Assembly: GCA_029972225.1 (NCBI GenBank)
Contig: CP124756.1
Coordinates: 1,222,001 to 1,286,000, forward strand
Direction of reading: 5' to 3'
Length of the DNA: 64,000 nucleotides
Source: Candidatus Thiothrix putei
Lineage (GTDB): Bacteria; Pseudomonadota; Gammaproteobacteria; Thiotrichales; Thiotrichaceae
This document shows positions 1-64,000 of the stretch, one piece after another; position 1 is the stretch's first letter, and every line of letters starts with the position of its first letter. The notes beneath the pieces are model-generated. The model was not told the DNA's origin and ran no database searches. It saw only the letters and a program-made list of their open reading frames with translations. Made by a program: the position numbers and the translations under genes.

Positions 1-1
1 T

Positions 2-3000
2 AAAAATTACCTGCCACAATTCCCGATTCCTGAGGGCATGACCGAAGCGGAGTATTTTTGCAAAGTCAGTGAGGAGGGTTTGGAAGAACGCCTCGATTTC
101 CTGCTCGGTGACAAATACCCGCGTGGTACGCCTGCCTTCATCGAAAAGCGCAAAGTGTACGACGAACGCCTAAAAATCGAACTCGACGTAATCAATAAAA
201 TGGGGTTTCCCGGCTACTTCTTGATCGTTGCGGATTTCATCCAGTGGGCGAAGGATAACGGCATTCCGGTCGGCCCTGGGCGGGGGTCGGGTGCGGGTTC
301 ATTGGTGGCGTATGCGTTGAAAATCACCGACCTTGATCCGTTGGCTTACGACTTGCTGTTTGAACGCTTCCTCAACCCTGAGCGCGTGTCCATGCCTGAC
401 TTCGACATTGACTTTTGCATGGATAACCGCGACAAAGTAATTGATTATGTTGCCAGAACTTACGGGCGTAATCAGGTTTCGCAAATCATCACTTACGGTT
501 CGATGGCGGCGAAAGCGGTAGTGCGTGACGTCGGGCGGGTGTTGGGGCATCCCTACGGGTTTGTGGATCGGATTGCCAAACTGATTCCGTTTACCATTGG
601 CATCACCTTGGAAGACGCGCTGGGGCGTACCCCCAAGTCCGAAAAAGATTCCGAATTGGTATCCCCCGACCTGATCGACTTGTATAACAAGGATGAAGAA
701 GTTAAGTCGTTGTTGGATTTGGCGATTTCTTTAGAAGGCTTGTCGCGTAACACCGGTAAACACGCGGGTGGGGTATTGATTTCCCCGACCGATTTGACCG
801 ATTTCACCGCGATTTGCTGCGAAGAAAACGGCGAAGGCGTGGTGTCGCAATTCGACAAAAACGACGTGGAAGAGGTCGGGCTGGTCAAGTTCGACTTTTT
901 GGGCTTGCGCAACCTCACCATTATCGACTGGGCGTTGCAAACTATTAACCGCCAGCAAGCGGCGAAAGGCTTGCCGCCGGTCGACATTAACCGCATTCCG
1001 TTGGATGACAAAGCCAGCTTCGATCTGCTCAAGGCGCAAAAAACCACCGCTGTATTTCAGCTTGAATCACGCGGCATGAAAGACCTGATCCGCCGCTTGC
1101 AACCGGACGTGTTCGAGGATGTGGTGGCATTGGTGGCACTGTTCCGCCCCGGTCCGTTGCAATCGGGGATGGTGGACGATTTTATCAACCGCAAAAAAGG
1201 CATTGCCAAGGTCGAATACCCGCATCCGAGCCTAGAGCAAATTCTCAAACCGACCTACGGCGTTATTGTTTACCAAGAACAGGTTATGCAGATTGCGCAA
1301 GTCCTTGCCCAATACACGCTGGGTGGTGCGGACATGTTGCGCCGTGCAATGGGTAAAAAGAAACCGGAGGAGATGGCAAAACAACGTTCCATTTTCATGG
1401 AGGGGGCGCGAAACAATCATGTCGATGAAAATCAGGCTGGCTATATATTTGATTTAATGGAAAAATTCGCGGAATATGGTTTCAACAAATGTGTGGTCGC
1501 TTCTACTTGTATCATGAATGCTGATACAGGGTTTATGACTACCGTTGGGGAGCTGTTCAAAAACCGACGGGCTTTCACCATCCATGCCTTGAGTGATGAT
1601 TGGAAATTACATAAACGTCAAGTGGTGGATGTTATGTGGAACGGGCGCAAACCCGTTTATGAACTGCGCACCCGTTTGGGCAAACGTATTACGGCTACCG
1701 CCAATCACCCGTTCCGTACCTTGCATGGCTGGAAAAACTTGGGCGATTTGCAAGTCGGGGAACGCATTGCCGTACCGCGCTGCTTGCCTGTTAGCGGACT
1801 GTCGCATTGGTCTCAGCATGAGTTGATTACGCTTGCTGGGCTGTTATCGGAAGGCAATACCTGCCACCCCTCATCCTTGTATTTCTTCAATAATAACCGT
1901 CAGATGATTGATGATTTCGCGGCAGCAGTGGCGGAGTTCCCCGATACTGTCGCCCGCATTGATACCCGCAGCAATGGGCGGCTTGAGGTTTGTGTCAATA
2001 CCGGACGTAAAACCCGCTTCCATGCCGGACAAGTGCCGTGGAATGCCCGTGCAGCAGTCGCAGTGCAAGATGAACCGCCTACCCGCAGTGGTGCGTATGT
2101 CTGGGCGGAAACCTTGGGGTTGCTGGGTAAAAAAGCGACTGAAAAAGTTATTCCCGCTGAAGTATTTGCCCTGCCAGATGAAGATATTGAGCTGTTCTTG
2201 GGGCGCTTGTGGTCTGGTGATGGTTTTATTGCCAATGCAACGCTGCATGTGCCATTTTATGCCACTTCGTCGCTGCAATTGGCAGATGATGTGCAAACCT
2301 TATTGCTGCGTTTGGGGATTCCTAGCCGCATTCACTCCAAGCAATTCCGTTATCGCGGTGGACATCGTGCAGGTTACACCGTGCATGTGTTAGGGCAGGG
2401 TAGTGTGGAAACCTTCCTGCAACGAATCGTCCCGCACGTTATTAGTCGGGAAACACAGCTTGCGCATTTGCATCAGCATTTGCACACCACAGATCGCGGG
2501 CGCAGTAGCAAGGACACCATTCCGGCGGATGTGCGTCAGTGGGTTGCGGAAGAGCGCCTCAAGGCAGGTTTGACTTGGAACGAATTGGAATGTCGATCGG
2601 GTCTGTCGATGAAGGAATTTTACGGCAACGGCAGTGCCAATAAACAGGGTTTTTACCGTGACACCATTGCACGGCTGGCGGAGATTTTCCATTCGGCACG
2701 GTTAAAGACAGTGGCAAATTCAGATGTTTTCTGGGATGCCGTGGTCAGCATTGAAGCGCGTGGCGAGGAAGATACCTATGACCTGACGGTGGAGCAGGAT
2801 CACAATTTTGTTGCGGATGGCATCATCGTCCACAACTCCCATTCCGCCGCCTACGCCCTTGTTGCCTTCCAAACTGCATGGCTAAAAGCCCATCACCCCG
2901 CCGCATTCATGGCAGCCGTCATGTCGGCGGATATGGATAACACCGAAAAAGTGGTGACGTTGCTGGATGATTGCCGCCAGCTTGGGCTACAGGTGTTGCC

Positions 3001-4063
3001 GCCGGACATTAATCGCTCCGAATACCAATTCACGGTGGATGATCAAAACCGCATTATTTACGGGCTGGGGGCAGTGAAAGGCGCGGGTGAAGCCGCCTTG
3101 AGTGTGTTGGTGGAACAGCGCAATAAAAACGGGGCATTCCAATCACTGGCGGATCTCTGCAAACGTGCTGGCACACAAAAGGTCAATCGTCGTGTGCTGG
3201 AAACCCTGATCAAATCAGGCGCTTTCGACAGCTTGGGCGGGACGCGCCGCGCCATGCTTGAATACTTGCCCGAAGCCATGCGCATGGCAGAACAATACAA
3301 CCGCAATCAAGGCACGGGGCAAACCGACCTGTTCGGCGGATTATTTGGCGGCGGCGTGGCGGAATCGACCCCAGAGGCGACCATGCCCAGCCGTGAGGAA
3401 TTTCCTGAAAAAGAACGCTTGCGTTTGGAAAAAGAAACACTGGGTTTGTACCTGACAGGGCATCCACTGGATGAATACAAGGAGGAAATTGCCGGATTAG
3501 GCAGTCGCAAAAAACTGGTGGATATTGCCGAAGATGACAGCACCAAATACCGTCGTGAGCCGGTGATGTTAGCTGGTTTGGTGACCAGCGTGCGCACCCA
3601 ATATACTGACAATGGTAAACGCGCTTTTGTGCAGCTTGACGATAATACCGCTTATTATGAGGTGATGATTTTTACTGACACATTTACCCAATATGGACAT
3701 TTACTGGAAAAAGAAGCCTGTATTGTATTGGAAGGCTCGCTCGATACCGATCAACGCACCGGTAAGACACGTTTGAGGGTGGAAAAAGTCCATGATATGC
3801 GTTCGATACGCGAGAATTTCTTACGCAAACTGGTGTTGCGGCTAGAGGAGCAACAGATACAACAAGGAATTTTACCGGTGTTGCGGCAATATTTGAAACC
3901 TGCTGAGGTTGCTGGCACGTTCCCAATTGCGGTTGAATACCGCAATACCCAAGCACAAGCGGAAATGCGCTTGGCAGGGCAGTGGACAGTGCCGCTAGAT
4001 GATACAGGGTTGCATGATCTGCGGCAGGTATTGGGTAGAGAAAACGTGAGTTTAGTGTTTTAA
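2..4063 (+). CDS. dnaE: DNA polymerase III alpha subunit, 5' end missing, intein-containing
   Basis: Replicative DNA polymerase III alpha subunit. The reading frame is open from the window edge, so the N-terminal PHP domain and about 270 residues lie upstream. Visible polymerase motifs include PDFDIDF (catalytic aspartates, near position 391), GPGRGSGAGS and VKFDFLGLRNLT. After the intein the gene resumes at SHSAAYALVAFQTAWLKAHH and carries the C-terminal OB-fold (PVMLAGLVTSVRTQYTDNGK). Without the 449-residue intein the visible part is about 900 residues, as expected for a roughly 1160-residue DnaE lacking its start. The methionine at position 38 is internal, because the codons before it (KNYLPQFPIPEG) already match DnaE. 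The identification is firm. Confidence 0.97.
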   Translation, partial: KNYLPQFPIPEGMTEAEYFCKVSEEGLEERLDFLLGDKYPRGTPAFIEKRKVYDERLKIELDVINKMGFPGYFLIVADFIQWAKDNGIPVGPGRGSGAGSLVAYALKITDLDPLAYDLLFERFLNPERVSMPDFDIDFCMDNRDKVIDYVARTYGRNQVSQIITYGSMAAKAVVRDVGRVLGHPYGFVDRIAKLIPFTIGITLEDALGRTPKSEKDSELVSPDLIDLYNKDEEVKSLLDLAISLEGLSRNTGKHAGGVLISPTDLTDFTAICCEENGEGVVSQFDKNDVEEVGLVKFDFLGLRNLTIIDWALQTINRQQAAKGLPPVDINRIPLDDKASFDLLKAQKTTAVFQLESRGMKDLIRRLQPDVFEDVVALVALFRPGPLQSGMVDDFINRKKGIAKVEYPHPSLEQILKPTYGVIVYQEQVMQIAQVLAQYTLGGADMLRRAMGKKKPEEMAKQRSIFMEGARNNHVDENQAGYIFDLMEKFAEYGFNKCVVASTCIMNADTGFMTTVGELFKNRRAFTIHALSDDWKLHKRQVVDVMWNGRKPVYELRTRLGKRITATANHPFRTLHGWKNLGDLQVGERIAVPRCLPVSGLSHWSQHELITLAGLLSEGNTCHPSSLYFFNNNRQMIDDFAAAVAEFPDTVARIDTRSNGRLEVCVNTGRKTRFHAGQVPWNARAAVAVQDEPPTRSGAYVWAETLGLLGKKATEKVIPAEVFALPDEDIELFLGRLWSGDGFIANATLHVPFYATSSLQLADDVQTLLLRLGIPSRIHSKQFRYRGGHRAGYTVHVLGQGSVETFLQRIVPHVISRETQLAHLHQHLHTTDRGRSSKDTIPADVRQWVAEERLKAGLTWNELECRSGLSMKEFYGNGSANKQGFYRDTIARLAEIFHSARLKTVANSDVFWDAVVSIEARGEEDTYDLTVEQDHNFVADGIIVHNSHSAAYALVAFQTAWLKAHHPAAFMAAVMSADMDNTEKVVTLLDDCRQLGLQVLPPDINRSEYQFTVDDQNRIIYGLGAVKGAGEAALSVLVEQRNKNGAFQSLADLCKRAGTQKVNRRVLETLIKSGAFDSLGGTRRAMLEYLPEAMRMAEQYNRNQGTGQTDLFGGLFGGGVAESTPEATMPSREEFPEKERLRLEKETLGLYLTGHPLDEYKEEIAGLGSRKKLVDIAEDDSTKYRREPVMLAGLVTSVRTQYTDNGKRAFVQLDDNTAYYEVMIFTDTFTQYGHLLEKEACIVLEGSLDTDQRTGKTRLRVEKVHDMRSIRENFLRKLVLRLEEQQIQQGILPVLRQYLKPAEVAGTFPIAVEYRNTQAQAEMRLAGQWTVPLDDTGLHDLRQVLGRENVSLVF
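1490..2836 (+). other. Intein in DnaE with LAGLIDADG endonuclease motifs and HTH-like segment
   Basis: Protein-splicing element of 449 residues between FNK and SHSAAY of the polymerase. Its first residue is Cys (CVVASTCIMNADTG, block A). Block B is TATANHPFRT. It ends DHNFVADGIIVHN, giving the terminal His-Asn, and the +1 extein residue is Ser. Two LAGLIDADG-type motifs appear at intein residues about 115-122 (LAGLLSEG) and 235-247 (LFLGRLWSGDGFI). Both keep an acidic residue at the catalytic position, so the homing endonuclease may be active. Residues about 350-395 (RLKAGLTWNELECRSGLS) resemble an Xre-type helix-turn-helix before the C-terminal splicing block, as in many DnaB and DnaE inteins. 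Splicing competence is inferred from the intact terminal residues. Confidence 0.95.
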
Positions 4064-4071
4064 CTCACGTT
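4043..4071. terminator. Putative bidirectional terminator hairpin
   Basis: Perfect 10-bp inverted repeat (AACGTGAGTT / AACTCACGTT) with a 9-nt loop. It overlaps the dnaE stop codon and lies between two convergent genes. There is no strong T-tract, so terminator function is inferred from position. Confidence 0.45.
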
Positions 4072-4072
4072 G

Positions 4073-5089
4073 CTAACGTGCTTTGGTCAGTATGACGCCG
4101 ACCATATTGGTTCGTGCCTGCTTCAGGCGTTCAAATGCCGCATGTAATGGGCGGCGGCGGGTTTGATTGCACGCCACGACCAACAACGTTGCATGGACGC
4201 GATTGCTGATAAGTAATGCATCCGCCATTCCCATCACGGGGGGCGAGTCAATAATGATCACGTCAAAGCGGGAGTCGTTTTGTTCCGCATAATTAATCAG
4301 TTGTGTCATGCGCTCACTGGATAGCAGTTCAACTGAGTGCGGGGTAATAGGGCCAGAAGAAATAATATGCAATTCAGGAATAAAGGTGGGACGAATCAAG
4401 CCTTCCAGTTCATCCAGACCTGCCAAATAATTACCTAATCCTTTGATATTATCCACGCCGAAATGTTTGTGTAAGGTAGGACGGCGTAGGTCAGCATCAA
4501 TCAATAAGACATTTGCGCCTGATTGGGCAAACGTTGTGGCTAGATTAATACTGGTGCTGCTTTTGCCTTCGCTGGCATCAGTACTGGTGATATTAATAAT
4601 TTTAGGGCGTTTCTGGTGAGTGATGACTAAAAAGTTGTTGCGTAGAGAACGAAATGCTGCGGCCACATGAGAATCGGGGTGGTTGGCGCTTTGAAAAGCA
4701 TAACTCCCCGCTTTTTTACGGATGGCGGGTGCAATGCCTAGCAAGGGAAGCGGTAGCACCTTTGAGAGTGTTTCAGATGTTTTGATAACGGCATCCGTTC
4801 CTTCGCGGATAAAGGCGGCAATGACGCCAGCACACAAACCTAAAATAAAACTTAGAATAAAATTGCGGACTAGATTAGGCTGTAAGGCTTCGCTGATGAA
4901 AAGCGCAAAGAGGAATACGCCAAGATAAACGCTCAATAATGTTTTTTCGCGGCGTTTAGCAATAATACGTAATTTGTGTAGCTCGTCCCCTAACGAAGTA
5001 CCTCCGGTATGAAATGTCGGTACTTGCACAAATCCCCCTTCTGCTGAGAATGTAGTCTGCCGTTTGGGCAATACGTTTGGCGTGTTCAT
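4073..5089 (-). CDS. CpsD/CapB-family (BY-kinase-like) ATPase, exopolysaccharide
   Basis: 338-residue P-loop ATPase of the bacterial tyrosine kinase / capsular exopolysaccharide family, which controls polysaccharide chain length and export at the inner membrane. Two hydrophobic segments (about residues 50-72 and 76-93) precede the kinase domain. Walker A (TDASEGKSSTSIN, about residue 170), Walker A' (LLIDADLRRP) and Walker B (IIIDSPPV) are all present. The large periplasmic Wzz loop usual in fused kinases is absent. The protein also stops at VGVILTKAR without the C-terminal tyrosine cluster that is autophosphorylated in true BY-kinases. No polysaccharide gene is adjacent. It is therefore either a regulator lacking the Tyr tail or a non-kinase family member. 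Confidence 0.8.
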   Translation of the reverse strand: MNTPNVLPKRQTTFSAEGGFVQVPTFHTGGTSLGDELHKLRIIAKRREKTLLSVYLGVFLFALFISEALQPNLVRNFILSFILGLCAGVIAAFIREGTDAVIKTSETLSKVLPLPLLGIAPAIRKKAGSYAFQSANHPDSHVAAAFRSLRNNFLVITHQKRPKIINITSTDASEGKSSTSINLATTFAQSGANVLLIDADLRRPTLHKHFGVDNIKGLGNYLAGLDELEGLIRPTFIPELHIISSGPITPHSVELLSSERMTQLINYAEQNDSRFDVIIIDSPPVMGMADALLISNRVHATLLVVACNQTRRRPLHAAFERLKQARTNMVGVILTKAR

Positions 5090-5294
5090 TGTCCCCTGAT
5101 TTCCTATTTTAGCCCTTGGATTGTTTTATTATACATAAAAAAATATGATTTGCATGTTTGAGAATCTGCATAAATAAACGTAATTCATCGCGCTTTATAC
5201 AATAGATCATTCCACGACCATTAAGTTTCCATGAAACCGCACATAGACACTCTGTCGGGCAGCGCGTAAAATGCACTTCTACTAAATTCTTTCG

Positions 5295-5320
5295 ACGGGA
5301 TGAGCCATGCCTCATCCCGT
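5295..5320 (+). promoter_or_regulatory. Leader hairpin upstream of carA
   Basis: Perfect 10-bp inverted repeat (ACGGGATGAG / CTCATCCCGT) around a 6-nt loop, ending 26 nt before the carA start codon and upstream of its ribosome binding site. It could be an mRNA leader structure or an operator. No T-tract follows it, so simple termination is unlikely. Confidence 0.4.
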
Positions 5321-5346
5321 TTCGTATGTAGACTTCGGAGGTTCTT

Positions 5347-6486
5347 TTGAACAAGCAAGCACTGCTGGTGCTGGAAGACGGGAGTGTTTTCCACGGGCGT
5401 TCCATCGGCTGTGATGGCCAAACCACGGGTGAAGTGGTCTTTAATACCGCACTGACAGGCTATCAGGAAATCCTGACTGACCCGTCGTATTCACGCCAAA
5501 TCGTTACCTTGACTTACCCGCATATTGGTAACGTCGGTGTCAATCAGGAAGATTGCGAATCCACCCAAGTCCACGCGGCTGGCTTGATCGTGCGCGATGT
5601 GCCTGCGGTTTACAGTAGCTGGCGTGCGGAAGAATCCCTGCCAGACTATTTAGCCCGCAATAACGTTGTCGCGATTGCCGACATCGACACGCGCCGTTTA
5701 ACGCGCATTTTGCGTGAAAAAGGCGCACAACGCGGCTGCGTCATGGCGGGTGAAAACCTTTCGGTGGACATTGCACTGGACGCAGCACGTTCCTTCCCCG
5801 GCTTAAAAGGCATGGATTTGGCGAAAGAAGTCACCGTCAAGTCCAGCTATGTGTGGACAGAAGGCAGTTGGCAATTAAACCCCGCCACCCCACGCCCTTC
5901 CACCGCGACAACGGCTGAATTCAACATCGTCGCTTACGATTACGGCATCAAAACCAATATCCTGCGCATGTTGGTGGATCGTGGTTGCCACGTTACTGTC
6001 GTGCCTGCGCAAACCCCAGCGGCAGATGTACTGGCGATGAAACCAGACGGCGTATTCCTCTCCAACGGCCCCGGCGACCCAGAACCGTGCGATTACGCAA
6101 TTGCTGCCATCCGTGAAGTACTGGAGCAAAAAGTCCCAACGTTTGGCATCTGCCTTGGTCATCAATTGCTCGGCCTTGCCAGTGGTGCGAAAACCGTCAA
6201 AATGAAATTCGGGCATCATGGCGCGAACCATCCGGTGCAAGATTTGGACAGCAAGCGCGTCATGATCAGCAGCCAAAACCACGGTTTCGCGGTGGATGAA
6301 ACCACGCTGCCAGCCAACGTGCGTGCCACGCACCGCTCACTGTTTGATGGCACTTTGCAAGGCATCGAACGTACCGACTGCCCCGCACTGAGTTTCCAAG
6401 GACACCCCGAAGCCAGCCCCGGCCCACACGACGTAGCCCCTGTATTCGACCGTTTCATTGAGATGATGAGAGCTGCACATGCCTAA
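5347..6486 (+). CDS. carA: Carbamoyl-phosphate synthase small subunit
   Basis: Glutaminase subunit (379 residues) of carbamoyl-phosphate synthetase. It supplies ammonia to CarB for arginine and pyrimidine synthesis in the cytoplasm. The N-terminal half is the CarA-specific domain ([15 protein letters not shown]). The class I glutamine amidotransferase domain follows, with the nucleophile in [11 protein letters not shown] and the catalytic His-Glu in [12 protein letters not shown]. The start is a TTG at 5347, preceded at 5 nt by CGGAGG, and no ATG nearby fits the family N-terminus. Its end overlaps carB by 8 nt, so the two are translationally coupled. Confidence 0.97.
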
Positions 6487-9400
6487 ACGCACTGACATTA
6501 AAAGCATTCTGATTATTGGTGCAGGCCCGATCATTATCGGTCAGGCGTGCGAATTTGACTATTCCGGGGCGCAAGCGTGTAAGGCGTTGCGTGAGGAAGG
6601 CTACCGCGTCATTTTGGTCAACTCCAACCCCGCGACCATTATGACCGACCCGAACATGGCGGATGCGATTTATATCGAGCCAATTCGCTGGGAAACCGTC
6701 GCCAAAATCATTGAAAAAGAACGCCCTGACGCGCTATTGCCAACCATGGGTGGGCAAACCGCGCTCAACTGCGCCCTTGATCTTTCTCGCCAGGGTGTGC
6801 TGGAAAAATTCGGCGTGGACATGATTGGTGCGAACGAAGTCTCCATCGACATGGCAGAAGACCGCCAGAAATTCAAAGTGGCGATGGACGAAATCGGTCT
6901 AGAATCCGCCCGTTCCGGCGTAGCGCATTCGATGGACGAAGCTCGCGCTGTGCAAGCCACCCTCGGTTTCCCCGTGGTTATTCGCCCCTCATTCACGATG
7001 GGCGGTAGCGGTGGTGGTATTGCCTACAACAAGCAGGAATTTGAAGCCATCGTGGCGCGTGGTCTGGATTTGTCCCCCACCACCGAAGTTCTGCTGGAAG
7101 AATCCCTGCTCGGTTGGAAAGAATACGAGATGGAAGTCGTGCGTGACCGCAACGATAACTGCATTATCATCTGTTCCATCGAAAACCTTGACCCGATGGG
7201 CATCCACACGGGTGACTCGATTACGGTAGCCCCGGCGCAAACCCTGACCGACAAGGAGTACCAGTTACTGCGGAATGCCTCCATCGCGGTCTTGCGCAAG
7301 ATCGGCGTGGATACCGGCGGTTCTAACGTCCAATTCTCGGTCAACCCGAACAACGGGCGCATTATCGTTATCGAGATGAACCCGCGTGTGTCGCGTTCCT
7401 CCGCACTCGCTTCCAAAGCCACCGGCTTCCCGATTGCGAAAGTCGCGGCGAAACTGGCAGTCGGCTACACGCTAGACGAATTGCGCAACGAGATTACTGG
7501 CGGGGCAACGCCTGCGTCATTCGAGCCATCCATCGACTACGTTGTAACCAAAATCCCGCGTTTCACCTTCGAGAAATTCCCGCAAGCCGACTCGCGTTTG
7601 ACCACGCAAATGAAGTCCGTGGGCGAAGTCATGGCAATGGGGCGCACCTTCCAAGAGTCGTTCCAGAAAGCCCTGCGTGGTTTGGAAACCGGTATCGACG
7701 GCTTGAGCGAGCGTATTGACCCGCAAGACCCAGATGCGAAAGACACGCTGCGCCGTCAACTGACCGAAGCCAGTTCCGAACGTATTTTGTACGTGGCGGA
7801 TGCCTTCCGTTTGGGCTTGAGCATCGAAGAATTGTTCGCGCAAACCAGCATTGACCCGTGGTTCTTGGTGCAAATCAAAGAATTGGTTGATATGGAAAAC
7901 GGCTTGAAAGACCGTTTGCTGAATAGCATTAGCGTTGACGAAATGCGCAACTTGAAGCGCAAAGGCTTCTCCGACCGCCGCTTGGCTAAACTGTTGCACG
8001 AAACCGAAAAAACGGTACGGGTGGCACGTCACAAGCTCAATGTGCGCCCGGTGTATAAGCGCGTCGATACGTGCGCGGCGGAATTTTCTACCAATACCGC
8101 ATACATGTATTCCACTTACGAAGAAGAGTGCGAATCCAACCCGACCGACCGCAAGAAAATCATGGTGTTAGGCGGCGGCCCCAACCGTATCGGTCAAGGC
8201 ATCGAGTTCGACTACTGCTGCGTTCACGCGGCGTTGGCGTTGCGCGATGATGGCTTTGAAACCATTATGGTGAACTGCAACCCAGAAACCGTTTCCACCG
8301 ATTACGATACTTCCGACCGTCTGTATTTCGAGCCGTTAACACTCGAAGACGTGATGGAAATCGTCGATCTGGAAAAGCCTTACGGTGTGATCGTGCAATA
8401 CGGTGGGCAAACCCCGCTGAAATTGGCACGTGATTTGGAAGCCTTGGGTGCGCCGATCATCGGTACATCGCCGGATTCCATCGACTTGGCGGAAGACCGT
8501 GAACGTTTCCAGCAATTGATCCACAAACTCGGCTTGAAACAGCCACCGAACCGCACCGCGAGAAGCATTGACGAAGCGGTACGCTTGGCAGACGAAATCG
8601 GCTACCCATTGGTAGTACGCCCGTCTTACGTGCTGGGTGGACGGGCGATGGAAATCGTTTACCACGAAAACGAATTGCGCCGTTACATGACCACGGCAGT
8701 TTCCGTGTCCAACGATTCGCCGGTATTGCTCGACCGTTATCTGGATGACGCGATTGAAGTGGACGTTGACGCAATTTGCGACGGTGAAAACGTGTTAATC
8801 GGCGGCATTATGCAGCACATCGAACAGGCTGGTATCCACTCCGGTGACTCGGCGTGTTCTTTACCGCCGTATTCCTTGCGTGCCGACATTCAAAACCAAT
8901 TGCGCGAGCAAATGTCACAGATGGGCAAAGCCCTCAATGTTATCGGCTTAATGAACGCGCAATTTGCCATCAAGGGTGACGACGTATACGTGCTGGAAGT
9001 GAACCCGCGTGCTTCACGTACCGTGCCATTCGTGTCCAAAGCCATCGGTCGTCCGCTGGCAAAAGTCGCGGCACGTTGCATGGCTGGCCAAAGTTTAGCG
9101 TCGCAAAATGCACTAAACGAAATCATCCCATCCTATTACGCGGTGAAAGAAGCGGTATTCCCATTCATCAAATTCCCCGGCGTTGACCCCATTCTTAGCC
9201 CGGAAATGAAATCCACCGGCGAAGTCATGGGCGTGGGCAGAACGTTTGCTGAAGCTTTCGGCAAAGCGCAATACGCAGCGGGCGAAGTGTACCCAACCTC
9301 TGGGGTAGCTTTCATTAGTGTGCGTGAAGCGGATCGCCGCCACTTGAAAGAAATCGGTGAAATGTTGGTCGGTCAGGGTTTCAGGATCGTGGCTACCCGT

Positions 9401-9709
9401 GGCACGGCACGCGAATTGCAGAACGTCGGTGTCACCTGCGAAATCGTCAACAAGATGCGTGAAGGCCGCCCCAACATCGTCGACATGATTAAGAACGAGG
9501 AAATCGACCTGATCGTGAACACGACCGAAGGCGAGCAGTCCACCCGCGATTCGTTTGAGATTCGCCGTGAAGCTTTGCAGCACAAGATTACCTACACCAC
9601 CACGATTGAGGGTGCGCGGGCACTGTGCAAGGCAATGGCCTACACTGACAGTGAGCAGGTTTATTGCTTGCAAGATTTACATCAGGAAATAACACAACAA
9701 GGGGTTTGA
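6479..9709 (+). CDS. carB: Carbamoyl-phosphate synthase large subunit
   Basis: 1076-residue synthetase subunit making carbamoyl phosphate from bicarbonate, ammonia and two ATP, full length for the family. The two homologous ATP-grasp halves are visible. The first starts at [23 protein letters not shown] and has [12 protein letters not shown]. The second starts near residue 560 with [20 protein letters not shown] and has [11 protein letters not shown]. The C-terminal allosteric MGS-like domain includes [14 protein letters not shown] and ends at the stop. It overlaps carA by 8 nt and is followed after 4 nt by greA, so carA-carB-greA is probably one transcript. Confidence 0.98.
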
Positions 9710-9713
9710 AGCG

Positions 9714-10199
9714 ATGAGTACTAGACCACCGCTAACATTGAAAGGTTCTGAGCGTTTGAAGGCTGAGTTACAGCGTTTGAAAACTGAAGAGCGTCCGCAA
9801 ATTATTCAGGCGATTGCGACTGCACGCGAACACGGCGATTTGAAAGAAAATGCCGAATACCATGCAGCACGTGAGCAGCAAAGTTTCTGCGAAGGGCGTA
9901 TTAAGGAGTTAGAAAGTACCTTGTCGATGGCGCAAGTCATTGATGTGGTCGCGGTTGGCGCAATGAATCCCGGTAAAGTGGTTTTTGGCGCAACCGTTGA
10001 ATTGGAAGAAGTCGAGTCCGGTGAAACCATTACGTATCAAATCGTGGGTGACATTGAGGCTGACATTAAGCATAACCGTGTTGCTGTATCTTCCCCGATT
10101 GCCCGTGCCATGATTGGCAAGGAAGAGGGCGACGTTGCGGTGGTGCAGGCGCCGGGCGGTGTGCGTGAATATGAAATTGTTGCAGTTACTTATCAGTAG
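9714..10199 (+). CDS. greA: Transcription elongation factor GreA
   Basis: 161-residue transcript-cleavage factor that rescues backtracked RNA polymerase. The N-terminal coiled-coil carries the acidic tip motif ([19 protein letters not shown], about residues 38-56). The C-terminal FKBP-like domain ends with [14 protein letters not shown] and [11 protein letters not shown]. Length and sequence are typical. It lies 4 nt after carB, and its TAG stop overlaps the GTG start of the next gene by one base, so it is part of the same operon. The carAB-greA order is common in gammaproteobacteria. Confidence 0.97.
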
Positions 10200-10807
10200 T
10201 GGCTAATAATTTTACTCATATCGGTTTGTTGCAACACGGTGCGGTGGAAGCCGGAGATGTGTTTTGTGGCGAACTTGAAACCCCGCTTAGCAAGTTGGGT
10301 TGGAAGCAGCTTAAGCAAGCCTTCGGACGGTCGGGGGCTGATTGGGATGCTGTGATTACTTCACCCCGGATGCAGTGTGCTGCCTTTGCGGAATGGTTTT
10401 CCCAAAAGCATGATTTACCGCTGGTACGGGATGAACGCTTGCGGGAAATTCATTTTGGTGAGTGGGAAGGTTGTACTCCACAAGAGGTGATGGCCACTCA
10501 TCCTGAGCAGTTGGCCGAATGGTGGGTGAATCCTGCGCAGGTGTCGCCGCCGGGAGCGGAGGGGTTTGGTGAGTTTCGTGCACGTGTCTTGGATGCATGG
10601 ATGGATCTGGGGCGTGCCTACCGGGGTGAGCGGGTGTTGGTTGTTACGCACGCTGGGGTGATTCGCGTGATTCTGGCGCATGTATTGCAAATGTCGGATG
10701 AGCGTTTGTTGGCGCTCAATATCGAATACGGTGCATTGACGCGCTTACGGGTGCTGCGTGATCGCAGTGGTGAATGGGCCAGTTTATTAGCGCATGGTTG
10801 CGGATGA
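10199..10807 (+). CDS. Histidine phosphatase superfamily protein (CobC-like)
   Basis: 202-residue protein of the phosphoglycerate-mutase-like histidine phosphatase superfamily, nearest in layout to alpha-ribazole phosphatase (CobC). The N-terminal catalytic motif is LLQHG where the family has (L/I)RHG: the histidine that is phosphorylated is kept but the arginine is Gln. Other signature segments are SPRMQCAAFAEWF, ERLREIHFGEWEG and VVTHAGVIRVILAH. The GTG start at 10199 overlaps the greA stop. The 3' end overlaps the next gene (CobS-like) by ATGA, which supports a shared role. Whether it acts in cobalamin nucleotide-loop assembly is uncertain because of the Arg loss and the odd CobS partner. 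Confidence 0.75.
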   Translation: MANNFTHIGLLQHGAVEAGDVFCGELETPLSKLGWKQLKQAFGRSGADWDAVITSPRMQCAAFAEWFSQKHDLPLVRDERLREIHFGEWEGCTPQEVMATHPEQLAEWWVNPAQVSPPGAEGFGEFRARVLDAWMDLGRAYRGERVLVVTHAGVIRVILAHVLQMSDERLLALNIEYGALTRLRVLRDRSGEWASLLAHGCG

Positions 10808-11544
10808 TCACCGCAATCTTCCGTTCTTTACAGGTGGCGGTGCGCGTATTGACGTTATTGCCAGCCCCACCGGTTACGGATTTTTCTGCGGAGGAAAAAG
10901 GCCGGGGTTTGATTTGGTTTCCGGTGGTGGGGGCATTAATGGGGGGCATTCTTGCCCTTACTGCTTGGAAGTTGGAAAGTATTGAACCTATGTTGGCCTC
11001 GGTCATTTTGCTGACGGCTTGGTTATTTATCAGCGAATTACATCATCTGGATGCATTGGCTCGCAGCATTAATGTATGGCTGTTTGGCGGGTGCGGTGCA
11101 GCAGAGAAAAATGAACTGGGTGACAAGTTTTTGCCCGCGCCACATTTCGGTGTGATGGGGGTGATGGCACTGATTATGATGGTTAAATTTTCAGCACTTT
11201 CGGTGTTGATTGAATACAAGCTGTGGCCGTATATCCTGTTGGCACCGATTGCAGCACGGCTGTTAGTGGCTGCTCTGATTGGTTTTACGCCAAGTGCCCC
11301 TGGGGAGTCTCTTGCACATGAGTTTCGGGTCGAATTTCCGTATGTGGCGCTTTTCCTTTGGTTATTGTTGGCCTTGCCCGTGGCCTTGGTGGCGGGTATG
11401 CCCTTGTTAGCGTTGTTTGTATTGCTGTTGCTGATTCGGTTGCGCATGAAACAGACGTGTGGCGGGCTTACTTGGGAGTCGATTGGTGCAAGCATTGTGT
11501 TATTGGAAGCTATAGGCTTGTTTGTGGCGGCAGTGACTGCTTGA
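10804..11544 (+). CDS. CobS-like membrane protein, divergent active site
   Basis: 246-residue polytopic membrane protein aligning along its length with adenosylcobinamide-GDP ribazoletransferase (CobS), including VRVLTLLPAPP, WFPVVGALMGG, FGVMGVMALIMMVKFSAL and a C-terminal CGGLTWESIGASI. Residues that are nearly invariant in CobS differ. HLDGLADxxDG reads HLDALARSINVW, the MxDSRxGxFG segment reads LGDKFLPAPHFG, and GGQTGDTLGA reads GGLTWESIGA. The start at 10804 is chosen because it overlaps the phosphatase stop as ATGA; an in-frame ATG at 10774 is an alternative. It is either a diverged CobS or a paralogue with another role. Confidence 0.65.
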   Translation: MITAIFRSLQVAVRVLTLLPAPPVTDFSAEEKGRGLIWFPVVGALMGGILALTAWKLESIEPMLASVILLTAWLFISELHHLDALARSINVWLFGGCGAAEKNELGDKFLPAPHFGVMGVMALIMMVKFSALSVLIEYKLWPYILLAPIAARLLVAALIGFTPSAPGESLAHEFRVEFPYVALFLWLLLALPVALVAGMPLLALFVLLLLIRLRMKQTCGGLTWESIGASIVLLEAIGLFVAAVTA

Positions 11545-11636
11545 GGCGACTAATCCCCACCTTGGTGGTATGGTATTGGCATAAGTGTTAGGATAACGTT
11601 GTTATTTTGCAGCTTTAAAGGCAGGGCATATTAATC

Positions 11637-11915
11637 ATGTCAGAAGAACAGTTCTCCACAGAAAGACGCATCTTGATGGCGATGCGTAAAACCCTCGGCG
11701 GCATTATCCGTGATTTAACACCTTCCGATGCTGCGACTCGTTATCCATTGTCTGATGCGACGGTGGAAGACGTGAAAAAATGCTTCGATCTGATTGCGGC
11801 ACGTGAGCGTGAATTGGCGCAATTTGCTGGGGTGAGCGAAGAACGCCCCCATTTTATTGATGAAGTCAGTGCTCCCAAAGTGGTGTCGATTGCTGGCCTG
11901 AAAAAGAGGGATTAA
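11637..11915 (+). CDS. Conserved small protein of unknown function
   Basis: 92-residue soluble protein that I do not recognise with certainty. It is predicted to be largely helical and charged (STERRILMAMRKTLGGIIRDLTP near the start, VKKCFDLIAARERELAQFAGV in the middle) and ends in a basic tail (GLKKRD). No signal peptide or membrane segment is visible. It lies 92 nt after the CobS-like gene and 2 nt before the next gene, so it forms a pair with the antitoxin-domain protein downstream. Its function should not be guessed from any name used for relatives. Confidence 0.75.
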   Translation: MSEEQFSTERRILMAMRKTLGGIIRDLTPSDAATRYPLSDATVEDVKKCFDLIAARERELAQFAGVSEERPHFIDEVSAPKVVSIAGLKKRD

Positions 11916-11917
11916 TC

Positions 11918-12358
11918 ATGCAAACCTTTTCAGCCGAGGAGATGGGGGCGTTGACGCGAGCCGTGATCAACCACATGGATGAGTGGAAGATCAGCGCGGA
12001 ACAGATGTTGATGATTTTGGGTTTGGCTGAAGAAGTCCGACCGCGTCATTTGCAACAGTACCGTCAGGGCGATAAAACTTTTCCGCAAACACCTGACATG
12101 ATGGATCGTATTGATCACATTGTTGGCATTGCCGATGCGTTACGCACAACCTTCCCGTTCAGCAGTCAAATGCGCGTCATGTGGTTAAGCAAACCGCACC
12201 GCCGTTTTCAGCGTCGTGATCCGTTAGCGGTGATGTTGACAGAAGGGGTGGATGGTTTGATGAAAGTCCGTATTGAAGTCGATTGCGCCTATGGCTACGC
12301 AATCAACGACGCTTTACATGCCGCTGCTGAAGAGAAGAAAAAAGCAGCGGCTGCTTGA
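11918..12358 (+). CDS. MbcA/ParS/Xre antitoxin-like domain protein, no toxin partner
   Basis: 146-residue protein. The N-terminal part (LTRAVINHMDEWKISAEQMLMILGL) resembles the helical DNA-binding half of Xre-type antitoxins. The C-terminal part (MWLSKPHRRFQRRDPLAVMLTEGVDGLMKVRIEV) resembles the MbcA/ParS toxin-binding domain (DUF2384), with the usual pattern WL..P...F..R.PL..L...G...L..V. No RES-family toxin lies beside it; its partner is the 92-residue protein 2 nt upstream. It ends in a Lys/Ala-rich tail. The assignment rests on motif pattern and is moderate; it may be a housekeeping relative rather than an antitoxin. Confidence 0.6.
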   Translation: MQTFSAEEMGALTRAVINHMDEWKISAEQMLMILGLAEEVRPRHLQQYRQGDKTFPQTPDMMDRIDHIVGIADALRTTFPFSSQMRVMWLSKPHRRFQRRDPLAVMLTEGVDGLMKVRIEVDCAYGYAINDALHAAAEEKKKAAAA

Positions 12359-12368
12359 ACGCTACGCT

Positions 12369-12399
12369 AGGGCAGGGCTTGATGCTTCAAGCCCGCCCT
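12369..12399. terminator. Bidirectional terminator hairpin
   Basis: Strong hairpin (AGGGC-A-GGGCTTGA, loop TGCT, TCAAGCCC-GCCCT) with a single bulged A, between two convergent genes ending at 12358 (+) and 12411 (-). Confidence 0.6.
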
Positions 12400-12410
12400 C
12401 ATGACTTTGC

Positions 12411-12755
12411 TTACGCTGCATCGCCTTCAGTTGCAGCGTCTGGTTTTACTGCTTCTTTGACCATTTTCTGCAATTCACCGTTTTGGTACATTTCCAGCGT
12501 AATGTCGCAACCACCAATCAGTTCACCGTTGATGTAAACCTGTGGGAACGTCGGCCAGTTAGCGTATTGTGGCAAGTCTTGGAAAATTTCAGGGTCGCCC
12601 AATACATTCACGTAAGCAAATTCTTCACCACAGGCCATCAAGGCTTGGGATGCGCGGCTGGAAAATCCACATTGCGGCATTTGCGGCGTGCCTTTCATGA
12701 AAATAATGACAGGGTTGCTTTTAACGGCTTGGTCGATACGGTCTAGTGCGCTCAT
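12411..12755 (-). CDS. grxD: Monothiol glutaredoxin, Grx4 family
   Basis: 114-residue monothiol glutaredoxin that binds or transfers [2Fe-2S] clusters and works with BolA-type proteins in iron homeostasis. The active-site signature CGFS is in KGTPQMPQCGFSSRA (about residue 29). The glutathione-binding WPTFPQVYINGELIGGCD segment is complete. Length and sequence match E. coli Grx4. It is transcribed alone, convergent with the preceding pair, with a short acidic/Ala-rich C-terminal tail. Confidence 0.95.
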   Translation of the reverse strand: MSALDRIDQAVKSNPVIIFMKGTPQMPQCGFSSRASQALMACGEEFAYVNVLGDPEIFQDLPQYANWPTFPQVYINGELIGGCDITLEMYQNGELQKMVKEAVKPDAATEGDAA

Positions 12756-12954
12756 TCAGGTAATCCTCGTTATTGATAGATGATGATTACATTCTACCTG
12801 TTGGCTGAAATAAATAAACGTCAGATTCCATGAGGAATAGGCGTGTTTCAGTGTTTGCGGCGTTGTTTCATGGCTTCAAATTCGCCGCGTGAGGTTCTTC
12901 CTGAAAGTGCTGTGCTACACTGCGCCTTAACACACTATCCACGAGTACCGCATC

Positions 12955-13527
12955 ATGGAAGCTCTCAAACTCAAAACCGTCGATGATTTATTGCTGGAAA
13001 ATCAGCAAGATCAGCGCATCGAGTTAATTAACGGCGAAATTGTCAAGCGCCCGATGGCGCGTTCCGAACATGCCTTGGCACTAGCGGGGTTGTCGGGGCA
13101 ATTCTTACCGTTGTCGCGTAAGGGCAGGGATGGCGGCTGGTGGATCATGAGTGAAATCAGCGTGCGTTATTCAGAACACCATTGCCCGACGCATGATCTG
13201 GCGGGGTGGCGCAAAGAACGTGTTCCCAATCGACCGACGGGGGTGATGGACATCTTGCCCGACTGGGTTTGCGAAATCACCTCGCCGGGGCATGAACGCA
13301 AAGATACCTTTACCCAATTGCTGCGTTTACAGGCATACCAAGTGCCGCATTACTGGCTGATTTCGCCGGAAGACAAAACCCTGATTGCTTATGCGTTGGA
13401 TAATGGGCATTACCGCGTGGCGTTTTCGGTGGAATGCCATGATGCAGCGGCTTGCAGTCAGCTTGTGATACCGCCGTTTGCGGGGCAGGTGTTGGATTTT
13501 GGGTATGTGTTTGGGGAAGATGAATAA
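12955..13527 (+). CDS. Uma2 family (DUF820) putative endonuclease
   Basis: 190-residue protein of the Uma2/DUF820 family, which has a PD-(D/E)XK nuclease fold and unknown biological role. Visible signatures are RIELINGEIVKRPMARSEH near the N-terminus, the core ILPDWVCEITSPGHERKDTFTQ (catalytic Asp and Glu; the third residue is not a clear Lys) and QAYQVPHYWLISPEDKTL. ATG 12955 follows ACCGCATC without a clear Shine-Dalgarno. It stands next to the type I restriction locus, but orientation is opposite and no functional link is shown. Confidence 0.8.
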   Translation: MEALKLKTVDDLLLENQQDQRIELINGEIVKRPMARSEHALALAGLSGQFLPLSRKGRDGGWWIMSEISVRYSEHHCPTHDLAGWRKERVPNRPTGVMDILPDWVCEITSPGHERKDTFTQLLRLQAYQVPHYWLISPEDKTLIAYALDNGHYRVAFSVECHDAAACSQLVIPPFAGQVLDFGYVFGEDE

Positions 13528-14133
13528 TCTATTTTTCAAAAATTACGCCGCTTTCTGAATTTTGGGGGTGGTATTCTCCAGCGCATCAAACAAGCCGTCG
13601 ATCACGTTATCCTTACCCGCAAACAGTGCATCGGGGCCGCCGGAGTGCAAGCTGGTAAAAGGTGCTTCATACAGTGCGCTGGCTTCCATAATCCCGCGAG
13701 CGGTCAGTTGTTCGATGATCATTTCAATGAAGCGTATTTGTGCTGGGGTCAGGCTTTTGTCATGCAGGAATTGTGAAAAGGCTGCGTGTGCTGCGCTGTG
13801 ATCCATTCCCACCATACTACGCACGAAATGCGGGAGCGAAGGGGCTTCGTGGCGGGCTAATAAATCCGAAAACAAGGCATTCCCTTCATCTTCACCAATC
13901 TGGATCAAAGTGGTTTCCAAGCCTTGCAAATCCGTTGCAGTCAGTGCCTTGTTAGTGCGCAAGCGATGAATCACAAGGCTATCCAAATGGGAGCGCAAGT
14001 AATCTTTGACCTTTTTATCGTACTGAGTACTGGTCATTTTCGGCATGTCAAAGGGCGCATCCTTTTTGATGTCAAGAATCTCGTCTTTGAAGTTGGTGTA
14101 GACAATCTTGCGCTCTCGTTTGTCAATGAATGG

Positions 14134-14142
14134 CACGAGCGC
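14134..14142. repeat. 9-bp target-site duplication, left copy
   Basis: CACGAGCGC directly abuts the left end of the IS; the identical copy is at 15567-15575 beside the right end. This marks a single transposition into hsdR. Confidence 0.9.
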
Positions 14143-14215
14143 GGGTGTGAACAAAAGTGCGGTGTCCTGTAGACTAAGATGGCATCCCCTAAAACCAGAG
14201 AAAAAGGACTTTCCC

Positions 14216-15540
14216 ATGTTGACAGTTAGCTCCCGCGACCAAAAACTTTTAGAAGCCTTGAACCGCAACCCCGCATTAAAAGCTCGGATGGAAGGGCTAA
14301 TCGAGGTGGTTGAAAATGCCGGTGATGACATTATCAAAGCAGCAGACGCCGAACAGCGGGTGATAGAAGAACTGCGCCAAATGGGAAATGATGCGATCAC
14401 TGCATGGGCAAACAAACGTGTAGAAAAATGCACAGCCCCAGCCTGTGAAGAAGGCATTGGGAAGTATGTAAAGAGTGGAAAAAAAACTGTCATTGGCACA
14501 CGACCTACGGAAAAATCCACATAAGCGAACCGGTCTACCGGATTCCCGGCAAGCGTGTCCGCCCCTTTAGCCAGAGTGCCGAGGTTGTTTGCCGAGGCTG
14601 TTCGCTCCCGCTGCAACGGGCGGTGACGGACTTTGGGGCGGACTGTTCATTTGCTCAAGTGCCTGATAAATTAGAAGAACATTACGGGATACGGCTGGCA
14701 TCCAGCAGCATCCGACACATCACCGAAGGTCACGCCAAACGCATCCATGAATCCCAAGTGTTGATAAAAGACTATCCAAGCACGTTGGGAAAAGCCTATG
14801 TCATTGCCGAAATGGACGGCAGCATGATCCCCATCGTCGAGATTGACGAAACAGCCCCCGACAAGCGCAAAGGCAAAAAGGAAAGCTGGAAAGAAGCCCG
14901 CCTGTGTCTTGCCCACGCCAAAGGCAGTGCTACGCCAACGTTTGGCGCAATATTCGGTGGCACGGTAGAAGATGCTGGAAAAATCTTATTCGACACCGCC
15001 TGCCGTGCTGGATTTGGAAAAAGCACGTTCCTCCATGCGGTGGGTGATGGGGCAAGCTGGATCAACCGTCAAGTGGATGAACAATTTGGCACACAAGGAC
15101 ATTACCTGATTGATTTTTATCATGTTTGTGAATACCTATCAGCAGCATCCGCAAGCTGTTCATGCCTCAAGGACAAGGATAAATGGTTTGCCAAACAGAA
15201 AAAAGCCCTACAGGATGGTCAAGCTCAAGCGGTCATCGACACACTGAAACCTTTCCTCGAAGCAGAAACGGTAGAAGACAGTAACGCCCCAGTACGAGCT
15301 TGTCACCGTTACCTGAGCAACCGCATTGAGCAACTGGATTACCCGACAGCAAAATCCCTCGGATTGCCCGTGGGGTCGGGCGAAATAGAAAGTGCACACC
15401 GTTACATCATCCAGCAACGCTTAAAAAAATCGGGGGCATGGTGGAAAAGTGATAATGCGGCGGATATGTTGGCGTTGAGGGTCATGCGGGGAAACCAGCA
15501 ATGGAAGCATTATTGGCGAAACACCGCTGAGGCGGCATGA
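14216..15540 (+). CDS. ISKra4-like transposase, two frames joined by -1 frameshift
   Basis: DDE-type transposase encoded in two overlapping frames. The first (14216-14524) begins MLTVSSRDQKLLEALNRNPA and reaches CTAPACEEGIGKYVKSGKK before ending. The second frame, open through 14461-15540, continues NCHWHTTYGKIHISEPVYRIPGK, then VCRGCSLPLQ, AEMDGSMIPIVEID (first Asp), HAVGDGASWI (second Asp) and GLPVGSGEIESAHRYI (Glu). The A8 run at 14479-14486 allows the shift. The fused product is about 440 residues, a normal size for this family. The Cys/His pairs resemble a zinc-binding region near the N-terminus. The stop is followed by the right inverted repeat within 6 nt. Confidence 0.85.
14479..14485 (+). 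promoter_or_regulatory. Probable -1 ribosomal frameshift site
   Basis: Slippery heptamer A-AAA-AAA within an A8 run. The zero frame reads GGA AAA AAA ACT and then reaches a stop at 14524; the -1 frame reads AAA AAA AAC TGT and continues to the end of the transposase. Confidence 0.7.
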
Positions 15541-16051
15541 GGTTTACCGCACTTTTGTTCACACCCCACGAGCGCACGTAGGCGCAAGCGCAAATCTTCG
15601 AGAATGTCAGCGTTAGTACCTTCCCAAAACGTTGGTTCCTGCAAGGCTTGCAAATAGCTGATTTGTGTTTTGACAGCGGGGATATTGGTTTTTTCTTCCA
15701 GTCGTATGGCAATGTCCAACACTTTGCGGCGGTGCGTTTCAAAGGTTCGGGCATCGCCTTGCAGCAGGGCGACTTGCATCCGTAATACGTTGAGGTCGAA
15801 CATACGTGATTCAACATCATCGGCTTCTGGCTGGAAGGGTAATTGCGCCACTTGTTGGTGCAAGGTTTGGCAATCTTCCTCGCTGAGTTTGTCCCAATTG
15901 GCGCGTTCCTGAAAACGTTCTACTGCACGGGTGTGTTGGCGCACGATGAAATTATCCCGGTTCATGGCGGCAACCGAGTTGAATAGCCCATTTTTCAAGG
16001 TGTTTAGCAGCGAGGTGTTCCCTTCGGCTATGTTCCCTTCGACTTCTTTCC

Positions 16052-16104
16052 CTTCGACTCCGCTCAGGGAACGGGGCGTGTTCGTTGGCTGAGCGGAGTC
16101 GAAG
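16052..16104. repeat. Palindromic repeat inside hsdR coding sequence
   Basis: Two 22-nt arms (16052-16073 and 16083-16104), complementary with two mismatches, around a 9-nt loop; core GACTCCGCTCA / TGAGCGGAGTC. It is translated in frame as part of the low-complexity stretch FDSAQPTNTPRSLSGVEGK, flanked by further TTCCCTTCGAC copies at 16021-16051. Related arms occur at 19442-19455 and 22627-22652. Confidence 0.8.
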
Positions 16105-18615
16105 CCAACTTCAGAACCAGCCGCAGCCTGCAATGCCGCCAACAGTTGCACCCGTGTCTGAAACAGGCGCGAACCTAATGAAGCACTCGTCCCCGCTTCA
16201 ATGCCTTGCGGTTTTTCGCGGAAGAAATCGAAGTTGAAACAGAAATCAAAAATGCGGAAATCCTGCTTGTCTTCTCCCGGTGCGAACAGGTCAGGGCATG
16301 GGCGTGTGCCGCGCCCGATCATTTGCCAAAATTTGATGCGTGAGTAAACGGGTTTAAAAAACACCAGATTCAGCACTTCGGGCACATCAATGCCGGTGTC
16401 GAGCATATCCACCGAAATGGCAATGTGCGGAGCTTTATCTACCACCGAGAAATCGTCAATCAGGCTTTGGGCGTACTTCACTTCATTGTCGATAATGCGG
16501 GCAAAATGGCCTGCGTGTTCGGGGTAGTGGTGATTGAAGCGTGATTCAATGAATTGCGCGTGTTTGTGGGAGCGGGCAAAAATGATGGTCTTACCGAGAC
16601 GATCATTGCCTGCAACTTTATGCCCATGCTCCATCAGGTGTTTGAGTACCTTGTCGGCGGTGTCGATATTGAATAGCCACTGATTGATGGCGGTGGCATT
16701 CACTTTTTTGGGCATACACTCACTGCCATCCGCATTATCGCCCCAGTCGGTGCTCTCCCATTCTTCTTTTTCTTCATCTGACAGCGAGTCGTAATCAATG
16801 CCGTCACGCGGGAAACGCAGATTCACTTGTTCCACTTTGGGGCGCACTAAAAATTCGTCCCGTATCGCCTTTTCCAGTTCATACGCATCAGTCGGCACAC
16901 CCGGTTCCAACTCAAACAGTTCATAGGTGTTTTTATCCACCTGTTCACGCGGGGTGGCGGTCAAACCGACCAGCAAGCTATCGAAGTAACTGAAAATGGA
17001 ACGGTATTTCTGATACACCGAGCGGTGGGCTTCGTCGATAATAATCAGGTCGAAATAGCCCACTCCGAAACGCGCCTCGCCACTTTTGCCTTGGGTTTCG
17101 TTAATCAGCCCCATCATGGTGGGGTAGGTGCAAACGTACACGCGCCCTTCGGTATCTTTTTCTGTGACCAGATTGACGGGGCTGGAATCGGGTAAGTGCT
17201 TTTTGAAGGCATTCGCAGTCTGTTTCACCAGTGATACGCGGTCTGCCAGAAACAGCACACGTTTGATCCAGTTGGCACGTTGTAACGCATCGACCAACGC
17301 AATCGCGGTGCGGGTTTTGCCTGTGCCGGTTGCCATGACCAGCAAGGCTTTACGGCGTGACTGGGAAAATTGTTTACAGATGCTACCAATGGCGCGTTTT
17401 TGGTAATAACGCCCGGCAATGTCTGCATTCACCAGCTTGGTATCGAGTGGCTGGCGGTTGCTGCGGCGTAAGATCAGGCTGCTGAGGGCAGCTTTATTGT
17501 AGAAACCACTGACCTGACGTGGCGGGTATTGGGTGTCATCCCATAGCCATGTGTCATAGCCGTTGGTGTAGTAAATGATTGGGCGTTGAGCGTGCATTTG
17601 CTCCAAACAATCCGCATACAGCTTGGCTTGCTGCTGCCCTTGGGCGGGGTCAACGGTGGTGCGTTTGGCTTCAATCACTGCCAAAGGTTTGCCGTCGTCA
17701 CCCCACAATACATAGTCAGCGTAGCCGATGCTTTGATTGTTGGGCATTCCGGTGACTTCATATTCACGGTCGCGCTTTTGGTTCAATGACCAACCCGCGC
17801 GGTGAATTTCCACGTCGATGAGGTAAGCGCGGGTTTCGGCTTCGGAATAGTCGTGGGTATCGGTTTGTTGCGCGGCTTGTTGGTGCAGGTCGGCGAGTTG
17901 CTGGCGCAGGGTTTGCAGCTCTTGATTGAGTGCATCGGCGGTTTGCTGTTGTTTGAGGGCTTTTTCGCTTTCGGTGGCAAGCTGTTTTTCCAGTGCTTCG
18001 AGTTGCTTGCGTGGCACAACCGCATCGGGGGAAAGCGGGCGCGGGACGAGTGCATCATCCCAGTCAATGGCCGGGGGCAGGGGGCGGGTGTAGTTGCGGG
18101 TCAGCCAGTAAGCGATATGGTGCAACTCTTTAACCATTTGCAGCGCGTCGAGTTGGCGGACGGGTGCGGGGTTATGCACGGCTTGGTTGCCAATGCGTTG
18201 GATGGCTTTGGCTTTATGAAAGAGTTGCTGTGGAATCAGGTTTTGAAAATCCGGCTCGTGTAACAGGCTATTGAGCGAGTGGTCGTAGGGCATCCGCAGG
18301 GTGTTGTCGTAACGGTAGAGCCAATGCACCGCAGCTTCGAGGGCAAAACGCGCGTGGAAACAGGCGGCGCGTGGATCGCCGTGGATGTGGCTTTCGGCTT
18401 TTTGTGCCGCTTGTTTGAAGTCTTGAAACTGATTCGGCAGAAAGGCGAAGTTGCTCATGTGATAGCCCTGACAGCAAGCAAAATGAATAATGGGCAGATA
18501 ATACCACTTATTCGCTTAGATGAAAGATTGCTCTGAGGAAGCCAGCACTGTTTTGGGTTGGCAAGATTCAGATGTGCTACCATAATGGGTAACATAAAAA
18601 CGGGAGTTATCAGCC

Positions 18616-18942
18616 ATGCAAACCTTTTCCATCCGTGACTTGCGTGAAAAGAGTGGGGAGTTGAGCCGCGAAGCGGAAGCCGGGCGGGCTTCTCTGATTA
18701 CCAAACGTGGTGAACCCATTTTGGTGGCTTTGCCCTTTACCGCTGCGCTACTGGATAGCGGCATTAAAGTTGCGTTAGCGGAATACCTGTTCAAGGAAGG
18801 TATCCTCTCTTTAGGCAAAGCAGCCAAAATTGCCGGAATGCCTTATGTATTGTTCAGTGAACATCTGAGCCGTATGGGGATTGCTGTGGTTGATTATCCG
18901 CCAGAAGAATTGGAAGATGAATTGCGGGTTGCGAGCCTATGA
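18616..18942 (+). CDS. Phd-UPF0175 fused antitoxin
   Basis: 108-residue protein joining two antitoxin-type parts. Residues 1-40 resemble the Phd/YefM N-terminal DNA-binding fold (FSIRDLREKSGELSREAEAGRASLITKRGEPILVALP). Residues about 55-105 match the UPF0175 family (VALAEYLFKEGILSLGKAAKIAGMPYVLFSEHL). It overlaps the PIN-type gene downstream by ATGA, the usual coupling of antitoxin to toxin. It is read on the + strand between hsdS and hsdR, opposite to them. A small CCATAATGG palindrome lies about 40 nt before the start and may be an operator. Confidence 0.85.
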   Translation: MQTFSIRDLREKSGELSREAEAGRASLITKRGEPILVALPFTAALLDSGIKVALAEYLFKEGILSLGKAAKIAGMPYVLFSEHLSRMGIAVVDYPPEELEDELRVASL

Positions 18943-19430
18943 GCCTATTGATCGTTGCGGATATGGGGCCGCTGGTGATTCTTGCCAAACTCAATCATTT
19001 ACCGCTATTGCATCAGCTTTACACGGAAATACGCATTCCCGAAACCGTGCTGATGGAGGCAACCACTTTGGCTTATCGGCAAGATGCTAAACGTATTGTG
19101 GGATTTGCTGCCCAGTACTCACAGGTCATGCCGGATATTGCCGAAGATGACCCTGATTATCTGGATTACGGTTTGGATGCGGGTGAAGCCCAAGCTATTT
19201 CGTGGGCAAAGCGTGCTAATTGCCCTGTATTACTGGATGAGCGACGCGGCAGAGCTGTTGCTAAACAAGAACACTTGGCGGTGTTGGGTACAGTCGGTTT
19301 ATTGCTCAAAGCAAAGCAGGCGGGGCTGATCCCAGAAATCAGCAGCCTGTTGGATAATATGCTCGCACACGATTACCGCCTTGCGCCTGCGTTGATTCAG
19401 CAGGCGAAACTATTGGCGGACGAAGGTTAG
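18939..19430 (+). CDS. PIN-domain toxin, DUF3368 family
   Basis: 163-residue PIN-like nuclease, the usual partner of UPF0175 antitoxins, probably an RNase restrained by the upstream protein. Acidic PIN residues are visible in VADMGPLVILAKL (first Asp), PETVLMEAT (Glu), LDAGEAQAISWA (Asp/Glu) and LLDERRGRAVA (last Asp). The length is normal and the frame intact. The start overlaps the antitoxin by 4 nt. Its position between intact hsdS and disrupted hsdR suggests a module captured by the restriction locus. Confidence 0.85.
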   Translation: MSLLIVADMGPLVILAKLNHLPLLHQLYTEIRIPETVLMEATTLAYRQDAKRIVGFAAQYSQVMPDIAEDDPDYLDYGLDAGEAQAISWAKRANCPVLLDERRGRAVAKQEHLAVLGTVGLLLKAKQAGLIPEISSLLDNMLAHDYRLAPALIQQAKLLADEG

Positions 19431-19437
19431 TTTTTGG

Positions 19438-19644
19438 TTGGCTTCGACTCCGCTCTTGCATTCCTACAAATATCGGTTTTTCTATGGCAAAGACGGCAAG
19501 CGTATTGTTGGTTATGATAATGAACGAGGGAAGGGCGACCACAAGCATATCAACGGTGTTGAGTTTCCCTATACTTTTGCGGGCATCAGGCAGTTGATCA
19601 GTGATTTCCGCGATGATATTCAGCAGGTACGACAACATGAGTGA
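19438..19644 (+). pseudogene. Truncated TumE-type (DUF6516) toxin remnant
   Basis: The 60-residue body (HSYKYRFFYGKDGKRIVGYDN, then GDHKHINGVEFPYTF and LISDFRDDI) matches the C-terminal part of the TumE/DUF6516 toxin family, which is normally longer by about 40-50 N-terminal residues. The first codons (TTG start, LASTPLL) come from a repeat arm (CTTCGACTCCGCTC at 19442-19455), so the 5' end was replaced. Its stop overlaps the following antitoxin start by 8 nt, as in intact pairs. It is unlikely to be functional. Confidence 0.65.
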
Positions 19645-19855
19645 TAACACATTAATCATTAGTATCGGTGATATGGACGATGACTTTGCCGATGTGATCA
19701 ACGTTTGGGAAAGTGGTGCAGCCGTTGCTCCTTTAAACCGTCTGACGTTTGAATCCATGACGGGCTTTTTGTCGTTCCTCACCCCCAAACGCTGGGAATT
19801 GGTAACGGTATTGCGCAAACACGGGCATATCAGCATCAAAACGCCCCTCCCCTGA
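19637..19855 (+). pseudogene. Truncated TumA-type antitoxin remnant
   Basis: 72 residues resembling the start of the HTH antitoxin paired with TumE (ISIGDMDDDFADVINVWESG, then MTGFLSFLTPKRWELVTVLRKHG). The helix-turn-helix that should follow is lost: the frame enters a palindromic repeat after SIK and stops within it (TPLP). Together with the truncated toxin upstream this is a decayed toxin-antitoxin pair, bounded on both sides by repeat sequence. Confidence 0.65.
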
Positions 19856-19865
19856 TAAGGGGAGG
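19846..19865. repeat. GC-rich palindrome between TumA remnant and hsdS
   Basis: Perfect 8-bp stem (CCTCCCCT / AGGGGAGG, loop GATA), followed by CTGGGAGGGG and TTTCTT. It lies between convergent genes and could terminate both; it also truncates the TumA remnant. Confidence 0.6.
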
Positions 19866-19879
19866 CTGGGAGGGGTTTC

Positions 19880-21040
19880 TTAAAGCTCGCCGTTGAATGC
19901 GCGTTGCTGAAGCGAAGCGAGCAGAGTATCGAGTTCAGTTAGATGCGCTTGTAATCGCTCTTTCTGTGCTTCGATAGCCTCAACAATCCCCGCGAATTTT
20001 TCCTGTTTATCCAATGGGGGAAGTGGTAAAGGTAGGTTCTTCAATTTGACACCGGTAAGGTGAGGAATTGTTGCTGAGTTCGCGAAAGAATCAAATCCTC
20101 CATTTTTTGCCATACTCCAAAAATATCGCTGGATGTATTCGGGTGTGGTTAGTGACTTATTAACTCTAACTCGATGCAGTGCTTTTTGGAAAAAAATCTC
20201 TTTACCTTCTTGTCGCCATATTGCAGCACGACCTACCTCACCGCCTTCACAAATCAATAAATCTCCATTGCAAAGGCTGAATTCTTCTCGATCTAATTTA
20301 TTAAAATTCATGCAGCGTAGTTCACTTAGCTCAATCTTCCCCCATTGAACATTAAAATTAGCTAAATAAGGATATTGTTCATCACTGGACTCTTTCCCTT
20401 TATCGAGCATTTTTCCTAGTCGACTTTGGGTAACATCCTCAATTTTGACAACATCCCACCCTTTCGGATTCTCCACCGGATCGCCAAACATTTCCAAAAA
20501 CGTCGATTGCAGCAGCAAATCCAGTTCCGCAATGGACTGGCGGCGTTGAGTACGCAAAGCATCGGCAGCATCGAGAATAGCGGCGATGCGTTTTTGTTCG
20601 GGGAGAGGCGGGAGCGGGATTTCAATTTTATATACTTCTGAGGGTCTTGCTCTTAGTAGCGAACCACCAACGCCTGAAACAGTACTCATGAAAAGTTTAT
20701 GGAAAGGGTCAGAAATAAGAAAGTATTTCAAGTATTGAGGAAATACATTGTCACTTCTAAATTGTATCCATTCCCCAGATGCTATTTGACGGTAGCCAAG
20801 TGATTCTCCAACTACCCAGCTTCTACGGATATGAGGGACAATTCTTGATAATAAGACATCATTAGGCTCAACACACTTTTTTGCAGACCCTATTTCTTTT
20901 CCTTTACATACTTCTGCTTTGCCAGTGTCAAATGCTGGAATGCTAAATAGCTCAAATGTTTCATCTGGAAATTTTTCTGGATTTACAGAACCACCGCGTT
21001 TTACAGACAAATCTTCTAAAGGAACACTATGCAACTTCAT
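19880..21040 (-). CDS. hsdS: Type I restriction-modification specificity subunit HsdS
   Basis: 386-residue DNA-recognition subunit with two target recognition domains, each followed by a conserved helical spacer. The first (about residues 1-150) ends at IPLPPLPEQKRIAAILDAAD. The second (about 195-335) ends at LPLPPLDKQEKFAGIVEAIE and a coiled tail. Each half reads one part of a bipartite target. The gene overlaps hsdM by ATGA, so the two are coupled. Base composition in the recognition domains (20000-21000) is more AT-rich than the neighbours, as is common for exchanged specificity genes. It appears intact. Confidence 0.95.
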   Translation of the reverse strand: MKLHSVPLEDLSVKRGGSVNPEKFPDETFELFSIPAFDTGKAEVCKGKEIGSAKKCVEPNDVLLSRIVPHIRRSWVVGESLGYRQIASGEWIQFRSDNVFPQYLKYFLISDPFHKLFMSTVSGVGGSLLRARPSEVYKIEIPLPPLPEQKRIAAILDAADALRTQRRQSIAELDLLLQSTFLEMFGDPVENPKGWDVVKIEDVTQSRLGKMLDKGKESSDEQYPYLANFNVQWGKIELSELRCMNFNKLDREEFSLCNGDLLICEGGEVGRAAIWRQEGKEIFFQKALHRVRVNKSLTTPEYIQRYFWSMAKNGGFDSFANSATIPHLTGVKLKNLPLPLPPLDKQEKFAGIVEAIEAQKERLQAHLTELDTLLASLQQRAFNGEL

Positions 21041-22536
21041 CCGATTAGCTCCTTCAGTGCTTTTTGACCTTTGGTAATTTCTTCTTCGAGTTTTGCCAAG
21101 CGTTCGAGTATGACTTTCGGCGCGTCATACGTGACTTTTTCGTGTTTCACTTCTTTGTAGCGATTGATCGACAGGTCGTAGTCATTCGCGGCGATTTCTG
21201 CCTTGGGAACAAGGAAACTTTTGTCGGTGCGCTTGCGTTGGCTTTCCGCTTCCCCATCGCGCTCTTTCCACCGCTGCAAAATATCCGGCAAATCGGACTT
21301 GTCCGGCTGCGGATTGCGCTTGTCATCCAGTGAGAAACCATCCGCCTGCATGTCGTAAAACCAAACTGAATCCGTGCCGCCTTTGTTGGTTTTGGTAAAG
21401 AACAAAATCGCGGTGGATACCCCCGCATACGGCTTAAACACGCCCGAAGGCATCGACACAATCCCATCCAGCTTGTGCTTTTCCACGATCATTTCGCGTA
21501 ATGCCTTATGCGCATTACTCGAACCAAACAGCACGCCATCCGGCACAATCACCGCCGCCCGCCCGCCGGTTTGCAACAGCCGCAAGAACAACGCAATAAA
21601 CAGCAATTCGGTCTTTTTGGTTTTCACCATCCGCTGCAAATCTTTCGCGGTGGACTCGTAATCCAGACTGCCCGCAAACGGCGGATTCGCCAGAATCAGC
21701 GAGTAGGTTTCGCTGTCATCGCCTTCATTATCGCCGCGCTCCGCCAGTGAATCCTTATAACGAATATCCGGGTTATCCACCCCATGCAGCAGCATATTCA
21801 TGCTCCCAATCCGCAACATGGTGTTATCAAAATCAAAGCCGAAAAAGGTGTCTTCGATGTAACGTTTGGTGCTGTTCGCATCGCGGTAAATCTCAGTGCG
21901 GTGATGCGCTTGCAGATATTCCGCCGCCGCTACCAGAAACCCCGCCGTCCCACACGCTGGGTCACAAATCGCATCTTGTGGCGTAGGCGCGGTCATATCC
22001 ACCATCAGCTTGATAATATGGCGCGGGGTGCGGAACTGCCCGTTTTGCCCCGCGCTGGCAATCTTGCCCAGCATGTATTCGTACAAATCACCTTTGGTAT
22101 CGGCATCACTCATATCAATGCTATCAAGCTGATCCACCACGTTCGACAACACACGCGGCGACGGCATGGTAAACATGGCATCCTTCATGTGCTGGCTGTA
22201 AGTGTTTTGCGTGGCTTCCGCATCCGTCGTGTTCTGCCCCAGCGTTTTGATGAAAGGAAACACCTGATCGCGCACCGTAGCGAACATCACATCAGCATTC
22301 ATGTCTTTGAAACGTGACCAGCGCAACGCGGCTTGTTCCTCACTGAAAATCGGATTTTCCAGCGGTTTGCGGGTACGGTTCGCCTGTTTTTCCTTGAGCG
22401 TATGCAGCTCATCTAACCGCTTGATAAACAGCAGGTAGGTAAGCTGTTCAATCACCACCAGCGGGTTGGAAATACCGCCCGACCACATCGTGTCCCAGAT
22501 TTTGTCGATTTTGGATTTGAGTTCGCCCGTGATCAT
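21037..22536 (-). CDS. hsdM: Type I restriction-modification methyltransferase HsdM
   Basis: 499-residue N6-adenine methyltransferase of the type I system. The N-terminal helical domain is present (LKSKIDKIWDTMWSGGIS). S-adenosylmethionine motif I is CDPACGTAGFLVAAAEYL (about residue 195) and catalytic motif IV is LILANPPFAGSL (about 285). With HsdS it forms the modification enzyme. It is first in the hsdM-hsdS order and overlaps hsdS by 4 nt. It is intact, so the cell can probably methylate its targets even though HsdR is broken. Confidence 0.95.
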   Translation of the reverse strand: MITGELKSKIDKIWDTMWSGGISNPLVVIEQLTYLLFIKRLDELHTLKEKQANRTRKPLENPIFSEEQAALRWSRFKDMNADVMFATVRDQVFPFIKTLGQNTTDAEATQNTYSQHMKDAMFTMPSPRVLSNVVDQLDSIDMSDADTKGDLYEYMLGKIASAGQNGQFRTPRHIIKLMVDMTAPTPQDAICDPACGTAGFLVAAAEYLQAHHRTEIYRDANSTKRYIEDTFFGFDFDNTMLRIGSMNMLLHGVDNPDIRYKDSLAERGDNEGDDSETYSLILANPPFAGSLDYESTAKDLQRMVKTKKTELLFIALFLRLLQTGGRAAVIVPDGVLFGSSNAHKALREMIVEKHKLDGIVSMPSGVFKPYAGVSTAILFFTKTNKGGTDSVWFYDMQADGFSLDDKRNPQPDKSDLPDILQRWKERDGEAESQRKRTDKSFLVPKAEIAANDYDLSINRYKEVKHEKVTYDAPKVILERLAKLEEEITKGQKALKELIG

Positions 22537-22626
22537 AGGGTAAGCATCCTTGTTGGCCTGTGCCGAAATGAAGAGAGGGTGCGGATTATAGCGTTAGAGA
22601 GGGGATAAAAGGCAGGTTTCCTTGAT

Positions 22627-22694
22627 GTTCCCTTCGACGATGCTCAGGGAACGCTAATTCTTGTTCCCCCTCTGCCGCTTGGCGGGAGAGGGGG
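22627..22694. repeat. Two palindromic repeats upstream of hsdM
   Basis: The first, 22627-22652, has arms GTTCCCT / AGGGAAC and contains CCTTCGACGATGCTCAGGG, a relative of the repeat inside hsdR. The second, 22666-22694, pairs CCCCCTCTGCCGC with GCGGGAGAGGGGG apart from one mismatch and resembles the repeat at 25830-25929. They lie between the hsdM promoter side and the prpE 3' end. Confidence 0.7.
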
Positions 22695-22713
22695 CTAGGG
22701 GGTGAGGGTCTTC

Positions 22714-24603
22714 TTACCCAATCACACCCTTCTCCCGCAACAACGCCTCAATCTCCGGCATAATCGTCACATCATCAATGGTGGAAGGCACCACATACGG
22801 CTGCCCATTCACCATCTGCCGCAAGCTCTTCCGCAAGGTCTTGCCCGAACGGGTTTTCGGCAAACGCTTCACGATGTGGGTTTCTTTGTAGCAAGCAATT
22901 GCACCAATCGCACTGCGGATCATCTGCGTCAGCTCCTTCGACAAGGTTTCTTCGTCGATGTCCGCACCCGTTTTCAGCACCACCAAACCCATTGGCAATT
23001 GCCCTTTCAGGTCATCATCGCGTGCAATCACTGCGCATTCGGCAACAGACGGATGCCCGCCCACGACTTCTTCCATCTCGCCCGTAGACAAACGATGCCC
23101 CGCCACATTCATCACGTCATCCACACGCCCCATGACGAATACATAGCCGTCTTCGTCGATGTAACCGCCGTCGCCGCTGGCATAATAACCATCAAAGGTT
23201 TGCAGATAGCTGGATTTAAACTTCTCGACATCGCCCCAAATCGTCGCCAAACAGCTTGGTGGCAAAGGCAGTTTCAGCGCGATAAATCCTTGTTCATTTC
23301 TGCCCAACACTTGCCCGTTTTCGTCCAGAATCTGCACGTTGAAACCGGGGGTCGGCATGGTGGAAGAACCCAGCTTGACCGGCATTGGCTCAACGCCTTG
23401 CAGGTTGGCAGTAATGCCCCAACCCGTTTCAGTTTGCCACCAATGGTCAATCACTGGCTTGCCGGTTTTTTCCATCATCCACTCTTGCGTCGGTGGGTCA
23501 AGGCGTTCGCCCGCCGAGAAGATAGTCAGCAAGCTGCTGGTATCGTATTGCTTGATCAGATCCGCATTCGGGTCATCTTTCTTGATGGCACGGAACGCAG
23601 TCGGGGCAGAGAACAAGCCTTTCACGCCGTACTCTTCAGTAATGCGCCAGAATGCACCCGCATCCGGTGTCATCACCGGCTTGCCTTCATACACAATCGT
23701 AGTGCAACCGCGCAGCAGCGGCGCGTACACAATGTACGAGTGACCCACCACCCAGCCCACGTCAGACGCAGCCCAGAACACATCGTCGGGGTTCATATTG
23801 TAAATCGCCTGCATACTGTAGTTCAGTGCGACAGCATGACCGCCATTCTCACGCACCACGCCCTTGGGCTTGCCGGTTGTGCCAGACGTGTAAAGGATGT
23901 ACAGCGGGTCAGTGCCTTTCACCGGAACGCAATCCGCCGGAGTCGCCGTTGCCATCAACGCATCCCATTCGTAGTCACGCCCTGCAATCAGCGGGGAAGT
24001 GGCTTGCGGACGTTGGAAAATAATGCAGCTTTGCGGCTTGTGTGCCGACAAATCAATCGCTTTGTCGAGCAGTGGTTTGTACTCAATCACGCGCTTGATT
24101 TCGATCCCGCAAGAGGCAGAAATCATGACTTTCGGTTGCGCGTCTTCAATCCGTTGCGCTAATTCCGGTGCAGCAAATCCGCCAAATACCACGGAATGGA
24201 TAGCACCCAAACGTGCGGTTGCCAACATGCTGATCACCGCTTCGGGGATCATCGGCATGTAAATGACAACGCGGTCGCCTTTTTCCACCCCCAAACCCGC
24301 CAACATACCCGCCGCTTTAGCGACTTCATCGCGCAATTCGGTATAGGTGTAGGTTTGCTTGGTGTCGGTAACGGGCGAGTCGTAAATGATTGCGACTTGA
24401 TTGCCACGCCCGTTTTCAACGTGGTAATCCAACGCCATGTACGCAGTATTCATTTCACCATTGGCAAACCAGTGGAAAATGCCGTGTTCGTCTTGCGACA
24501 GGATTTTTTCAGGGGCTTTGAACCACTTCAGGGCAGCGGCTTTCTCTTTCCAGAAACCTTCTGGGTCGTTCATCGAGCGGTCGTATTCGGCCTTGTAACT
24601 CAT
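22714..24603 (-). CDS. prpE: Propionyl-CoA synthetase
   Basis: 629-residue acyl-CoA synthetase of the acetyl/propionyl-CoA synthetase family, activating propionate with ATP and CoA. The AMP-binding signature is YTSGTTGKPKGVVRENGG (about residue 235). The C-terminal catalytic lysine motif is RSGKTLRKSLRQ. The N-terminal domain starts at YDRSMNDPEGFWKEKA. Segments such as RGCTTIVYEGKPVMTPDAGA fit PrpE better than Acs. It is the last gene of the prp operon, 21 nt after prpF, and supplies propionyl-CoA to PrpC. Confidence 0.93.
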   Translation of the reverse strand: MSYKAEYDRSMNDPEGFWKEKAAALKWFKAPEKILSQDEHGIFHWFANGEMNTAYMALDYHVENGRGNQVAIIYDSPVTDTKQTYTYTELRDEVAKAAGMLAGLGVEKGDRVVIYMPMIPEAVISMLATARLGAIHSVVFGGFAAPELAQRIEDAQPKVMISASCGIEIKRVIEYKPLLDKAIDLSAHKPQSCIIFQRPQATSPLIAGRDYEWDALMATATPADCVPVKGTDPLYILYTSGTTGKPKGVVRENGGHAVALNYSMQAIYNMNPDDVFWAASDVGWVVGHSYIVYAPLLRGCTTIVYEGKPVMTPDAGAFWRITEEYGVKGLFSAPTAFRAIKKDDPNADLIKQYDTSSLLTIFSAGERLDPPTQEWMMEKTGKPVIDHWWQTETGWGITANLQGVEPMPVKLGSSTMPTPGFNVQILDENGQVLGRNEQGFIALKLPLPPSCLATIWGDVEKFKSSYLQTFDGYYASGDGGYIDEDGYVFVMGRVDDVMNVAGHRLSTGEMEEVVGGHPSVAECAVIARDDDLKGQLPMGLVVLKTGADIDEETLSKELTQMIRSAIGAIACYKETHIVKRLPKTRSGKTLRKSLRQMVNGQPYVVPSTIDDVTIMPEIEALLREKGVIG

Positions 24604-24624
24604 TGTAAACTCCTCCTCTCAAAC

Positions 24625-25803
24625 TTAAAAACTGTCGCCCGGAATGCGTACCCAGCCTTCCATCAACACCCGCGCACTGCGGCTCATCACCACTTTTTCC
24701 ACTTTCCAGTCGCCGTTGGTGGCACTAGCAGCCGCACCCACTTTCAACGTACCGGAAGGGTGTCCGAAGGTCACAACACTGCGCTCTCCACCGCCCGCAG
24801 CGAGATTAACCAAAGTGCCGGGAATCGCCGCCGCCGTGCCAATCGCCACCGCCGCCGTACCCATCATCGCGTGGTGCAATTTGCCCATCGACAAGGCGCG
24901 AACGTTCAAATCAATGTCGGTGGCGTTGATCTGTTTGCCGCTGGATGACACGTAGGTTTGGGGTTTGCCCACAAACGCGACTTTAGGCGTGTGCTGACGA
25001 CCTGCCGCTTCCGCCAAATCCTTAATCAAACCCATTTTCACCGCGCCGTAAGCGCGGATGGTTTCAAACATCGCCAGTGCTTTGGCATCGCCGTTGATAG
25101 CGTCTTGCAATTCGCAACCGGTGTAACCAATGTCTGCCGCGTTCAAAAACACAGTTGGAATGCCAGCATTGATCATGGTGGCTTGGAACGTACCCACACC
25201 CGGCACGTCCAGTTCGTCCACCAGATTGCCAGTGGGAAACATCGCGTCGGTAGCATCCACCGGGCTGATGAATTCCACCTGCACTTCTGCCGCTGGGAAG
25301 GTCACGCCGTCCAGCTCAAAATCGCCGGTTTCTTGCACTTCGCCATTGGTCATCGGCACGTTGGCGATAATGGTTTTCTGGATGTTTTTCTGCCAGATGC
25401 GTACCACTGCCGTGCCGTTAGCGGGGATACGATCAGCATTGACTAAGCCGTTGCTGATGGCAAATGAGCCAACCGCAGCGGTCAGGTTGCCGCAGTTGCC
25501 GCTCCAGTCCACGAACGCTTTGTCGATGGCAACCTGCCCAAACAGGTAATCCACGTCATGGTCAGGCTGCTCGCTTTTCGCCAAGATCACGGTTTTGCTG
25601 GTGCTGGAAGTCGCGCCACCCATGCCGTCGGTTTGCTTGCCATACGGGTCGGGGCTGCCGATCACGCGCAACAGGATTGCGTCACGTGCAGCACCGGGGA
25701 CTTGCGCCGCTTCGGGCAAGTCGGTCAGGTTGAAAAACACACCTTTCGATGTGCCGCCCCGCATATACGTAGCGGGGATTTTGATTTGGGGGACATGGGA
25801 CAT
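24625..25803 (-). CDS. prpF: 2-methylaconitate isomerase PrpF
   Basis: 392-residue isomerase converting the 2-methylaconitate released by AcnD to the isomer used by aconitase B. The sequence has the diaminopimelate-epimerase-like two-domain layout: PATYMRGGTSKGVFF near the N-terminus, FVDWSGNCGNLTAAVG in the middle (cysteine in the CGN context) and GHPSGTLKVGA near the C-terminus. It always accompanies acnD, as here. A 129-bp gap holding a palindromic repeat separates it from acnD upstream. Confidence 0.95.
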   Translation of the reverse strand: MSHVPQIKIPATYMRGGTSKGVFFNLTDLPEAAQVPGAARDAILLRVIGSPDPYGKQTDGMGGATSSTSKTVILAKSEQPDHDVDYLFGQVAIDKAFVDWSGNCGNLTAAVGSFAISNGLVNADRIPANGTAVVRIWQKNIQKTIIANVPMTNGEVQETGDFELDGVTFPAAEVQVEFISPVDATDAMFPTGNLVDELDVPGVGTFQATMINAGIPTVFLNAADIGYTGCELQDAINGDAKALAMFETIRAYGAVKMGLIKDLAEAAGRQHTPKVAFVGKPQTYVSSSGKQINATDIDLNVRALSMGKLHHAMMGTAAVAIGTAAAIPGTLVNLAAGGGERSVVTFGHPSGTLKVGAAASATNGDWKVEKVVMSRSARVLMEGWVRIPGDSF

Positions 25804-25829
25804 AATTATCCTTTCCTGTTAATCGTTTT

Positions 25830-25929
25830 CCCTCACCCCAACCCCTCTCCCAGAGGTAGAGGGGCTAAGAGAAGAGGTCATTATCTTGCTCCCCCTCTAC
25901 CTCTGGGAGAGGGGGCTGGGGGGTGAGGG
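25830..25929. repeat. Long palindromic repeat inside the prp operon
   Basis: About 100 bp made of near-complementary arms: 25830-25864 (CCCTCACCCCAACCCCTCTC...) and 25891-25929 (...GGGGGGTGAGGG), sharing the CCCAGAGGTAGAGGGG core. It fills the acnD-prpF gap. The outer part resembles the repeat at 22666-22712. It could form a strong mRNA hairpin that tunes expression of prpF and prpE. Confidence 0.85.
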
Positions 25930-25932
25930 TTT

Positions 25933-28533
25933 TTAAGCCGCTCCTTCCAAAAAGTCTTGCGCAAACCGCTGCAATACACCGCCAGCGTTGTACACGCGCA
26001 CTTCGGCAGCAGTATCCAAACGGCAAGTCACAGGAATACGCACAGTTTCGCCGTTTCTGCGATGCATCACCACGGTTAGCGTTGCACGCGGGGAAATCTC
26101 ACCTTCCACGTCATAACTTTCTGTACCGTCGATGGCGTAAGTCTTGCGCGTTTCGCCCGCTTTGAATTCCAGCGGCAATACGCCCATACCGACCAAGTTG
26201 GTGCGGTGGATACGCTCGAAACCTTCGGCAACGATGGCTTCGACACCTGCCAAGCGCACGCCCTTAGCTGCCCAGTCACGGCTGGAGCCTTGACCGTAAT
26301 CCTCGCCTGCGACGATGATCAGCGGTTGCTTGCGTTCCATGTAGGTTTCGATGGCTTCCCACATGCGCATGACAGTGCCTTCTGGCTCCACACGCGCCAA
26401 GGAACCTTGCTTGACTTGACCATCCACCACTGCCATTTCATTGATCAGCTTGGGGTTGGCGAAGGTGGCACGTTGTGCGGTCAAATGGTCGCCACGGTGG
26501 GTTGCGTAAGAGTTGAAGTCTTCTTCCGGCAAGCCCATTTTGTGCAGGTATTCACCCGCCGCACTGTTCAGCATGATCGCATTGGAAGGCGACAAGTGGT
26601 CGGTGGTGATATTGTCGGGTAACACCGCTAACGGCAGCATTCCTTTCAGAGTACGCTCGCCAGCCAATGCACCTTCCCAATACGGTGGACGGCGGATGTA
26701 GGTGGACATAGGTCGCCAGTCGTACAGCGGGCTTTTCGCCTGTTCAATCACACCCAAATCAAACATCGGGATGTAGATTTGCTTGAACTGTTCAGGCTTA
26801 ACGCTCGCGGCAACGATTGCGTCGATTTCTTCGTCAGCAGGCCAGATGTCTTTCAGCGTAATCGGGTTGCCATCTTTGTCTGTACCCAGCACGTCTTTTT
26901 CGATGTCGAAACGGATTGTTCCTGCAATCGCGTAAGCTACCACTAATGGCGGAGACGCAAGGAACGCTTGCTTGGCATACGGGTGGATACGCCCGTCAAA
27001 GTTACGGTTGCCCGACAGTACAGCGGTTGCATACAGGTCGCGGTCGATGATTTCTTGCTGGATTTTCGGGTCGAGTGCGCCGGACATACCGTTACAGGTA
27101 GTGCAAGCAAAGCCGACGATACCAAAGCCCAGTTGTTCCAGTTCCGTTAGCAAACCCGCTTCCTTCAGGTACAGTTCGGCAACTTTAGAACCCGGTGCAA
27201 ACGACGTTTTCACCCACGGTTTGCGCAGCAGTCCCAGCTTGTTGGCATTGCGTGCCAGCAAGGCAGCAGCCACCACGTTGCGCGGGTTGGAGGTGTTGGT
27301 GCAAGACGTAATCGCGGCGATGATTACTGCGCCATCCGGCATTTTGCCTTCTGCTTCTTCGGCAAGGGCTTTATCCAGATCAACCGCAATACCGCGTTCT
27401 GCTAGGTCAGACGTTGGCAGACGGCGGTGTGGGTTGGAAGGCCCTGCCATATTGCGCACCACGGTCGACAGGTCGAATTCCAGTACACGCGGGTATTTCG
27501 CGTTCACCAGTGCGTCCGCCCACAGCCCCGTGGTTTTGGCGTAGTTCTCAACGAGAGCGACTTGCTCAGGTTCACGCCCGGTCAGTTTCAGGTAGTCGAT
27601 GGTTTGTTCGTCGATGTAGAACATGCCAGCAGATGCGCCGAATTCCGGGGTCATATTGGAAATGGTGGCACGGTCGCCGATGGTGAGGTTTTTCGCGCCT
27701 TCACCGAAGAATTCCAGCCAAGCAGAAACCACCCGTTCTTTGCGCAGGAATTCGGTGATGGCCAGCACGATGTCAGTCGCGGTGATGCCGGGTTGACGTT
27801 TGCCGGTCAGTTTCACACCGATAATGTCGGGCAGGCGCATCATGGAAGGCAGACCCAGCATGACGGTTTCGGCTTCCAGACCACCGACACCGATGGCGAT
27901 AACGCCGAGTGCGTCAACGTGTGGGGTGTGCGAGTCAGTGCCGACGCAGGTATCAGGGAACGCAACGCCGTCACGCGCTTGAATCACCGGAGACATTTTC
28001 TCCAAGTTGATCTGGTGCATGATGCCGTTACCAGCAGGAATTACGTCGACGTTTTTGAATGCAGTTTTCGTCCACTCGATGAAGTGAAAACGGTCTTCGT
28101 TACGACGGTCTTCAATGGCGCGGTTTTTCGCGAAGGCATCGGGGTCGAAACCGGCGCATTCGACTGCCAGCGAGTGGTCAACGATCAATTGCGTTGGTAC
28201 GACGGGGTTAACTTTCGCCGGGTCGCCGCCTTGGTCGGCAATCGCGTCACGCAAGCCTGCAAGGTCAACCAGTGCAGTTTGACCGAGGATGTCGTGACAG
28301 ACCACGCGGGCGGGATACCAAGGGAAATCCAGATCCTGTTTGCCTTCAATCAATTGCTTGAGCGAGTCAGTCAGCATCGCGGGTTCGCAACGGCGCACCA
28401 GTTGTTCTGCCAATACGCGGGATGTGTACGGCAGGGTTTCGTAGCTGCCGGGTTGGATGGCTTCGATGGCGGCGCGGGTGTCGAAGTAGTCCAGCGTTGT
28501 GCCGGGTAATGGTTTACGGTATTCGGTGTTCAT
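25933..28533 (-). CDS. acnD: Fe/S-dependent 2-methylisocitrate dehydratase AcnD
   Basis: 866-residue aconitase-family enzyme dehydrating 2-methylcitrate in the methylcitrate cycle. The 4Fe-4S cysteines are in AITSCTNTSNPRN and GFACTTCNGMSG. The swivel domain has AGEDYGQGSSRDWAAKG. The start at 28533 (MNTEYRKPLPGT) is preferred over the in-frame ATG at 28638, which would lie inside prpC; AAGGG precedes 28533 by 7 nt. It is 10 nt after prpC. AcnD replaces PrpD in this variant of the pathway and needs PrpF next to it. Confidence 0.95.
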   Translation of the reverse strand: MNTEYRKPLPGTTLDYFDTRAAIEAIQPGSYETLPYTSRVLAEQLVRRCEPAMLTDSLKQLIEGKQDLDFPWYPARVVCHDILGQTALVDLAGLRDAIADQGGDPAKVNPVVPTQLIVDHSLAVECAGFDPDAFAKNRAIEDRRNEDRFHFIEWTKTAFKNVDVIPAGNGIMHQINLEKMSPVIQARDGVAFPDTCVGTDSHTPHVDALGVIAIGVGGLEAETVMLGLPSMMRLPDIIGVKLTGKRQPGITATDIVLAITEFLRKERVVSAWLEFFGEGAKNLTIGDRATISNMTPEFGASAGMFYIDEQTIDYLKLTGREPEQVALVENYAKTTGLWADALVNAKYPRVLEFDLSTVVRNMAGPSNPHRRLPTSDLAERGIAVDLDKALAEEAEGKMPDGAVIIAAITSCTNTSNPRNVVAAALLARNANKLGLLRKPWVKTSFAPGSKVAELYLKEAGLLTELEQLGFGIVGFACTTCNGMSGALDPKIQQEIIDRDLYATAVLSGNRNFDGRIHPYAKQAFLASPPLVVAYAIAGTIRFDIEKDVLGTDKDGNPITLKDIWPADEEIDAIVAASVKPEQFKQIYIPMFDLGVIEQAKSPLYDWRPMSTYIRRPPYWEGALAGERTLKGMLPLAVLPDNITTDHLSPSNAIMLNSAAGEYLHKMGLPEEDFNSYATHRGDHLTAQRATFANPKLINEMAVVDGQVKQGSLARVEPEGTVMRMWEAIETYMERKQPLIIVAGEDYGQGSSRDWAAKGVRLAGVEAIVAEGFERIHRTNLVGMGVLPLEFKAGETRKTYAIDGTESYDVEGEISPRATLTVVMHRRNGETVRIPVTCRLDTAAEVRVYNAGGVLQRFAQDFLEGAA

Positions 28534-28543
28534 GTATTTTCCC

Positions 28544-29692
28544 TTAACCCCGTTCTGCCAACGGCGCAAACACCAGATTCTCTGGCCCGACGTAATTCGC
28601 GCTAGGGCGAATAATCTTGCCGTCTTCACGCTGTTCAATCACATGCGCACCCCAGCCAGTCACGCGGGAGATGACGAAAATCGGTGTGAACATATCGGTC
28701 GGCACACCCATCTGTCCGTAGGAAACCGCAGAGAACCAGTCGAGATTCGGGAACATTTTCTTCAGTTCCCACATGGTGCTTTCCAGCCGGTCGGCGATGT
28801 CGTACATCTTCATGTCGCCGTTTTCTTCGGCAAGCTGCTTGGCAACGCGCTTGATGACGACGTTGCGCGGGTCAGCAATGGTGTACACCGGATGTCCGAA
28901 ACCAATGACGATTTCCTTCTTGGCAACGCGCTCGCGGATGTCAGCTTCGGCTTCGTCAGCACTGTTGTAACGGGTCTGAATACGTTGTGCTTCTTCGTTT
29001 GCGCCGCCGTGTTTGGGGCCACGCAATGCGCCGATTGCACCGGTGATGCAGGAATACATATCGGAATTTGTGCCTGCAATGACGCGGGCAGCGAAGGTGG
29101 AAGCGTTGAATTCGTGTTCGGCATACAGGATCAGCGAGGTGTGCATCGCACGTACCCACGACTCGCTCGGCGTTTCACCGTGCAGCAGGTGCAGGAAGTG
29201 CCCGCCGACGGTTTCATCGTCAGTTTCGACTTCAATCACCTTGCCGTTGATGGCGTAGTGATACCAGTACAGCAGCATGGAACCGAAGCTGGCAATCATG
29301 CGGTCGATGATATTGCGTGCATCAGCAGCAGGGTGGTGTTCCTTTTCTGGCATACATGCGCCGAGCACGGAACAGCCGGTGCGCATCACATCCATTGGGT
29401 GCGTGGAGGGTGGCAGGGCTTCGAGTGCCTGCTTGACGGGCATCGGCAGGCCGCGCAGTGATTTCAGCTTGCGTTTGTAGGCTTTCAGCTCAGACGCATT
29501 CGGCAGTTTGCCGTGCACGATCAGGTGGGCAATTTCCTCAAACTCGGCTTGTTCGGCGAAGTCGAGAATGTCGTAACCACGGTAGTGCAGGTCGTTACCA
29601 GTGCGTCCAACAGTACAAATGGCGGTATTGCCTGCGGCAGTGCCGGACAGGGCGACGGATTTTTTTGCTTTAGGTAAAACTTGCTCTGACAT
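28544..29692 (-). CDS. prpC: 2-methylcitrate synthase
   Basis: 382-residue citrate-synthase-family enzyme condensing propionyl-CoA with oxaloacetate. Signatures are [20 protein letters not shown] near the N-terminus, the catalytic histidine region [18 protein letters not shown], and [14 protein letters not shown]; active-site arginines sit in the C-terminal third. The length is that of PrpC rather than the longer citrate synthase GltA. It is 15 nt downstream of prpB in the operon. Confidence 0.95.
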
Positions 29693-29707
29693 ACTTTCTC
29701 TCCTCTC

Positions 29708-30604
29708 TTATTCCGCGCCTTTCTCGGCAAACAATTGATCCAGTTTCTGCTCGAAAGCGTGATAGCCGATGGTGTCGTACAGTTCCATACGGGTTTGCAT
29801 GGTGTCGATCACGTTCTTTTGCGTGCCTTCGGTCAACAAATGGGTGTAAACGTTTTCAGCCGCTTTGCACATGGCGCGGAACGCACTCAGTGGGTACAGC
29901 ACTAATTGCACGCCAACCGCTGACAGTTCAGCCGTGGTGTACAACGGGGTTGCGCCGAATTCGGTAATGTTTGCCAATACCGGTACTTTAATCACACTGG
30001 TGAATTCCGCGTACTGTTCCAGCTTGTTCATGGCTTCGGGGAAGATCATGTCTGCGCCCGCTTCCACGCAAGCCATGGCGCGGTCGATGGCAGATTGCAT
30101 CCCTTCCACAGCCAGTGCGTCGGTACGTGCCATGATCACGAAGCTTTCATCAGTCCGCGCATCGACGGCGGATTTCACCCGGTCTACCATTTCTTGCAAC
30201 GACACAATCGCTTTGTTGGGGCGATGACCGCAACGCTTTTGCATTACTTGGTCTTCGATGTGGAAACCGGCAACACCTGCTTGTATCATTTCGCGAGTAG
30301 CGCGGGCAATGTTGAAGGTGCCGCCCCAGCCCGTGTCGATGTCAACCAGTAGCGGTGCGGAGGTAACAGCGGTGATACGTTTAGCATCTTCCAGCACGTC
30401 GTGCAGGGTGGTAATGCCAAGGTCGGGTATGCCTAATGAGGAAGCAGCCACGCCACCGCCGGACAGGTACAGGGCTTTGTGCCCAACCTTTTCCGCAATG
30501 ATGGCACTGTTGGCAGTGACTGCCCCGACGACTTGCAGGGGAGCGTGGTCTTTAACTGCCTGACGCAGCTTTTGACCGGGTGATAAGTTTTGGTTTGCTG
30601 TCAT
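29708..30604 (-). CDS. prpB: Methylisocitrate lyase
   Basis: 298-residue lyase of the isocitrate lyase/PEP mutase family, cleaving 2-methylisocitrate to pyruvate and succinate. The catalytic signature [13 protein letters not shown] is at about residue 120. Metal and substrate segments [25 protein letters not shown] and IMARTDA are present. The ATG at 30604 follows GAGG closely; an ATG at 30613 is an alternative. Either start lies inside the 3' end of gntR, an overlap of 53-62 nt, which couples the lyase to its regulator. Confidence 0.95.
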
Positions 30605-31271
30605 GTTCCTCATCCATCATTTGACTAATACTTTTCCATGCCCCGCTGATATGGCGACGCATGAGAATTTCCGCCAATTCGCCGTCACGCGCCGTTAGCG
30701 CATCAACGATATGGCGGTGCTGTTGCAGGGCAGGGCGAGTCCGTGCAGAAAGTCGGCTGGTGCGGTAACGGCACATGCGCAACAATTGGTACAACTCGCC
30801 TGCCAGCAAGTCGATCAACATCTGGTTACGGCTACCCAGTGCGATCTGGTAATGAAAGTCGAAATCGCCTTCGCTTTGGATGTAAACCTGCCCGTCCGTG
30901 GCTTCGATTTGCTCGGCGTGTTTTTCGAGTAACAGCCGTAGCGTTTCAATTTCCGCGTCCGTCATGCGTAAGGCGGCGGTACGGCAAGCCATGCCTTCCA
31001 AGGCTTCGCGCACGGCGTACAAATCCGCCATCATGTCGCGATCAAGCGTGACGACACGCGCCCCGGCATGTGGTATGCGCTTTACCAGACGCATTCCTTC
31101 GAGTTGGCGTAAGGCTTCGCGCAAGGGGCCGCGCCCGATGCCGTAACGTTCTGCCAATTCCGCTTCGTTTAACTTTTGTCCTTGAAGGAGTTCACCCGTG
31201 ATAATGGCTTGCGTTAATTTCGTTGACGCAACATCAGCGAGAGTCCCTTCGGGTGTATGTAGTGCTAACAT
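30552..31271 (-). CDS. GntR family regulator (FadR subfamily) of the prp operon
   Basis: 239-residue regulator with an N-terminal winged helix ([28 protein letters not shown], about residues 35-62) and a C-terminal all-helical FCD ligand domain ([31 protein letters not shown], with metal-binding histidines). It heads the prpB-prpC-acnD-prpF-prpE operon and its 3' end overlaps prpB. Its own upstream region carries a perfect AGATTGT-TG-ACAATCT palindrome. By position it is the local propionate regulator; the ligand (for example 2-methylcitrate) is not known from sequence. Confidence 0.93.
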
Positions 31272-31285
31272 GGTGTGTTTCTCTT

Positions 31286-31301
31286 AGATTGTTGACAATC
31301 T
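31286..31301. promoter_or_regulatory. Probable GntR operator
   Basis: Perfect inverted repeat AGATTGT-TG-ACAATCT, starting 14 nt upstream of the gntR start codon. FadR-type GntR proteins bind short palindromes of this type. Confidence 0.6.
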
Positions 31302-31351
31302 TTTTCTGAATAATAACATTATAGACGAAAAAGTGAAGTTTTTATTTACTA

Positions 31352-31361
31352 TTGTAGACAA
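31352..31361. promoter_or_regulatory. Second, weaker GntR half-palindrome
   Basis: TTGT-AG-ACAA shares the core of the operator at 31286 and lies about 63 bp upstream of it. It may form a second operator of the pair. Confidence 0.35.
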
Positions 31362-31433
31362 AACAGTAATTGCTGGGGAACGTGCTGATGGTTTGACCGT
31401 CAAGCAGTAACTTTTGACATTATGCCAGCAGAA

Positions 31434-31462
31434 CAGTGATAAAATGGCGTAAGTTATCACTG
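31434..31462 (+). promoter_or_regulatory. Inverted repeat upstream of galU
   Basis: Perfect 9-bp arms CAGTGATAA / TTATCACTG with an 11-nt spacer, ending 34 nt before the galU ATG. It could be an operator or a leader hairpin. A TTGACA hexamer at 31414 lies just upstream. Confidence 0.4.
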
Positions 31463-31496
31463 ATAGTTTACTAAATTTCAAAGGAAACAGTTGTTC

Positions 31497-32402
31497 ATGA
31501 ATAAACATAAAGTCCGCAAGGCTGTGATTCCGGTTGCTGGTTTGGGTACGCGCATGTTGCCCGCCACCAAAGCGATCCCGAAAGAAATGCTGCCGATTGT
31601 TGACAAACCCTTGATCCAATACGTGGTGAATGAATGCGTGGCGGCGGGCATTAAAGAAATCGTGCTGGTCACGCATTCCAGTAAAAATTCCATCGAAAAC
31701 CATTTCGACACCAGTTTTGAGCTGGAAACCATGCTGGAAAAGCGCGTCAAGCGCCAGTTGTTGGATGAAGTGCGTTCGATTTGCCCGCGTGATGTGACCA
31801 TTATGCACGTCCGCCAAGGGCAGGCGAAAGGTTTGGGTCACGCGATTATGTGTGCGCATCCGATCGTGGGGAACGAGCCGTTTGCGGTGGTGTTGCCGGA
31901 TGTGATTATTGATGACGCCGCCAGCGATCTGACCAAAGACAACCTTGCTGCCATGCTGGAGTTGTATGACGAAACCGGCTACAGCCAGATCATGGTCGAG
32001 CCTGTGCCGATGAAAAAGGTGTCTTCTTACGGCGTGGTGGACATTAACGGGGTTGTGCTTACGGCGGGTGAATCCGTGCCGATGACGGCGATTGTGGAAA
32101 AGCCTGCGGTCAGTGAAGCACCGTCTAACCTCGCGGTGGTTGGGCGTTACGTGCTGGCACCGCATACGTGGGGTTGGTTGAAGCGCACGCCATTGGGTGC
32201 GGGCGATGAAATCCAACTGACGGATACCATCGGTTTGCTGATGCGTGAATACCAAGTCAACGCCTTCCATGTGACTGGCAAGAGCCACGATTGCGGCTCG
32301 AAAATGGGCTATATGATGGCGAATATTGAATACGCTTCGCGCCACAGCGACATTGGTAAGCGTTTCAATGCTTTCCTTAAAGAGTATGTGAAAACGCTGT
32401 AA
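31497..32402 (+). CDS. galU: UTP--glucose-1-phosphate uridylyltransferase
   Basis: 301-residue nucleotidyltransferase making UDP-glucose for polysaccharides. The N-terminal nucleotide-binding motif is [24 protein letters not shown], followed by [16 protein letters not shown] and later the catalytic region [18 protein letters not shown] and GDEIQLTD. The ATG at 31497 matches the family start ([13 protein letters not shown]). A TTG at 31491 lies 5 nt after AAGGA and could be used instead. Its TAA overlaps the recD ATG by one base (TAATG). Confidence 0.96.
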
Positions 32403-33946
32403 TGCCCGCTGCGAATCACCTTCCTTCTCTTTTCCATCCGTTGGATGAACAGCTTGCCAGTTTGCTGAAGCGGCTGGATGGCGGTGCAAGTGCGCGAGGT
32501 TTAACCACCTTGGTACGGCATGTGAGTGCGCGTACCCGCGAAGGCGTGATTGCTGTGCCGCTGCTGGATATGCCGATGGCGGCGCTGCTCGATTCGCCGG
32601 TGGTGGGGCGGGAAGGGGATTATAAGCCGTTGATTGTGAGCGATACCCATGCGTGGTTGTATCGCTATTGGTTGTATGAAAAACGCCTTGCTGAGTGTAT
32701 CCAAGCGCGGATGCGGGATGGCAAGCTGATGATTATTTCCGGTGGCCCCGGCACGGGTAAAACCACGCGGGTGACACGCTTGCTGGCGGAGGCGATTGCG
32801 GCGGGTACGCCAGTGGCGCGGATTTTGCTGGCAGCACCGACGGGCAAAGCAGCGATGCGGATGTTGGAATCCATTCGTGATACCCGTCAGCGTGAAGCGA
32901 TCACGGGCGCGATGCCGGAGCAGGCCAGCACCTTGCACCGATTGCTGGGGTTTTTGCCCAATCGGGTGGCGTTTCGCCATACGGCACACCACCCGTTGCC
33001 TGCGGATCTGGTGATTGTCGATGAAGCTTCGATGATCGATATTTCCTTGATGACGCATTTGTTTGAGGCAGTGCCGCCACACGCCATGTTGATTTTGCTG
33101 GGGGATAAAGATCAATTGGCTTCGGTGGAAACCGGCTCGATTTTTCGGGATTTGTGCAGCGGGGAAGCGTTAGCCGCGCAGATGACACTATTGCAAACCA
33201 GCTACCGTTTTAGCGAGGCGGATGGGATTGGGCAATTGGCGCAAGCGATTCGCGCGGCGGATGAGACGCGCTTGTTAGAGGTGCTGACCTCCGCCGAGTT
33301 TGCCGATGTCACCTTGGATGAGGCGTACACGGGGTTGGATGCGAACTGGTTGCGGACGGGTTGGCAGGATTATGTGGCGGCGGTCAACGCGGGTGAGTTG
33401 TTGGCTATTTTCAACACGTTTAATGCCTTGCGCATCCTCACACCGTTGCGGCAAGGGCGGTTGGGGGTTGAGGGGCTGAATCCGTGGGTCGATGGCGTGA
33501 TGCAACGGCTGCTGCCTGCGCATGAGGGGGCGCAACGCCCGTGGTATGTTGGCAGACCCGTGATGGTGACGCAAAACGATTACCGCCAGAATTTGTTTAA
33601 TGGCGATATTGGGATTGCCTTGCCGAATGAGGCGGGGGAATTGCGCGTGTGGTTTCCGGCGGGTGCTGCGGGGGAATACCGGGCGGTTGCGCCGATTCGC
33701 TTGCCTGCGCATGAAACCGCGTGGGCAATGACCATCCATAAAAGCCAAGGTTCGGAATTTACGCGGGTGTTGCTGATTTTGCCGGAAGCGGACGATTTGC
33801 CGTTGCTGGGGCGGGAATTGCTGTATACGGCGGTGACGCGGGCGAAGCAGGGGATTCACATCCTCGCCAGCCGCGCCATGTTGGGGAAGGCGTTACGCAC
33901 GGTAACGCCGCCTTCGTCACAGTTGCAGGAACGCTTGCAGGCTTAA
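32402..33946 (+). CDS. recD: Exodeoxyribonuclease V alpha subunit RecD
   Basis: 514-residue superfamily 1B helicase subunit of RecBCD, which unwinds and degrades double-strand ends for recombination. Walker A is IISGGPGTGKTTRV (about residue 115) and motif II is DLVIVDEASMID. LLGDKDQLASVE and YTAVTRAKQGIHIL are also present. C-terminal UvrD-like motifs include WAMTIHKSQGSEF. It is shorter than E. coli RecD (608) mainly at the N-terminus. It overlaps galU by one base. The usual neighbours recB and recC are not in the window. Confidence 0.93.
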   Translation: MPAANHLPSLFHPLDEQLASLLKRLDGGASARGLTTLVRHVSARTREGVIAVPLLDMPMAALLDSPVVGREGDYKPLIVSDTHAWLYRYWLYEKRLAECIQARMRDGKLMIISGGPGTGKTTRVTRLLAEAIAAGTPVARILLAAPTGKAAMRMLESIRDTRQREAITGAMPEQASTLHRLLGFLPNRVAFRHTAHHPLPADLVIVDEASMIDISLMTHLFEAVPPHAMLILLGDKDQLASVETGSIFRDLCSGEALAAQMTLLQTSYRFSEADGIGQLAQAIRAADETRLLEVLTSAEFADVTLDEAYTGLDANWLRTGWQDYVAAVNAGELLAIFNTFNALRILTPLRQGRLGVEGLNPWVDGVMQRLLPAHEGAQRPWYVGRPVMVTQNDYRQNLFNGDIGIALPNEAGELRVWFPAGAAGEYRAVAPIRLPAHETAWAMTIHKSQGSEFTRVLLILPEADDLPLLGRELLYTAVTRAKQGIHILASRAMLGKALRTVTPPSSQLQERLQA

Positions 33947-34250
33947 ACCGTTTTTGCGCCCAGTAACTTCGCACATTCGCGGAAAATGCGTTTGTCGCAA
34001 GTCGCACAAATGCTGTAATCCAGCCGTTTGGTCAGCGATTGCAGGGCAGCTTCTTTGCTGGAAAACACATTGCCTGCGCCGAAATCTTCCACGAAATCAA
34101 TTCTATCCATAAAATCGTAGACTTTGCTTTTTGCGCCTTGCAAATACAAGCCGCCGCCGATAGATTTCAAGCGTTTGGCTTCCTGAATCAGCATTTCTGC
34201 CCCAGCAAGGTCGATGAAGTTGATGCTTTCGCCCACGATCAGGACATGCT
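33943..34250 (-). pseudogene. C-terminal STAS fragment of a SulP anion transporter
   Basis: About 100 codons matching the cytoplasmic STAS domain that ends SulP (SLC26-like) transporters: HVLIVGESINFIDLAGAEMLIQ, RLKSIGGGLYLQGAK, then DYSICATCDKRIFREC. All membrane segments are missing. Homology stops at about 34250, where the complementary strand begins an NtrC-type tail. This is a deletion remnant. Its stop codon overlaps that of recD. Confidence 0.75.
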
Positions 34251-34540
34251 TGAATGTACGCGAGATGGAAAACCTGATTGAGCGCGGCGTGGCGTTGGCG
34301 CGGAGCAATGAATTGACGCTGGCGGAATTGCCTGCGGCTTTGGCGGCGCAAGCGATTCATGCCTTGCCGGAAGCCCCGACGGAATTGCCGTCGCTGGTGC
34401 AGCGCGAAGAGGAATACATCCGCTACGTGCTGGAGCATTGTGACGGCAACCGCACCAAGGCGGCGCAGATTCTGGGGATTGACCGCGTGTCGTTGTGGCG
34501 CAAGCTGAAAAAATACGGGTTGGTGGAGGGGGAGGAATAA
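34251..34540 (+). pseudogene. C-terminal fragment of an NtrC-family sigma-54 activator
   Basis: About 95 codons matching the end of sigma-54-dependent response regulators. They begin at NVREMENLIERGVALAR (the segment after the AAA+ sensor region) and end with the Fis-type helix-turn-helix (EEYIRYVLEHC, then NRTKAAQILGIDRVSLWRKL). The receiver and AAA+ domains are absent. The fragment is joined tail-to-head with the SulP STAS fragment at about 34250, so a deletion or inversion has fused two unrelated gene ends. Confidence 0.75.
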
Positions 34541-34582
34541 CGTTTACGCCGCGTTTGTCACCCATTCTGTGCTTTTTGGTTA

Positions 34583-35785
34583 TCAAGTTGTTAACAGTGG
34601 CATGGCAGTCATCTGTTCTTGGTCAACCAAGGATTGGTAGCGATTTTGATACTGTTCGGTAATGGTTGGGATGCTGTAAAGTTGTTGAATGCGTTGTACA
34701 GCACGTGAACCCACTTCTTTACGCCATGCTTCTCCGGCATTTATCCATTCCAACCAAGTAAACGCGAGTGCCGAAGGCGTAGTGTCGTGTATCGGCAAGC
34801 GTTGCCCGGTATTACCTATAATCCGTGCAACATCGCTGACATCGGTGCTGATACACGGAATTCCACAAGCCATGGCTTCTGCCACACTGTTGGGAAAGCC
34901 TTCCCCGTAAGTTGAGGTTAGTGTGTATAGATCTAACGCATTCAGCAAGTTGGGTATGTCTTTGCGCTCGCCGAGGAGGTGTACGTGTTGTTGCTTAGGA
35001 ATGTGCTCTAGCAGATAACGTAACTTGGGGTTGAGTGACGTAATCTCCCGCCCGGCAAGAATGAAGTGAACCTGGGGTTTGTGTTGCAACAGCAGGCGAG
35101 CAGCTTCTAAAAACAAGGCATGATTTTTCACCGGATGATAATGGGCAAATAGGCCAATCACGAAGGCATCGCCAGGGATTCCTAAGCTTTGCCGTATGTT
35201 GTCTCGGTGATAAACATTCGGTGCAAACAGTTGGGTATCAAAGCCGTTGGGAATGATAAGGTTACGCTGTTTATTGTAACCAATAGCATTGTGTTGATCC
35301 GCATTCAGGTAGGTGTTGTAGAGGATGTGTGCGGGGCTGGTTGAACGTTTAGCCGCTAGTTCAATGACCCAGCGCGTGGTGCGTGATGCTTTGCTGATGT
35401 CGTGCAAGGGGTGGGGTATGTTCCACAGCACCGGATAGTGGTTGCCCAATGAAAGGTTTGCCAGTGATGCAGCAAGATTGCCGTGGTACATCCAGCCTTG
35501 AAGGATGTCAGGTTGTAGGGTGCGCAGTAACCGTGTCAGTTTGAAGATTTGCCAACCTGCGGTGATGTTGCTGTGAATGTCCAGCGAGTAGACGTTAATA
35601 CCGTGTGCGCGAATGCGATGACTGAGCGCGGTTTCTCCATCCAAAGACAGTACTATTGGCTCAAAGCGGCTGCGATCAGTGTGCGCCATGAGTTTGTATA
35701 ACATCATGGCAGCACCGTCGGTATTTTCTGTGTGCAAACGGGTAATGATATGTATCACCCGGATTTTCTTGGTTTTGTTTGCCAT
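34583..35785 (-). CDS. Glycosyltransferase family 4 protein
   Basis: 400-residue GT-B glycosyltransferase. The N-terminal domain starts IRVIHIITRLHTENTDGAAMMLY. The donor-binding half has LLGERKDIPNLLNALDLYTL and the diagnostic ESF-like loop EGFPNSVAEAMACGIPCISTD. Acceptor and sugar are unknown; such enzymes build exopolysaccharide or lipopolysaccharide. The ATG at 35785 sits 11 nt after a GAGGGGG purine run; a TTG at 35794 is possible but too close to it. It stands alone between the gene scar and the cytochrome cluster, transcribed away from ccoN. Confidence 0.9.
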   Translation of the reverse strand: MANKTKKIRVIHIITRLHTENTDGAAMMLYKLMAHTDRSRFEPIVLSLDGETALSHRIRAHGINVYSLDIHSNITAGWQIFKLTRLLRTLQPDILQGWMYHGNLAASLANLSLGNHYPVLWNIPHPLHDISKASRTTRWVIELAAKRSTSPAHILYNTYLNADQHNAIGYNKQRNLIIPNGFDTQLFAPNVYHRDNIRQSLGIPGDAFVIGLFAHYHPVKNHALFLEAARLLLQHKPQVHFILAGREITSLNPKLRYLLEHIPKQQHVHLLGERKDIPNLLNALDLYTLTSTYGEGFPNSVAEAMACGIPCISTDVSDVARIIGNTGQRLPIHDTTPSALAFTWLEWINAGEAWRKEVGSRAVQRIQQLYSIPTITEQYQNRYQSLVDQEQMTAMPLLTT

Positions 35786-35940
35786 TAGGATCAATTCCCC
35801 CTCGTGTGTTTGGCATTAACGCTTGCCCGTCATCGGTATGTGTTCATGCTGTTACAGATAGTGTGTTGCGGAAAGTAGGGGCAGGATGGAGAAGGGGATT
35901 TATCGGATAACTGTGTGAATGCACTGAAAATGGCATTCGC

Positions 35941-35954
35941 TTGATATATGTCAA
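35941..35954. promoter_or_regulatory. FNR/ANR box, distal, upstream of ccoN
   Basis: TTGAT-ATAT-GTCAA matches the FNR consensus TTGAT-N4-ATCAA at 9 of 10 positions. Confidence 0.6.
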
Positions 35955-36001
35955 TAACCCAGTGTTTGTGTGAATTTATCAGCAGCTTAGGCGACGGTAT
36001 A

Positions 36002-36015
36002 TTGACTTTAATCAA
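36002..36015. promoter_or_regulatory. FNR/ANR box, proximal, upstream of ccoN
   Basis: TTGAC-TTTA-ATCAA matches the FNR consensus at 9 of 10 positions, 116 nt before the ccoN start. A class II activator position would put the transcript start near 36050. Confidence 0.65.
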
Positions 36016-36130
36016 GCATGGTTTGTTTCCTCTGGAGGATGCTTAGCGCACCGGAGTGTGTTATTTCACACAGTATTGTGTGTTGTTACCGTTTCTTCGG
36101 TGAGGTGTTTAACTCTTTCGGAGGGATCTT

Positions 36131-37567
36131 ATGCAAAACCAGCAGACCTACAATTACAGGGTCGTGCGGCAGTTTGCCATTATGACGGTGATTTGGGGGA
36201 TCGTCGGCATGTTGGTAGGCGTGATTATCGCCGCACAGTTACGTTGGCCGGAATTGAACTTTGATATTCCATGGTTAACGTATAGCCGTTTACGCCCATT
36301 GCACACTAACGCAGTTATTTTCGCCTTTGGCGGTTCTGCCTTGTTTGCGACTTCGCTGTATGTGGTACAGCGTACTTGCCATACCCGCCTGATTTCTGAC
36401 AAATTGGCGGGTTTTGTGTTTTGGGGATGGCAGTCTGTCATTCTGCTGGCAGCGATTACCTTACCGTTAGGTATCACCTCTTCCAAAGAATACGCGGAAC
36501 TGGAGTGGCCAATTGATTTGCTGATTACGGCGGTGTGGGTTGCCTACGCCATACTGTTCTTCGGTACTATCATGAAACGTAAGACACCACATATCTACGT
36601 GGCGAACTGGTTCTACGGTGCATTCATTTTAACCATTGCATTATTGCATGTGGTGAATAGCGCGGCATTGCCAACGGCGATGTTTGGTGCTGGTGACTGG
36701 ACTAAATCTTACTCGGCGTATCCGGGGGCGATTGATGCGATGGTGCAGTGGTGGTATGGGCATAACGCGGTCGGTTTCTTCTTGACAGCGGGCTTCTTGG
36801 GGATGATGTATTACTTTGTTCCGAAGCAGGCTAACCGTCCAGTGTATTCGTATCGCTTGTCAGTGGTGCATTTCTGGGCGTTGATTTCTACTTATATGTG
36901 GGCAGGCCCGCACCATTTGCATTACACCGCGTTGCCTGACTGGACTCAGACCTTGGGAATGGTGTTCTCGCTGATTTTGTTAGCACCAAGCTGGGGTGGG
37001 ATGATCAACGGTATTATGACGCTTTCCGGTGCTTGGCATAAATTGCGTACTGATCCGATTTTGCGCTTTATGGTGGTCTCACTGTCATTCTACGGGATGT
37101 CGACCTTTGAAGGGCCGATGATGGCGATCAAAACCGTTAACGAACTGTCTCACTACACCGACTGGACTGTGGGTCACGTTCACTCCGGTGCATTGGGCTG
37201 GGTGGCAATGATTTCCATTGGTTCAATTTACGCTTTAGTACCGAAATTGTTCGGGCGTGAGGGCATGTATAGTGTCAAGTTGATTGAAATCCATTTCTGG
37301 GTCATGACGGTTGGGGTGGTGTTGTACATCGCTTCTATGTGGATTTCCGGGGTTATGCAAGGCTTGATGTGGCGTGCAGTGAATGCTGATGGCACGCTGA
37401 CTTACAGCTTTGTGCAATCGGTTGAAGCCACTTACCCGTATTACACCGTGCGTTTGCTGGGTGGTCTGATGGTGCTGACCGGCATGTTGATGATGGCCTA
37501 TAACGTGTGGAAGACCGTCGCAGGTGGCAAACCTGCTATTGACGCGATTCCCGCAGCAGCACATTAA
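36131..37567 (+). CDS. ccoN: Cytochrome cbb3 oxidase catalytic subunit I
   Basis: 478-residue membrane haem-copper oxidase subunit that reduces oxygen at high affinity and pumps protons. Metal ligands are visible: [16 protein letters not shown] (low-spin haem His), [10 protein letters not shown] (CuB His and the cross-linked Tyr), [13 protein letters not shown] (CuB His pair) and [12 protein letters not shown] (haem ligands). About 12 membrane segments fill the sequence. ATG 36131 follows GGAGGGATCTT. It is first in ccoN-ccoO-ccoQ-ccoP, and upstream FNR boxes suggest induction when oxygen is low. Confidence 0.97.
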
Positions 37568-37578
37568 GGAGGCAAACC

Positions 37579-38199
37579 ATGAGTAGCAATAGCGGTCACG
37601 CAGTCGTTGAAAAAAACGTAGGTCTGATGGCCATTCTGATTTTGATTGTGGTGAGCTTCGGGGGATTAGCGGAAATTGTCCCACTGTTCTTCATGAAAGA
37701 TACCACTGAGCCAGTCGCAGGTTTGAAACCGTACAGTGCGTTACAGCTCGAAGGGCGTGATGTGTATATCCGTGAAGGTTGTTATAACTGCCATTCACAG
37801 ATGATCCGTCCGTTCCGTGCGGAAACGGAGCGTTACGGGCATTACTCGGTGGCGGGCGAATTTGTCTACGATCATCCGTTCCAATGGGGTTCCAAGCGGA
37901 CTGGCCCTGATTTGGCACGGGTTGGCGGGCGTTACAGTGATGACTGGCATCGCGTGCATTTGACCAATCCGCGTGATGTGGTGCCGGAGTCCAATATGCC
38001 CGGTTATCCTTGGTTTGCTGAAAACGTGCTGGATGGCGCGGATACCGCCGCCAAAATGAAAACCATGCAGGCGTTAGGCGTGCCTTATACCGATGAGGAA
38101 ATCGCCAAGGGTGCAGAAGAGGTGAAAGGCAAAACCGAAATGGATGCTGTCATCGCTTATCTGCAAAATTTGGGTACTGCCATCAAAACACAGCGGTGA
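37579..38199 (+). CDS. ccoO: Cytochrome cbb3 oxidase subunit II (monohaem)
   Basis: 206-residue membrane-anchored cytochrome c that passes electrons to CcoN. One N-terminal membrane helix ([23 protein letters not shown]) precedes the haem motif [13 protein letters not shown] (about residue 70) and the axial methionine region SNMPGYPWF. The start follows AAGGAGG, 11 nt after ccoN. The 3' end touches ccoQ at GTGA. The length is typical. Confidence 0.97.
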
Positions 38200-38204
38200 A
38201 TACG

Positions 38205-38384
38205 ATGGATTACAGTGATTTCCGTGGCATAACGACGTTGCTGGTTATGATTGCATTTCTTGCAGTCGTATGGTGGGCATATAGCCGTAAACGTCAACAA
38301 CGTTTCGATACGGCGGCGAATTCCATCTTCGATGCGGATGAGGAAAAGGTGCACAGCGCGTCAGTTAAGGAGGTAGACAAATGA
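38205..38384 (+). CDS. ccoQ: Cytochrome cbb3 oxidase subunit CcoQ
   Basis: 59-residue small subunit that stabilises the oxidase. It has one membrane helix (ITTLLVMIAFLAVVWWAYS) followed by a basic and then acidic tail (SRKRQQRFDTAANSIFDADEE), the usual CcoQ/FixQ pattern. The ATG at 38205 is chosen; a GTG at 38196 that overlaps the ccoO stop is equally possible. The stop overlaps the ccoP start by ATGA. Confidence 0.9.
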   Translation: MDYSDFRGITTLLVMIAFLAVVWWAYSRKRQQRFDTAANSIFDADEEKVHSASVKEVDK

Positions 38385-39277
38385 GTGGTTTCTGGAGTGG
38401 TTGGATCATCCTGATCACATTGGGCAATATTTTTGCCTGTTACTGGTTGGTTCGCTGGACAACGAAAAAGCGTCCGGGGGAAGCGGCGAGTGGTGAAGTA
38501 ACGGGTCATCAGTGGGATGGCTTGGAAGAATACAATAATCCCATGCCGCGCTGGTGGCTGTGGTTGTTTTACATCACCATTATTTTTTCACTGAGTTATC
38601 TGGTGTTATTCCCCGGCTTGGGTACGTTCAAGGGCGTGTTGAATTGGTCGTCACAAGGCAGCCAATACGATGCTGAAATGCAGCAAGCTGCGCAAACCTA
38701 TGATCCGATCTTCAAGAAATTTGCAGCATTACCCATCGCGGATGTGGCAAAAGATGAGGAGGCGCAAGGCATGGGGCGGCGGATGTTCTTAAGCTATTGC
38801 GCTCAATGCCACGGTTCGGATGCGGAAGGTGCGAAAGGTTTTCCCAACCTTGCCGATGCGGATTGGCTTTACGGTGGTGCGCCGGATCAGATCAAGCAAT
38901 CTATCCTTGCGGGTCGTAATGGTGTTATGCCGCCGCATAAGGATCGGGTTGACGAAGCCGGTATTGATGCCTTAGCCAATTACGTCATGAGTTTGAGCGG
39001 GCGTGAATCTGATGCTGCAAAAGTCGCGCAAGGTCAGCAATTGTTCACCGCTAATGGATGTCTCGCTTGCCATGGCGCGGATGGTAAAGGCAATCAGGCA
39101 TTGGGTGGCCCGAACCTGACCGACAATACGTGGTTGTACGGTTCCTCGGCTGAAACCATCAAAGAAACCATTGCCAATGGGCGCATGGGCATGATGCCAG
39201 CGCACGCTGATTTCCTTGGGGAAGACAAGGTGCATTTGTTAGCAGCTTATGTGTATGGTTTGTCACAGAAAAAGTGA
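38381..39277 (+). CDS. ccoP: Cytochrome cbb3 oxidase subunit III (dihaem)
   Basis: 298-residue dihaem cytochrome c subunit, the entry point for electrons from soluble cytochromes. There are two membrane helices (about residues 5-25 and 58-82) with EEYNNPMPRWWLWLFYITI between them, typical of CcoP. Two haem c motifs follow: YCAQCH (about 140) and GCLACH (about 225). It is coupled to ccoQ by ATGA and followed by a clear terminator at 39293. Confidence 0.97.
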   Translation: MSGFWSGWIILITLGNIFACYWLVRWTTKKRPGEAASGEVTGHQWDGLEEYNNPMPRWWLWLFYITIIFSLSYLVLFPGLGTFKGVLNWSSQGSQYDAEMQQAAQTYDPIFKKFAALPIADVAKDEEAQGMGRRMFLSYCAQCHGSDAEGAKGFPNLADADWLYGGAPDQIKQSILAGRNGVMPPHKDRVDEAGIDALANYVMSLSGRESDAAKVAQGQQLFTANGCLACHGADGKGNQALGGPNLTDNTWLYGSSAETIKETIANGRMGMMPAHADFLGEDKVHLLAAYVYGLSQKK

Positions 39278-39292
39278 TTGAGTGACCAATGA

Positions 39293-39316
39293 ACGGGTCG
39301 TCGTATGACGACCTGT
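39293..39316 (+). terminator. Rho-independent terminator after ccoNOQP
   Basis: 10-bp stem with one G-U pair (ACGGGTCGTC / GACGACCTGT, loop GTAT), followed by TTCTTG, 16 nt after the ccoP stop. Confidence 0.7.
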
Positions 39317-39449
39317 TTCTTGACAAATATCCTGAAAGTGGTTCGTAAAACAATAATCTGTTTTCCAATCCGCTTTTTATCAAATAAATCCGTTATGTTG
39401 CGTGTTAGCTTACGAGCCTTGTTACTCATTCAGGCTAAAGGATATTGAT

Positions 39450-40847
39450 ATGTCTGAACATTCTACGAATTCATCATCCAGTAAAAATCAAAATAGTGGT
39501 TTCTATAAACAGCACCAGAAAATTTACCCGCGTCAAACTAAAGGGGTTTTTACGACCCTGCGTAAGTTTTCGGTGTGGGGATTATTGGGGCTGTTTTATT
39601 TACTGCCGTGGTTAAAGTGGAATGATCAGCAATTGGTGCTGTTTGACCTGCCTGCGCGTAAATTTCATTTGTTTGGTATGACTTTTTGGCCGCAAGATTT
39701 TTTCTATTTGGCAGTCATTTTGATTTTGGCCGCATTATTACTGTTCTTTGTTACGGCGTTGGCGGGTAGGGTTTGGTGTGGGTATGCCTGCCCGCAAACC
39801 GTTTGGAGCGAAGTCTTCATTTGGATTGAGCAATGGGTGGAAGGCGACCGTCCGCAGCAAGTCAAACTGGATAATGCACCGTGGGATCGCGTCAAAATCG
39901 GTAAAAAAGTGATTAAACACGTACTATGGCTGTTTTTCTCACTGTGGACAGGCTTTACCTTTGTGGGTTTCTTTGTGCCCGTCGAAACCCTGTGGTTTGA
40001 GCTTAGCAGCGGTATTATCGGTGGCTGGGCATTATTCTGGGTTTTATTTTATGGCTTGGCAACTTACGGAAATGCGGGTTTTTTGCGCGAACAGATTTGC
40101 CTGTACATGTGTCCGTATGCACGTTTCCAAAGCGCGATGTTTGATAAAGACACGCTGATCATTTCGTATGATGAGGCTCGTGGAGAACCACGCGGTTCGC
40201 GCAAACGTGGGGCAGAAAAGCCTACGGATAAAGGTGATTGCGTGGATTGTACTTTGTGTGTGCAAGTTTGCCCGACGGGAATCGACATTCGTAATGGCTT
40301 GCAATACGAGTGTATCGGTTGTGCTGCCTGTATTGATGCTTGTGATAGCATCATGGATAAAATGGGTTACCCACGTGGTTTAGTACGCTATACCACCGAG
40401 CACGCTTTACAAGGTGGCAAAACGCATATCTTGCGGGGGCGCACCTTTATTTATGCAGGGTTATTGCTGGCGATTAGCAGTGCCTTGCTGTATTCGGTGA
40501 TGCAACGAGTACCGTTGGAATTGGATATTATTCGTGACCGTAATGCGCTGTTCCGAGATACGGGCGATGGCAATATCGAGAATATTTACACCCTGAAAAT
40601 CATGAATATGGATGAAAGGGAACATCAATACAGTGTGAGTATTGCCGGTATCGAGGGTATTAGGTTGCAAGGGGTGGATAATCTGCATGTCGGCTCTGGC
40701 AAAGTGGCAGAAGTACCGATTAAGGTGATAGCAAACCCTGACAATATGACAGATCGTAGTCAGGAGATTATGTTCCATATTGAGGCTAAAGATGATCCGT
40801 CAGTCGCACAAACGCAGAAAGCCCGTTTTTTAGGCCCTAACAAGTAA
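39450..40847 (+). CDS. ccoG: Cytochrome c oxidase accessory protein CcoG
   Basis: 465-residue membrane iron-sulfur protein (FixG/RdxA family) needed to deliver copper to cbb3 oxidase. The segment WCGYACPQTVWSEVF and membrane helices come first. Two ferredoxin-type 4Fe-4S motifs follow near residue 255: CVDCTLCVQVCPTG and CIGCAACIDACDS. The C-terminal third is an extracytoplasmic Ig-like domain (MNMDEREHQYSVSIAG). ATG 39450 follows AAAGGATATTGAT; an upstream in-frame ATG at 39402 lacks a good site. It is 12 nt upstream of ccoH. Confidence 0.96.
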   Translation: MSEHSTNSSSSKNQNSGFYKQHQKIYPRQTKGVFTTLRKFSVWGLLGLFYLLPWLKWNDQQLVLFDLPARKFHLFGMTFWPQDFFYLAVILILAALLLFFVTALAGRVWCGYACPQTVWSEVFIWIEQWVEGDRPQQVKLDNAPWDRVKIGKKVIKHVLWLFFSLWTGFTFVGFFVPVETLWFELSSGIIGGWALFWVLFYGLATYGNAGFLREQICLYMCPYARFQSAMFDKDTLIISYDEARGEPRGSRKRGAEKPTDKGDCVDCTLCVQVCPTGIDIRNGLQYECIGCAACIDACDSIMDKMGYPRGLVRYTTEHALQGGKTHILRGRTFIYAGLLLAISSALLYSVMQRVPLELDIIRDRNALFRDTGDGNIENIYTLKIMNMDEREHQYSVSIAGIEGIRLQGVDNLHVGSGKVAEVPIKVIANPDNMTDRSQEIMFHIEAKDDPSVAQTQKARFLGPNK

Positions 40848-40859
40848 GAGGTACGCAGC

Positions 40860-41363
40860 ATGTATGTTGATGCGAAAGACACTACGCCATGGTACAAACA
40901 GCCTTGGCCTTGGCTATTGATGGTGATGCCTGCCACGGCAGTGGTTGCGGGTTTGTATACTTACTCGTTAGCAGCCAGTGGTAGCAGTGGTTTAGTGGTG
41001 GATGATTATTACAAAGTGGGCAAGGCGATTAATCATTCGTTGGCAAAAGGCCAGCAAGCCTCCGCTTTGGGGTTGCAGGGAAATCTTGCGTTAAATGGTA
41101 CGGCGGTACGTTTGTTGTTGGATCACTCGGAGGTGCAGTCCCAACAGCCTTTGGTGTTGAAGTTGTTTCATGCCACCATCCCCGATCGTGATCAGTCAGT
41201 CACGCTGAATTATGCAGGGACGGGAATGTGGGCAGGTGAGATTCAAGCGTTAGCGGCGGGGAAATGGCATGTGCATTTGTTGCCATTAGATGAGCGTTGG
41301 CGGCTGGAGGGGGTTATGCCAACAGCAGAGGTGACAACATTGATGCTACAACCGGCTCAATAA
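40860..41363 (+). CDS. ccoH: FixH/CcoH family oxidase assembly protein
   Basis: 167-residue protein with a single N-terminal membrane helix (PWLLMVMPATAVVAGLYTYSLA, about residues 16-38). VDDYYKVGKAINHSLAK is the hallmark of FixH, and a periplasmic beta-sandwich follows. It helps assemble cbb3 oxidase after CcoG. It follows ccoG by 12 nt. The copper-pump gene ccoI and ccoS that often come next are absent; instead a hairpin and hemN follow. Confidence 0.9.
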   Translation: MYVDAKDTTPWYKQPWPWLLMVMPATAVVAGLYTYSLAASGSSGLVVDDYYKVGKAINHSLAKGQQASALGLQGNLALNGTAVRLLLDHSEVQSQQPLVLKLFHATIPDRDQSVTLNYAGTGMWAGEIQALAAGKWHVHLLPLDERWRLEGVMPTAEVTTLMLQPAQ

Positions 41364-41387
41364 ACGTAAAGGCTAGAACGAAAAAAA

Positions 41388-41405
41388 GCTCTCCCGAAGG
41401 AGAGC
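41388..41405. terminator. Hairpin with flanking A-tract after ccoH
   Basis: 7-bp stem GCTCTCC / GGAGAGC with loop CGAA. A run of seven A (41381-41387) precedes it, so it has a perfect T-tract on the minus strand; on the plus strand it lacks one. It may still end ccoGH transcription. Confidence 0.5.
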
Positions 41406-41539
41406 CTAAGTGCTTTAGGGTATGTAGAGCGTTGAAGATTACTGATTCAGAGGAGGTAACGAAACATCGACATCAGCAATCTTCGGAAATGATTACACCT
41501 GTTTTCTGTAGGGTTTACAATGCACCCGCTTTCGGTTTC

Positions 41540-41553
41540 TTGATACAGGTCAA
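41540..41553. promoter_or_regulatory. FNR/ANR box upstream of hemN
   Basis: TTGAT-ACAG-GTCAA matches the FNR consensus at 9 of 10 positions, 93 nt before the hemN start. Confidence 0.65.
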
Positions 41554-41646
41554 TTAAGTTTAATGTTTTGTTTCAAGCGCTTGTCATGGCAGGGTAGATG
41601 CAGCGATTATGTACCCGCTTGGCTTTGGGTTAAAAAAGAGGTTGGT

Positions 41647-43032
41647 ATGAGTGCAATTCAATTCGATGCAGATTTGATACGTCGTTATGACACGGCGGGG
41701 CCGCGTTATACGTCTTATCCGACAGCGGTCGCGTTTGGGCCTTTTACCGAAGACGAATACAAGGCTCATGCTTACTTGAGCAATGAAGACCCCATCCCGT
41801 TGCCCTTGTCCTTGTATTTTCATGTGCCATTTTGCGATACGGTGTGTTTTTACTGTGCTTGCAACAAGATTGTGACCAAAGATCATTCCAAAGCTGAAAC
41901 CTATCTGCAATACCTGTTCCGTGAAATTGAGATGCAAGCCAAGCTGTATGATCGTGACCGCATGGTGGAGCAACTGCATTGGGGGGGCGGTACGCCAACC
42001 TTTCTCAACCATGATGAAATGCGGGCGTTGATGGATAAAACCCGTGAGCATTTTTCCTTGCACATCACCGATGAGGGGGATTATTCCATTGAGATTGACC
42101 CGCGTTCGGTGACGGCTGAGACCATTGGCCTGTTACGTGAGATTGGTTTCAATCGCTTCAGCCTCGGTGTGCAGGATGTGGATGAGCGTGTGCAAGTTGC
42201 CGTTAACCGCATTCAGCCCATTGCGCAAACCTTGGCAATTATTGATGCCTGTCGCGCTTATGGTGCAAAATCTATCAGCGTGGATTTGATTTACGGTTTA
42301 CCGTTTCAAACCGTTGAAAGTTTCCGCCAAACACTGGATACCATCATTGAAATGTCACCGGATCGCATTTCAGTGTTTAACTATGCACACATGCCAAACT
42401 TGTTTAAACCGCAGCGGCGCATCAATGAGGCGGATTTGCCATCCCCTGAAACCAAATTGCAAATCATGCAGTTGGCGGTGGAGCATTTAACCGCAGCAGG
42501 TTACGAATACATTGGAATGGATCATTTCGCCAAACCCGATGATGAATTAGCAATTGCCCAGCGCCAGGGAACGTTACACCGTAATTTCCAGGGCTATACC
42601 ACCCACGCTGATTGTGATTTGGTGGCAATGGGCGTGAGTTCCATTAGCAGTGTGGCGGAATGTTATAGCCAGAATGCGAAGACCTTAGAAGAGTACTACG
42701 CTGCCATTGATGCAGGGCATTTGCCCGTGATCAAGGGCTTGACGCTGGACGATGATGATGTGTTGCGTCGTTATATTATCCAGCAATTGGCCTGCCACTT
42801 TACGCTGAATTTTACTCAAGTTGAACGGCTTTTTAATCTGGTGTTTGCAACGTATTTCAGCCGTGAACTGGAGTTATTGCAGCCAATGGTGAGCGACCAA
42901 TTGTTGCAATTTACGGATACCGGTTTAGATGTTACACCGCGTGGGCGCTTTCTCATCCGCAATATTTGTATGGTGTTTGATGTCAGCTTGCGCAAACAAA
43001 GTGTGCAACAACGTTTCTCACGGGTGATTTAA
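41647..43032 (+). CDS. hemN: Oxygen-independent coproporphyrinogen III dehydrogenase
   Basis: 461-residue radical SAM enzyme that decarboxylates coproporphyrinogen III without oxygen, for haem synthesis under low oxygen. The cluster motif CDTVCFYCACNK (C-x3-C-x2-C, about residue 62) is followed by LHWGGGTPTFL and RFSLGVQDVDERVQ. The N-terminus FDADLIRRYDTAGPRYTSYPT is that of HemN proper rather than HemW. ATG 41647 follows AAGAGG; the in-frame ATG at 41563 would start inside the promoter. An FNR-like box lies upstream, and fnr is the convergent neighbour. Confidence 0.97.
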   Translation: MSAIQFDADLIRRYDTAGPRYTSYPTAVAFGPFTEDEYKAHAYLSNEDPIPLPLSLYFHVPFCDTVCFYCACNKIVTKDHSKAETYLQYLFREIEMQAKLYDRDRMVEQLHWGGGTPTFLNHDEMRALMDKTREHFSLHITDEGDYSIEIDPRSVTAETIGLLREIGFNRFSLGVQDVDERVQVAVNRIQPIAQTLAIIDACRAYGAKSISVDLIYGLPFQTVESFRQTLDTIIEMSPDRISVFNYAHMPNLFKPQRRINEADLPSPETKLQIMQLAVEHLTAAGYEYIGMDHFAKPDDELAIAQRQGTLHRNFQGYTTHADCDLVAMGVSSISSVAECYSQNAKTLEEYYAAIDAGHLPVIKGLTLDDDDVLRRYIIQQLACHFTLNFTQVERLFNLVFATYFSRELELLQPMVSDQLLQFTDTGLDVTPRGRFLIRNICMVFDVSLRKQSVQQRFSRVI

Positions 43033-43039
43033 GCGTCGC

Positions 43040-43792
43040 TTACAGTGCATCACCTGCGGGGCGGCAGGTGTGATGTGCCAACTGTTTGAGGCGGCTCATG
43101 TCTTCGATTTTGACTAAGCGATGTTGCACTGCGATGATTTTTTCTTCCTGTAAGCGTGAAAACATGCGGCTCAGCGTTTCCACTGCCATACCAAGGTAGT
43201 TGGCAAGATCGTGACGCGCCATCGGCAGGTTGAATTCATTGCTGGAAAAACCGCGATCTTTATTGCGTTCCGACAAGCTGGACAGAAACGTAGCAAGGCG
43301 TTCTTCGGTACGCATTTGCCCCAGTGTCAGCAGCAACATCTGTTCACGTTCCAGTTCTGAGCCAATTTGGCGCATCATTTGCCCGCGCATAATGGGTAAT
43401 TTGCCGCACAGCTCTTGGAAATTATCCATGCTAAGCTCGCAGACGAGGGTGTCGTCTAAGGCTTGCGCATCACAGGTGTGGCGGTCGCGGGCAAAGGCAT
43501 CAAACCCTAGCAAGTCACCGGGTAGGTAAAAACCTAGAATCTGTTCCTCGCCATCAGGCGTTGATAATGACGTTTTGATCGCACCTGCTTTGACGGCATA
43601 GATAGATTGTTGTTGGTCATCGCGGTGGAACAAGTAGTCTTTTTTCTTAATTTTGACCGTTTTATTAATGGCATTTTCCAATAACTCCAACTCATCACGA
43701 TTAAGGCCACGTGGCAAGCAGAGTTCACTTAGGCTGCAATTATGGCAAGAAACGGCTGATTTTTTGGCGCTGTGTAAAGCAATTGTCTTCAT
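43040..43792 (-). CDS. fnr: FNR-type oxygen-sensing transcription regulator
   Basis: 250-residue Crp/Fnr-family activator. Cys16, Cys19 and Cys25 (CHNCSLSELC) and Cys118 (TLVCELS) have exactly the spacing of the E. coli FNR 4Fe-4S ligands (20/23/29/122). The cAMP-like fold contains FYLPGDLLGFDA. The helix-turn-helix ends with VETLSRMFSRL, the E-x2-S-R recognition motif that reads TTGAT. It ends 7 nt from hemN, convergent. A perfect FNR box lies 86 nt upstream, so autoregulation is likely. Confidence 0.96.
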   Translation of the reverse strand: MKTIALHSAKKSAVSCHNCSLSELCLPRGLNRDELELLENAINKTVKIKKKDYLFHRDDQQQSIYAVKAGAIKTSLSTPDGEEQILGFYLPGDLLGFDAFARDRHTCDAQALDDTLVCELSMDNFQELCGKLPIMRGQMMRQIGSELEREQMLLLTLGQMRTEERLATFLSSLSERNKDRGFSSNEFNLPMARHDLANYLGMAVETLSRMFSRLQEEKIIAVQHRLVKIEDMSRLKQLAHHTCRPAGDAL

Positions 43793-43877
43793 GCGTCATC
43801 CCAAGCTGTGATGATATTTAAGGATTGTCAGGTTTTTGTGTGATGGGGCTCTCAATTCCATCTAACCTCATGTTTTT

Positions 43878-43891
43878 TTGATGTAAATCAA
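43878..43891. promoter_or_regulatory. Perfect FNR/ANR box between fnr and a small membrane gene
   Basis: TTGAT-GTAA-ATCAA matches the FNR consensus at all 10 positions. It lies between two divergent genes, 86 nt from the fnr start and 74 nt from the ATG at 43966, and could serve either. Confidence 0.8.
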
Positions 43892-43965
43892 AACAATGCG
43901 AGCGTATTCACCTAAACTTCGGATTGTACACGTTTATTACCATTAGTGTAGGAGAATAGGTTGCC

Positions 43966-44082
43966 ATGATTGAGCTATTGTTTGGAAGCTGGATGGGTGT
44001 GCTAACCATTATCGTGATTCTATTCATGTTGGTGATGATGGGCTACTTGGGTTGGGTGTTCATCAAAAAGTCGGGTGAATAA
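43966..44082 (+). CDS. 38-residue single-pass membrane protein (DUF3149-like)
   Basis: Small protein starting MIELLFGSWMGVLTIIVILF and ending YLGWVFIKKSGE: a short amphipathic start, one membrane helix (about residues 11-32) and a basic tail. The pattern LFG...G.L......FML resembles the DUF3149 family of tiny membrane proteins of unknown role. A ribosome binding site (GGAGAA at 43951-43956) precedes the ATG. A perfect FNR box sits 74 nt upstream, with TAAACT near 43913 as a possible -10 for a start near 43926. By promoter and neighbours it probably serves microaerobic life, perhaps the cbb3 oxidase, but no function is shown. Confidence 0.7.
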   Translation: MIELLFGSWMGVLTIIVILFMLVMMGYLGWVFIKKSGE

Positions 44083-44161
44083 GTTGTTGTAACAGGAACG
44101 CATTCCACTGTGGCACAATGCTAGCTACTATGCATCTATAGCAGTTAAACGGGACATTTCA

Positions 44162-44944
44162 GTGGAAGAGCGACAACTAAACGTAAAATCCTCGCCCAGT
44201 AGGGGCATTTATTTACTGCCCAATTTGTTGACCACCGGCGCTATGTTCGGTGGTTTTTATGCCGTAGTGGCTGCGATGCAGGGCAAGTTTGAAGCAGCAG
44301 CGGTGGCGGTTTTTATTGCCATGATTTTGGATGGGTTGGATGGGCGGGTTGCCCGCATGACCAATACCCAAACCGAATTCGGAGCGCAATATGACAGTTT
44401 GGCTGATCTGATTTCTTTTGGCGTTGCACCGGGTTTAGTTATGTATCAGTGGGCGCTGGTGCATTTACAGGCTTCGGGCACAGCATGGGGAAAGGCTGGT
44501 TGGTTAGCTGCTTTTGTTTACGTGGCGTGTGCAGCGCTACGTTTGGCTCGGTTCAATACACAAATTGGTAAGGTCGATAAGCGCTTTTTCGTGGGGTTGC
44601 CGAGTCCAGCCGCAGCAGCAGTTATGGTGGGGATGGTTTGGGTATTCCATGATCTGGACGTGACGGGGCGTAACTTACAGATTCCTGCCTTATTGTTGAC
44701 GTTATCCGTCGGCTTGTTGATGGTTAGCAATATCAGTTTTTACAGCTTTAAAGATTTTGACCTGCGTAATCGCGTGCCGTTTGTGGTGGTACTGGCGGTC
44801 GTGCTGGTATTTGCGTTGACGACGATTGATCCGCCTAAAGTATTGTTTGGGGTATTTTTATTGTATGCCCTGTCAGGGCCGTTACTGTGGGGGGGGCGGC
44901 GGTGGCGTAAGTTCCAGCGGCGTAAAAAGGGTGTTGATGCTTGA
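44162..44944 (+). CDS. pssA: CDP-diacylglycerol--serine O-phosphatidyltransferase
   Basis: 260-residue membrane enzyme making phosphatidylserine. The CDP-alcohol phosphotransferase signature D-G-x2-A-R-x8-G-x3-D-x3-D is visible in LDGLDGRVARMTNTQTEFG and YDSLADLISFG (about residues 60-90). About six further membrane helices follow. This is the Bacillus-type integral membrane form. The start is GTG at 44162, with only a weak GGGA upstream. The stop is followed after 116 nt by leuA, a pairing often seen in gammaproteobacteria (ilvC-psd-pssA-leuA). Confidence 0.93.
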   Translation: MEERQLNVKSSPSRGIYLLPNLLTTGAMFGGFYAVVAAMQGKFEAAAVAVFIAMILDGLDGRVARMTNTQTEFGAQYDSLADLISFGVAPGLVMYQWALVHLQASGTAWGKAGWLAAFVYVACAALRLARFNTQIGKVDKRFFVGLPSPAAAAVMVGMVWVFHDLDVTGRNLQIPALLLTLSVGLLMVSNISFYSFKDFDLRNRVPFVVVLAVVLVFALTTIDPPKVLFGVFLLYALSGPLLWGGRRWRKFQRRKKGVDA

Positions 44945-45060
44945 AGTGGAGTAAATTCTTACGCCCTGCGGGGCAACACGCGCTATTATTACATCCACTT
45001 TCAGATTGATACTTCGGTTGCTCAATAAACCAGTGCGCAGCCGTGTTTAGGAGCAGGAAC

Positions 45061-46611
45061 ATGTCTAAAGACCGTTTGATTATTTTTGATACCACATTGC
45101 GCGATGGTGAGCAAAGTCCAGGCGCATCCATGACGCAAGAAGAGAAAATCCGCATTGCCTTGATGCTGGAAAAAATGCGCGTGGATGTTATCGAAGGCGG
45201 TTTTCCGATTGCCAGCCCCGGCGATTTTGAGTCAGTGAAAGCGATTGCCAGCCTTGTTAAGGACAGCACCATTTGCGGCCTTGCGCGTGCCTTGGAAAAA
45301 GATATTGACCGTGCCGCCGAAGCCATTAAGCCTGCCAATTCCGGGCGTATTCATACGTTTATTGCGACCTCACCGATCCACATGCAGAACAAACTGCGCA
45401 TGACGCCGGATCAAGTCGTTGAGCAAGCCGTGTTTGCGGTGAAACGGGCGCGGAATTACACCGATGATGTCGAGTTTTCGTGCGAAGATGCGGGGCGTTC
45501 TGAATTCGATTTTCTGTGCCGGGTGATCGAAGCCGCGATTACAGCGGGGGCGCGTACCATCAACATTCCCGACACGGTTGGCTACCAGATTCCGGCTGTG
45601 TTTGGTGATATGGTCGGGCGCTTGATTGCACATATTCCCAATGCTGATAAAGCCGTTTTCTCGGTACACTGCCACAATGACCTTGGCTTGGCGGTCGGTA
45701 ATTCTTTGGCTGCGGTGATGCAAGGCGCACGTCAGGTGGAGTGTACTATCAACGGTTTGGGTGAACGCGCCGGTAATGCTTCGTTGGAAGAAGTGGTGAT
45801 GGCGATTCGCGTGCGCCCCGACGTATTCCCGGTCGAAACCTGTATTGATGCGACCCACATCGTGCCAACGTCACGTCTGGTGTCTAGCGTTACCGGCTTC
45901 CCGGTACAGCCAAACAAGGCCATCGTCGGCGCGAATGCGTTTGCCCACGAGTCTGGCATCCATCAGGATGGCGTCTTGAAGCACCGCGAAACCTACGAAA
46001 TCATGCGAGCGCAGGATGTGGGCTGGAGCGACAATAAAATCGTGCTGGGCAAGCATTCCGGGCGCAATGCGTTCAAGACCCGTTTGCAAGAACTCAACAT
46101 CGAATTGACGTCTGAAGAAGAACTCAATGCTGCATTTTCGCGCTTTAAAGATTTGGCAGATCGCAAACACGACATCTTCGACGAAGACTTGATGGTGTTG
46201 ATGATGGATGCGCGTTCTGCGCAAGAAGATGTCGCGTATGAGTTGCTGGCGTTGAATGTTTGTTCCACCACCGGCAAAGCCCCGGATGCAAAAGTGGCCC
46301 TGAAAGCCCATGGTAAGGAACAAACCGCCAGGGCTATTGGCGGTGGGCCGGTCGATGCGGTGTACAAAGCCATCGAAAGCATTGTCGGTGAAACCGCGAC
46401 ACTGGCATTGTATTCCGTCAATAACATTACCAGTGGTACGGATGCGCAAGGCGAGGTTACGGTACGTCTGGATAAAGACGGGCGTATTATCCACGGGCAT
46501 GGTGCGGATACTGACATCGTGATCGCTTCCGCTAAAGCCTATGTGGATGCGTGGAACAAACTGGCCAGCCAGGCACTGCGCGAACACCCGCAGCACCATC
46601 AGGGAGTGTAA
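45061..46611 (+). CDS. leuA: 2-isopropylmalate synthase
   Basis: 516-residue first enzyme of leucine synthesis, condensing acetyl-CoA with 2-ketoisovalerate. The TIM-barrel catalytic region has [17 protein letters not shown] and the metal/active-site motif [38 protein letters not shown] joins the regulatory domain. The C-terminal leucine-binding domain (from about residue 395) is present, so feedback control is expected. ATG 45061 follows AGGAGCAGGAAC; the upstream ATG at 45043 is not supported. It is 6 nt from the next gene. Confidence 0.97.
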
Positions 46612-46617
46612 ACACGG

Positions 46618-47364
46618 GTGGATTTGCAGGTACGCAAGCGCTACATGCAGGCAATGGGAATTCCGGTGTGGATGCCGAAAGCAAGTGTAGAGGAAGAAAT
46701 CCCCCCCGCCCCCCCTTTTTCAAAGGGGGGAGTAGAGATGCTCCTTCCCGTTGTTCCAAGTTCTCCGCTTCCTGTCGCATCCGATTTCTCCACCCTCTCA
46801 TGGCAAGACCTCCGCACAGCGGTGCAAGCTTGCACCCGTTGTGCCATCAGTAAAACCCGCACCCAAACGGTGTTTGGCACAGGTAATCAACAAGCTGCGT
46901 GGATGGTTATCGGCGAAGCGCCCGGTGCGGAGGAGGATCGTCAGGGCGAACCCTTTGTGGGGAAGGCGGGTCAGTTGCTCAATAATATGTTGTTAGCGAT
47001 TGGAATGCCGCGAGAAACCGTTTACATCGCTAATGTCCTCAAATGCCGACCGCCTAATAATCGTGACCCGCAAGTCGATGAAGCTGCGAATTGCCGGGGT
47101 TATTTGGAACGGCAAATTGCGTTGGTCAATCCCACGCTGATTTTGGTAGTGGGGCGTATTGCTGCACAAAACCTGTTACAAACCACTGCGCCATTAGCAC
47201 GCTTGCGTGGGCAAGAACACCGTGCTCCCGTTAGTGGTACGCCTGTAGTGGTCACTTATCACCCAGCTTACTTGCTACGCCAACCGTCTGATAAGCGTAA
47301 AGCATGGCAGGATTTATTGTTTGCCCGTGAGGTGTTTGCCCGCCATGCCCAGTCACCACACTGA
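46618..47364 (+). CDS. Family 4 uracil-DNA glycosylase
   Basis: 248-residue DNA repair glycosylase of the iron-sulfur family 4/5 group. The cluster Cys in QACTRCAISKTRTQTVFG is followed by the uracil-pocket motif GEAPGAEEDRQGEPFVGKAG. YIANVLKCRPPNNRDP and the second motif VVVTYHPAYLLR follow. The N-terminal linker between residues about 26 and 40 (EEEIPPAPPFSKGG) is coded by an inserted palindromic repeat. The GTG start is 6 nt after leuA. Its 3' end overlaps rimI by 20 nt. Confidence 0.93.
   Translation: MDLQVRKRYMQAMGIPVWMPKASVEEEIPPAPPFSKGGVEMLLPVVPSSPLPVASDFSTLSWQDLRTAVQACTRCAISKTRTQTVFGTGNQQAAWMVIGEAPGAEEDRQGEPFVGKAGQLLNNMLLAIGMPRETVYIANVLKCRPPNNRDPQVDEAANCRGYLERQIALVNPTLILVVGRIAAQNLLQTTAPLARLRGQEHRAPVSGTPVVVTYHPAYLLRQPSDKRKAWQDLLFAREVFARHAQSPH
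46710..46730. repeat. Palindromic repeat inside the glycosylase gene
   Basis: 9-bp stem CCCCCCTTT / AAAGGGGGG, loop TTC, preceded by CCCCCCCG. It is read in frame as PPAPPFSKGG, a peptide typical of repeats carried inside bacterial proteins. Confidence 0.75.
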
Positions 47365-47815
47365 GACTGATTTTTTACCGCTGCGCCCGATGACACTGGA
47401 TGATTTAGGGAGAGTGATGACGCTGGAAAATCGTGCTTATCCCTTTCCTTGGACACCAGCGATTTTCAGCGATTGCCTTAAACACGGCTATTCTGGCTGG
47501 ATTTATGAACAGGATAGTGAGTTGTTAGGCTACGCGATGCTGATGTTTGTGTTGGATGAAATGCACTTGTTAAATATTTGCATTGCGCCTGAATTACAGG
47601 GTCAAGGTTTCGGTAGTCGCTTGTTGAAAACGCTGGAACGTGTTGCGCGGGCGGCTAACGCAGAAACCTGTTTTTTGGAAGTGCGCCAGTCGAATTTTTC
47701 CGCGATCCGCTTGTATGTGAACGCAGGGTTTAATGAGGTCGGGGTGCGCAAAGGGTATTACCCAACCGAATTTGGGCGCGAAGATGCGTTGGTAATGGCA
47801 AAAACCCTGTTCTAG
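47345..47815 (+). CDS. rimI: Ribosomal-protein-S18-alanine N-acetyltransferase
   Basis: 156-residue GNAT acetyltransferase that acetylates the N-terminus of ribosomal protein S18. The acetyl-CoA motif A is IAPELQGQGFGSRLLKTLE, followed by FLEVRQSNFSAIRLYVNAGFNEVG, the RimI signature, and RKGYYPTEFGREDALVMAK. ATG 47345 lies within the end of the glycosylase gene; a later in-frame ATG near 47390 is possible. No other gene follows closely. Confidence 0.92.
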   Translation: MPSHHTETDFLPLRPMTLDDLGRVMTLENRAYPFPWTPAIFSDCLKHGYSGWIYEQDSELLGYAMLMFVLDEMHLLNICIAPELQGQGFGSRLLKTLERVARAANAETCFLEVRQSNFSAIRLYVNAGFNEVGVRKGYYPTEFGREDALVMAKTLF

Positions 47816-47937
47816 GGTGTTGTAAAAAAGTGGCGGATAGGGTAGGTATTGCCGCCTTGTAGTAGTATTATTGCCACTTTTATGGCAGGAGCTTAAACAA
47901 AAGTGTGGGTAAAACGGAATTTTCAGGGTCAGTGGCA

Positions 47938-49260
47938 ATGCTGAATCCAGTCGATGCTACGCACGTGCCGCCTGCCGTGCATCATATCCCCGCTGATAAG
48001 GTCTGTGGGCGTGCTAAAGATGTGATTCGGCGCTTACAAAAAGCGGGCTACGAAGCCTATCTGGTTGGTGGTTGTGTCCGCGATTTATTGCTGGGTTTAG
48101 TGCCGAAAGATTTTGATATTGCGACCAGTGCACATCCTGAAGAAATCCGGCGCTTATTCAATTCCTGCCGTTTGATTGGGCGGCGTTTCCGTTTAGCGCA
48201 TATTTACTATGGGCGTGATTATTTGGAAGTCGCTACTTTCCGCGCCCCGCATGATGACAGTGAGGATGGCGGTAAGGTCAATGATGCAGGGCGTATCATC
48301 AACGATAATGTCTATGGCACGTTGGAAGAAGACGTGTGGCGGCGCGACTTCAGCATTAATGCGTTATTTTACGACCCGATCAGCGATGAGTTGTTGGATT
48401 TTGTCGGTGGTTTAGACGACCTGCGCCATGGCAAAATCCGCTTGTTAGGCGACCCGGAGCAGCGTTTCCGTGAAGATCCGGTGCGTTTGCTGCGTGCGAT
48501 TCGTTTCGCGGCGAAATTAGGGTTTGAAATTGAACCGGCTACCTTAGCTTGTATGCGCCCGATGGGTATTTTGCTCGAAGGCGTTTCCTCCGCACGTTTA
48601 TTCGATGAAATTATTAAGTTATTGCACAGTGGTCATGGCTGGAATACCTTTCAGTTATTGGGTGAATACGAGCTTCTGCAATATTTACTGCCCTTAACTT
48701 ACGAAAGCCTTGAGGATGATGATACGGGCAACTTTGCGCGAATGATTGAGCTATCGTTGCGCAATACCGATCAGCGCCTAGTCGAAGGCAAATCCGTGAT
48801 GCCTGGATTTCTCTATGCGGTGTTGTTGTGGCATGAAGTATCGGTAGTGGCTGAAGAGTTACAGAGAAAAGGAATGCCGGAACTGCAAGCGATGACCCAA
48901 GCCGCAACCGATGCTTTGCAGGATCAGGTGGATTTCACTGCTGTACCGCGCCGTTTCAGTAACATTACCCGTGAAATTTGGTTATTGCAGTCACGTTTTC
49001 GTTACCGTGATTTGCGGCGTGCGAATCTTTTACTGACCAATCCACGCTTCCGTGCCGCTTATGATTTTCTGTGCTTGCGTGCCGAAGCGGGTGAGCCTGT
49101 GAAAGATGAAGCCGAATGGTGGACAGCATTCCAAACGGCAACGCCCGAAGAGCGTGAGGTGATGTGCAAGGGGGCAGCGGTAAAAGGCAGTTTGCGCCGT
49201 CGGAAAAAGCGTCGCAAACCGGGCATTGTTACCAAAGCGGCGCATACGCCAGCATCATGA
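47938..49260 (+). CDS. pcnB: Poly(A) polymerase I
   Basis: 440-residue nucleotidyltransferase adding poly(A) tails that mark RNA for decay. The nucleotidyltransferase signature is YLVGGCVRDLLLGLVPKDFDIATSA. RRDFSINALFYDP and EQRFREDPVRLLRAIRFAAKLGFE separate it from the CCA-adding enzyme. A basic C-terminus (SLRRRKKRRKPG) fits RNA binding. ATG 47938 is the likely start; a GTG at 47905 is in frame. The stop overlaps folK by ATGA, a frequent pairing. Confidence 0.94.
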   Translation: MLNPVDATHVPPAVHHIPADKVCGRAKDVIRRLQKAGYEAYLVGGCVRDLLLGLVPKDFDIATSAHPEEIRRLFNSCRLIGRRFRLAHIYYGRDYLEVATFRAPHDDSEDGGKVNDAGRIINDNVYGTLEEDVWRRDFSINALFYDPISDELLDFVGGLDDLRHGKIRLLGDPEQRFREDPVRLLRAIRFAAKLGFEIEPATLACMRPMGILLEGVSSARLFDEIIKLLHSGHGWNTFQLLGEYELLQYLLPLTYESLEDDDTGNFARMIELSLRNTDQRLVEGKSVMPGFLYAVLLWHEVSVVAEELQRKGMPELQAMTQAATDALQDQVDFTAVPRRFSNITREIWLLQSRFRYRDLRRANLLLTNPRFRAAYDFLCLRAEAGEPVKDEAEWWTAFQTATPEEREVMCKGAAVKGSLRRRKKRRKPGIVTKAAHTPAS

Positions 49261-49748
49261 AGCCAGTGCTTTGCTATATTGGTTTAGGCAGTAATTTAGG
49301 TAATCCCACTGCCAATCTGCATTCTGCCATTGCGCAACTGTCCGGTGTTGAGGGCATTGAGTTGCGGGGCGTATCCCGCTTTTATGTGAGCAAACCGATG
49401 GGGCCGCAAGACCAACCGGATTATGTGAACGCGGTGGTTGGTATCCAAACCCGCTTTGCTGCACATGATTTGCTGCAAATCCTCTTTACGGTGGAACGGG
49501 CGCATGGGCGGGTGCGCGATGCCAGCCAGCGCTGGGGTGCGCGAACTTTGGATCTCGATTTGCTGCTTTACGGTGATGCTGTGATTGCGACTGCCGATTT
49601 GCACGTACCGCATCCCGGTATTTGTGAACGTTCCTTTGTGCTATTACCCTTGGCTGATCTTGCACCGCATCAGGTGTTTCCTGACGGGCGTAAGTTGCAA
49701 GATTGCCTCGCGGCCTTGGCATGTGATGATCTTCAGCCGCTGGGTTGA
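49257..49748 (+). CDS. folK: 2-amino-4-hydroxy-6-hydroxymethyldihydropteridine diphosphokinase
   Basis: 163-residue pyrophosphokinase of folate synthesis. Signatures are CYIGLGSNLGNPTANLHSAI, SRFYVSKPMGPQDQPDYVNAV and the catalytic RVRDASQRWGARTLDLDLLLYG. PHPGICERSFVLLPLADLAP follows. The start overlaps the pcnB stop (ATGA). The 3' end overlaps the end of the convergent RND permease gene by 16 nt, so no separate terminator exists between them. Confidence 0.96.
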   Translation: MKPVLCYIGLGSNLGNPTANLHSAIAQLSGVEGIELRGVSRFYVSKPMGPQDQPDYVNAVVGIQTRFAAHDLLQILFTVERAHGRVRDASQRWGARTLDLDLLLYGDAVIATADLHVPHPGICERSFVLLPLADLAPHQVFPDGRKLQDCLAALACDDLQPLG

Positions 49749-52700
49749 ACGACGTGCGTAAATGCTTGGTGTCCTTGCGTCATTTTGAACCACACGGTGT
49801 ATAACGCTGGTAAAAACAGCAGGGTCAACAGCGTTGCTACCAGTAAGCCGCCCATGATCGCAATTGCCATTGGCCCAAAGAATACGCTTTTCGATAGCGG
49901 GATCATTGCCAAAATCGCTGCCAATGCGGTGAGCATAATGGGGCGAAAACGCCGTACTGCGGCTTCAATCACTGCCTCACGTGGGACTTGCCCTTCGTCA
50001 ATATTGCGTTCAATCTGATCCAAAAGAATCACCGAATTGCGCATGATCATGCCGGAAAGTGCAATGGTTCCCAACATGGCGACAAAGCCAAACGGGCGGT
50101 TAAACAGCAATAGGAACAATGAAACTCCAATTAACCCAAAGGGAGCGGTTAGCACTACCATGATCACGCGCTGAAAACTTTGCAACTGAATCATGAGCAA
50201 AGTCAGTACCACCACGATGAACAGCGGGAAGCCTGCACCAATGGATTCATTGCCCTTAGCACTTTCTTCCACTGCCCCGCCGGTTTCCAACTTGTAACCT
50301 AACGGGAGTTTGGCTCGTATTTCTGGCAAGCGGGTTTCGACTTCTGCGGTCACGGTCGGTGCTTGAATTCTGCTGTAAATATCGCCGCGTACTGTGATGG
50401 TGCGGGTACGGTTGCGATGCCACAAAATACCTTCTTCTTGTACGTAGTCGATACTTGCCAGTTGCGACAACGGCACTGTTTTGCCGGTGGATGTCGGTAC
50501 ATTCAAGCCAGCCAGCCGCGAAATCATGTCACGTTCACCCTCGACACCGCGCAGCAAGATGGGAATGGTTTGGTCGTGTTCACGGAATTCGCCAATCGGC
50601 GTGCCGCTCAAAGTGCTTTGTAACACTTGCGACAGGGCGGATTGGGTGACACCGAGGCTGATGGCTTTTGCGGTATCCAGTTTGAGGCGAATCGCTTTGT
50701 TGCGTTCGTTCCAGTCCAGATGCACATTCACCAGATGCGGGTTGGCACGCATCACATTAGCGACTTGTTCGCCGAGGTCACGCAATGTCCACAAATCGTC
50801 ACCCGAAACGCGGAATTGCACCGGATAGCCGACAGGCGGGCCATTTTCCAAGCGAATCACCCGCCCACGCGCATGGGCAAATTGCCCACTATTGTCCAGT
50901 AACTCGATCAACTGACCGCGCAAGGTTTCACGATCGGCAATACTCTTGGTAGTAATCACGAACTGTGCAAAGCTGGCGGCAGGTAATTGCTGATCCAGCG
51001 GCAAGTAAAAGCGCGGTGAACCGTTGCCGACATACGCCACAAAATTCTCGACGTGCGCTTGCTGAGTATTTAAGTAGGTTTCCAGTTTATCCACTTCTGC
51101 TTGGGTGGCGTCTAACGACGAACCTTCAGGTAACTTCAGGTCAACGATCAATTCCAAGCGGGTGGCGTCCGGGAAAAACTGCTGTTGCACAAATTGGAAC
51201 ATGAAAATAGATCCGGCGAACGTCGCCACCGTCAGGACGATGACGGTCAGTGGGTATTGCACGCAAGCACGAATCAACCCCCGAAACCAGCGGTAAAATC
51301 CTTCGGCAAGATGGTGTTGGGCATCAAGCAAAGGTTTGAGCAGCCGCCCCATCACGCCCGTTTTTTTGGTGCTAGGGTCATGTGGCACATGATCCGGCAA
51401 TAATTTGTAGCCCAAATACGGGATGACAATGACTGCCGCAAACCACGAAATGACCAATGCAATCGTCACCACCTGAAAGATGGAGCGGGTAAACTCACCG
51501 ACCGACGATTGCGCCGTCGCAATCGGCAAAAAACCGGCTGCTGTCACCAGTGTTCCCGTCAGCATGGGGATCGCGGTGGTGGTGTAGGCGAAACTGGCGG
51601 CTTTGACCCGATCCCAGCCGTCTTCCATTTTCACCACCATCATTTCAATCGCGATAATGGCATCGTCCACCAATAGCCCCAGCGCCAGCACCAAGGAGCC
51701 TAATGAAATCTTGTGCAAACCAATACCGAACAGGTGCATCATGAAAAACGTCCCCGCCAATACCAGCGGAATGGAGAGTGCGACCACTGTTCCCGCCCGC
51801 ATTCCCAAGCTGATAAAACTCACCGCCAACACGATGATGATGGCTTCAGCCACCACTTGCAGGAATTCATTGATGGAGCGTTTGACGGCGGAAGGCTGGT
51901 CATTGACGCGGTGTAATTCCATGCCGATGGGGAGCTGGCTCTCGATGCGTACCAATGCGGTATCCAAGGATTTGCCCAGCGCAATAATATCGCCGCCTTT
52001 GCGCATCGACACGCCAATCCCCAAGGCTGCTTGCCCCTGATAGCGGAACGTGGAGTGTGGTGGGTCGGCATAGCCACGTTTTACCTCGGCGACTTCGCGG
52101 AGGCGCAAGGTGCGGTTGCCTAGATTGATTGGCAGGTTGCGGATGTCTTCCAGCTTGCTGAAAGCCCCTTCGGGACGCACGTAAATCCGGTCGTTATCCG
52201 TGTTATATGCACCCACTGCGGTGATGGTATTTTGTGCCTGCAATACGTCCACTAATTGTTGGACGCTGAAACCGAGGTTCGCCAGCTTGCTGTTGGAAAG
52301 TTCGATGGTGACACGTTCCTCTTGCTCACCAATGCTGAGGATTTTGGCGACATCTTTGACCAGTAATAGTTCTTTGCGGATATTATCAGCGGCATCACGC
52401 AATTGGGCGAAGTTGAAGCCATCCCCCGTCAGCGCAAAAATATTACCGTAGGTTTCGCCGAATTCGTCGTTGAAGGTGGGGCCAACCACCCCTTGCGGCA
52501 GGGTATGGCGCATATCCCCGACACGCTTACGAATGTCATAAAACATACCGGGCATGGCAGCAGAAGGCGCATCGTCTTTGGCTATGACGAAAATATTGGC
52601 TTCACCGGGGCGCGAAAAGCTGCGCACGACATCAATATAATCCGTTTCCAAAATGGTTTTTTCGATGCGCTCGGTGACTTGCGATTCCATTTCCTGCGCG

Positions 52701-52873
52701 GTAGCACCCGCCCAATACGCTTGCACCAGCATGACTTTAAAGGTGAAGGGCGGGTCTTCCGATTGCCCTAATTTGTTGTAGCCGAAAATACCCAAGCCTA
52801 GGGTCAGGATCATCAAATACAGCACAAAATTGCGGTGGCGTAGCGCCCATTCTGACAGGTTGAAGCTGCTCAT
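49733..52873 (-). CDS. RND efflux permease (first system)
   Basis: 1046-residue inner-membrane pump of the resistance-nodulation-division superfamily (AcrB type), exporting drugs or lipophilic compounds using the proton gradient. The N-terminus LSEWALRHRNFVLYLMILTL leads into the first porter loop. The proton-relay Asp-Asp is in LVDDAIIAIEMMVVKM (helix 4). Twelve membrane helices and two large periplasmic loops are expected from the length. It overlaps its adaptor gene by ATGA. The substrate is unknown. No outer-membrane TolC-like gene is in the window. Confidence 0.94.
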   Translation of the reverse strand: MSSFNLSEWALRHRNFVLYLMILTLGLGIFGYNKLGQSEDPPFTFKVMLVQAYWAGATAQEMESQVTERIEKTILETDYIDVVRSFSRPGEANIFVIAKDDAPSAAMPGMFYDIRKRVGDMRHTLPQGVVGPTFNDEFGETYGNIFALTGDGFNFAQLRDAADNIRKELLLVKDVAKILSIGEQEERVTIELSNSKLANLGFSVQQLVDVLQAQNTITAVGAYNTDNDRIYVRPEGAFSKLEDIRNLPINLGNRTLRLREVAEVKRGYADPPHSTFRYQGQAALGIGVSMRKGGDIIALGKSLDTALVRIESQLPIGMELHRVNDQPSAVKRSINEFLQVVAEAIIIVLAVSFISLGMRAGTVVALSIPLVLAGTFFMMHLFGIGLHKISLGSLVLALGLLVDDAIIAIEMMVVKMEDGWDRVKAASFAYTTTAIPMLTGTLVTAAGFLPIATAQSSVGEFTRSIFQVVTIALVISWFAAVIVIPYLGYKLLPDHVPHDPSTKKTGVMGRLLKPLLDAQHHLAEGFYRWFRGLIRACVQYPLTVIVLTVATFAGSIFMFQFVQQQFFPDATRLELIVDLKLPEGSSLDATQAEVDKLETYLNTQQAHVENFVAYVGNGSPRFYLPLDQQLPAASFAQFVITTKSIADRETLRGQLIELLDNSGQFAHARGRVIRLENGPPVGYPVQFRVSGDDLWTLRDLGEQVANVMRANPHLVNVHLDWNERNKAIRLKLDTAKAISLGVTQSALSQVLQSTLSGTPIGEFREHDQTIPILLRGVEGERDMISRLAGLNVPTSTGKTVPLSQLASIDYVQEEGILWHRNRTRTITVRGDIYSRIQAPTVTAEVETRLPEIRAKLPLGYKLETGGAVEESAKGNESIGAGFPLFIVVVLTLLMIQLQSFQRVIMVVLTAPFGLIGVSLFLLLFNRPFGFVAMLGTIALSGMIMRNSVILLDQIERNIDEGQVPREAVIEAAVRRFRPIMLTALAAILAMIPLSKSVFFGPMAIAIMGGLLVATLLTLLFLPALYTVWFKMTQGHQAFTHVVQPSG

Positions 52874-53946
52874 GCGCCCGCCTTGCCATCATACGGGATG
52901 GGGTTGATGATTTGCCCATTGCTCAGTTTGTGGACTCCGGCAGCAATGATTTTTGTGCCTGCTGGTAAGCCTGTCACGGTAACGCCTGTTTCGTGAAAAG
53001 CAGTTACGGTGACGGGCTGCAATTGCACTTGGTTGTCGGTATTCACTACCCACACGGCGGTTTGCTGGCCTTGTTGGAACAGTGCCGAAGCGGGCAACCA
53101 GCGGTCGTCGTTGGTGTGAATGTTGGCGAGGCTGACATCTGCTGTTACGCCTAGACGTAAATCGGGTGGCGGGTTCAACAAGCTGATTTTGACCAGAAAG
53201 CTGCGGGTAGTGTCGGTCGTGGGTGATACTTCGCGGACTTTGCCCTGAAAGACAGTGTTGGGTTGTGACCAGAGTTTGATGTCAGTGAGTGCACCTGTTT
53301 GCAGGGTTTGTACGGTGGTTTCGCCGACACGGATGTGGACTTCACGTTCACCTGCGTAAGCAATGCGGGCAACCGGTGTCCCGGCCGCAACCACTTGCCC
53401 CACTTCGATGTTGACTTGCGTGATAACGCCTGCTTGTGCGGCGCGTAATTCGGTGTAACCTGCTTGGTTGCCGCTCAGTTTGAGTTGGGCTTTGGCAGCA
53501 GCTACTTTGGCAGCGGCGGCATCATGGGCAGCTTGGGCGTTATCTAATGCAGATTGCCCGATGAATTGCTTGCGACGTAATTCGGCGACCCGTGCGAGTT
53601 CGGTTTTGGCGTTGGTGAAATCGGCTTCAGCGGCGGTCAGATTGGCACGAGCACTGCTTGTGTTCAGGTTTAAGTCAGTCGTATCAAGGCTGGCAAGCAC
53701 TTGCCCTGCGGTAACCGCATCGCCGACCTCGACGTTACGTGCCATCACTTTGCCACCGACGCGGAAGGCGAGATCGGCGGCTACCCGCGCTTGGGTTTCG
53801 CCGGAATAGGTTGCGCTGTTACGAGTGGCTTGGTCGCTGACTGTCCAAACTTGTGCGGGGCGGATGACGGTTGTGGGTGTTTCTGGCTCTTGACAGGCGC
53901 TGAGTGCCAGTAACAGTAGTAAGGGAAGAAAAGCTGAGTGCTTCAT
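52870..53946 (-). CDS. RND efflux periplasmic adaptor, lipoprotein (first system)
   Basis: 358-residue membrane fusion protein linking pump to outer membrane. The signal peptide HSAFLPLLLLLALSAC ends in a lipobox cysteine at residue about 19. The lipoyl half-motif GDAVTAGQVLASLDTTDL, the hairpin (about 100-165) and the second half QAGVITQVNIEVGQVVAAGTP follow. ATG 53946 follows GGAGAATCC and overlaps the tetR stop; an in-frame start at 54087 would lie inside tetR and lacks a signal peptide. It overlaps the permease by 4 nt. Confidence 0.93.
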   Translation of the reverse strand: MKHSAFLPLLLLLALSACQEPETPTTVIRPAQVWTVSDQATRNSATYSGETQARVAADLAFRVGGKVMARNVEVGDAVTAGQVLASLDTTDLNLNTSSARANLTAAEADFTNAKTELARVAELRRKQFIGQSALDNAQAAHDAAAAKVAAAKAQLKLSGNQAGYTELRAAQAGVITQVNIEVGQVVAAGTPVARIAYAGEREVHIRVGETTVQTLQTGALTDIKLWSQPNTVFQGKVREVSPTTDTTRSFLVKISLLNPPPDLRLGVTADVSLANIHTNDDRWLPASALFQQGQQTAVWVVNTDNQVQLQPVTVTAFHETGVTVTGLPAGTKIIAAGVHKLSNGQIINPIPYDGKAGA

Positions 53947-54581
53947 GGATTCTCCGGGGTCAGTGCGCCGCGCCATAACGCAGTCAAAGCATTTTCCAGC
54001 ATGAGCAGGTAATCGTTGGTGCAGGCACAGATCAGTGAACGTTCTTTCATCAATTCTTTGAGCGGGGTAGGGCGTAGCAGTTGCCATAATCCCAGAATGA
54101 GTGCGTAGCTTTGCAGCATCAGTGCTTGGTTGATCAAAGGGAAATGGCGTTGCAAGGCGGTCACTGTCGTATTGAGGCGAGCATAGGTGCGTTCCTCAAA
54201 AGCGTAACCCACTTCCAGAGGAATGTGCTTTTCCATCATGCCGTGGCATTGCGTTGCTAAGGGCAGGAAAATGGGGGTATCAAGCAGGAATTGGCGCTTG
54301 ATGGCGAACATATCGCCCATTACCATCGGCGTATCTTGCAATGCCCGTTGTGCGACACGGTTAAAAAACTCGGTTACATGGCGCTCATGGATGGCGAGAA
54401 ACAATTCTTCTTTGCTGCGGAAATACAGGTATACCGTGCCTTTTGCCACACCAGCCGCAGCGGCAATCTCAGCAACGTTCGTTATGCGGTCGGGTTGGGC
54501 AAGCCACTGCTGTTCAGCAGCATCCAAGATGGCTTCGCGGCGTTGTTCTTTGTCTTCGGGATTGGTGGCACGGATTTGCAT
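53943..54581 (-). CDS. TetR family repressor of efflux operon
   Basis: 212-residue repressor. The N-terminal helix-turn-helix is NVAEIAAAAGVAKGTVYLYFRSKEELF (residues about 36-62). The C-terminal ligand domain is diverse, as usual. It is the first gene of tetR-adaptor-permease and overlaps the adaptor by ATGA. Two TGAC-N5-GTCA palindromes lie directly upstream, the nearer one 2 nt from the start codon. The same pair occurs before the second RND operon, which has no regulator of its own, so this protein may control both. Confidence 0.93.
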   Translation of the reverse strand: MQIRATNPEDKEQRREAILDAAEQQWLAQPDRITNVAEIAAAAGVAKGTVYLYFRSKEELFLAIHERHVTEFFNRVAQRALQDTPMVMGDMFAIKRQFLLDTPIFLPLATQCHGMMEKHIPLEVGYAFEERTYARLNTTVTALQRHFPLINQALMLQSYALILGLWQLLRPTPLKELMKERSLICACTNDYLLMLENALTALWRGALTPENP

Positions 54582-54583
54582 AT

Positions 54584-54638
54584 AAATGACTGCTGGTCAG
54601 TTGTTTGTAAAGATTGTAAATGACCCACAGTCAGTTGT
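54584..54638. promoter_or_regulatory. Tandem TetR operators before tetR-RND operon 1
   Basis: Two copies of AAATGAC-N5-GTCAGTTGT at 54584-54604 (N5 TGCTG) and 54618-54638 (N5 CCACA), 34 bp apart. Each contains the palindrome TGAC-N5-GTCA. The near copy reaches within 2 nt of the tetR ATG and leaves no room for a normal ribosome binding site. Confidence 0.75.
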
Positions 54639-54674
54639 CTAGCGTATTGTTTCTTGCAGCGTTATCTCAATATC

Positions 54675-54709
54675 CATACAATTTGATGATCATGATGTGA
54701 GATTGTATG
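54675..54709. promoter_or_regulatory. Inverted repeat before DUF4143-type gene
   Basis: Perfect 8-bp arms CATACAAT (54675-54682) and ATTGTATG (54702-54709) around a centre containing ATGATCAT. It directly precedes the ATG at 54712 and could be an operator. Confidence 0.4.
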
Positions 54710-54711
54710 AA

Positions 54712-55899
54712 ATGCTAATACGTAACCTTGCCGTCACGCTGCGGCGACTCGCAACTGCCTTTCCTGTCGTGACTGTCACCGGCCCGCGTCAGTCGGGTAA
54801 AACCACGTTGGTGCGTGCGCTGTTTGCGGATAAGCCTTATGTTACGTTGGAAGACCCTATCGAACGTGAGTTTGCCCGCGAAGACCCGCGTGGTTTTCTT
54901 GCCAGATTTGCCAGCGGCGCAATCTTTGATGAAGCCCAGCGCTGGCCTGATCTATTCTCTTATTTGCAAGGCATGGTGGATAATGACCGGCAAGCGGGGC
55001 GTTTCATTTTGACTGGCTCACAACAGTTTGGTTTGTTAGCAGGGGTATCGCAATCTTTAGCCGGGCGAGCAGGTGTTACCCGTCTGTTACCGCTCACCGC
55101 CGATGAAATACCCGCAGTCAGTCAGGGTGACATTAGCCTGAATCAGTTATTACTGACGGGGGGCTACCCCACGTTGCATACGCAAGTCATACAGCCACAC
55201 GATTGGTTTGCCAGTTATGTTGCCACGTATGTTGAACGTGACGTGCGCCAAATCATTAATGTGCAAGACCTGAGTACTTTTCAACGGTTTCTGCGTTTAT
55301 GTGCCGGACGTACTGGGCAATTATTGAACCTGAATGGTTTAGCCAGCGAAACCGGGATTTCCCATACCACCGCCCGTGCGTGGATGTCGGTGCTAGAATC
55401 CAGCGGTCTGGTGCATTTACTGCCCCCTTATCACCGCAATTTCGGCAAACGTTTGGTCAAAACGCCCAAACTGTACTTCATTGATACCGGATTAGCGTGT
55501 TGGTTGTTGGGCATCCGTGCTGAAGAACACCTCGCCTTACACCCTTTGCGCGGTGAGTTATTTGAAACCTGGGTCATCAGTGAATGCCTGAAAGCGCGTT
55601 ACAATGCGGGTTTGCCTGCCGACTTGTATTTCTGGCGCGACAATAACGGGGTGGAGGCGGATTTGGTTTTCGAGTCTGGCAACCAATTGCAAACCGTTGA
55701 AATTAAATCGGGGCAAACCATCACCAGTGATTACATCAAAGCCGGTAAACGTTCCACCGCTTTTGCTGCTGGTGAAGCAACGTTAACACCTTGGTTGATA
55801 CATGGCGGTACGGATAATTACTTGCGCAGTGGCGTTGAGGTGATTGGTTGGCAACGACTTGCTCGTAAATTTGTATACAATAGCCCAATCATCGACTAA
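54712..55899 (+). CDS. AAA ATPase with DUF4143 domain
   Basis: 395-residue protein of the widespread AAA_14/DUF4143 family of unknown function. Walker A is VTGPRQSGKTTLVRALF (about residue 25). The Walker B-like segment ASGAIFDEAQRWPDLF and a sensor, RFILTGSQQF, follow. The C-terminal part contains a winged-helix region (NLNGLASETGISHTTARAW) and the DUF4143 nuclease-like segment GVEADLVFESGNQLQTVEIKSG. The ATG at 54712 fits the family start; a GTG at 54697 is in frame. It stands between the two efflux operons, 17 nt before yajD. Confidence 0.85.
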   Translation: MLIRNLAVTLRRLATAFPVVTVTGPRQSGKTTLVRALFADKPYVTLEDPIEREFAREDPRGFLARFASGAIFDEAQRWPDLFSYLQGMVDNDRQAGRFILTGSQQFGLLAGVSQSLAGRAGVTRLLPLTADEIPAVSQGDISLNQLLLTGGYPTLHTQVIQPHDWFASYVATYVERDVRQIINVQDLSTFQRFLRLCAGRTGQLLNLNGLASETGISHTTARAWMSVLESSGLVHLLPPYHRNFGKRLVKTPKLYFIDTGLACWLLGIRAEEHLALHPLRGELFETWVISECLKARYNAGLPADLYFWRDNNGVEADLVFESGNQLQTVEIKSGQTITSDYIKAGKRSTAFAAGEATLTPWLIHGGTDNYLRSGVEVIGWQRLARKFVYNSPIID

Positions 55900-55916
55900 C
55901 AATTGAGGAATCCACT

Positions 55917-56267
55917 ATGAAGGCCGACCACGCCAAAATTGTACTGAATGCCCGTAAAAATGCCGACGAACGCGCCAAAGGCTACCGCGAACAAGCCTTG
56001 AAGCTGTACCCGTGGATTTGTGGGCGTTGTGCGCGGGAATTCACGCACGCCAATTTGCGCGAATTGACCGTGCATCACCGCGATCATAACCACGACAATA
56101 ACCCGCCAGATGGCAGCAACTGGGAGCTGTTGTGCTTGTATTGCCACGATAATGAACATCAAAAGTTAATCGAAGCCGAGCACGGCGGTTCCGCCGGAAC
56201 CAGTGGTCCTGCGGCAGCAACGCACAACCCGTTTGCCGATTTGAAAGCGAAGATGCAGAAAAAATAG
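55917..56267 (+). CDS. yajD: YajD family HNH nuclease
   Basis: 116-residue small HNH-motif protein related to E. coli YajD. Metal-binding Cys pairs are CGRC (about residue 36) and CLYCH (about 75). The HNH core is LTVHHRDHNHDNNPPDGSNW. The C-terminal tail is low in complexity (GGSAGTSGPAAATHNP). Its role is unknown. It lies 17 nt after the ATPase gene and ends 8 nt from the convergent RND permease. Confidence 0.85.
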   Translation: MKADHAKIVLNARKNADERAKGYREQALKLYPWICGRCAREFTHANLRELTVHHRDHNHDNNPPDGSNWELLCLYCHDNEHQKLIEAEHGGSAGTSGPAAATHNPFADLKAKMQKK

Positions 56268-56275
56268 GCTACTGT

Positions 56276-59200
56276 TTACGATGATGACGTTTTCGTTTCC
56301 GCATGGTGTAGTTTTCCCCTTATTTTGCGGAAACCCACCAAAATATCATCAATAAACGTAAACACCACCGGAATCACCAGCAAACTGAGGAAGGTGGATG
56401 CCAGTAATCCGCCAATCACCACAATGGCCATCGGTTGGCGGAAGCTGGGGTCTGCTGCCAACCCTAGAGCCGTCGGCATCATCCCCGCACCCATCGCAAT
56501 CGTGGTCATCACAATCGGTCTTGCCCGCTTGTGGCAAGCATCCAGTAGCGCATCGACACGCCCTTTTTGGTCACGTTCCCGCGCCATGACGGCATAATCC
56601 ACCAGCAAGATCGAGTTTTTGGTCACGATTCCCATCAACATCAGCAAGCCAATGACCGCAGGCATCGAGAAACTCATGCCAGTTATCAGCAACGCCACGA
56701 ATGCCCCGCCCACCGACAAAGGCAATGCCGCCAAAATCGTGATCGGCTGTAAAAAGTCGTGGAACAGCAATACCAGCACGATGTAAATCAGCATGACCCC
56801 GATCAGCATTGCCCCGCCGAAACCGCCGAACAGTTCCGCCATCCGCTCGGCATCGCCGGAACTCTGGCGATGCACACCGGGGGGCAGGGTTTGCAGACTG
56901 GGCAGTTTATCGACCATTGCCGTGACTTGTCCGACCGGCAAGCCGTTCAGTTCCACATCAATACTCACATTGCGCATCCGGTCGAAGCGGTCAAGCCGTG
57001 CTGGGCCGCTGCCCAGCTTTATATCGGCGACGGCTGCCAACGGCACGGAACCGTTGCGCCCCGGAATCCGCAACTGGCGGATGGTGTCGAGGTCTGCACG
57101 TACTGTTTTGTCAAATTGCACCCGGATCGGGATTTGACGCTGTGGCAAATTCAGTTTCGGCAGGCGGGTTGAAAAGTCACCACTGGTTGCCACCCGCACC
57201 ACGCTGCCCAAGGTTTCTGTGCTGACGCCCAATTCGGCAGCACGGGCGTAATCGGGCTTGATGTGGATTTCCGGGCGTTGCAGGCTGGCTCCTGATACGA
57301 CGTTGCCGATGCCCTGTAAGGTGCGTAAATCGCGCTCGGCAGCGCGTGCGGCGGTAAGCAGTGTGTCGCCATCGTCGCTGGCGAGTACCACTTGCATCTT
57401 ATCGCCCGCACCACCCGAACCGACGGTGAAACGTACTCCCGGCAAGGGTTTCAGGGTTTGGCGAATTTCGGCTTCCACTTCTGTTTGTTTGCGTGAGCGT
57501 TCTTCGCGAGTGGTCAGGGTGAGTGTTAAGGTCGCTTTGCGCACATCTGCACCACCGCCTTCACTAATCGGGCCGCTACTCACGCCACTGGATGCACCCA
57601 CCAAGGTAAAGACTTGTTTGACATCGGCAAGTGGTTCCAGCAAGTGGCGGGCTTGTTCAGCAGTCGCGTAGGTTTCTTCCAGCGTACTACCCGGTTGCAA
57701 TTCTAGGGTGACTGAGGTTAGTGCGGTATCCGCCGGTGGTACAAAACCTTTGGGCAATAGCGGTACAATTTGCAGCGAGGCCACAAAAATCACAATAGCT
57801 GCTACCAAGGTGATGATGCGGTGTTTTAAACACCATCCCGCTGCTTGCATGTAAGTACGCATGAACCAGCCATCTTTGAGCGGCTTTTCCGGGTGAGGTT
57901 TAAGCATATAAGCCGCCATCATTGGCGTGAGTAAGCGGGCGACGGCGAGTGAGAAAAACACGGCAACGGCGGCAGTAATTCCAAACGATTTAAAGAATTT
58001 ACCCGGTACGCCGCCCATGAATGCCGTTGGCAAAAATACAGCAACCAGTGTAAACGTGGTGGCAATCACCGCCAGACCGATTTCATCAGCAGCTTCGATA
58101 GCGGCTTGTTTGGGGGTTTTGCCCATACGCAAGTGGCGTTCGATGTTTTCGACTTCCACGATGGCATCATCGACCAAGACCCCCACGACTAACGCCAATG
58201 CCAGTAGGGTGAGAATATTCAGCGAGAAGCCGAAATATTGCATCGCCATGAAGGTGGGGATAATCGCCAAGGGTAAGGCCGCCGCCGATACCAGTGTTGC
58301 CCGCCAGTTGCCTAAGAATAGGAATACCACCAGAATTGCCAACGCAGCACCTTCGTACAACAAGTGCATGGAGCCTTCGTAGTTGGCTTGAATGCGTTCG
58401 ATGGTGTCGTAGGCTTCTGCAATCTGAACCTGTGGATGGGCAGTGGAGAAGGTGGCAAGTGCCGCCCGCACACCTTCCACTACATCAATTTCACTGGCAC
58501 CGCGTACCCGCGTGATCTGAAAGCCGACCACGGATTTGCCATCCAGCAGGGCATGGGTGGCACGTTCAGCGATGGTGTCGCGGATGGTGGCTATTTGATC
58601 AAGTCTTACATGACGTCCGTTGCTGAGTGGAATGTCAATAGCACCAAGTTCTGCGGCGGTGCCGACGCGGCCTAAGGTGCGCACGGACTGAATGCCCCCG
58701 CCAATGTCACCGCGCCCACCCGGTGCGTCTTGCTGCATTTGCCCCAAACGGTTGGATACGTCGGCGGCAGTAACGCCCAGTCCCGCCATGAGTGCAGGGT
58801 TAAGGTCAATGCGAACTTCGCGGTTGACGCCGCCCACCCGTGCGACGTTGCCTACACCTTTGACGGACATCAGGGTGCGGGTAATGTCGTTGTCCACGAA
58901 CCATGACAGGGCTTCTTCGTCCATATTGGCGGAAGCGACTGTGAACGTGATCAGCGGGCTACCTGCCGTGGTGACTTTCGATACAATCGGGTCGTTCATC
59001 TGCTGGGGCAGATTGGCGCGAATGGTGTCCACCGCGTTGCGCACTTCGTTGAGGGCGACTTCGGTATCTTTGGCGATGTCAAATTCGGTGGCAATGCTTG
59101 CCGAACTGTCGGTCAGCGTGGTGCGGATGTGCTTGACGCCAGTGATGGTGGCAAGCTGGTTTTCGATCTTGCGGGCAACTTCGCTTTCCAACTGTTCCGG

Positions 59201-59365
59201 GTCAGCGCCTTCCAGCGAGGCATTGACGATGATGGTAGGCAGGTCAATGTCGGGGAAGTTCTGGATGCCAAGTGCCTTGAAACCTTTGACGCCCAGAAAG
59301 CTGAGTAGCGCGAATAGCAGAATTGCCGGAACCGGGTTGCGGATCGACCAAGCGGAAACGTTCAT
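56276..59365 (-). CDS. RND efflux permease (second system)
   Basis: 1029-residue RND pump of the same superfamily as the first but clearly a different branch. The N-terminus VSAWSIRNPVPAILLFALLS leads the first loop. LVDDAIVEVENIERHLRMGK carries the Asp pair. FHDFLQPITILAALPLSVGG and MGIVTKNSILLVDYAV are typical of the C-terminal helices. It overlaps its adaptor by ATGA. The substrate is not known. Its operon has no local regulator gene but shares operators with the first system. Confidence 0.94.
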   Translation of the reverse strand: MNVSAWSIRNPVPAILLFALLSFLGVKGFKALGIQNFPDIDLPTIIVNASLEGADPEQLESEVARKIENQLATITGVKHIRTTLTDSSASIATEFDIAKDTEVALNEVRNAVDTIRANLPQQMNDPIVSKVTTAGSPLITFTVASANMDEEALSWFVDNDITRTLMSVKGVGNVARVGGVNREVRIDLNPALMAGLGVTAADVSNRLGQMQQDAPGGRGDIGGGIQSVRTLGRVGTAAELGAIDIPLSNGRHVRLDQIATIRDTIAERATHALLDGKSVVGFQITRVRGASEIDVVEGVRAALATFSTAHPQVQIAEAYDTIERIQANYEGSMHLLYEGAALAILVVFLFLGNWRATLVSAAALPLAIIPTFMAMQYFGFSLNILTLLALALVVGVLVDDAIVEVENIERHLRMGKTPKQAAIEAADEIGLAVIATTFTLVAVFLPTAFMGGVPGKFFKSFGITAAVAVFFSLAVARLLTPMMAAYMLKPHPEKPLKDGWFMRTYMQAAGWCLKHRIITLVAAIVIFVASLQIVPLLPKGFVPPADTALTSVTLELQPGSTLEETYATAEQARHLLEPLADVKQVFTLVGASSGVSSGPISEGGGADVRKATLTLTLTTREERSRKQTEVEAEIRQTLKPLPGVRFTVGSGGAGDKMQVVLASDDGDTLLTAARAAERDLRTLQGIGNVVSGASLQRPEIHIKPDYARAAELGVSTETLGSVVRVATSGDFSTRLPKLNLPQRQIPIRVQFDKTVRADLDTIRQLRIPGRNGSVPLAAVADIKLGSGPARLDRFDRMRNVSIDVELNGLPVGQVTAMVDKLPSLQTLPPGVHRQSSGDAERMAELFGGFGGAMLIGVMLIYIVLVLLFHDFLQPITILAALPLSVGGAFVALLITGMSFSMPAVIGLLMLMGIVTKNSILLVDYAVMARERDQKGRVDALLDACHKRARPIVMTTIAMGAGMMPTALGLAADPSFRQPMAIVVIGGLLASTFLSLLVIPVVFTFIDDILVGFRKIRGKLHHAETKTSSS

Positions 59366-60450
59366 GGTTTATCCCCGGTGCTGGTGGCAGTGGGTTTGTC
59401 TACCACTTGTACAGTATCACCATCGTTGAGAAAACCACCACCCGTCACGACCACGCGGGCAGTCGCCGTAACGCCGTCAATGATTTCGGTTTGACCTTGT
59501 GTGGTTCTGCCGACTTTGACCGGGCGCTGGGTGACTTTGTTGGCTGCGCCTACCTCAAACACGTAGTAATTGCCATCGCGCAGGATCACAGCGGATTGTG
59601 GCAACGTCATGGCTGGTGCCGAACCGGTGAGAATTTCGCCTTCTGCAAACATGCCTGCTTTGGCAGGGCTGTCGCTGGGTAGGCTGATGTAGACCAGTGC
59701 ATTGCGGGTGTTGGGGTCGAGTGTGGGGGAAACCATGCGTATTTCGCCAGTGACGTTTTCACCACCGGGGAGAGTCAGGTGTGCCTGTTGCCCCGGCTGG
59801 ATGCGGGAGGTGTCACGCCCGGAAACTTCGGCTCGCCATTCGAGCTTGTTCTGACGCACCATGCGGAAGAGTTCTGTGCCGGTTTGCACGACAGCACCGA
59901 GAGTGGCGGTGCGGGCGGCGATTACGCCGTCATCGGGGGCGAGGATACGGGTTTGGGCAAGGCGGATTTGTTGGGCTTCAAGCGCGGCTTTGGCAACGGC
60001 CTCCGCTGTTAAGTACTGGTCAATTTGTTGGGTAGGTAATGCACCGCTGGATTTGAGGCTACGGGCGCGGTTGGCGTTGGCACGGGCTTCTTCCAGTTTG
60101 GCTTGGGCTTGCGCTACATCGGCTTTGACGGCAGCTTGCGATAGTTTGACGAGTTCTTGCCCTTTGTGGACTTCTGCACCGACATCCACTAGCACGTCGG
60201 TGATTTTCAGGCCGCTGATTTCAGAGGCGATAATGGCTTCCTGCCAAGGGGTGAGTGCGCCGCTGGCGGTAATGGTGGTGCTCCAGTCTTGCATTGTTGG
60301 GAGGGCAACACTGACCGCAAGAGCCGGGTTCGCTGCGGGAGCGGGGGCTGCGTCTTCTGCCTGTGCCGTGAGCAAGGGTAAACCTGAGAGGCTGGTGGCT
60401 AACAACAGCATGAGGAATAAACGAGGTGTTAGCACAGAAGTGTTGTTCAT
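59362..60450 (-). CDS. RND efflux periplasmic adaptor (second system)
   Basis: 362-residue membrane fusion protein. A cleavable signal peptide (RLFLMLLLATSLSGLPLLTAQA) precedes an Ala/Pro linker; there is no lipobox cysteine, unlike the adaptor of the first system. The lipoyl segment VDVGAEVHKGQELVKLSQAA and a shorter hairpin follow, then ILAPDDGVIAARTATLGAVV. It is first gene of the operon and overlaps the permease by 4 nt. The operator pair ends 2 nt before its ATG, again leaving no clear ribosome binding site. Confidence 0.92.
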   Translation of the reverse strand: MNNTSVLTPRLFLMLLLATSLSGLPLLTAQAEDAAPAPAANPALAVSVALPTMQDWSTTITASGALTPWQEAIIASEISGLKITDVLVDVGAEVHKGQELVKLSQAAVKADVAQAQAKLEEARANANRARSLKSSGALPTQQIDQYLTAEAVAKAALEAQQIRLAQTRILAPDDGVIAARTATLGAVVQTGTELFRMVRQNKLEWRAEVSGRDTSRIQPGQQAHLTLPGGENVTGEIRMVSPTLDPNTRNALVYISLPSDSPAKAGMFAEGEILTGSAPAMTLPQSAVILRDGNYYVFEVGAANKVTQRPVKVGRTTQGQTEIIDGVTATARVVVTGGGFLNDGDTVQVVDKPTATSTGDKP

Positions 60451-60452
60451 GT

Positions 60453-60508
60453 TAATGACTGCCGGTCAATTGATTAGGGCGAATCTTAAATGACCAACAG
60501 TCAGTTGT
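60453..60508. promoter_or_regulatory. Tandem TetR operators before RND operon 2
   Basis: Two copies of the same operator seen at 54584-54638: TAATGAC-TGCCG-GTCAATTGA at 60453-60473 and AAATGAC-CAACA-GTCAGTTGT at 60488-60508, 35 bp apart. Confidence 0.75.
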
Positions 60509-60610
60509 CGAGTGTTTCGCGTTTCACGTCCCATACCCCTAGTGTATGTGCTTGGCTGTTGTGATTTTGATTTTAACCATCCTCAATTATTGATACCGCT
60601 TGTGCTGCGG

Positions 60611-60865
60611 TCATGATTTGTATAAGTCAGCATCGCCTGTTATCAGACAGTCTGCTTTGCCCGCTAATGCCACATCCAGAAACGGGTTGTCTTTTTTGTC
60701 ACGGCACAGTTCTACCGTTTCCCCAATTTCATAGAACAGTCCCACCCGGCGCATGTTGTTGAGGAAATTCTGCCGTTTTTCGGTTGAAAAGTAGCGGTCA
60801 AACTTTTCCCGCCAGATAACTTCCTCCAACTCGGCAAACGTGGTTGTCGCAGACACAGCGTTCAA
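60611..60865 (-). pseudogene. Truncated PIN-domain toxin
   Basis: 84 residues matching the middle of the TIGR00305-type PIN toxin family: TTFAELEEVIWREKFDRYFS and DNPFLDVALAGKADCLITGD. The first about 30 residues, with the invariant LDTN catalytic Asp, are missing. The C-terminal strand and helix after GDADL are also absent. The TTG start overlaps the antitoxin stop, but the body lacks a complete active site, so it is probably inactive. Confidence 0.65.
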
Positions 60866-61155
60866 GGCTTGTCATTCAGGATCGCTTCCAGCACGGATTC
60901 CGTCAGACCACTTTGTTCCGCTTCAGTGCGCAAAGCGTCCAGTGAAGCCAACAACTGCTGGCGTTCCTGCTGCATGGCTTCTGCCCGCCTGCGGAGCAGG
61001 AATGCTTCACCACCCAGCATTTCAAAATCCCGCATGGACAGGATAACGGCAGTGTCGCGTTTATTGCGGGTGATTTTGAACGGTTCACCCTGCCAGACTT
61101 TATCAAGCACTGCACCGAGCTGGTTACTGGCCTGACGTGCGCCGATGGATTGCAT
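60862..61155 (-). CDS. Phd/YefM family antitoxin
   Basis: 97-residue antitoxin. The N-terminal DNA-binding fold is IGARQASNQLGAVLDKVWQG, then PFKITRNKRDTAVILSMRDFE. A charged C-terminal helix (RRRAEAMQQERQQLL) would bind the toxin. It overlaps a truncated PIN gene downstream. An 18-bp perfect palindrome is centred about 42 nt upstream of the start, a likely autoregulatory operator. The antitoxin itself looks intact. Confidence 0.85.
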   Translation of the reverse strand: MQSIGARQASNQLGAVLDKVWQGEPFKITRNKRDTAVILSMRDFEMLGGEAFLLRRRAEAMQQERQQLLASLDALRTEAEQSGLTESVLEAILNDKP

Positions 61156-61188
61156 GGTTTATTTCTCACTGAGTTGTATTGATAGTAG

Positions 61189-61206
61189 CTATTGTAGCTA
61201 CAATAG
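61189..61206. promoter_or_regulatory. Perfect 18-bp palindrome, probable antitoxin operator
   Basis: CTATTGTAG-CTACAATAG is perfectly self-complementary and lies upstream of the Phd-type antitoxin. Such antitoxins repress their own promoters through short palindromes. Confidence 0.6.
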
Positions 61207-61328
61207 GGCTTTCGAGCAAATTTGCCAGAGGACGCACCCCGCCGCAGTTGGCACGGCAATCGCCTACAATCCCGCCCCACTTTCCGCTATCATACCCTCC
61301 TTGATGAACTGCCCATTGGTTTACCCCC

Positions 61329-62267
61329 ATGCTGATCTTCCCCGGTAGCGTTGCCCTCTCCGAATTCCGCCGCAACAAGCTGTTGAGCGCCTTGCAAGCC
61401 ATCGTGCCCACGATCACCGCTGTGCAAGCCGAATACGTCCATTTCGTGCGCAACAGCCGCGAACTGCGCCCCGACGAACACGCCCAATTGCAAGCGTTGC
61501 TGACCTACGAAGAAGTGCAAGGCAGCCACGCGTTCAGCGGCACATTGCTGCTCGTCACCCCGCGCAAAGGCACGATTTCGCCCTGGTCAAGCAAAGCCAG
61601 CGACATCGCCCACAACTGCGGCTTGACGATGGTGGAACGCATCGAACGCGGCATTGCCTACGACGTGCAAACCACTGCCGCGCTGTCGGAAGCCGAGCGC
61701 CTCGCCATCGCCGCGCTGTTGCACGACCGCATGACCGAAATGGTACTAACCGACCTGCAAGATGCCGTTGTGCTGTTCAGCGAAGCCGAACCTGCCGCCT
61801 TGCGCTACGTGGACATCAGCAATGACCCCAAAGCCGCACTCGCCAAAGCCAACACCGACTGGGGCTTGGCACTGTCAGCGGATGAAATCGACTACCTCGC
61901 GGAAAATTACGCCGAACTCCAGCGTAACCCCACCGACGTCGAATTGATGATGTTCGCGCAAGCCAATTCCGAACATTGCCGCCACAAAATCTTCAACGCC
62001 GACTGGATTATCGACGGCAAAGAACAGCCCAAATCGCTGTTTGCCATGATCCGCAACACCCACGCGCACGCGCCCGAAGGCATCCTCTCCGCCTACCATG
62101 ACAACGCCTCCGTGATCGAAGGCCCGTTGGCAACGCGCTTTTTGACCGACGTAAAAACCGGCGAATACCACTACACCAATGAACCCGTCCACATCCTGAT
62201 GAAGGTGGAAACCCACAACCACCCCACCGCGATTTCCCCTTCCCCATTTGCAGGTGCTGTAATATGA
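61329..62267 (+). pseudogene. purL: Phosphoribosylformylglycinamidine synthase, 5' fragment
   Basis: The first about 305 codons of PurL (normally about 1290), the purine-synthesis amidotransferase. The sequence matches closely from GSVALSEFRRNKLLSALQA through TPRKGTISPWSSKASDIAHN, FAQANSEHCRHKIFNADWI and LMKVETHNHPTAISP. After AISP the expected continuation (PGAATGSGGEIRDEG) is lost and the frame ends after nine more codons (SPFAGAVI). Downstream DNA is AT-rich and unrelated. All ATP-binding and glutaminase domains are missing, so this copy cannot work. Confidence 0.88.
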
Positions 62268-62362
62268 GACAACAAGGCAACGTTATTTTCTACACCCAGT
62301 CACCAGACTTTCAACAGGATATTTCTGCTAGAATTACCCAAGGTCGGAGTTTGTGGGCATGA
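62264..62362 (+). CDS. Possible short peptide or gene remnant
   Basis: 32-codon frame (begins MRQQGNVIFYTQSPDF, ends QGRSLWA) whose ATG overlaps the purL stop and whose TGA overlaps the next start as ATGA. It could be the tail of a lost upstream gene from the inserted segment or a leader peptide. I do not recognise it. Support is weak. Confidence 0.25.
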   Translation: MRQQGNVIFYTQSPDFQQDISARITQGRSLWA

Positions 62363-64000
62363 TGAGTCAGAATGAGATGAAAACAATAATTGATTACCTC
62401 AAAGGTGCGTTTACTTATTTATTGGTGGTGTTCCTGATAGTTACTTTGTATACCGAGCTATCCCATTATTGGAGTACCATAGGTAGCGTTAGGGGAGATC
62501 TGGTCAAGTTTGAAATCCCATTGGTGTTGCTTCTATTATTTATTGTTTATTTTCCAACCATAAATAATAGAATTATTCGATATTTATTTCCGACAATACC
62601 TATTCTTGTTTTATATCTATCGGTAGATGTTTTCTATGGATTTTTGGGTCGTTCTCCCAGACCCTCTGATTTTCAAAATATTAATATGGTTTCTGATTTC
62701 TCAGTTGGATTGATGTTTTTGATTTTGCTCTTGGTTTTTTTGATCTGCTTTCCTGTTATTATGCTGTTTTATAAAGCATATCAAAATTGTTCATTTAAAG
62801 ATATGGTATATTCTGTATCATTCAGGATGCTGTCGGTTTTTCTTGTGTTATTTGTATTTTTATCTGATACGTTTGCTGACTATCATGCATCTAGTTATCA
62901 ATATGCGGAATGGTCACAAGAAAAGTCTATAAAAGAAAATGGTAGATTTTCCAGCTTTATGTTTTATGGTTATCAAGAAAAGAAAAGTTTTGCTCTTCTT
63001 GATGAGTATGGCAAGAAAAATATAGATATAAAAAAAATCTTGTTTCCTGATACGGTTCGGCATCCTCGTAATATTCATATTGTTGTCTTGGAAAGTTTTA
63101 TTGATCCAAGACTTTTGCTCAATATAAGCTTTAACCGTTCTCCTTTGGCGAATGAGTTGACACCTTATTTATTATCAGCTAGTAATAACTTCTCTCATGT
63201 CATCTCTCCTGTGTATGGTGGTACTACTGCTCAGGCAGAGTTTGAGTTGCTGACTGGCATCCATGCGTTTGCAAAGATAGGTAGTGTAGAGTTCAATATT
63301 CTACAAGGTGGAAAAACGAATGGGTTTGTTGGTGCATTGAACCAGAATGGGTATAAGAGCATTGCTACATTAGCAACTGGTTCGGGATACTATAATTCAG
63401 TTTCGGCTTACAAGAGTCTGGGTTTTGATGATGTCTTGTTTCTGGCTGAAAGCGGTATGATTACTGATAAGGAGAAAGAGCGAGGAGTTTCAGATGCGGG
63501 GCTGCTAAAACATAGCCTTTCCAGAATCAAGAATGCTTTGAATACTGCTACGCAACCTATAGTCAGTTACACTTTAGGCATGTATGGGCACTTTCCATAT
63601 GAGCGTGATTTGAGTGATGAACCAGATATTATTAATTCTGATCATCAGGATGAGCGAGTCAAAAGAATATCAAACCAGTTTTACTACCGGACAAAAGCAG
63701 TAGCTAATTTTATCAAGCAACTAACGGCAATTGATTCAAGCTCAATTATTTATATTACCAGTGATCATGTGCCTCCATTGCTGGATAATAATATTCACTA
63801 TGGTTTGGATCGGCATGAAAATATTTCACTTTTTATCAGTGATGGACATGCAGTTGATGTTTCCGGGAAAAGGTATTATGAGATTCCCTGGCTAATATGG
63901 GATGAATTAACGGGTTTAAAGAGTGCGAGAAGCTTGTCAGACAAGGATAGGGAAGAACTCTATTTCAAGCTTTTATCTGAAAGTATCCAGTTTGGTAACC
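62359..64000 (+). CDS. LTA-synthase/sulfatase-type membrane protein, 3' end missing
   Basis: 547 codons open to the window end. About four membrane helices fill the first 180 residues (LLVVFLIVTLYTELS, IPLVLLLLFIVYFP, GLMFLILLLVFLICFPVI, MLSVFLVLFVFLSD). An extracytoplasmic alkaline-phosphatase-fold domain follows. NIHIVVLESFIDPRLL has the metal-ligand Glu. SPVYGGTTAQAEFELLTG has the catalytic Thr. YITSDHVPPL has Asp-His, and GLDRHENISLFI is also present. The family transfers phosphoglycerol to or edits surface polymers. ATG 62359 follows CGGAG by 9 nt. The gene is markedly AT-rich compared with its neighbours, suggesting transfer from elsewhere. Confidence 0.85.
   Translation, partial: MMSQNEMKTIIDYLKGAFTYLLVVFLIVTLYTELSHYWSTIGSVRGDLVKFEIPLVLLLLFIVYFPTINNRIIRYLFPTIPILVLYLSVDVFYGFLGRSPRPSDFQNINMVSDFSVGLMFLILLLVFLICFPVIMLFYKAYQNCSFKDMVYSVSFRMLSVFLVLFVFLSDTFADYHASSYQYAEWSQEKSIKENGRFSSFMFYGYQEKKSFALLDEYGKKNIDIKKILFPDTVRHPRNIHIVVLESFIDPRLLLNISFNRSPLANELTPYLLSASNNFSHVISPVYGGTTAQAEFELLTGIHAFAKIGSVEFNILQGGKTNGFVGALNQNGYKSIATLATGSGYYNSVSAYKSLGFDDVLFLAESGMITDKEKERGVSDAGLLKHSLSRIKNALNTATQPIVSYTLGMYGHFPYERDLSDEPDIINSDHQDERVKRISNQFYYRTKAVANFIKQLTAIDSSSIIYITSDHVPPLLDNNIHYGLDRHENISLFISDGHAVDVSGKRYYEIPWLIWDELTGLKSARSLSDKDREELYFKLLSESIQFGN

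Follow-up and report, generated by a model that had tools for sequence, protein, structure and literature searches.

Putative tandem operators of a TetR-family repressor at two RND efflux operons in Candidatus Thiothrix putei and its relatives

The window, a 64,000-nucleotide stretch of the Candidatus Thiothrix putei genome, carries two operons for RND-type efflux pumps, both encoded on the minus strand. Operon 1 consists of a gene for a TetR-family repressor followed by the genes for a periplasmic adaptor and a permease, and operon 2 of adaptor and permease genes. The five genes are:

49733..52873, minus strand: permease 1, MexK-like RND permease
52870..53946, minus strand: adaptor 1, RND periplasmic adaptor subunit
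53943..54581, minus strand: tetR, 212-residue TetR-family repressor (TetR_N + TetR_C_34), first gene of operon 1
56276..59365, minus strand: permease 2, AcrB-type RND permease (best solved match MdtB)
59362..60450, minus strand: adaptor 2, RND periplasmic adaptor subunit, first gene of operon 2

The TetR protein matches PF00440 (TetR_N) with its N-terminal helix-turn-helix (54.5 bits vs. a cut-off of 24) and PF17929 (TetR_C_34) with its helical C-terminal ligand-binding domain (41.9 bits vs. a cut-off of 26.3). It does not reach the NCBIfam equivalog cut-offs for AcrR (35.4 bits vs. 271) or MtrR (38.7 bits vs. 280). Compared with solved structures, permease 1 scores 1307.6 bits against MexK, 896.5 bits against 6vej, and about 205 bits against the next match, and permease 2 finds its best solved match in MdtB with 398 bits. 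Neither operon includes an outer-membrane gene according to the list of open reading frames. As stated in the original prediction, operon 2 has no regulator gene of its own; no TetR gene adjoins it.

Upstream of each operon lie two TGAC-N5-GTCA palindromes, four in total:

54587..54599, minus strand: near operator core of tetR, TGAC-N5-GTCA, conserved in 16/16 genus genomes
54621..54633, minus strand: distal operator core of tetR, within the 17-bp spacer of the predicted promoter
60456..60468, minus strand: near operator core of adaptor 2, its 21-mer with three mismatches, core intact
60491..60503, minus strand: distal operator core of adaptor 2, within the 17-bp spacer of the predicted promoter

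The extended 21-mer AAATGAC-N5-GTCAGTTGT occurs as an exact copy at 54584-54604, 54618-54638, and 60488-60508. The fourth copy, nearest to operon 2 at 60453-60473, deviates at three positions (TAATGACTGCCGGTCAATTGA), all outside the intact TGAC-N5-GTCA core. At a stringency of three mismatches, we observed 5 matches to the 21-mer, one of which is the near tetR site counted again on the opposite strand, compared with a mean of 0.63 in shuffled sequence. The two sites are spaced by 34 bp upstream of tetR and by 35 bp upstream of adaptor 2, and at each promoter 2 nt separate the near 21-mer, and 5 nt its core, from the ATG. The same tandem operator is thus found at both operons, with the end of the near 21-mer 2 nt from the start codon, as had been predicted. 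A genome-wide search for further copies, which had been suggested as well, returned only the known sites: the tighter pattern TGACYNNNRGTCARTTG has exactly four matches in the complete 4.28 Mb genome, all at these two promoters, and the reversed pattern used as a control has zero matches genome-wide.

Of 76 promoters with a tandem pair, those belonging to four classes (16 tetR, 15 adaptor 2, 5 family, and 38 wider) were aligned class by class, with the distal site as the anchor. A TNGACA hexamer (TTGACA in the wider set) ends 2 bp 5′ of the distal site, and a TANNNT hexamer begins 2 bp 3′ of it; the distal operator therefore fills the 17-bp spacer between the −35 and −10 elements. This position is fixed across the aligned promoters and was overlooked in the first reading of the sequence. 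An independent promoter scan of the window recovers both hexamer pairs, the count of promoter-like matches in the region being not above chance. The conserved −10 element ends 31–32 nt upstream of the ATG. With the transcription start placed, by assumption, 7 nt after the −10 element, transcripts are predicted to begin at about 54606 for tetR and at about 60476 for adaptor 2, giving the following features:

54613..54641, minus strand: predicted promoter of tetR, TAGACA-17-TACAAT (promoter scan; hexamers conserved in the alignment)
54582..54606, minus strand: predicted 25-nt leader of tetR, mostly near operator, without a Shine-Dalgarno sequence
60483..60511, minus strand: predicted promoter of operon 2, TCGACA-17-TAAGAT (promoter scan; hexamers conserved in the alignment)
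60451..60476, minus strand: predicted 26-nt leader of adaptor 2, mostly near operator, with a weak Shine-Dalgarno sequence at best

The near operator core would cover about +8/+9 to +20/+21 of the predicted transcript. The inter-site spacing is 34–36 bp in the Thiothrix promoters; in the wider set, half of the promoters have a spacing of 31 bp.

Within the genus Thiothrix, the tandem pair is located upstream of tetR in all 16 genomes. We found 34 tandem pairs in the genus, of which one G057 pair was discounted as an artefact of overlap. The remaining 33 are distributed upstream of tetR (16), upstream of adaptor 2 (15, in 13 genomes), and directly upstream of a permease-2-like gene (2, in G051 and G058). 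The pair is present even where operon 2 lies far from tetR, at distances of about 2.5 Mb (G059), 1.7 Mb (G060), and 1.5 Mb (G061), and is kept where operon 2 resides on another contig than tetR (G049, G051, and G054). G048 has only the tetR pair and no match to adaptor 2, and the best adaptor match in G050, merely 54% identical, is without sites. Adaptor 2 of G062 retains the near site and has lost the distal one, which counts against the two-operon reading.

Two genus loci, from T. fructosivorans and a Thiothrix MAG (L128, 382-428, and L042, 1505-1561), have the tandem operator straight before a permease-2-like gene without an adaptor, where it possibly marks a third pump operon. G060 also contains single operator-like sites every 4482 bp (G060:C2:2270342-2274840 and 3158584-3167564), which suggests a 4.5-kb unit repeated in tandem; the repeated single TGACCATAAGTCAGTTG matches of this genome were excluded as belonging to such a multi-copy unit.

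In the family, the tandem pair occurs in 22 of the 24 genomes with this TetR vs. 2 of the 39 without it (Fisher p about 1e-12, a value that overstates independence because the genomes are related). The 24 include G047, in which the pair precedes a tetR start cut off by the contig end and overlooked by the protein search. Two TetR-positive family genomes, G040 and G045, have one exact site only, which also counts against the two-operon reading. A class-wide sample of 274 genomes, searched with a narrower pattern that does not reach the operon-2 spacing, gave one match besides this genome, upstream of a tetR-adaptor-1 homologue. Among 75 wider homologues (L132-L206), at least two exact sites are found in 32 of the 37 loci with a downstream adaptor-1 homologue vs. 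5 of the 38 without, two of five exceptions lacking upstream sequence. The operator cassette is widespread among tetR homologues of Proteobacteria and also occurs in two Chloroflexi MAGs. On the two Chloroflexi contigs (L193 and L194), the tetR homologues have the same tandem operators and no matching RND genes nearby.

Two further leads were discarded. The tandem pairs of TGACATATTGTCA in G003 and G012 fail the Y...R rule and were classed as a different palindrome; homologues of the tetR/RND genes are absent from these loci. The recognition helix AKGTVYLYF is common to homologues with and without sites, which counts against it as a link to operator presence.

The gene order in a marine relative, the MAG Modern_marine.mb.35 (L131, G063), connects the TetR protein with operon 2. 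There, the tandem operator is followed by adaptor 2, permease 2, and tetR, all in the same direction, with identities of 61–66%, 75%, and 69%, respectively. The single tandem pair of this genome lies upstream of adaptor 2, and its tetR has no operator of its own and is preceded by a Shine-Dalgarno-like GGGGAGG, as read directly from the sequence. The location of tetR inside operon 2 in this relative speaks more strongly than any other single finding for regulation of operon 2 by this TetR. No operon-1-type adaptor or permease follows tetR in the stretch examined; the arrangement, with tetR as the last gene of operon 2, may represent an ancestral or a rearranged state of the regulon.

We consider it probable, at roughly 85%, that the TetR protein encoded at 53943-54581 represses two RND efflux operons, among them its own. 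Autoregulation is suggested because tetR is the first gene of operon 1. The original prediction that one TetR serves both operons is strongly favored by the retention of the pair at unlinked operons 2 and by the position of tetR within operon 2 in the marine relative. In the proposed mechanism, TetR dimers would bind TGACYNNNRGTCA. A dimer bound at the distal site, between the −35 and −10 elements, would block RNA polymerase, and another one at the near site, just past the presumed transcription start, would reinforce the block. A ligand, probably a pump substrate, would free the repressor, and both pumps would be induced together. The short leader, mostly near operator and without a Shine-Dalgarno sequence, may hold translation of the first gene low, while the later genes carry Shine-Dalgarno-like sequences. 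The sites with their rarity and conservation and the linkage of the genes are direct results of the analysis; binding, repression, the inducer, and the transcription start are inferred, and all steps past site recognition are derived from knowledge of the TetR family.

Alternatively, TetR might control its own operon only, and the sites at operon 2 might remain from a promoter duplication or belong to another regulator. Duplication is indeed likely, as both promoters share the whole cassette from the −35 element to the start codon, and in G056 another TetR_N protein is encoded near the adaptor-2 copies. However, the pair is kept at unlinked operons throughout the genus, and each promoter class preserves its orthologous signature, which argues against a fresh copy. 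Recent gene conversion between the promoters is likewise not supported, since 31 of 33 nearest neighbors are orthologous and pairs from the same genome are no closer. Another TetR as the regulator of operon 2 was dismissed as well: the genome encodes three TetR_N proteins in total, and the two others have no tandem operator-type sites upstream. Together with the location of this tetR within operon 2 of the marine relative, these observations make control of operon 1 alone improbable.

The original prediction holds that the near operator replaces the ribosome binding site. The absence of such a site is borne out by the duplex energies, which are 0 before tetR and −2.3 kcal/mol (weak) before adaptor 2; it is conserved in the genus, with 0 to −2.9 kcal/mol for tetR and −1.5 to −2.3 kcal/mol for adaptor 2 across Thiothrix. 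About 61–75% of the long open reading frames in the window reach −4 or better; the absence of a Shine-Dalgarno sequence is a minority trait there, though not a rare one. The later genes carry Shine-Dalgarno-like sequences, namely GGAG before adaptor 1 (direct reading) and sequences with energies of −7.3 before permease 1 and −5.7 before permease 2.

Leaderless transcripts beginning at the ATG, as known for the TetR-family gene acuR (PMC3017554), would fit the missing Shine-Dalgarno sequences of both first genes. This part of the original prediction is nevertheless not upheld, and we regard it as unlikely: the conserved −35 and −10 elements around the distal operator predict that transcription begins some 25 nt before the ATG, the −10 element lies too far upstream for a leaderless transcript, its end implying a leader of 25–26 nt, and direct reading finds no −10-like hexamer 7–13 nt upstream of the ATG. 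It is somewhat less doubtful, though still unlikely, that the near operator also works in translation, where it would belong to the ribosome entry region and set or regulate translation of the first gene. It makes up most of the predicted leader, and in 11 wider homologues with the start 3 nt past the near operator, the near centers pair better with the anti-Shine-Dalgarno sequence than the distal ones (mean −5.2 vs. −3.1 kcal/mol, p = 0.02). In those 11, the near-operator center (e.g., TGACCGGGAGTCA) can provide a Shine-Dalgarno-like GGAG, which is seen in several wider tetR homologues. Homologue loci with longer gaps between operator and start show no such difference between near and distal sites. 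The Shine-Dalgarno sequence in the near-operator center of these relatives is suggestive only, given the modest p value and the relatedness of the loci, and the Thiothrix centers contain no such sequence. Moreover, the leader hairpin is weak (−2.3 kcal/mol), and loci with a far more distant start codon keep the near site as well, which suggests that it serves DNA binding. We would accordingly give only a small chance to a near operator that combines DNA operator and translation-initiation region in one, its center shaped into a Shine-Dalgarno sequence in one branch of relatives and not in Thiothrix, by which one 13-bp element would set both repression and first-gene translation. With TetR as the repressor of both operons, the circuit is solid and fairly ordinary, with an unusual ribosome-entry region; what sets it apart most is that operator and translation start share bases.

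Judged by the permease, the closest named system appears to be MexL-MexJK. MexJK of Pseudomonas aeruginosa is under the control of a TetR-type repressor whose gene lies upstream, and has an operon without an outer-membrane gene (PMC8300704). Permease 1 of Thiothrix is closest to MexK among solved structures, and a TetR-type gene likewise lies upstream, but Thiothrix has a second RND operon of the unlinked type carrying the same sites. AcrR, MtrR, and CmeR are well-known TetR-family repressors of their own RND pump operons (PMC8277102), whereas the match of the Thiothrix TetR to AcrR and MtrR is weak, mainly within the DNA-binding domain and far under the curated cut-offs. Among TetR-type first genes that have no Shine-Dalgarno sequence, the nearest parallel is AcuR of Rhodobacter sphaeroides, which controls DMSP catabolism; its transcript starts right at the AUG, with TAATAGAC-N6-GTCTATTA as the operator (PMC3017554). 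Both systems have a TetR-family first gene without a Shine-Dalgarno sequence, an operator overlapping the promoter, and downstream genes with Shine-Dalgarno sequences (PMC3017554). Thiothrix differs by the predicted leader of 25–26 nt, another operator, and pumps as the presumed targets. TetR/tetO and PA3973 have two neighboring palindromes at the promoter with 11 bp between them (PMC9736018), whereas the Thiothrix sites start 34–35 bp apart, one in the promoter spacer and one past the predicted transcription start.

We found nothing specific in the literature on this operator or on efflux regulation in Thiothrix, and the present analysis proposes a concrete two-pump regulon for the genus. It also yields an operator consensus, TGACYNNNRGTCA arranged in tandem, for a broad TetR subfamily that occurs in Proteobacteria and two Chloroflexi MAGs. 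With its distal site at a fixed place in the promoter spacer and its near site overlapping the start of translation, the cassette provides a clean case of operator and ribosome-binding constraints on the same bases.

The neighborhood of the operons contains several other genes. The stretch between the two operons (54697-56267) encodes, on the opposite strand, an AAA_14/DUF4143 ATPase and a small HNH endonuclease. Just upstream of operon 2 (60611-61155), we noticed a PIN-domain toxin-like and a Phd/YefM antitoxin-like open reading frame. The region 61329-62267 is a truncated 5′ part of purL, the intact copy of which is located just past the window (G000:C1:1286306-1290181); about 1.0 kb is duplicated between the two copies at 98.4% identity, with another gene in between.
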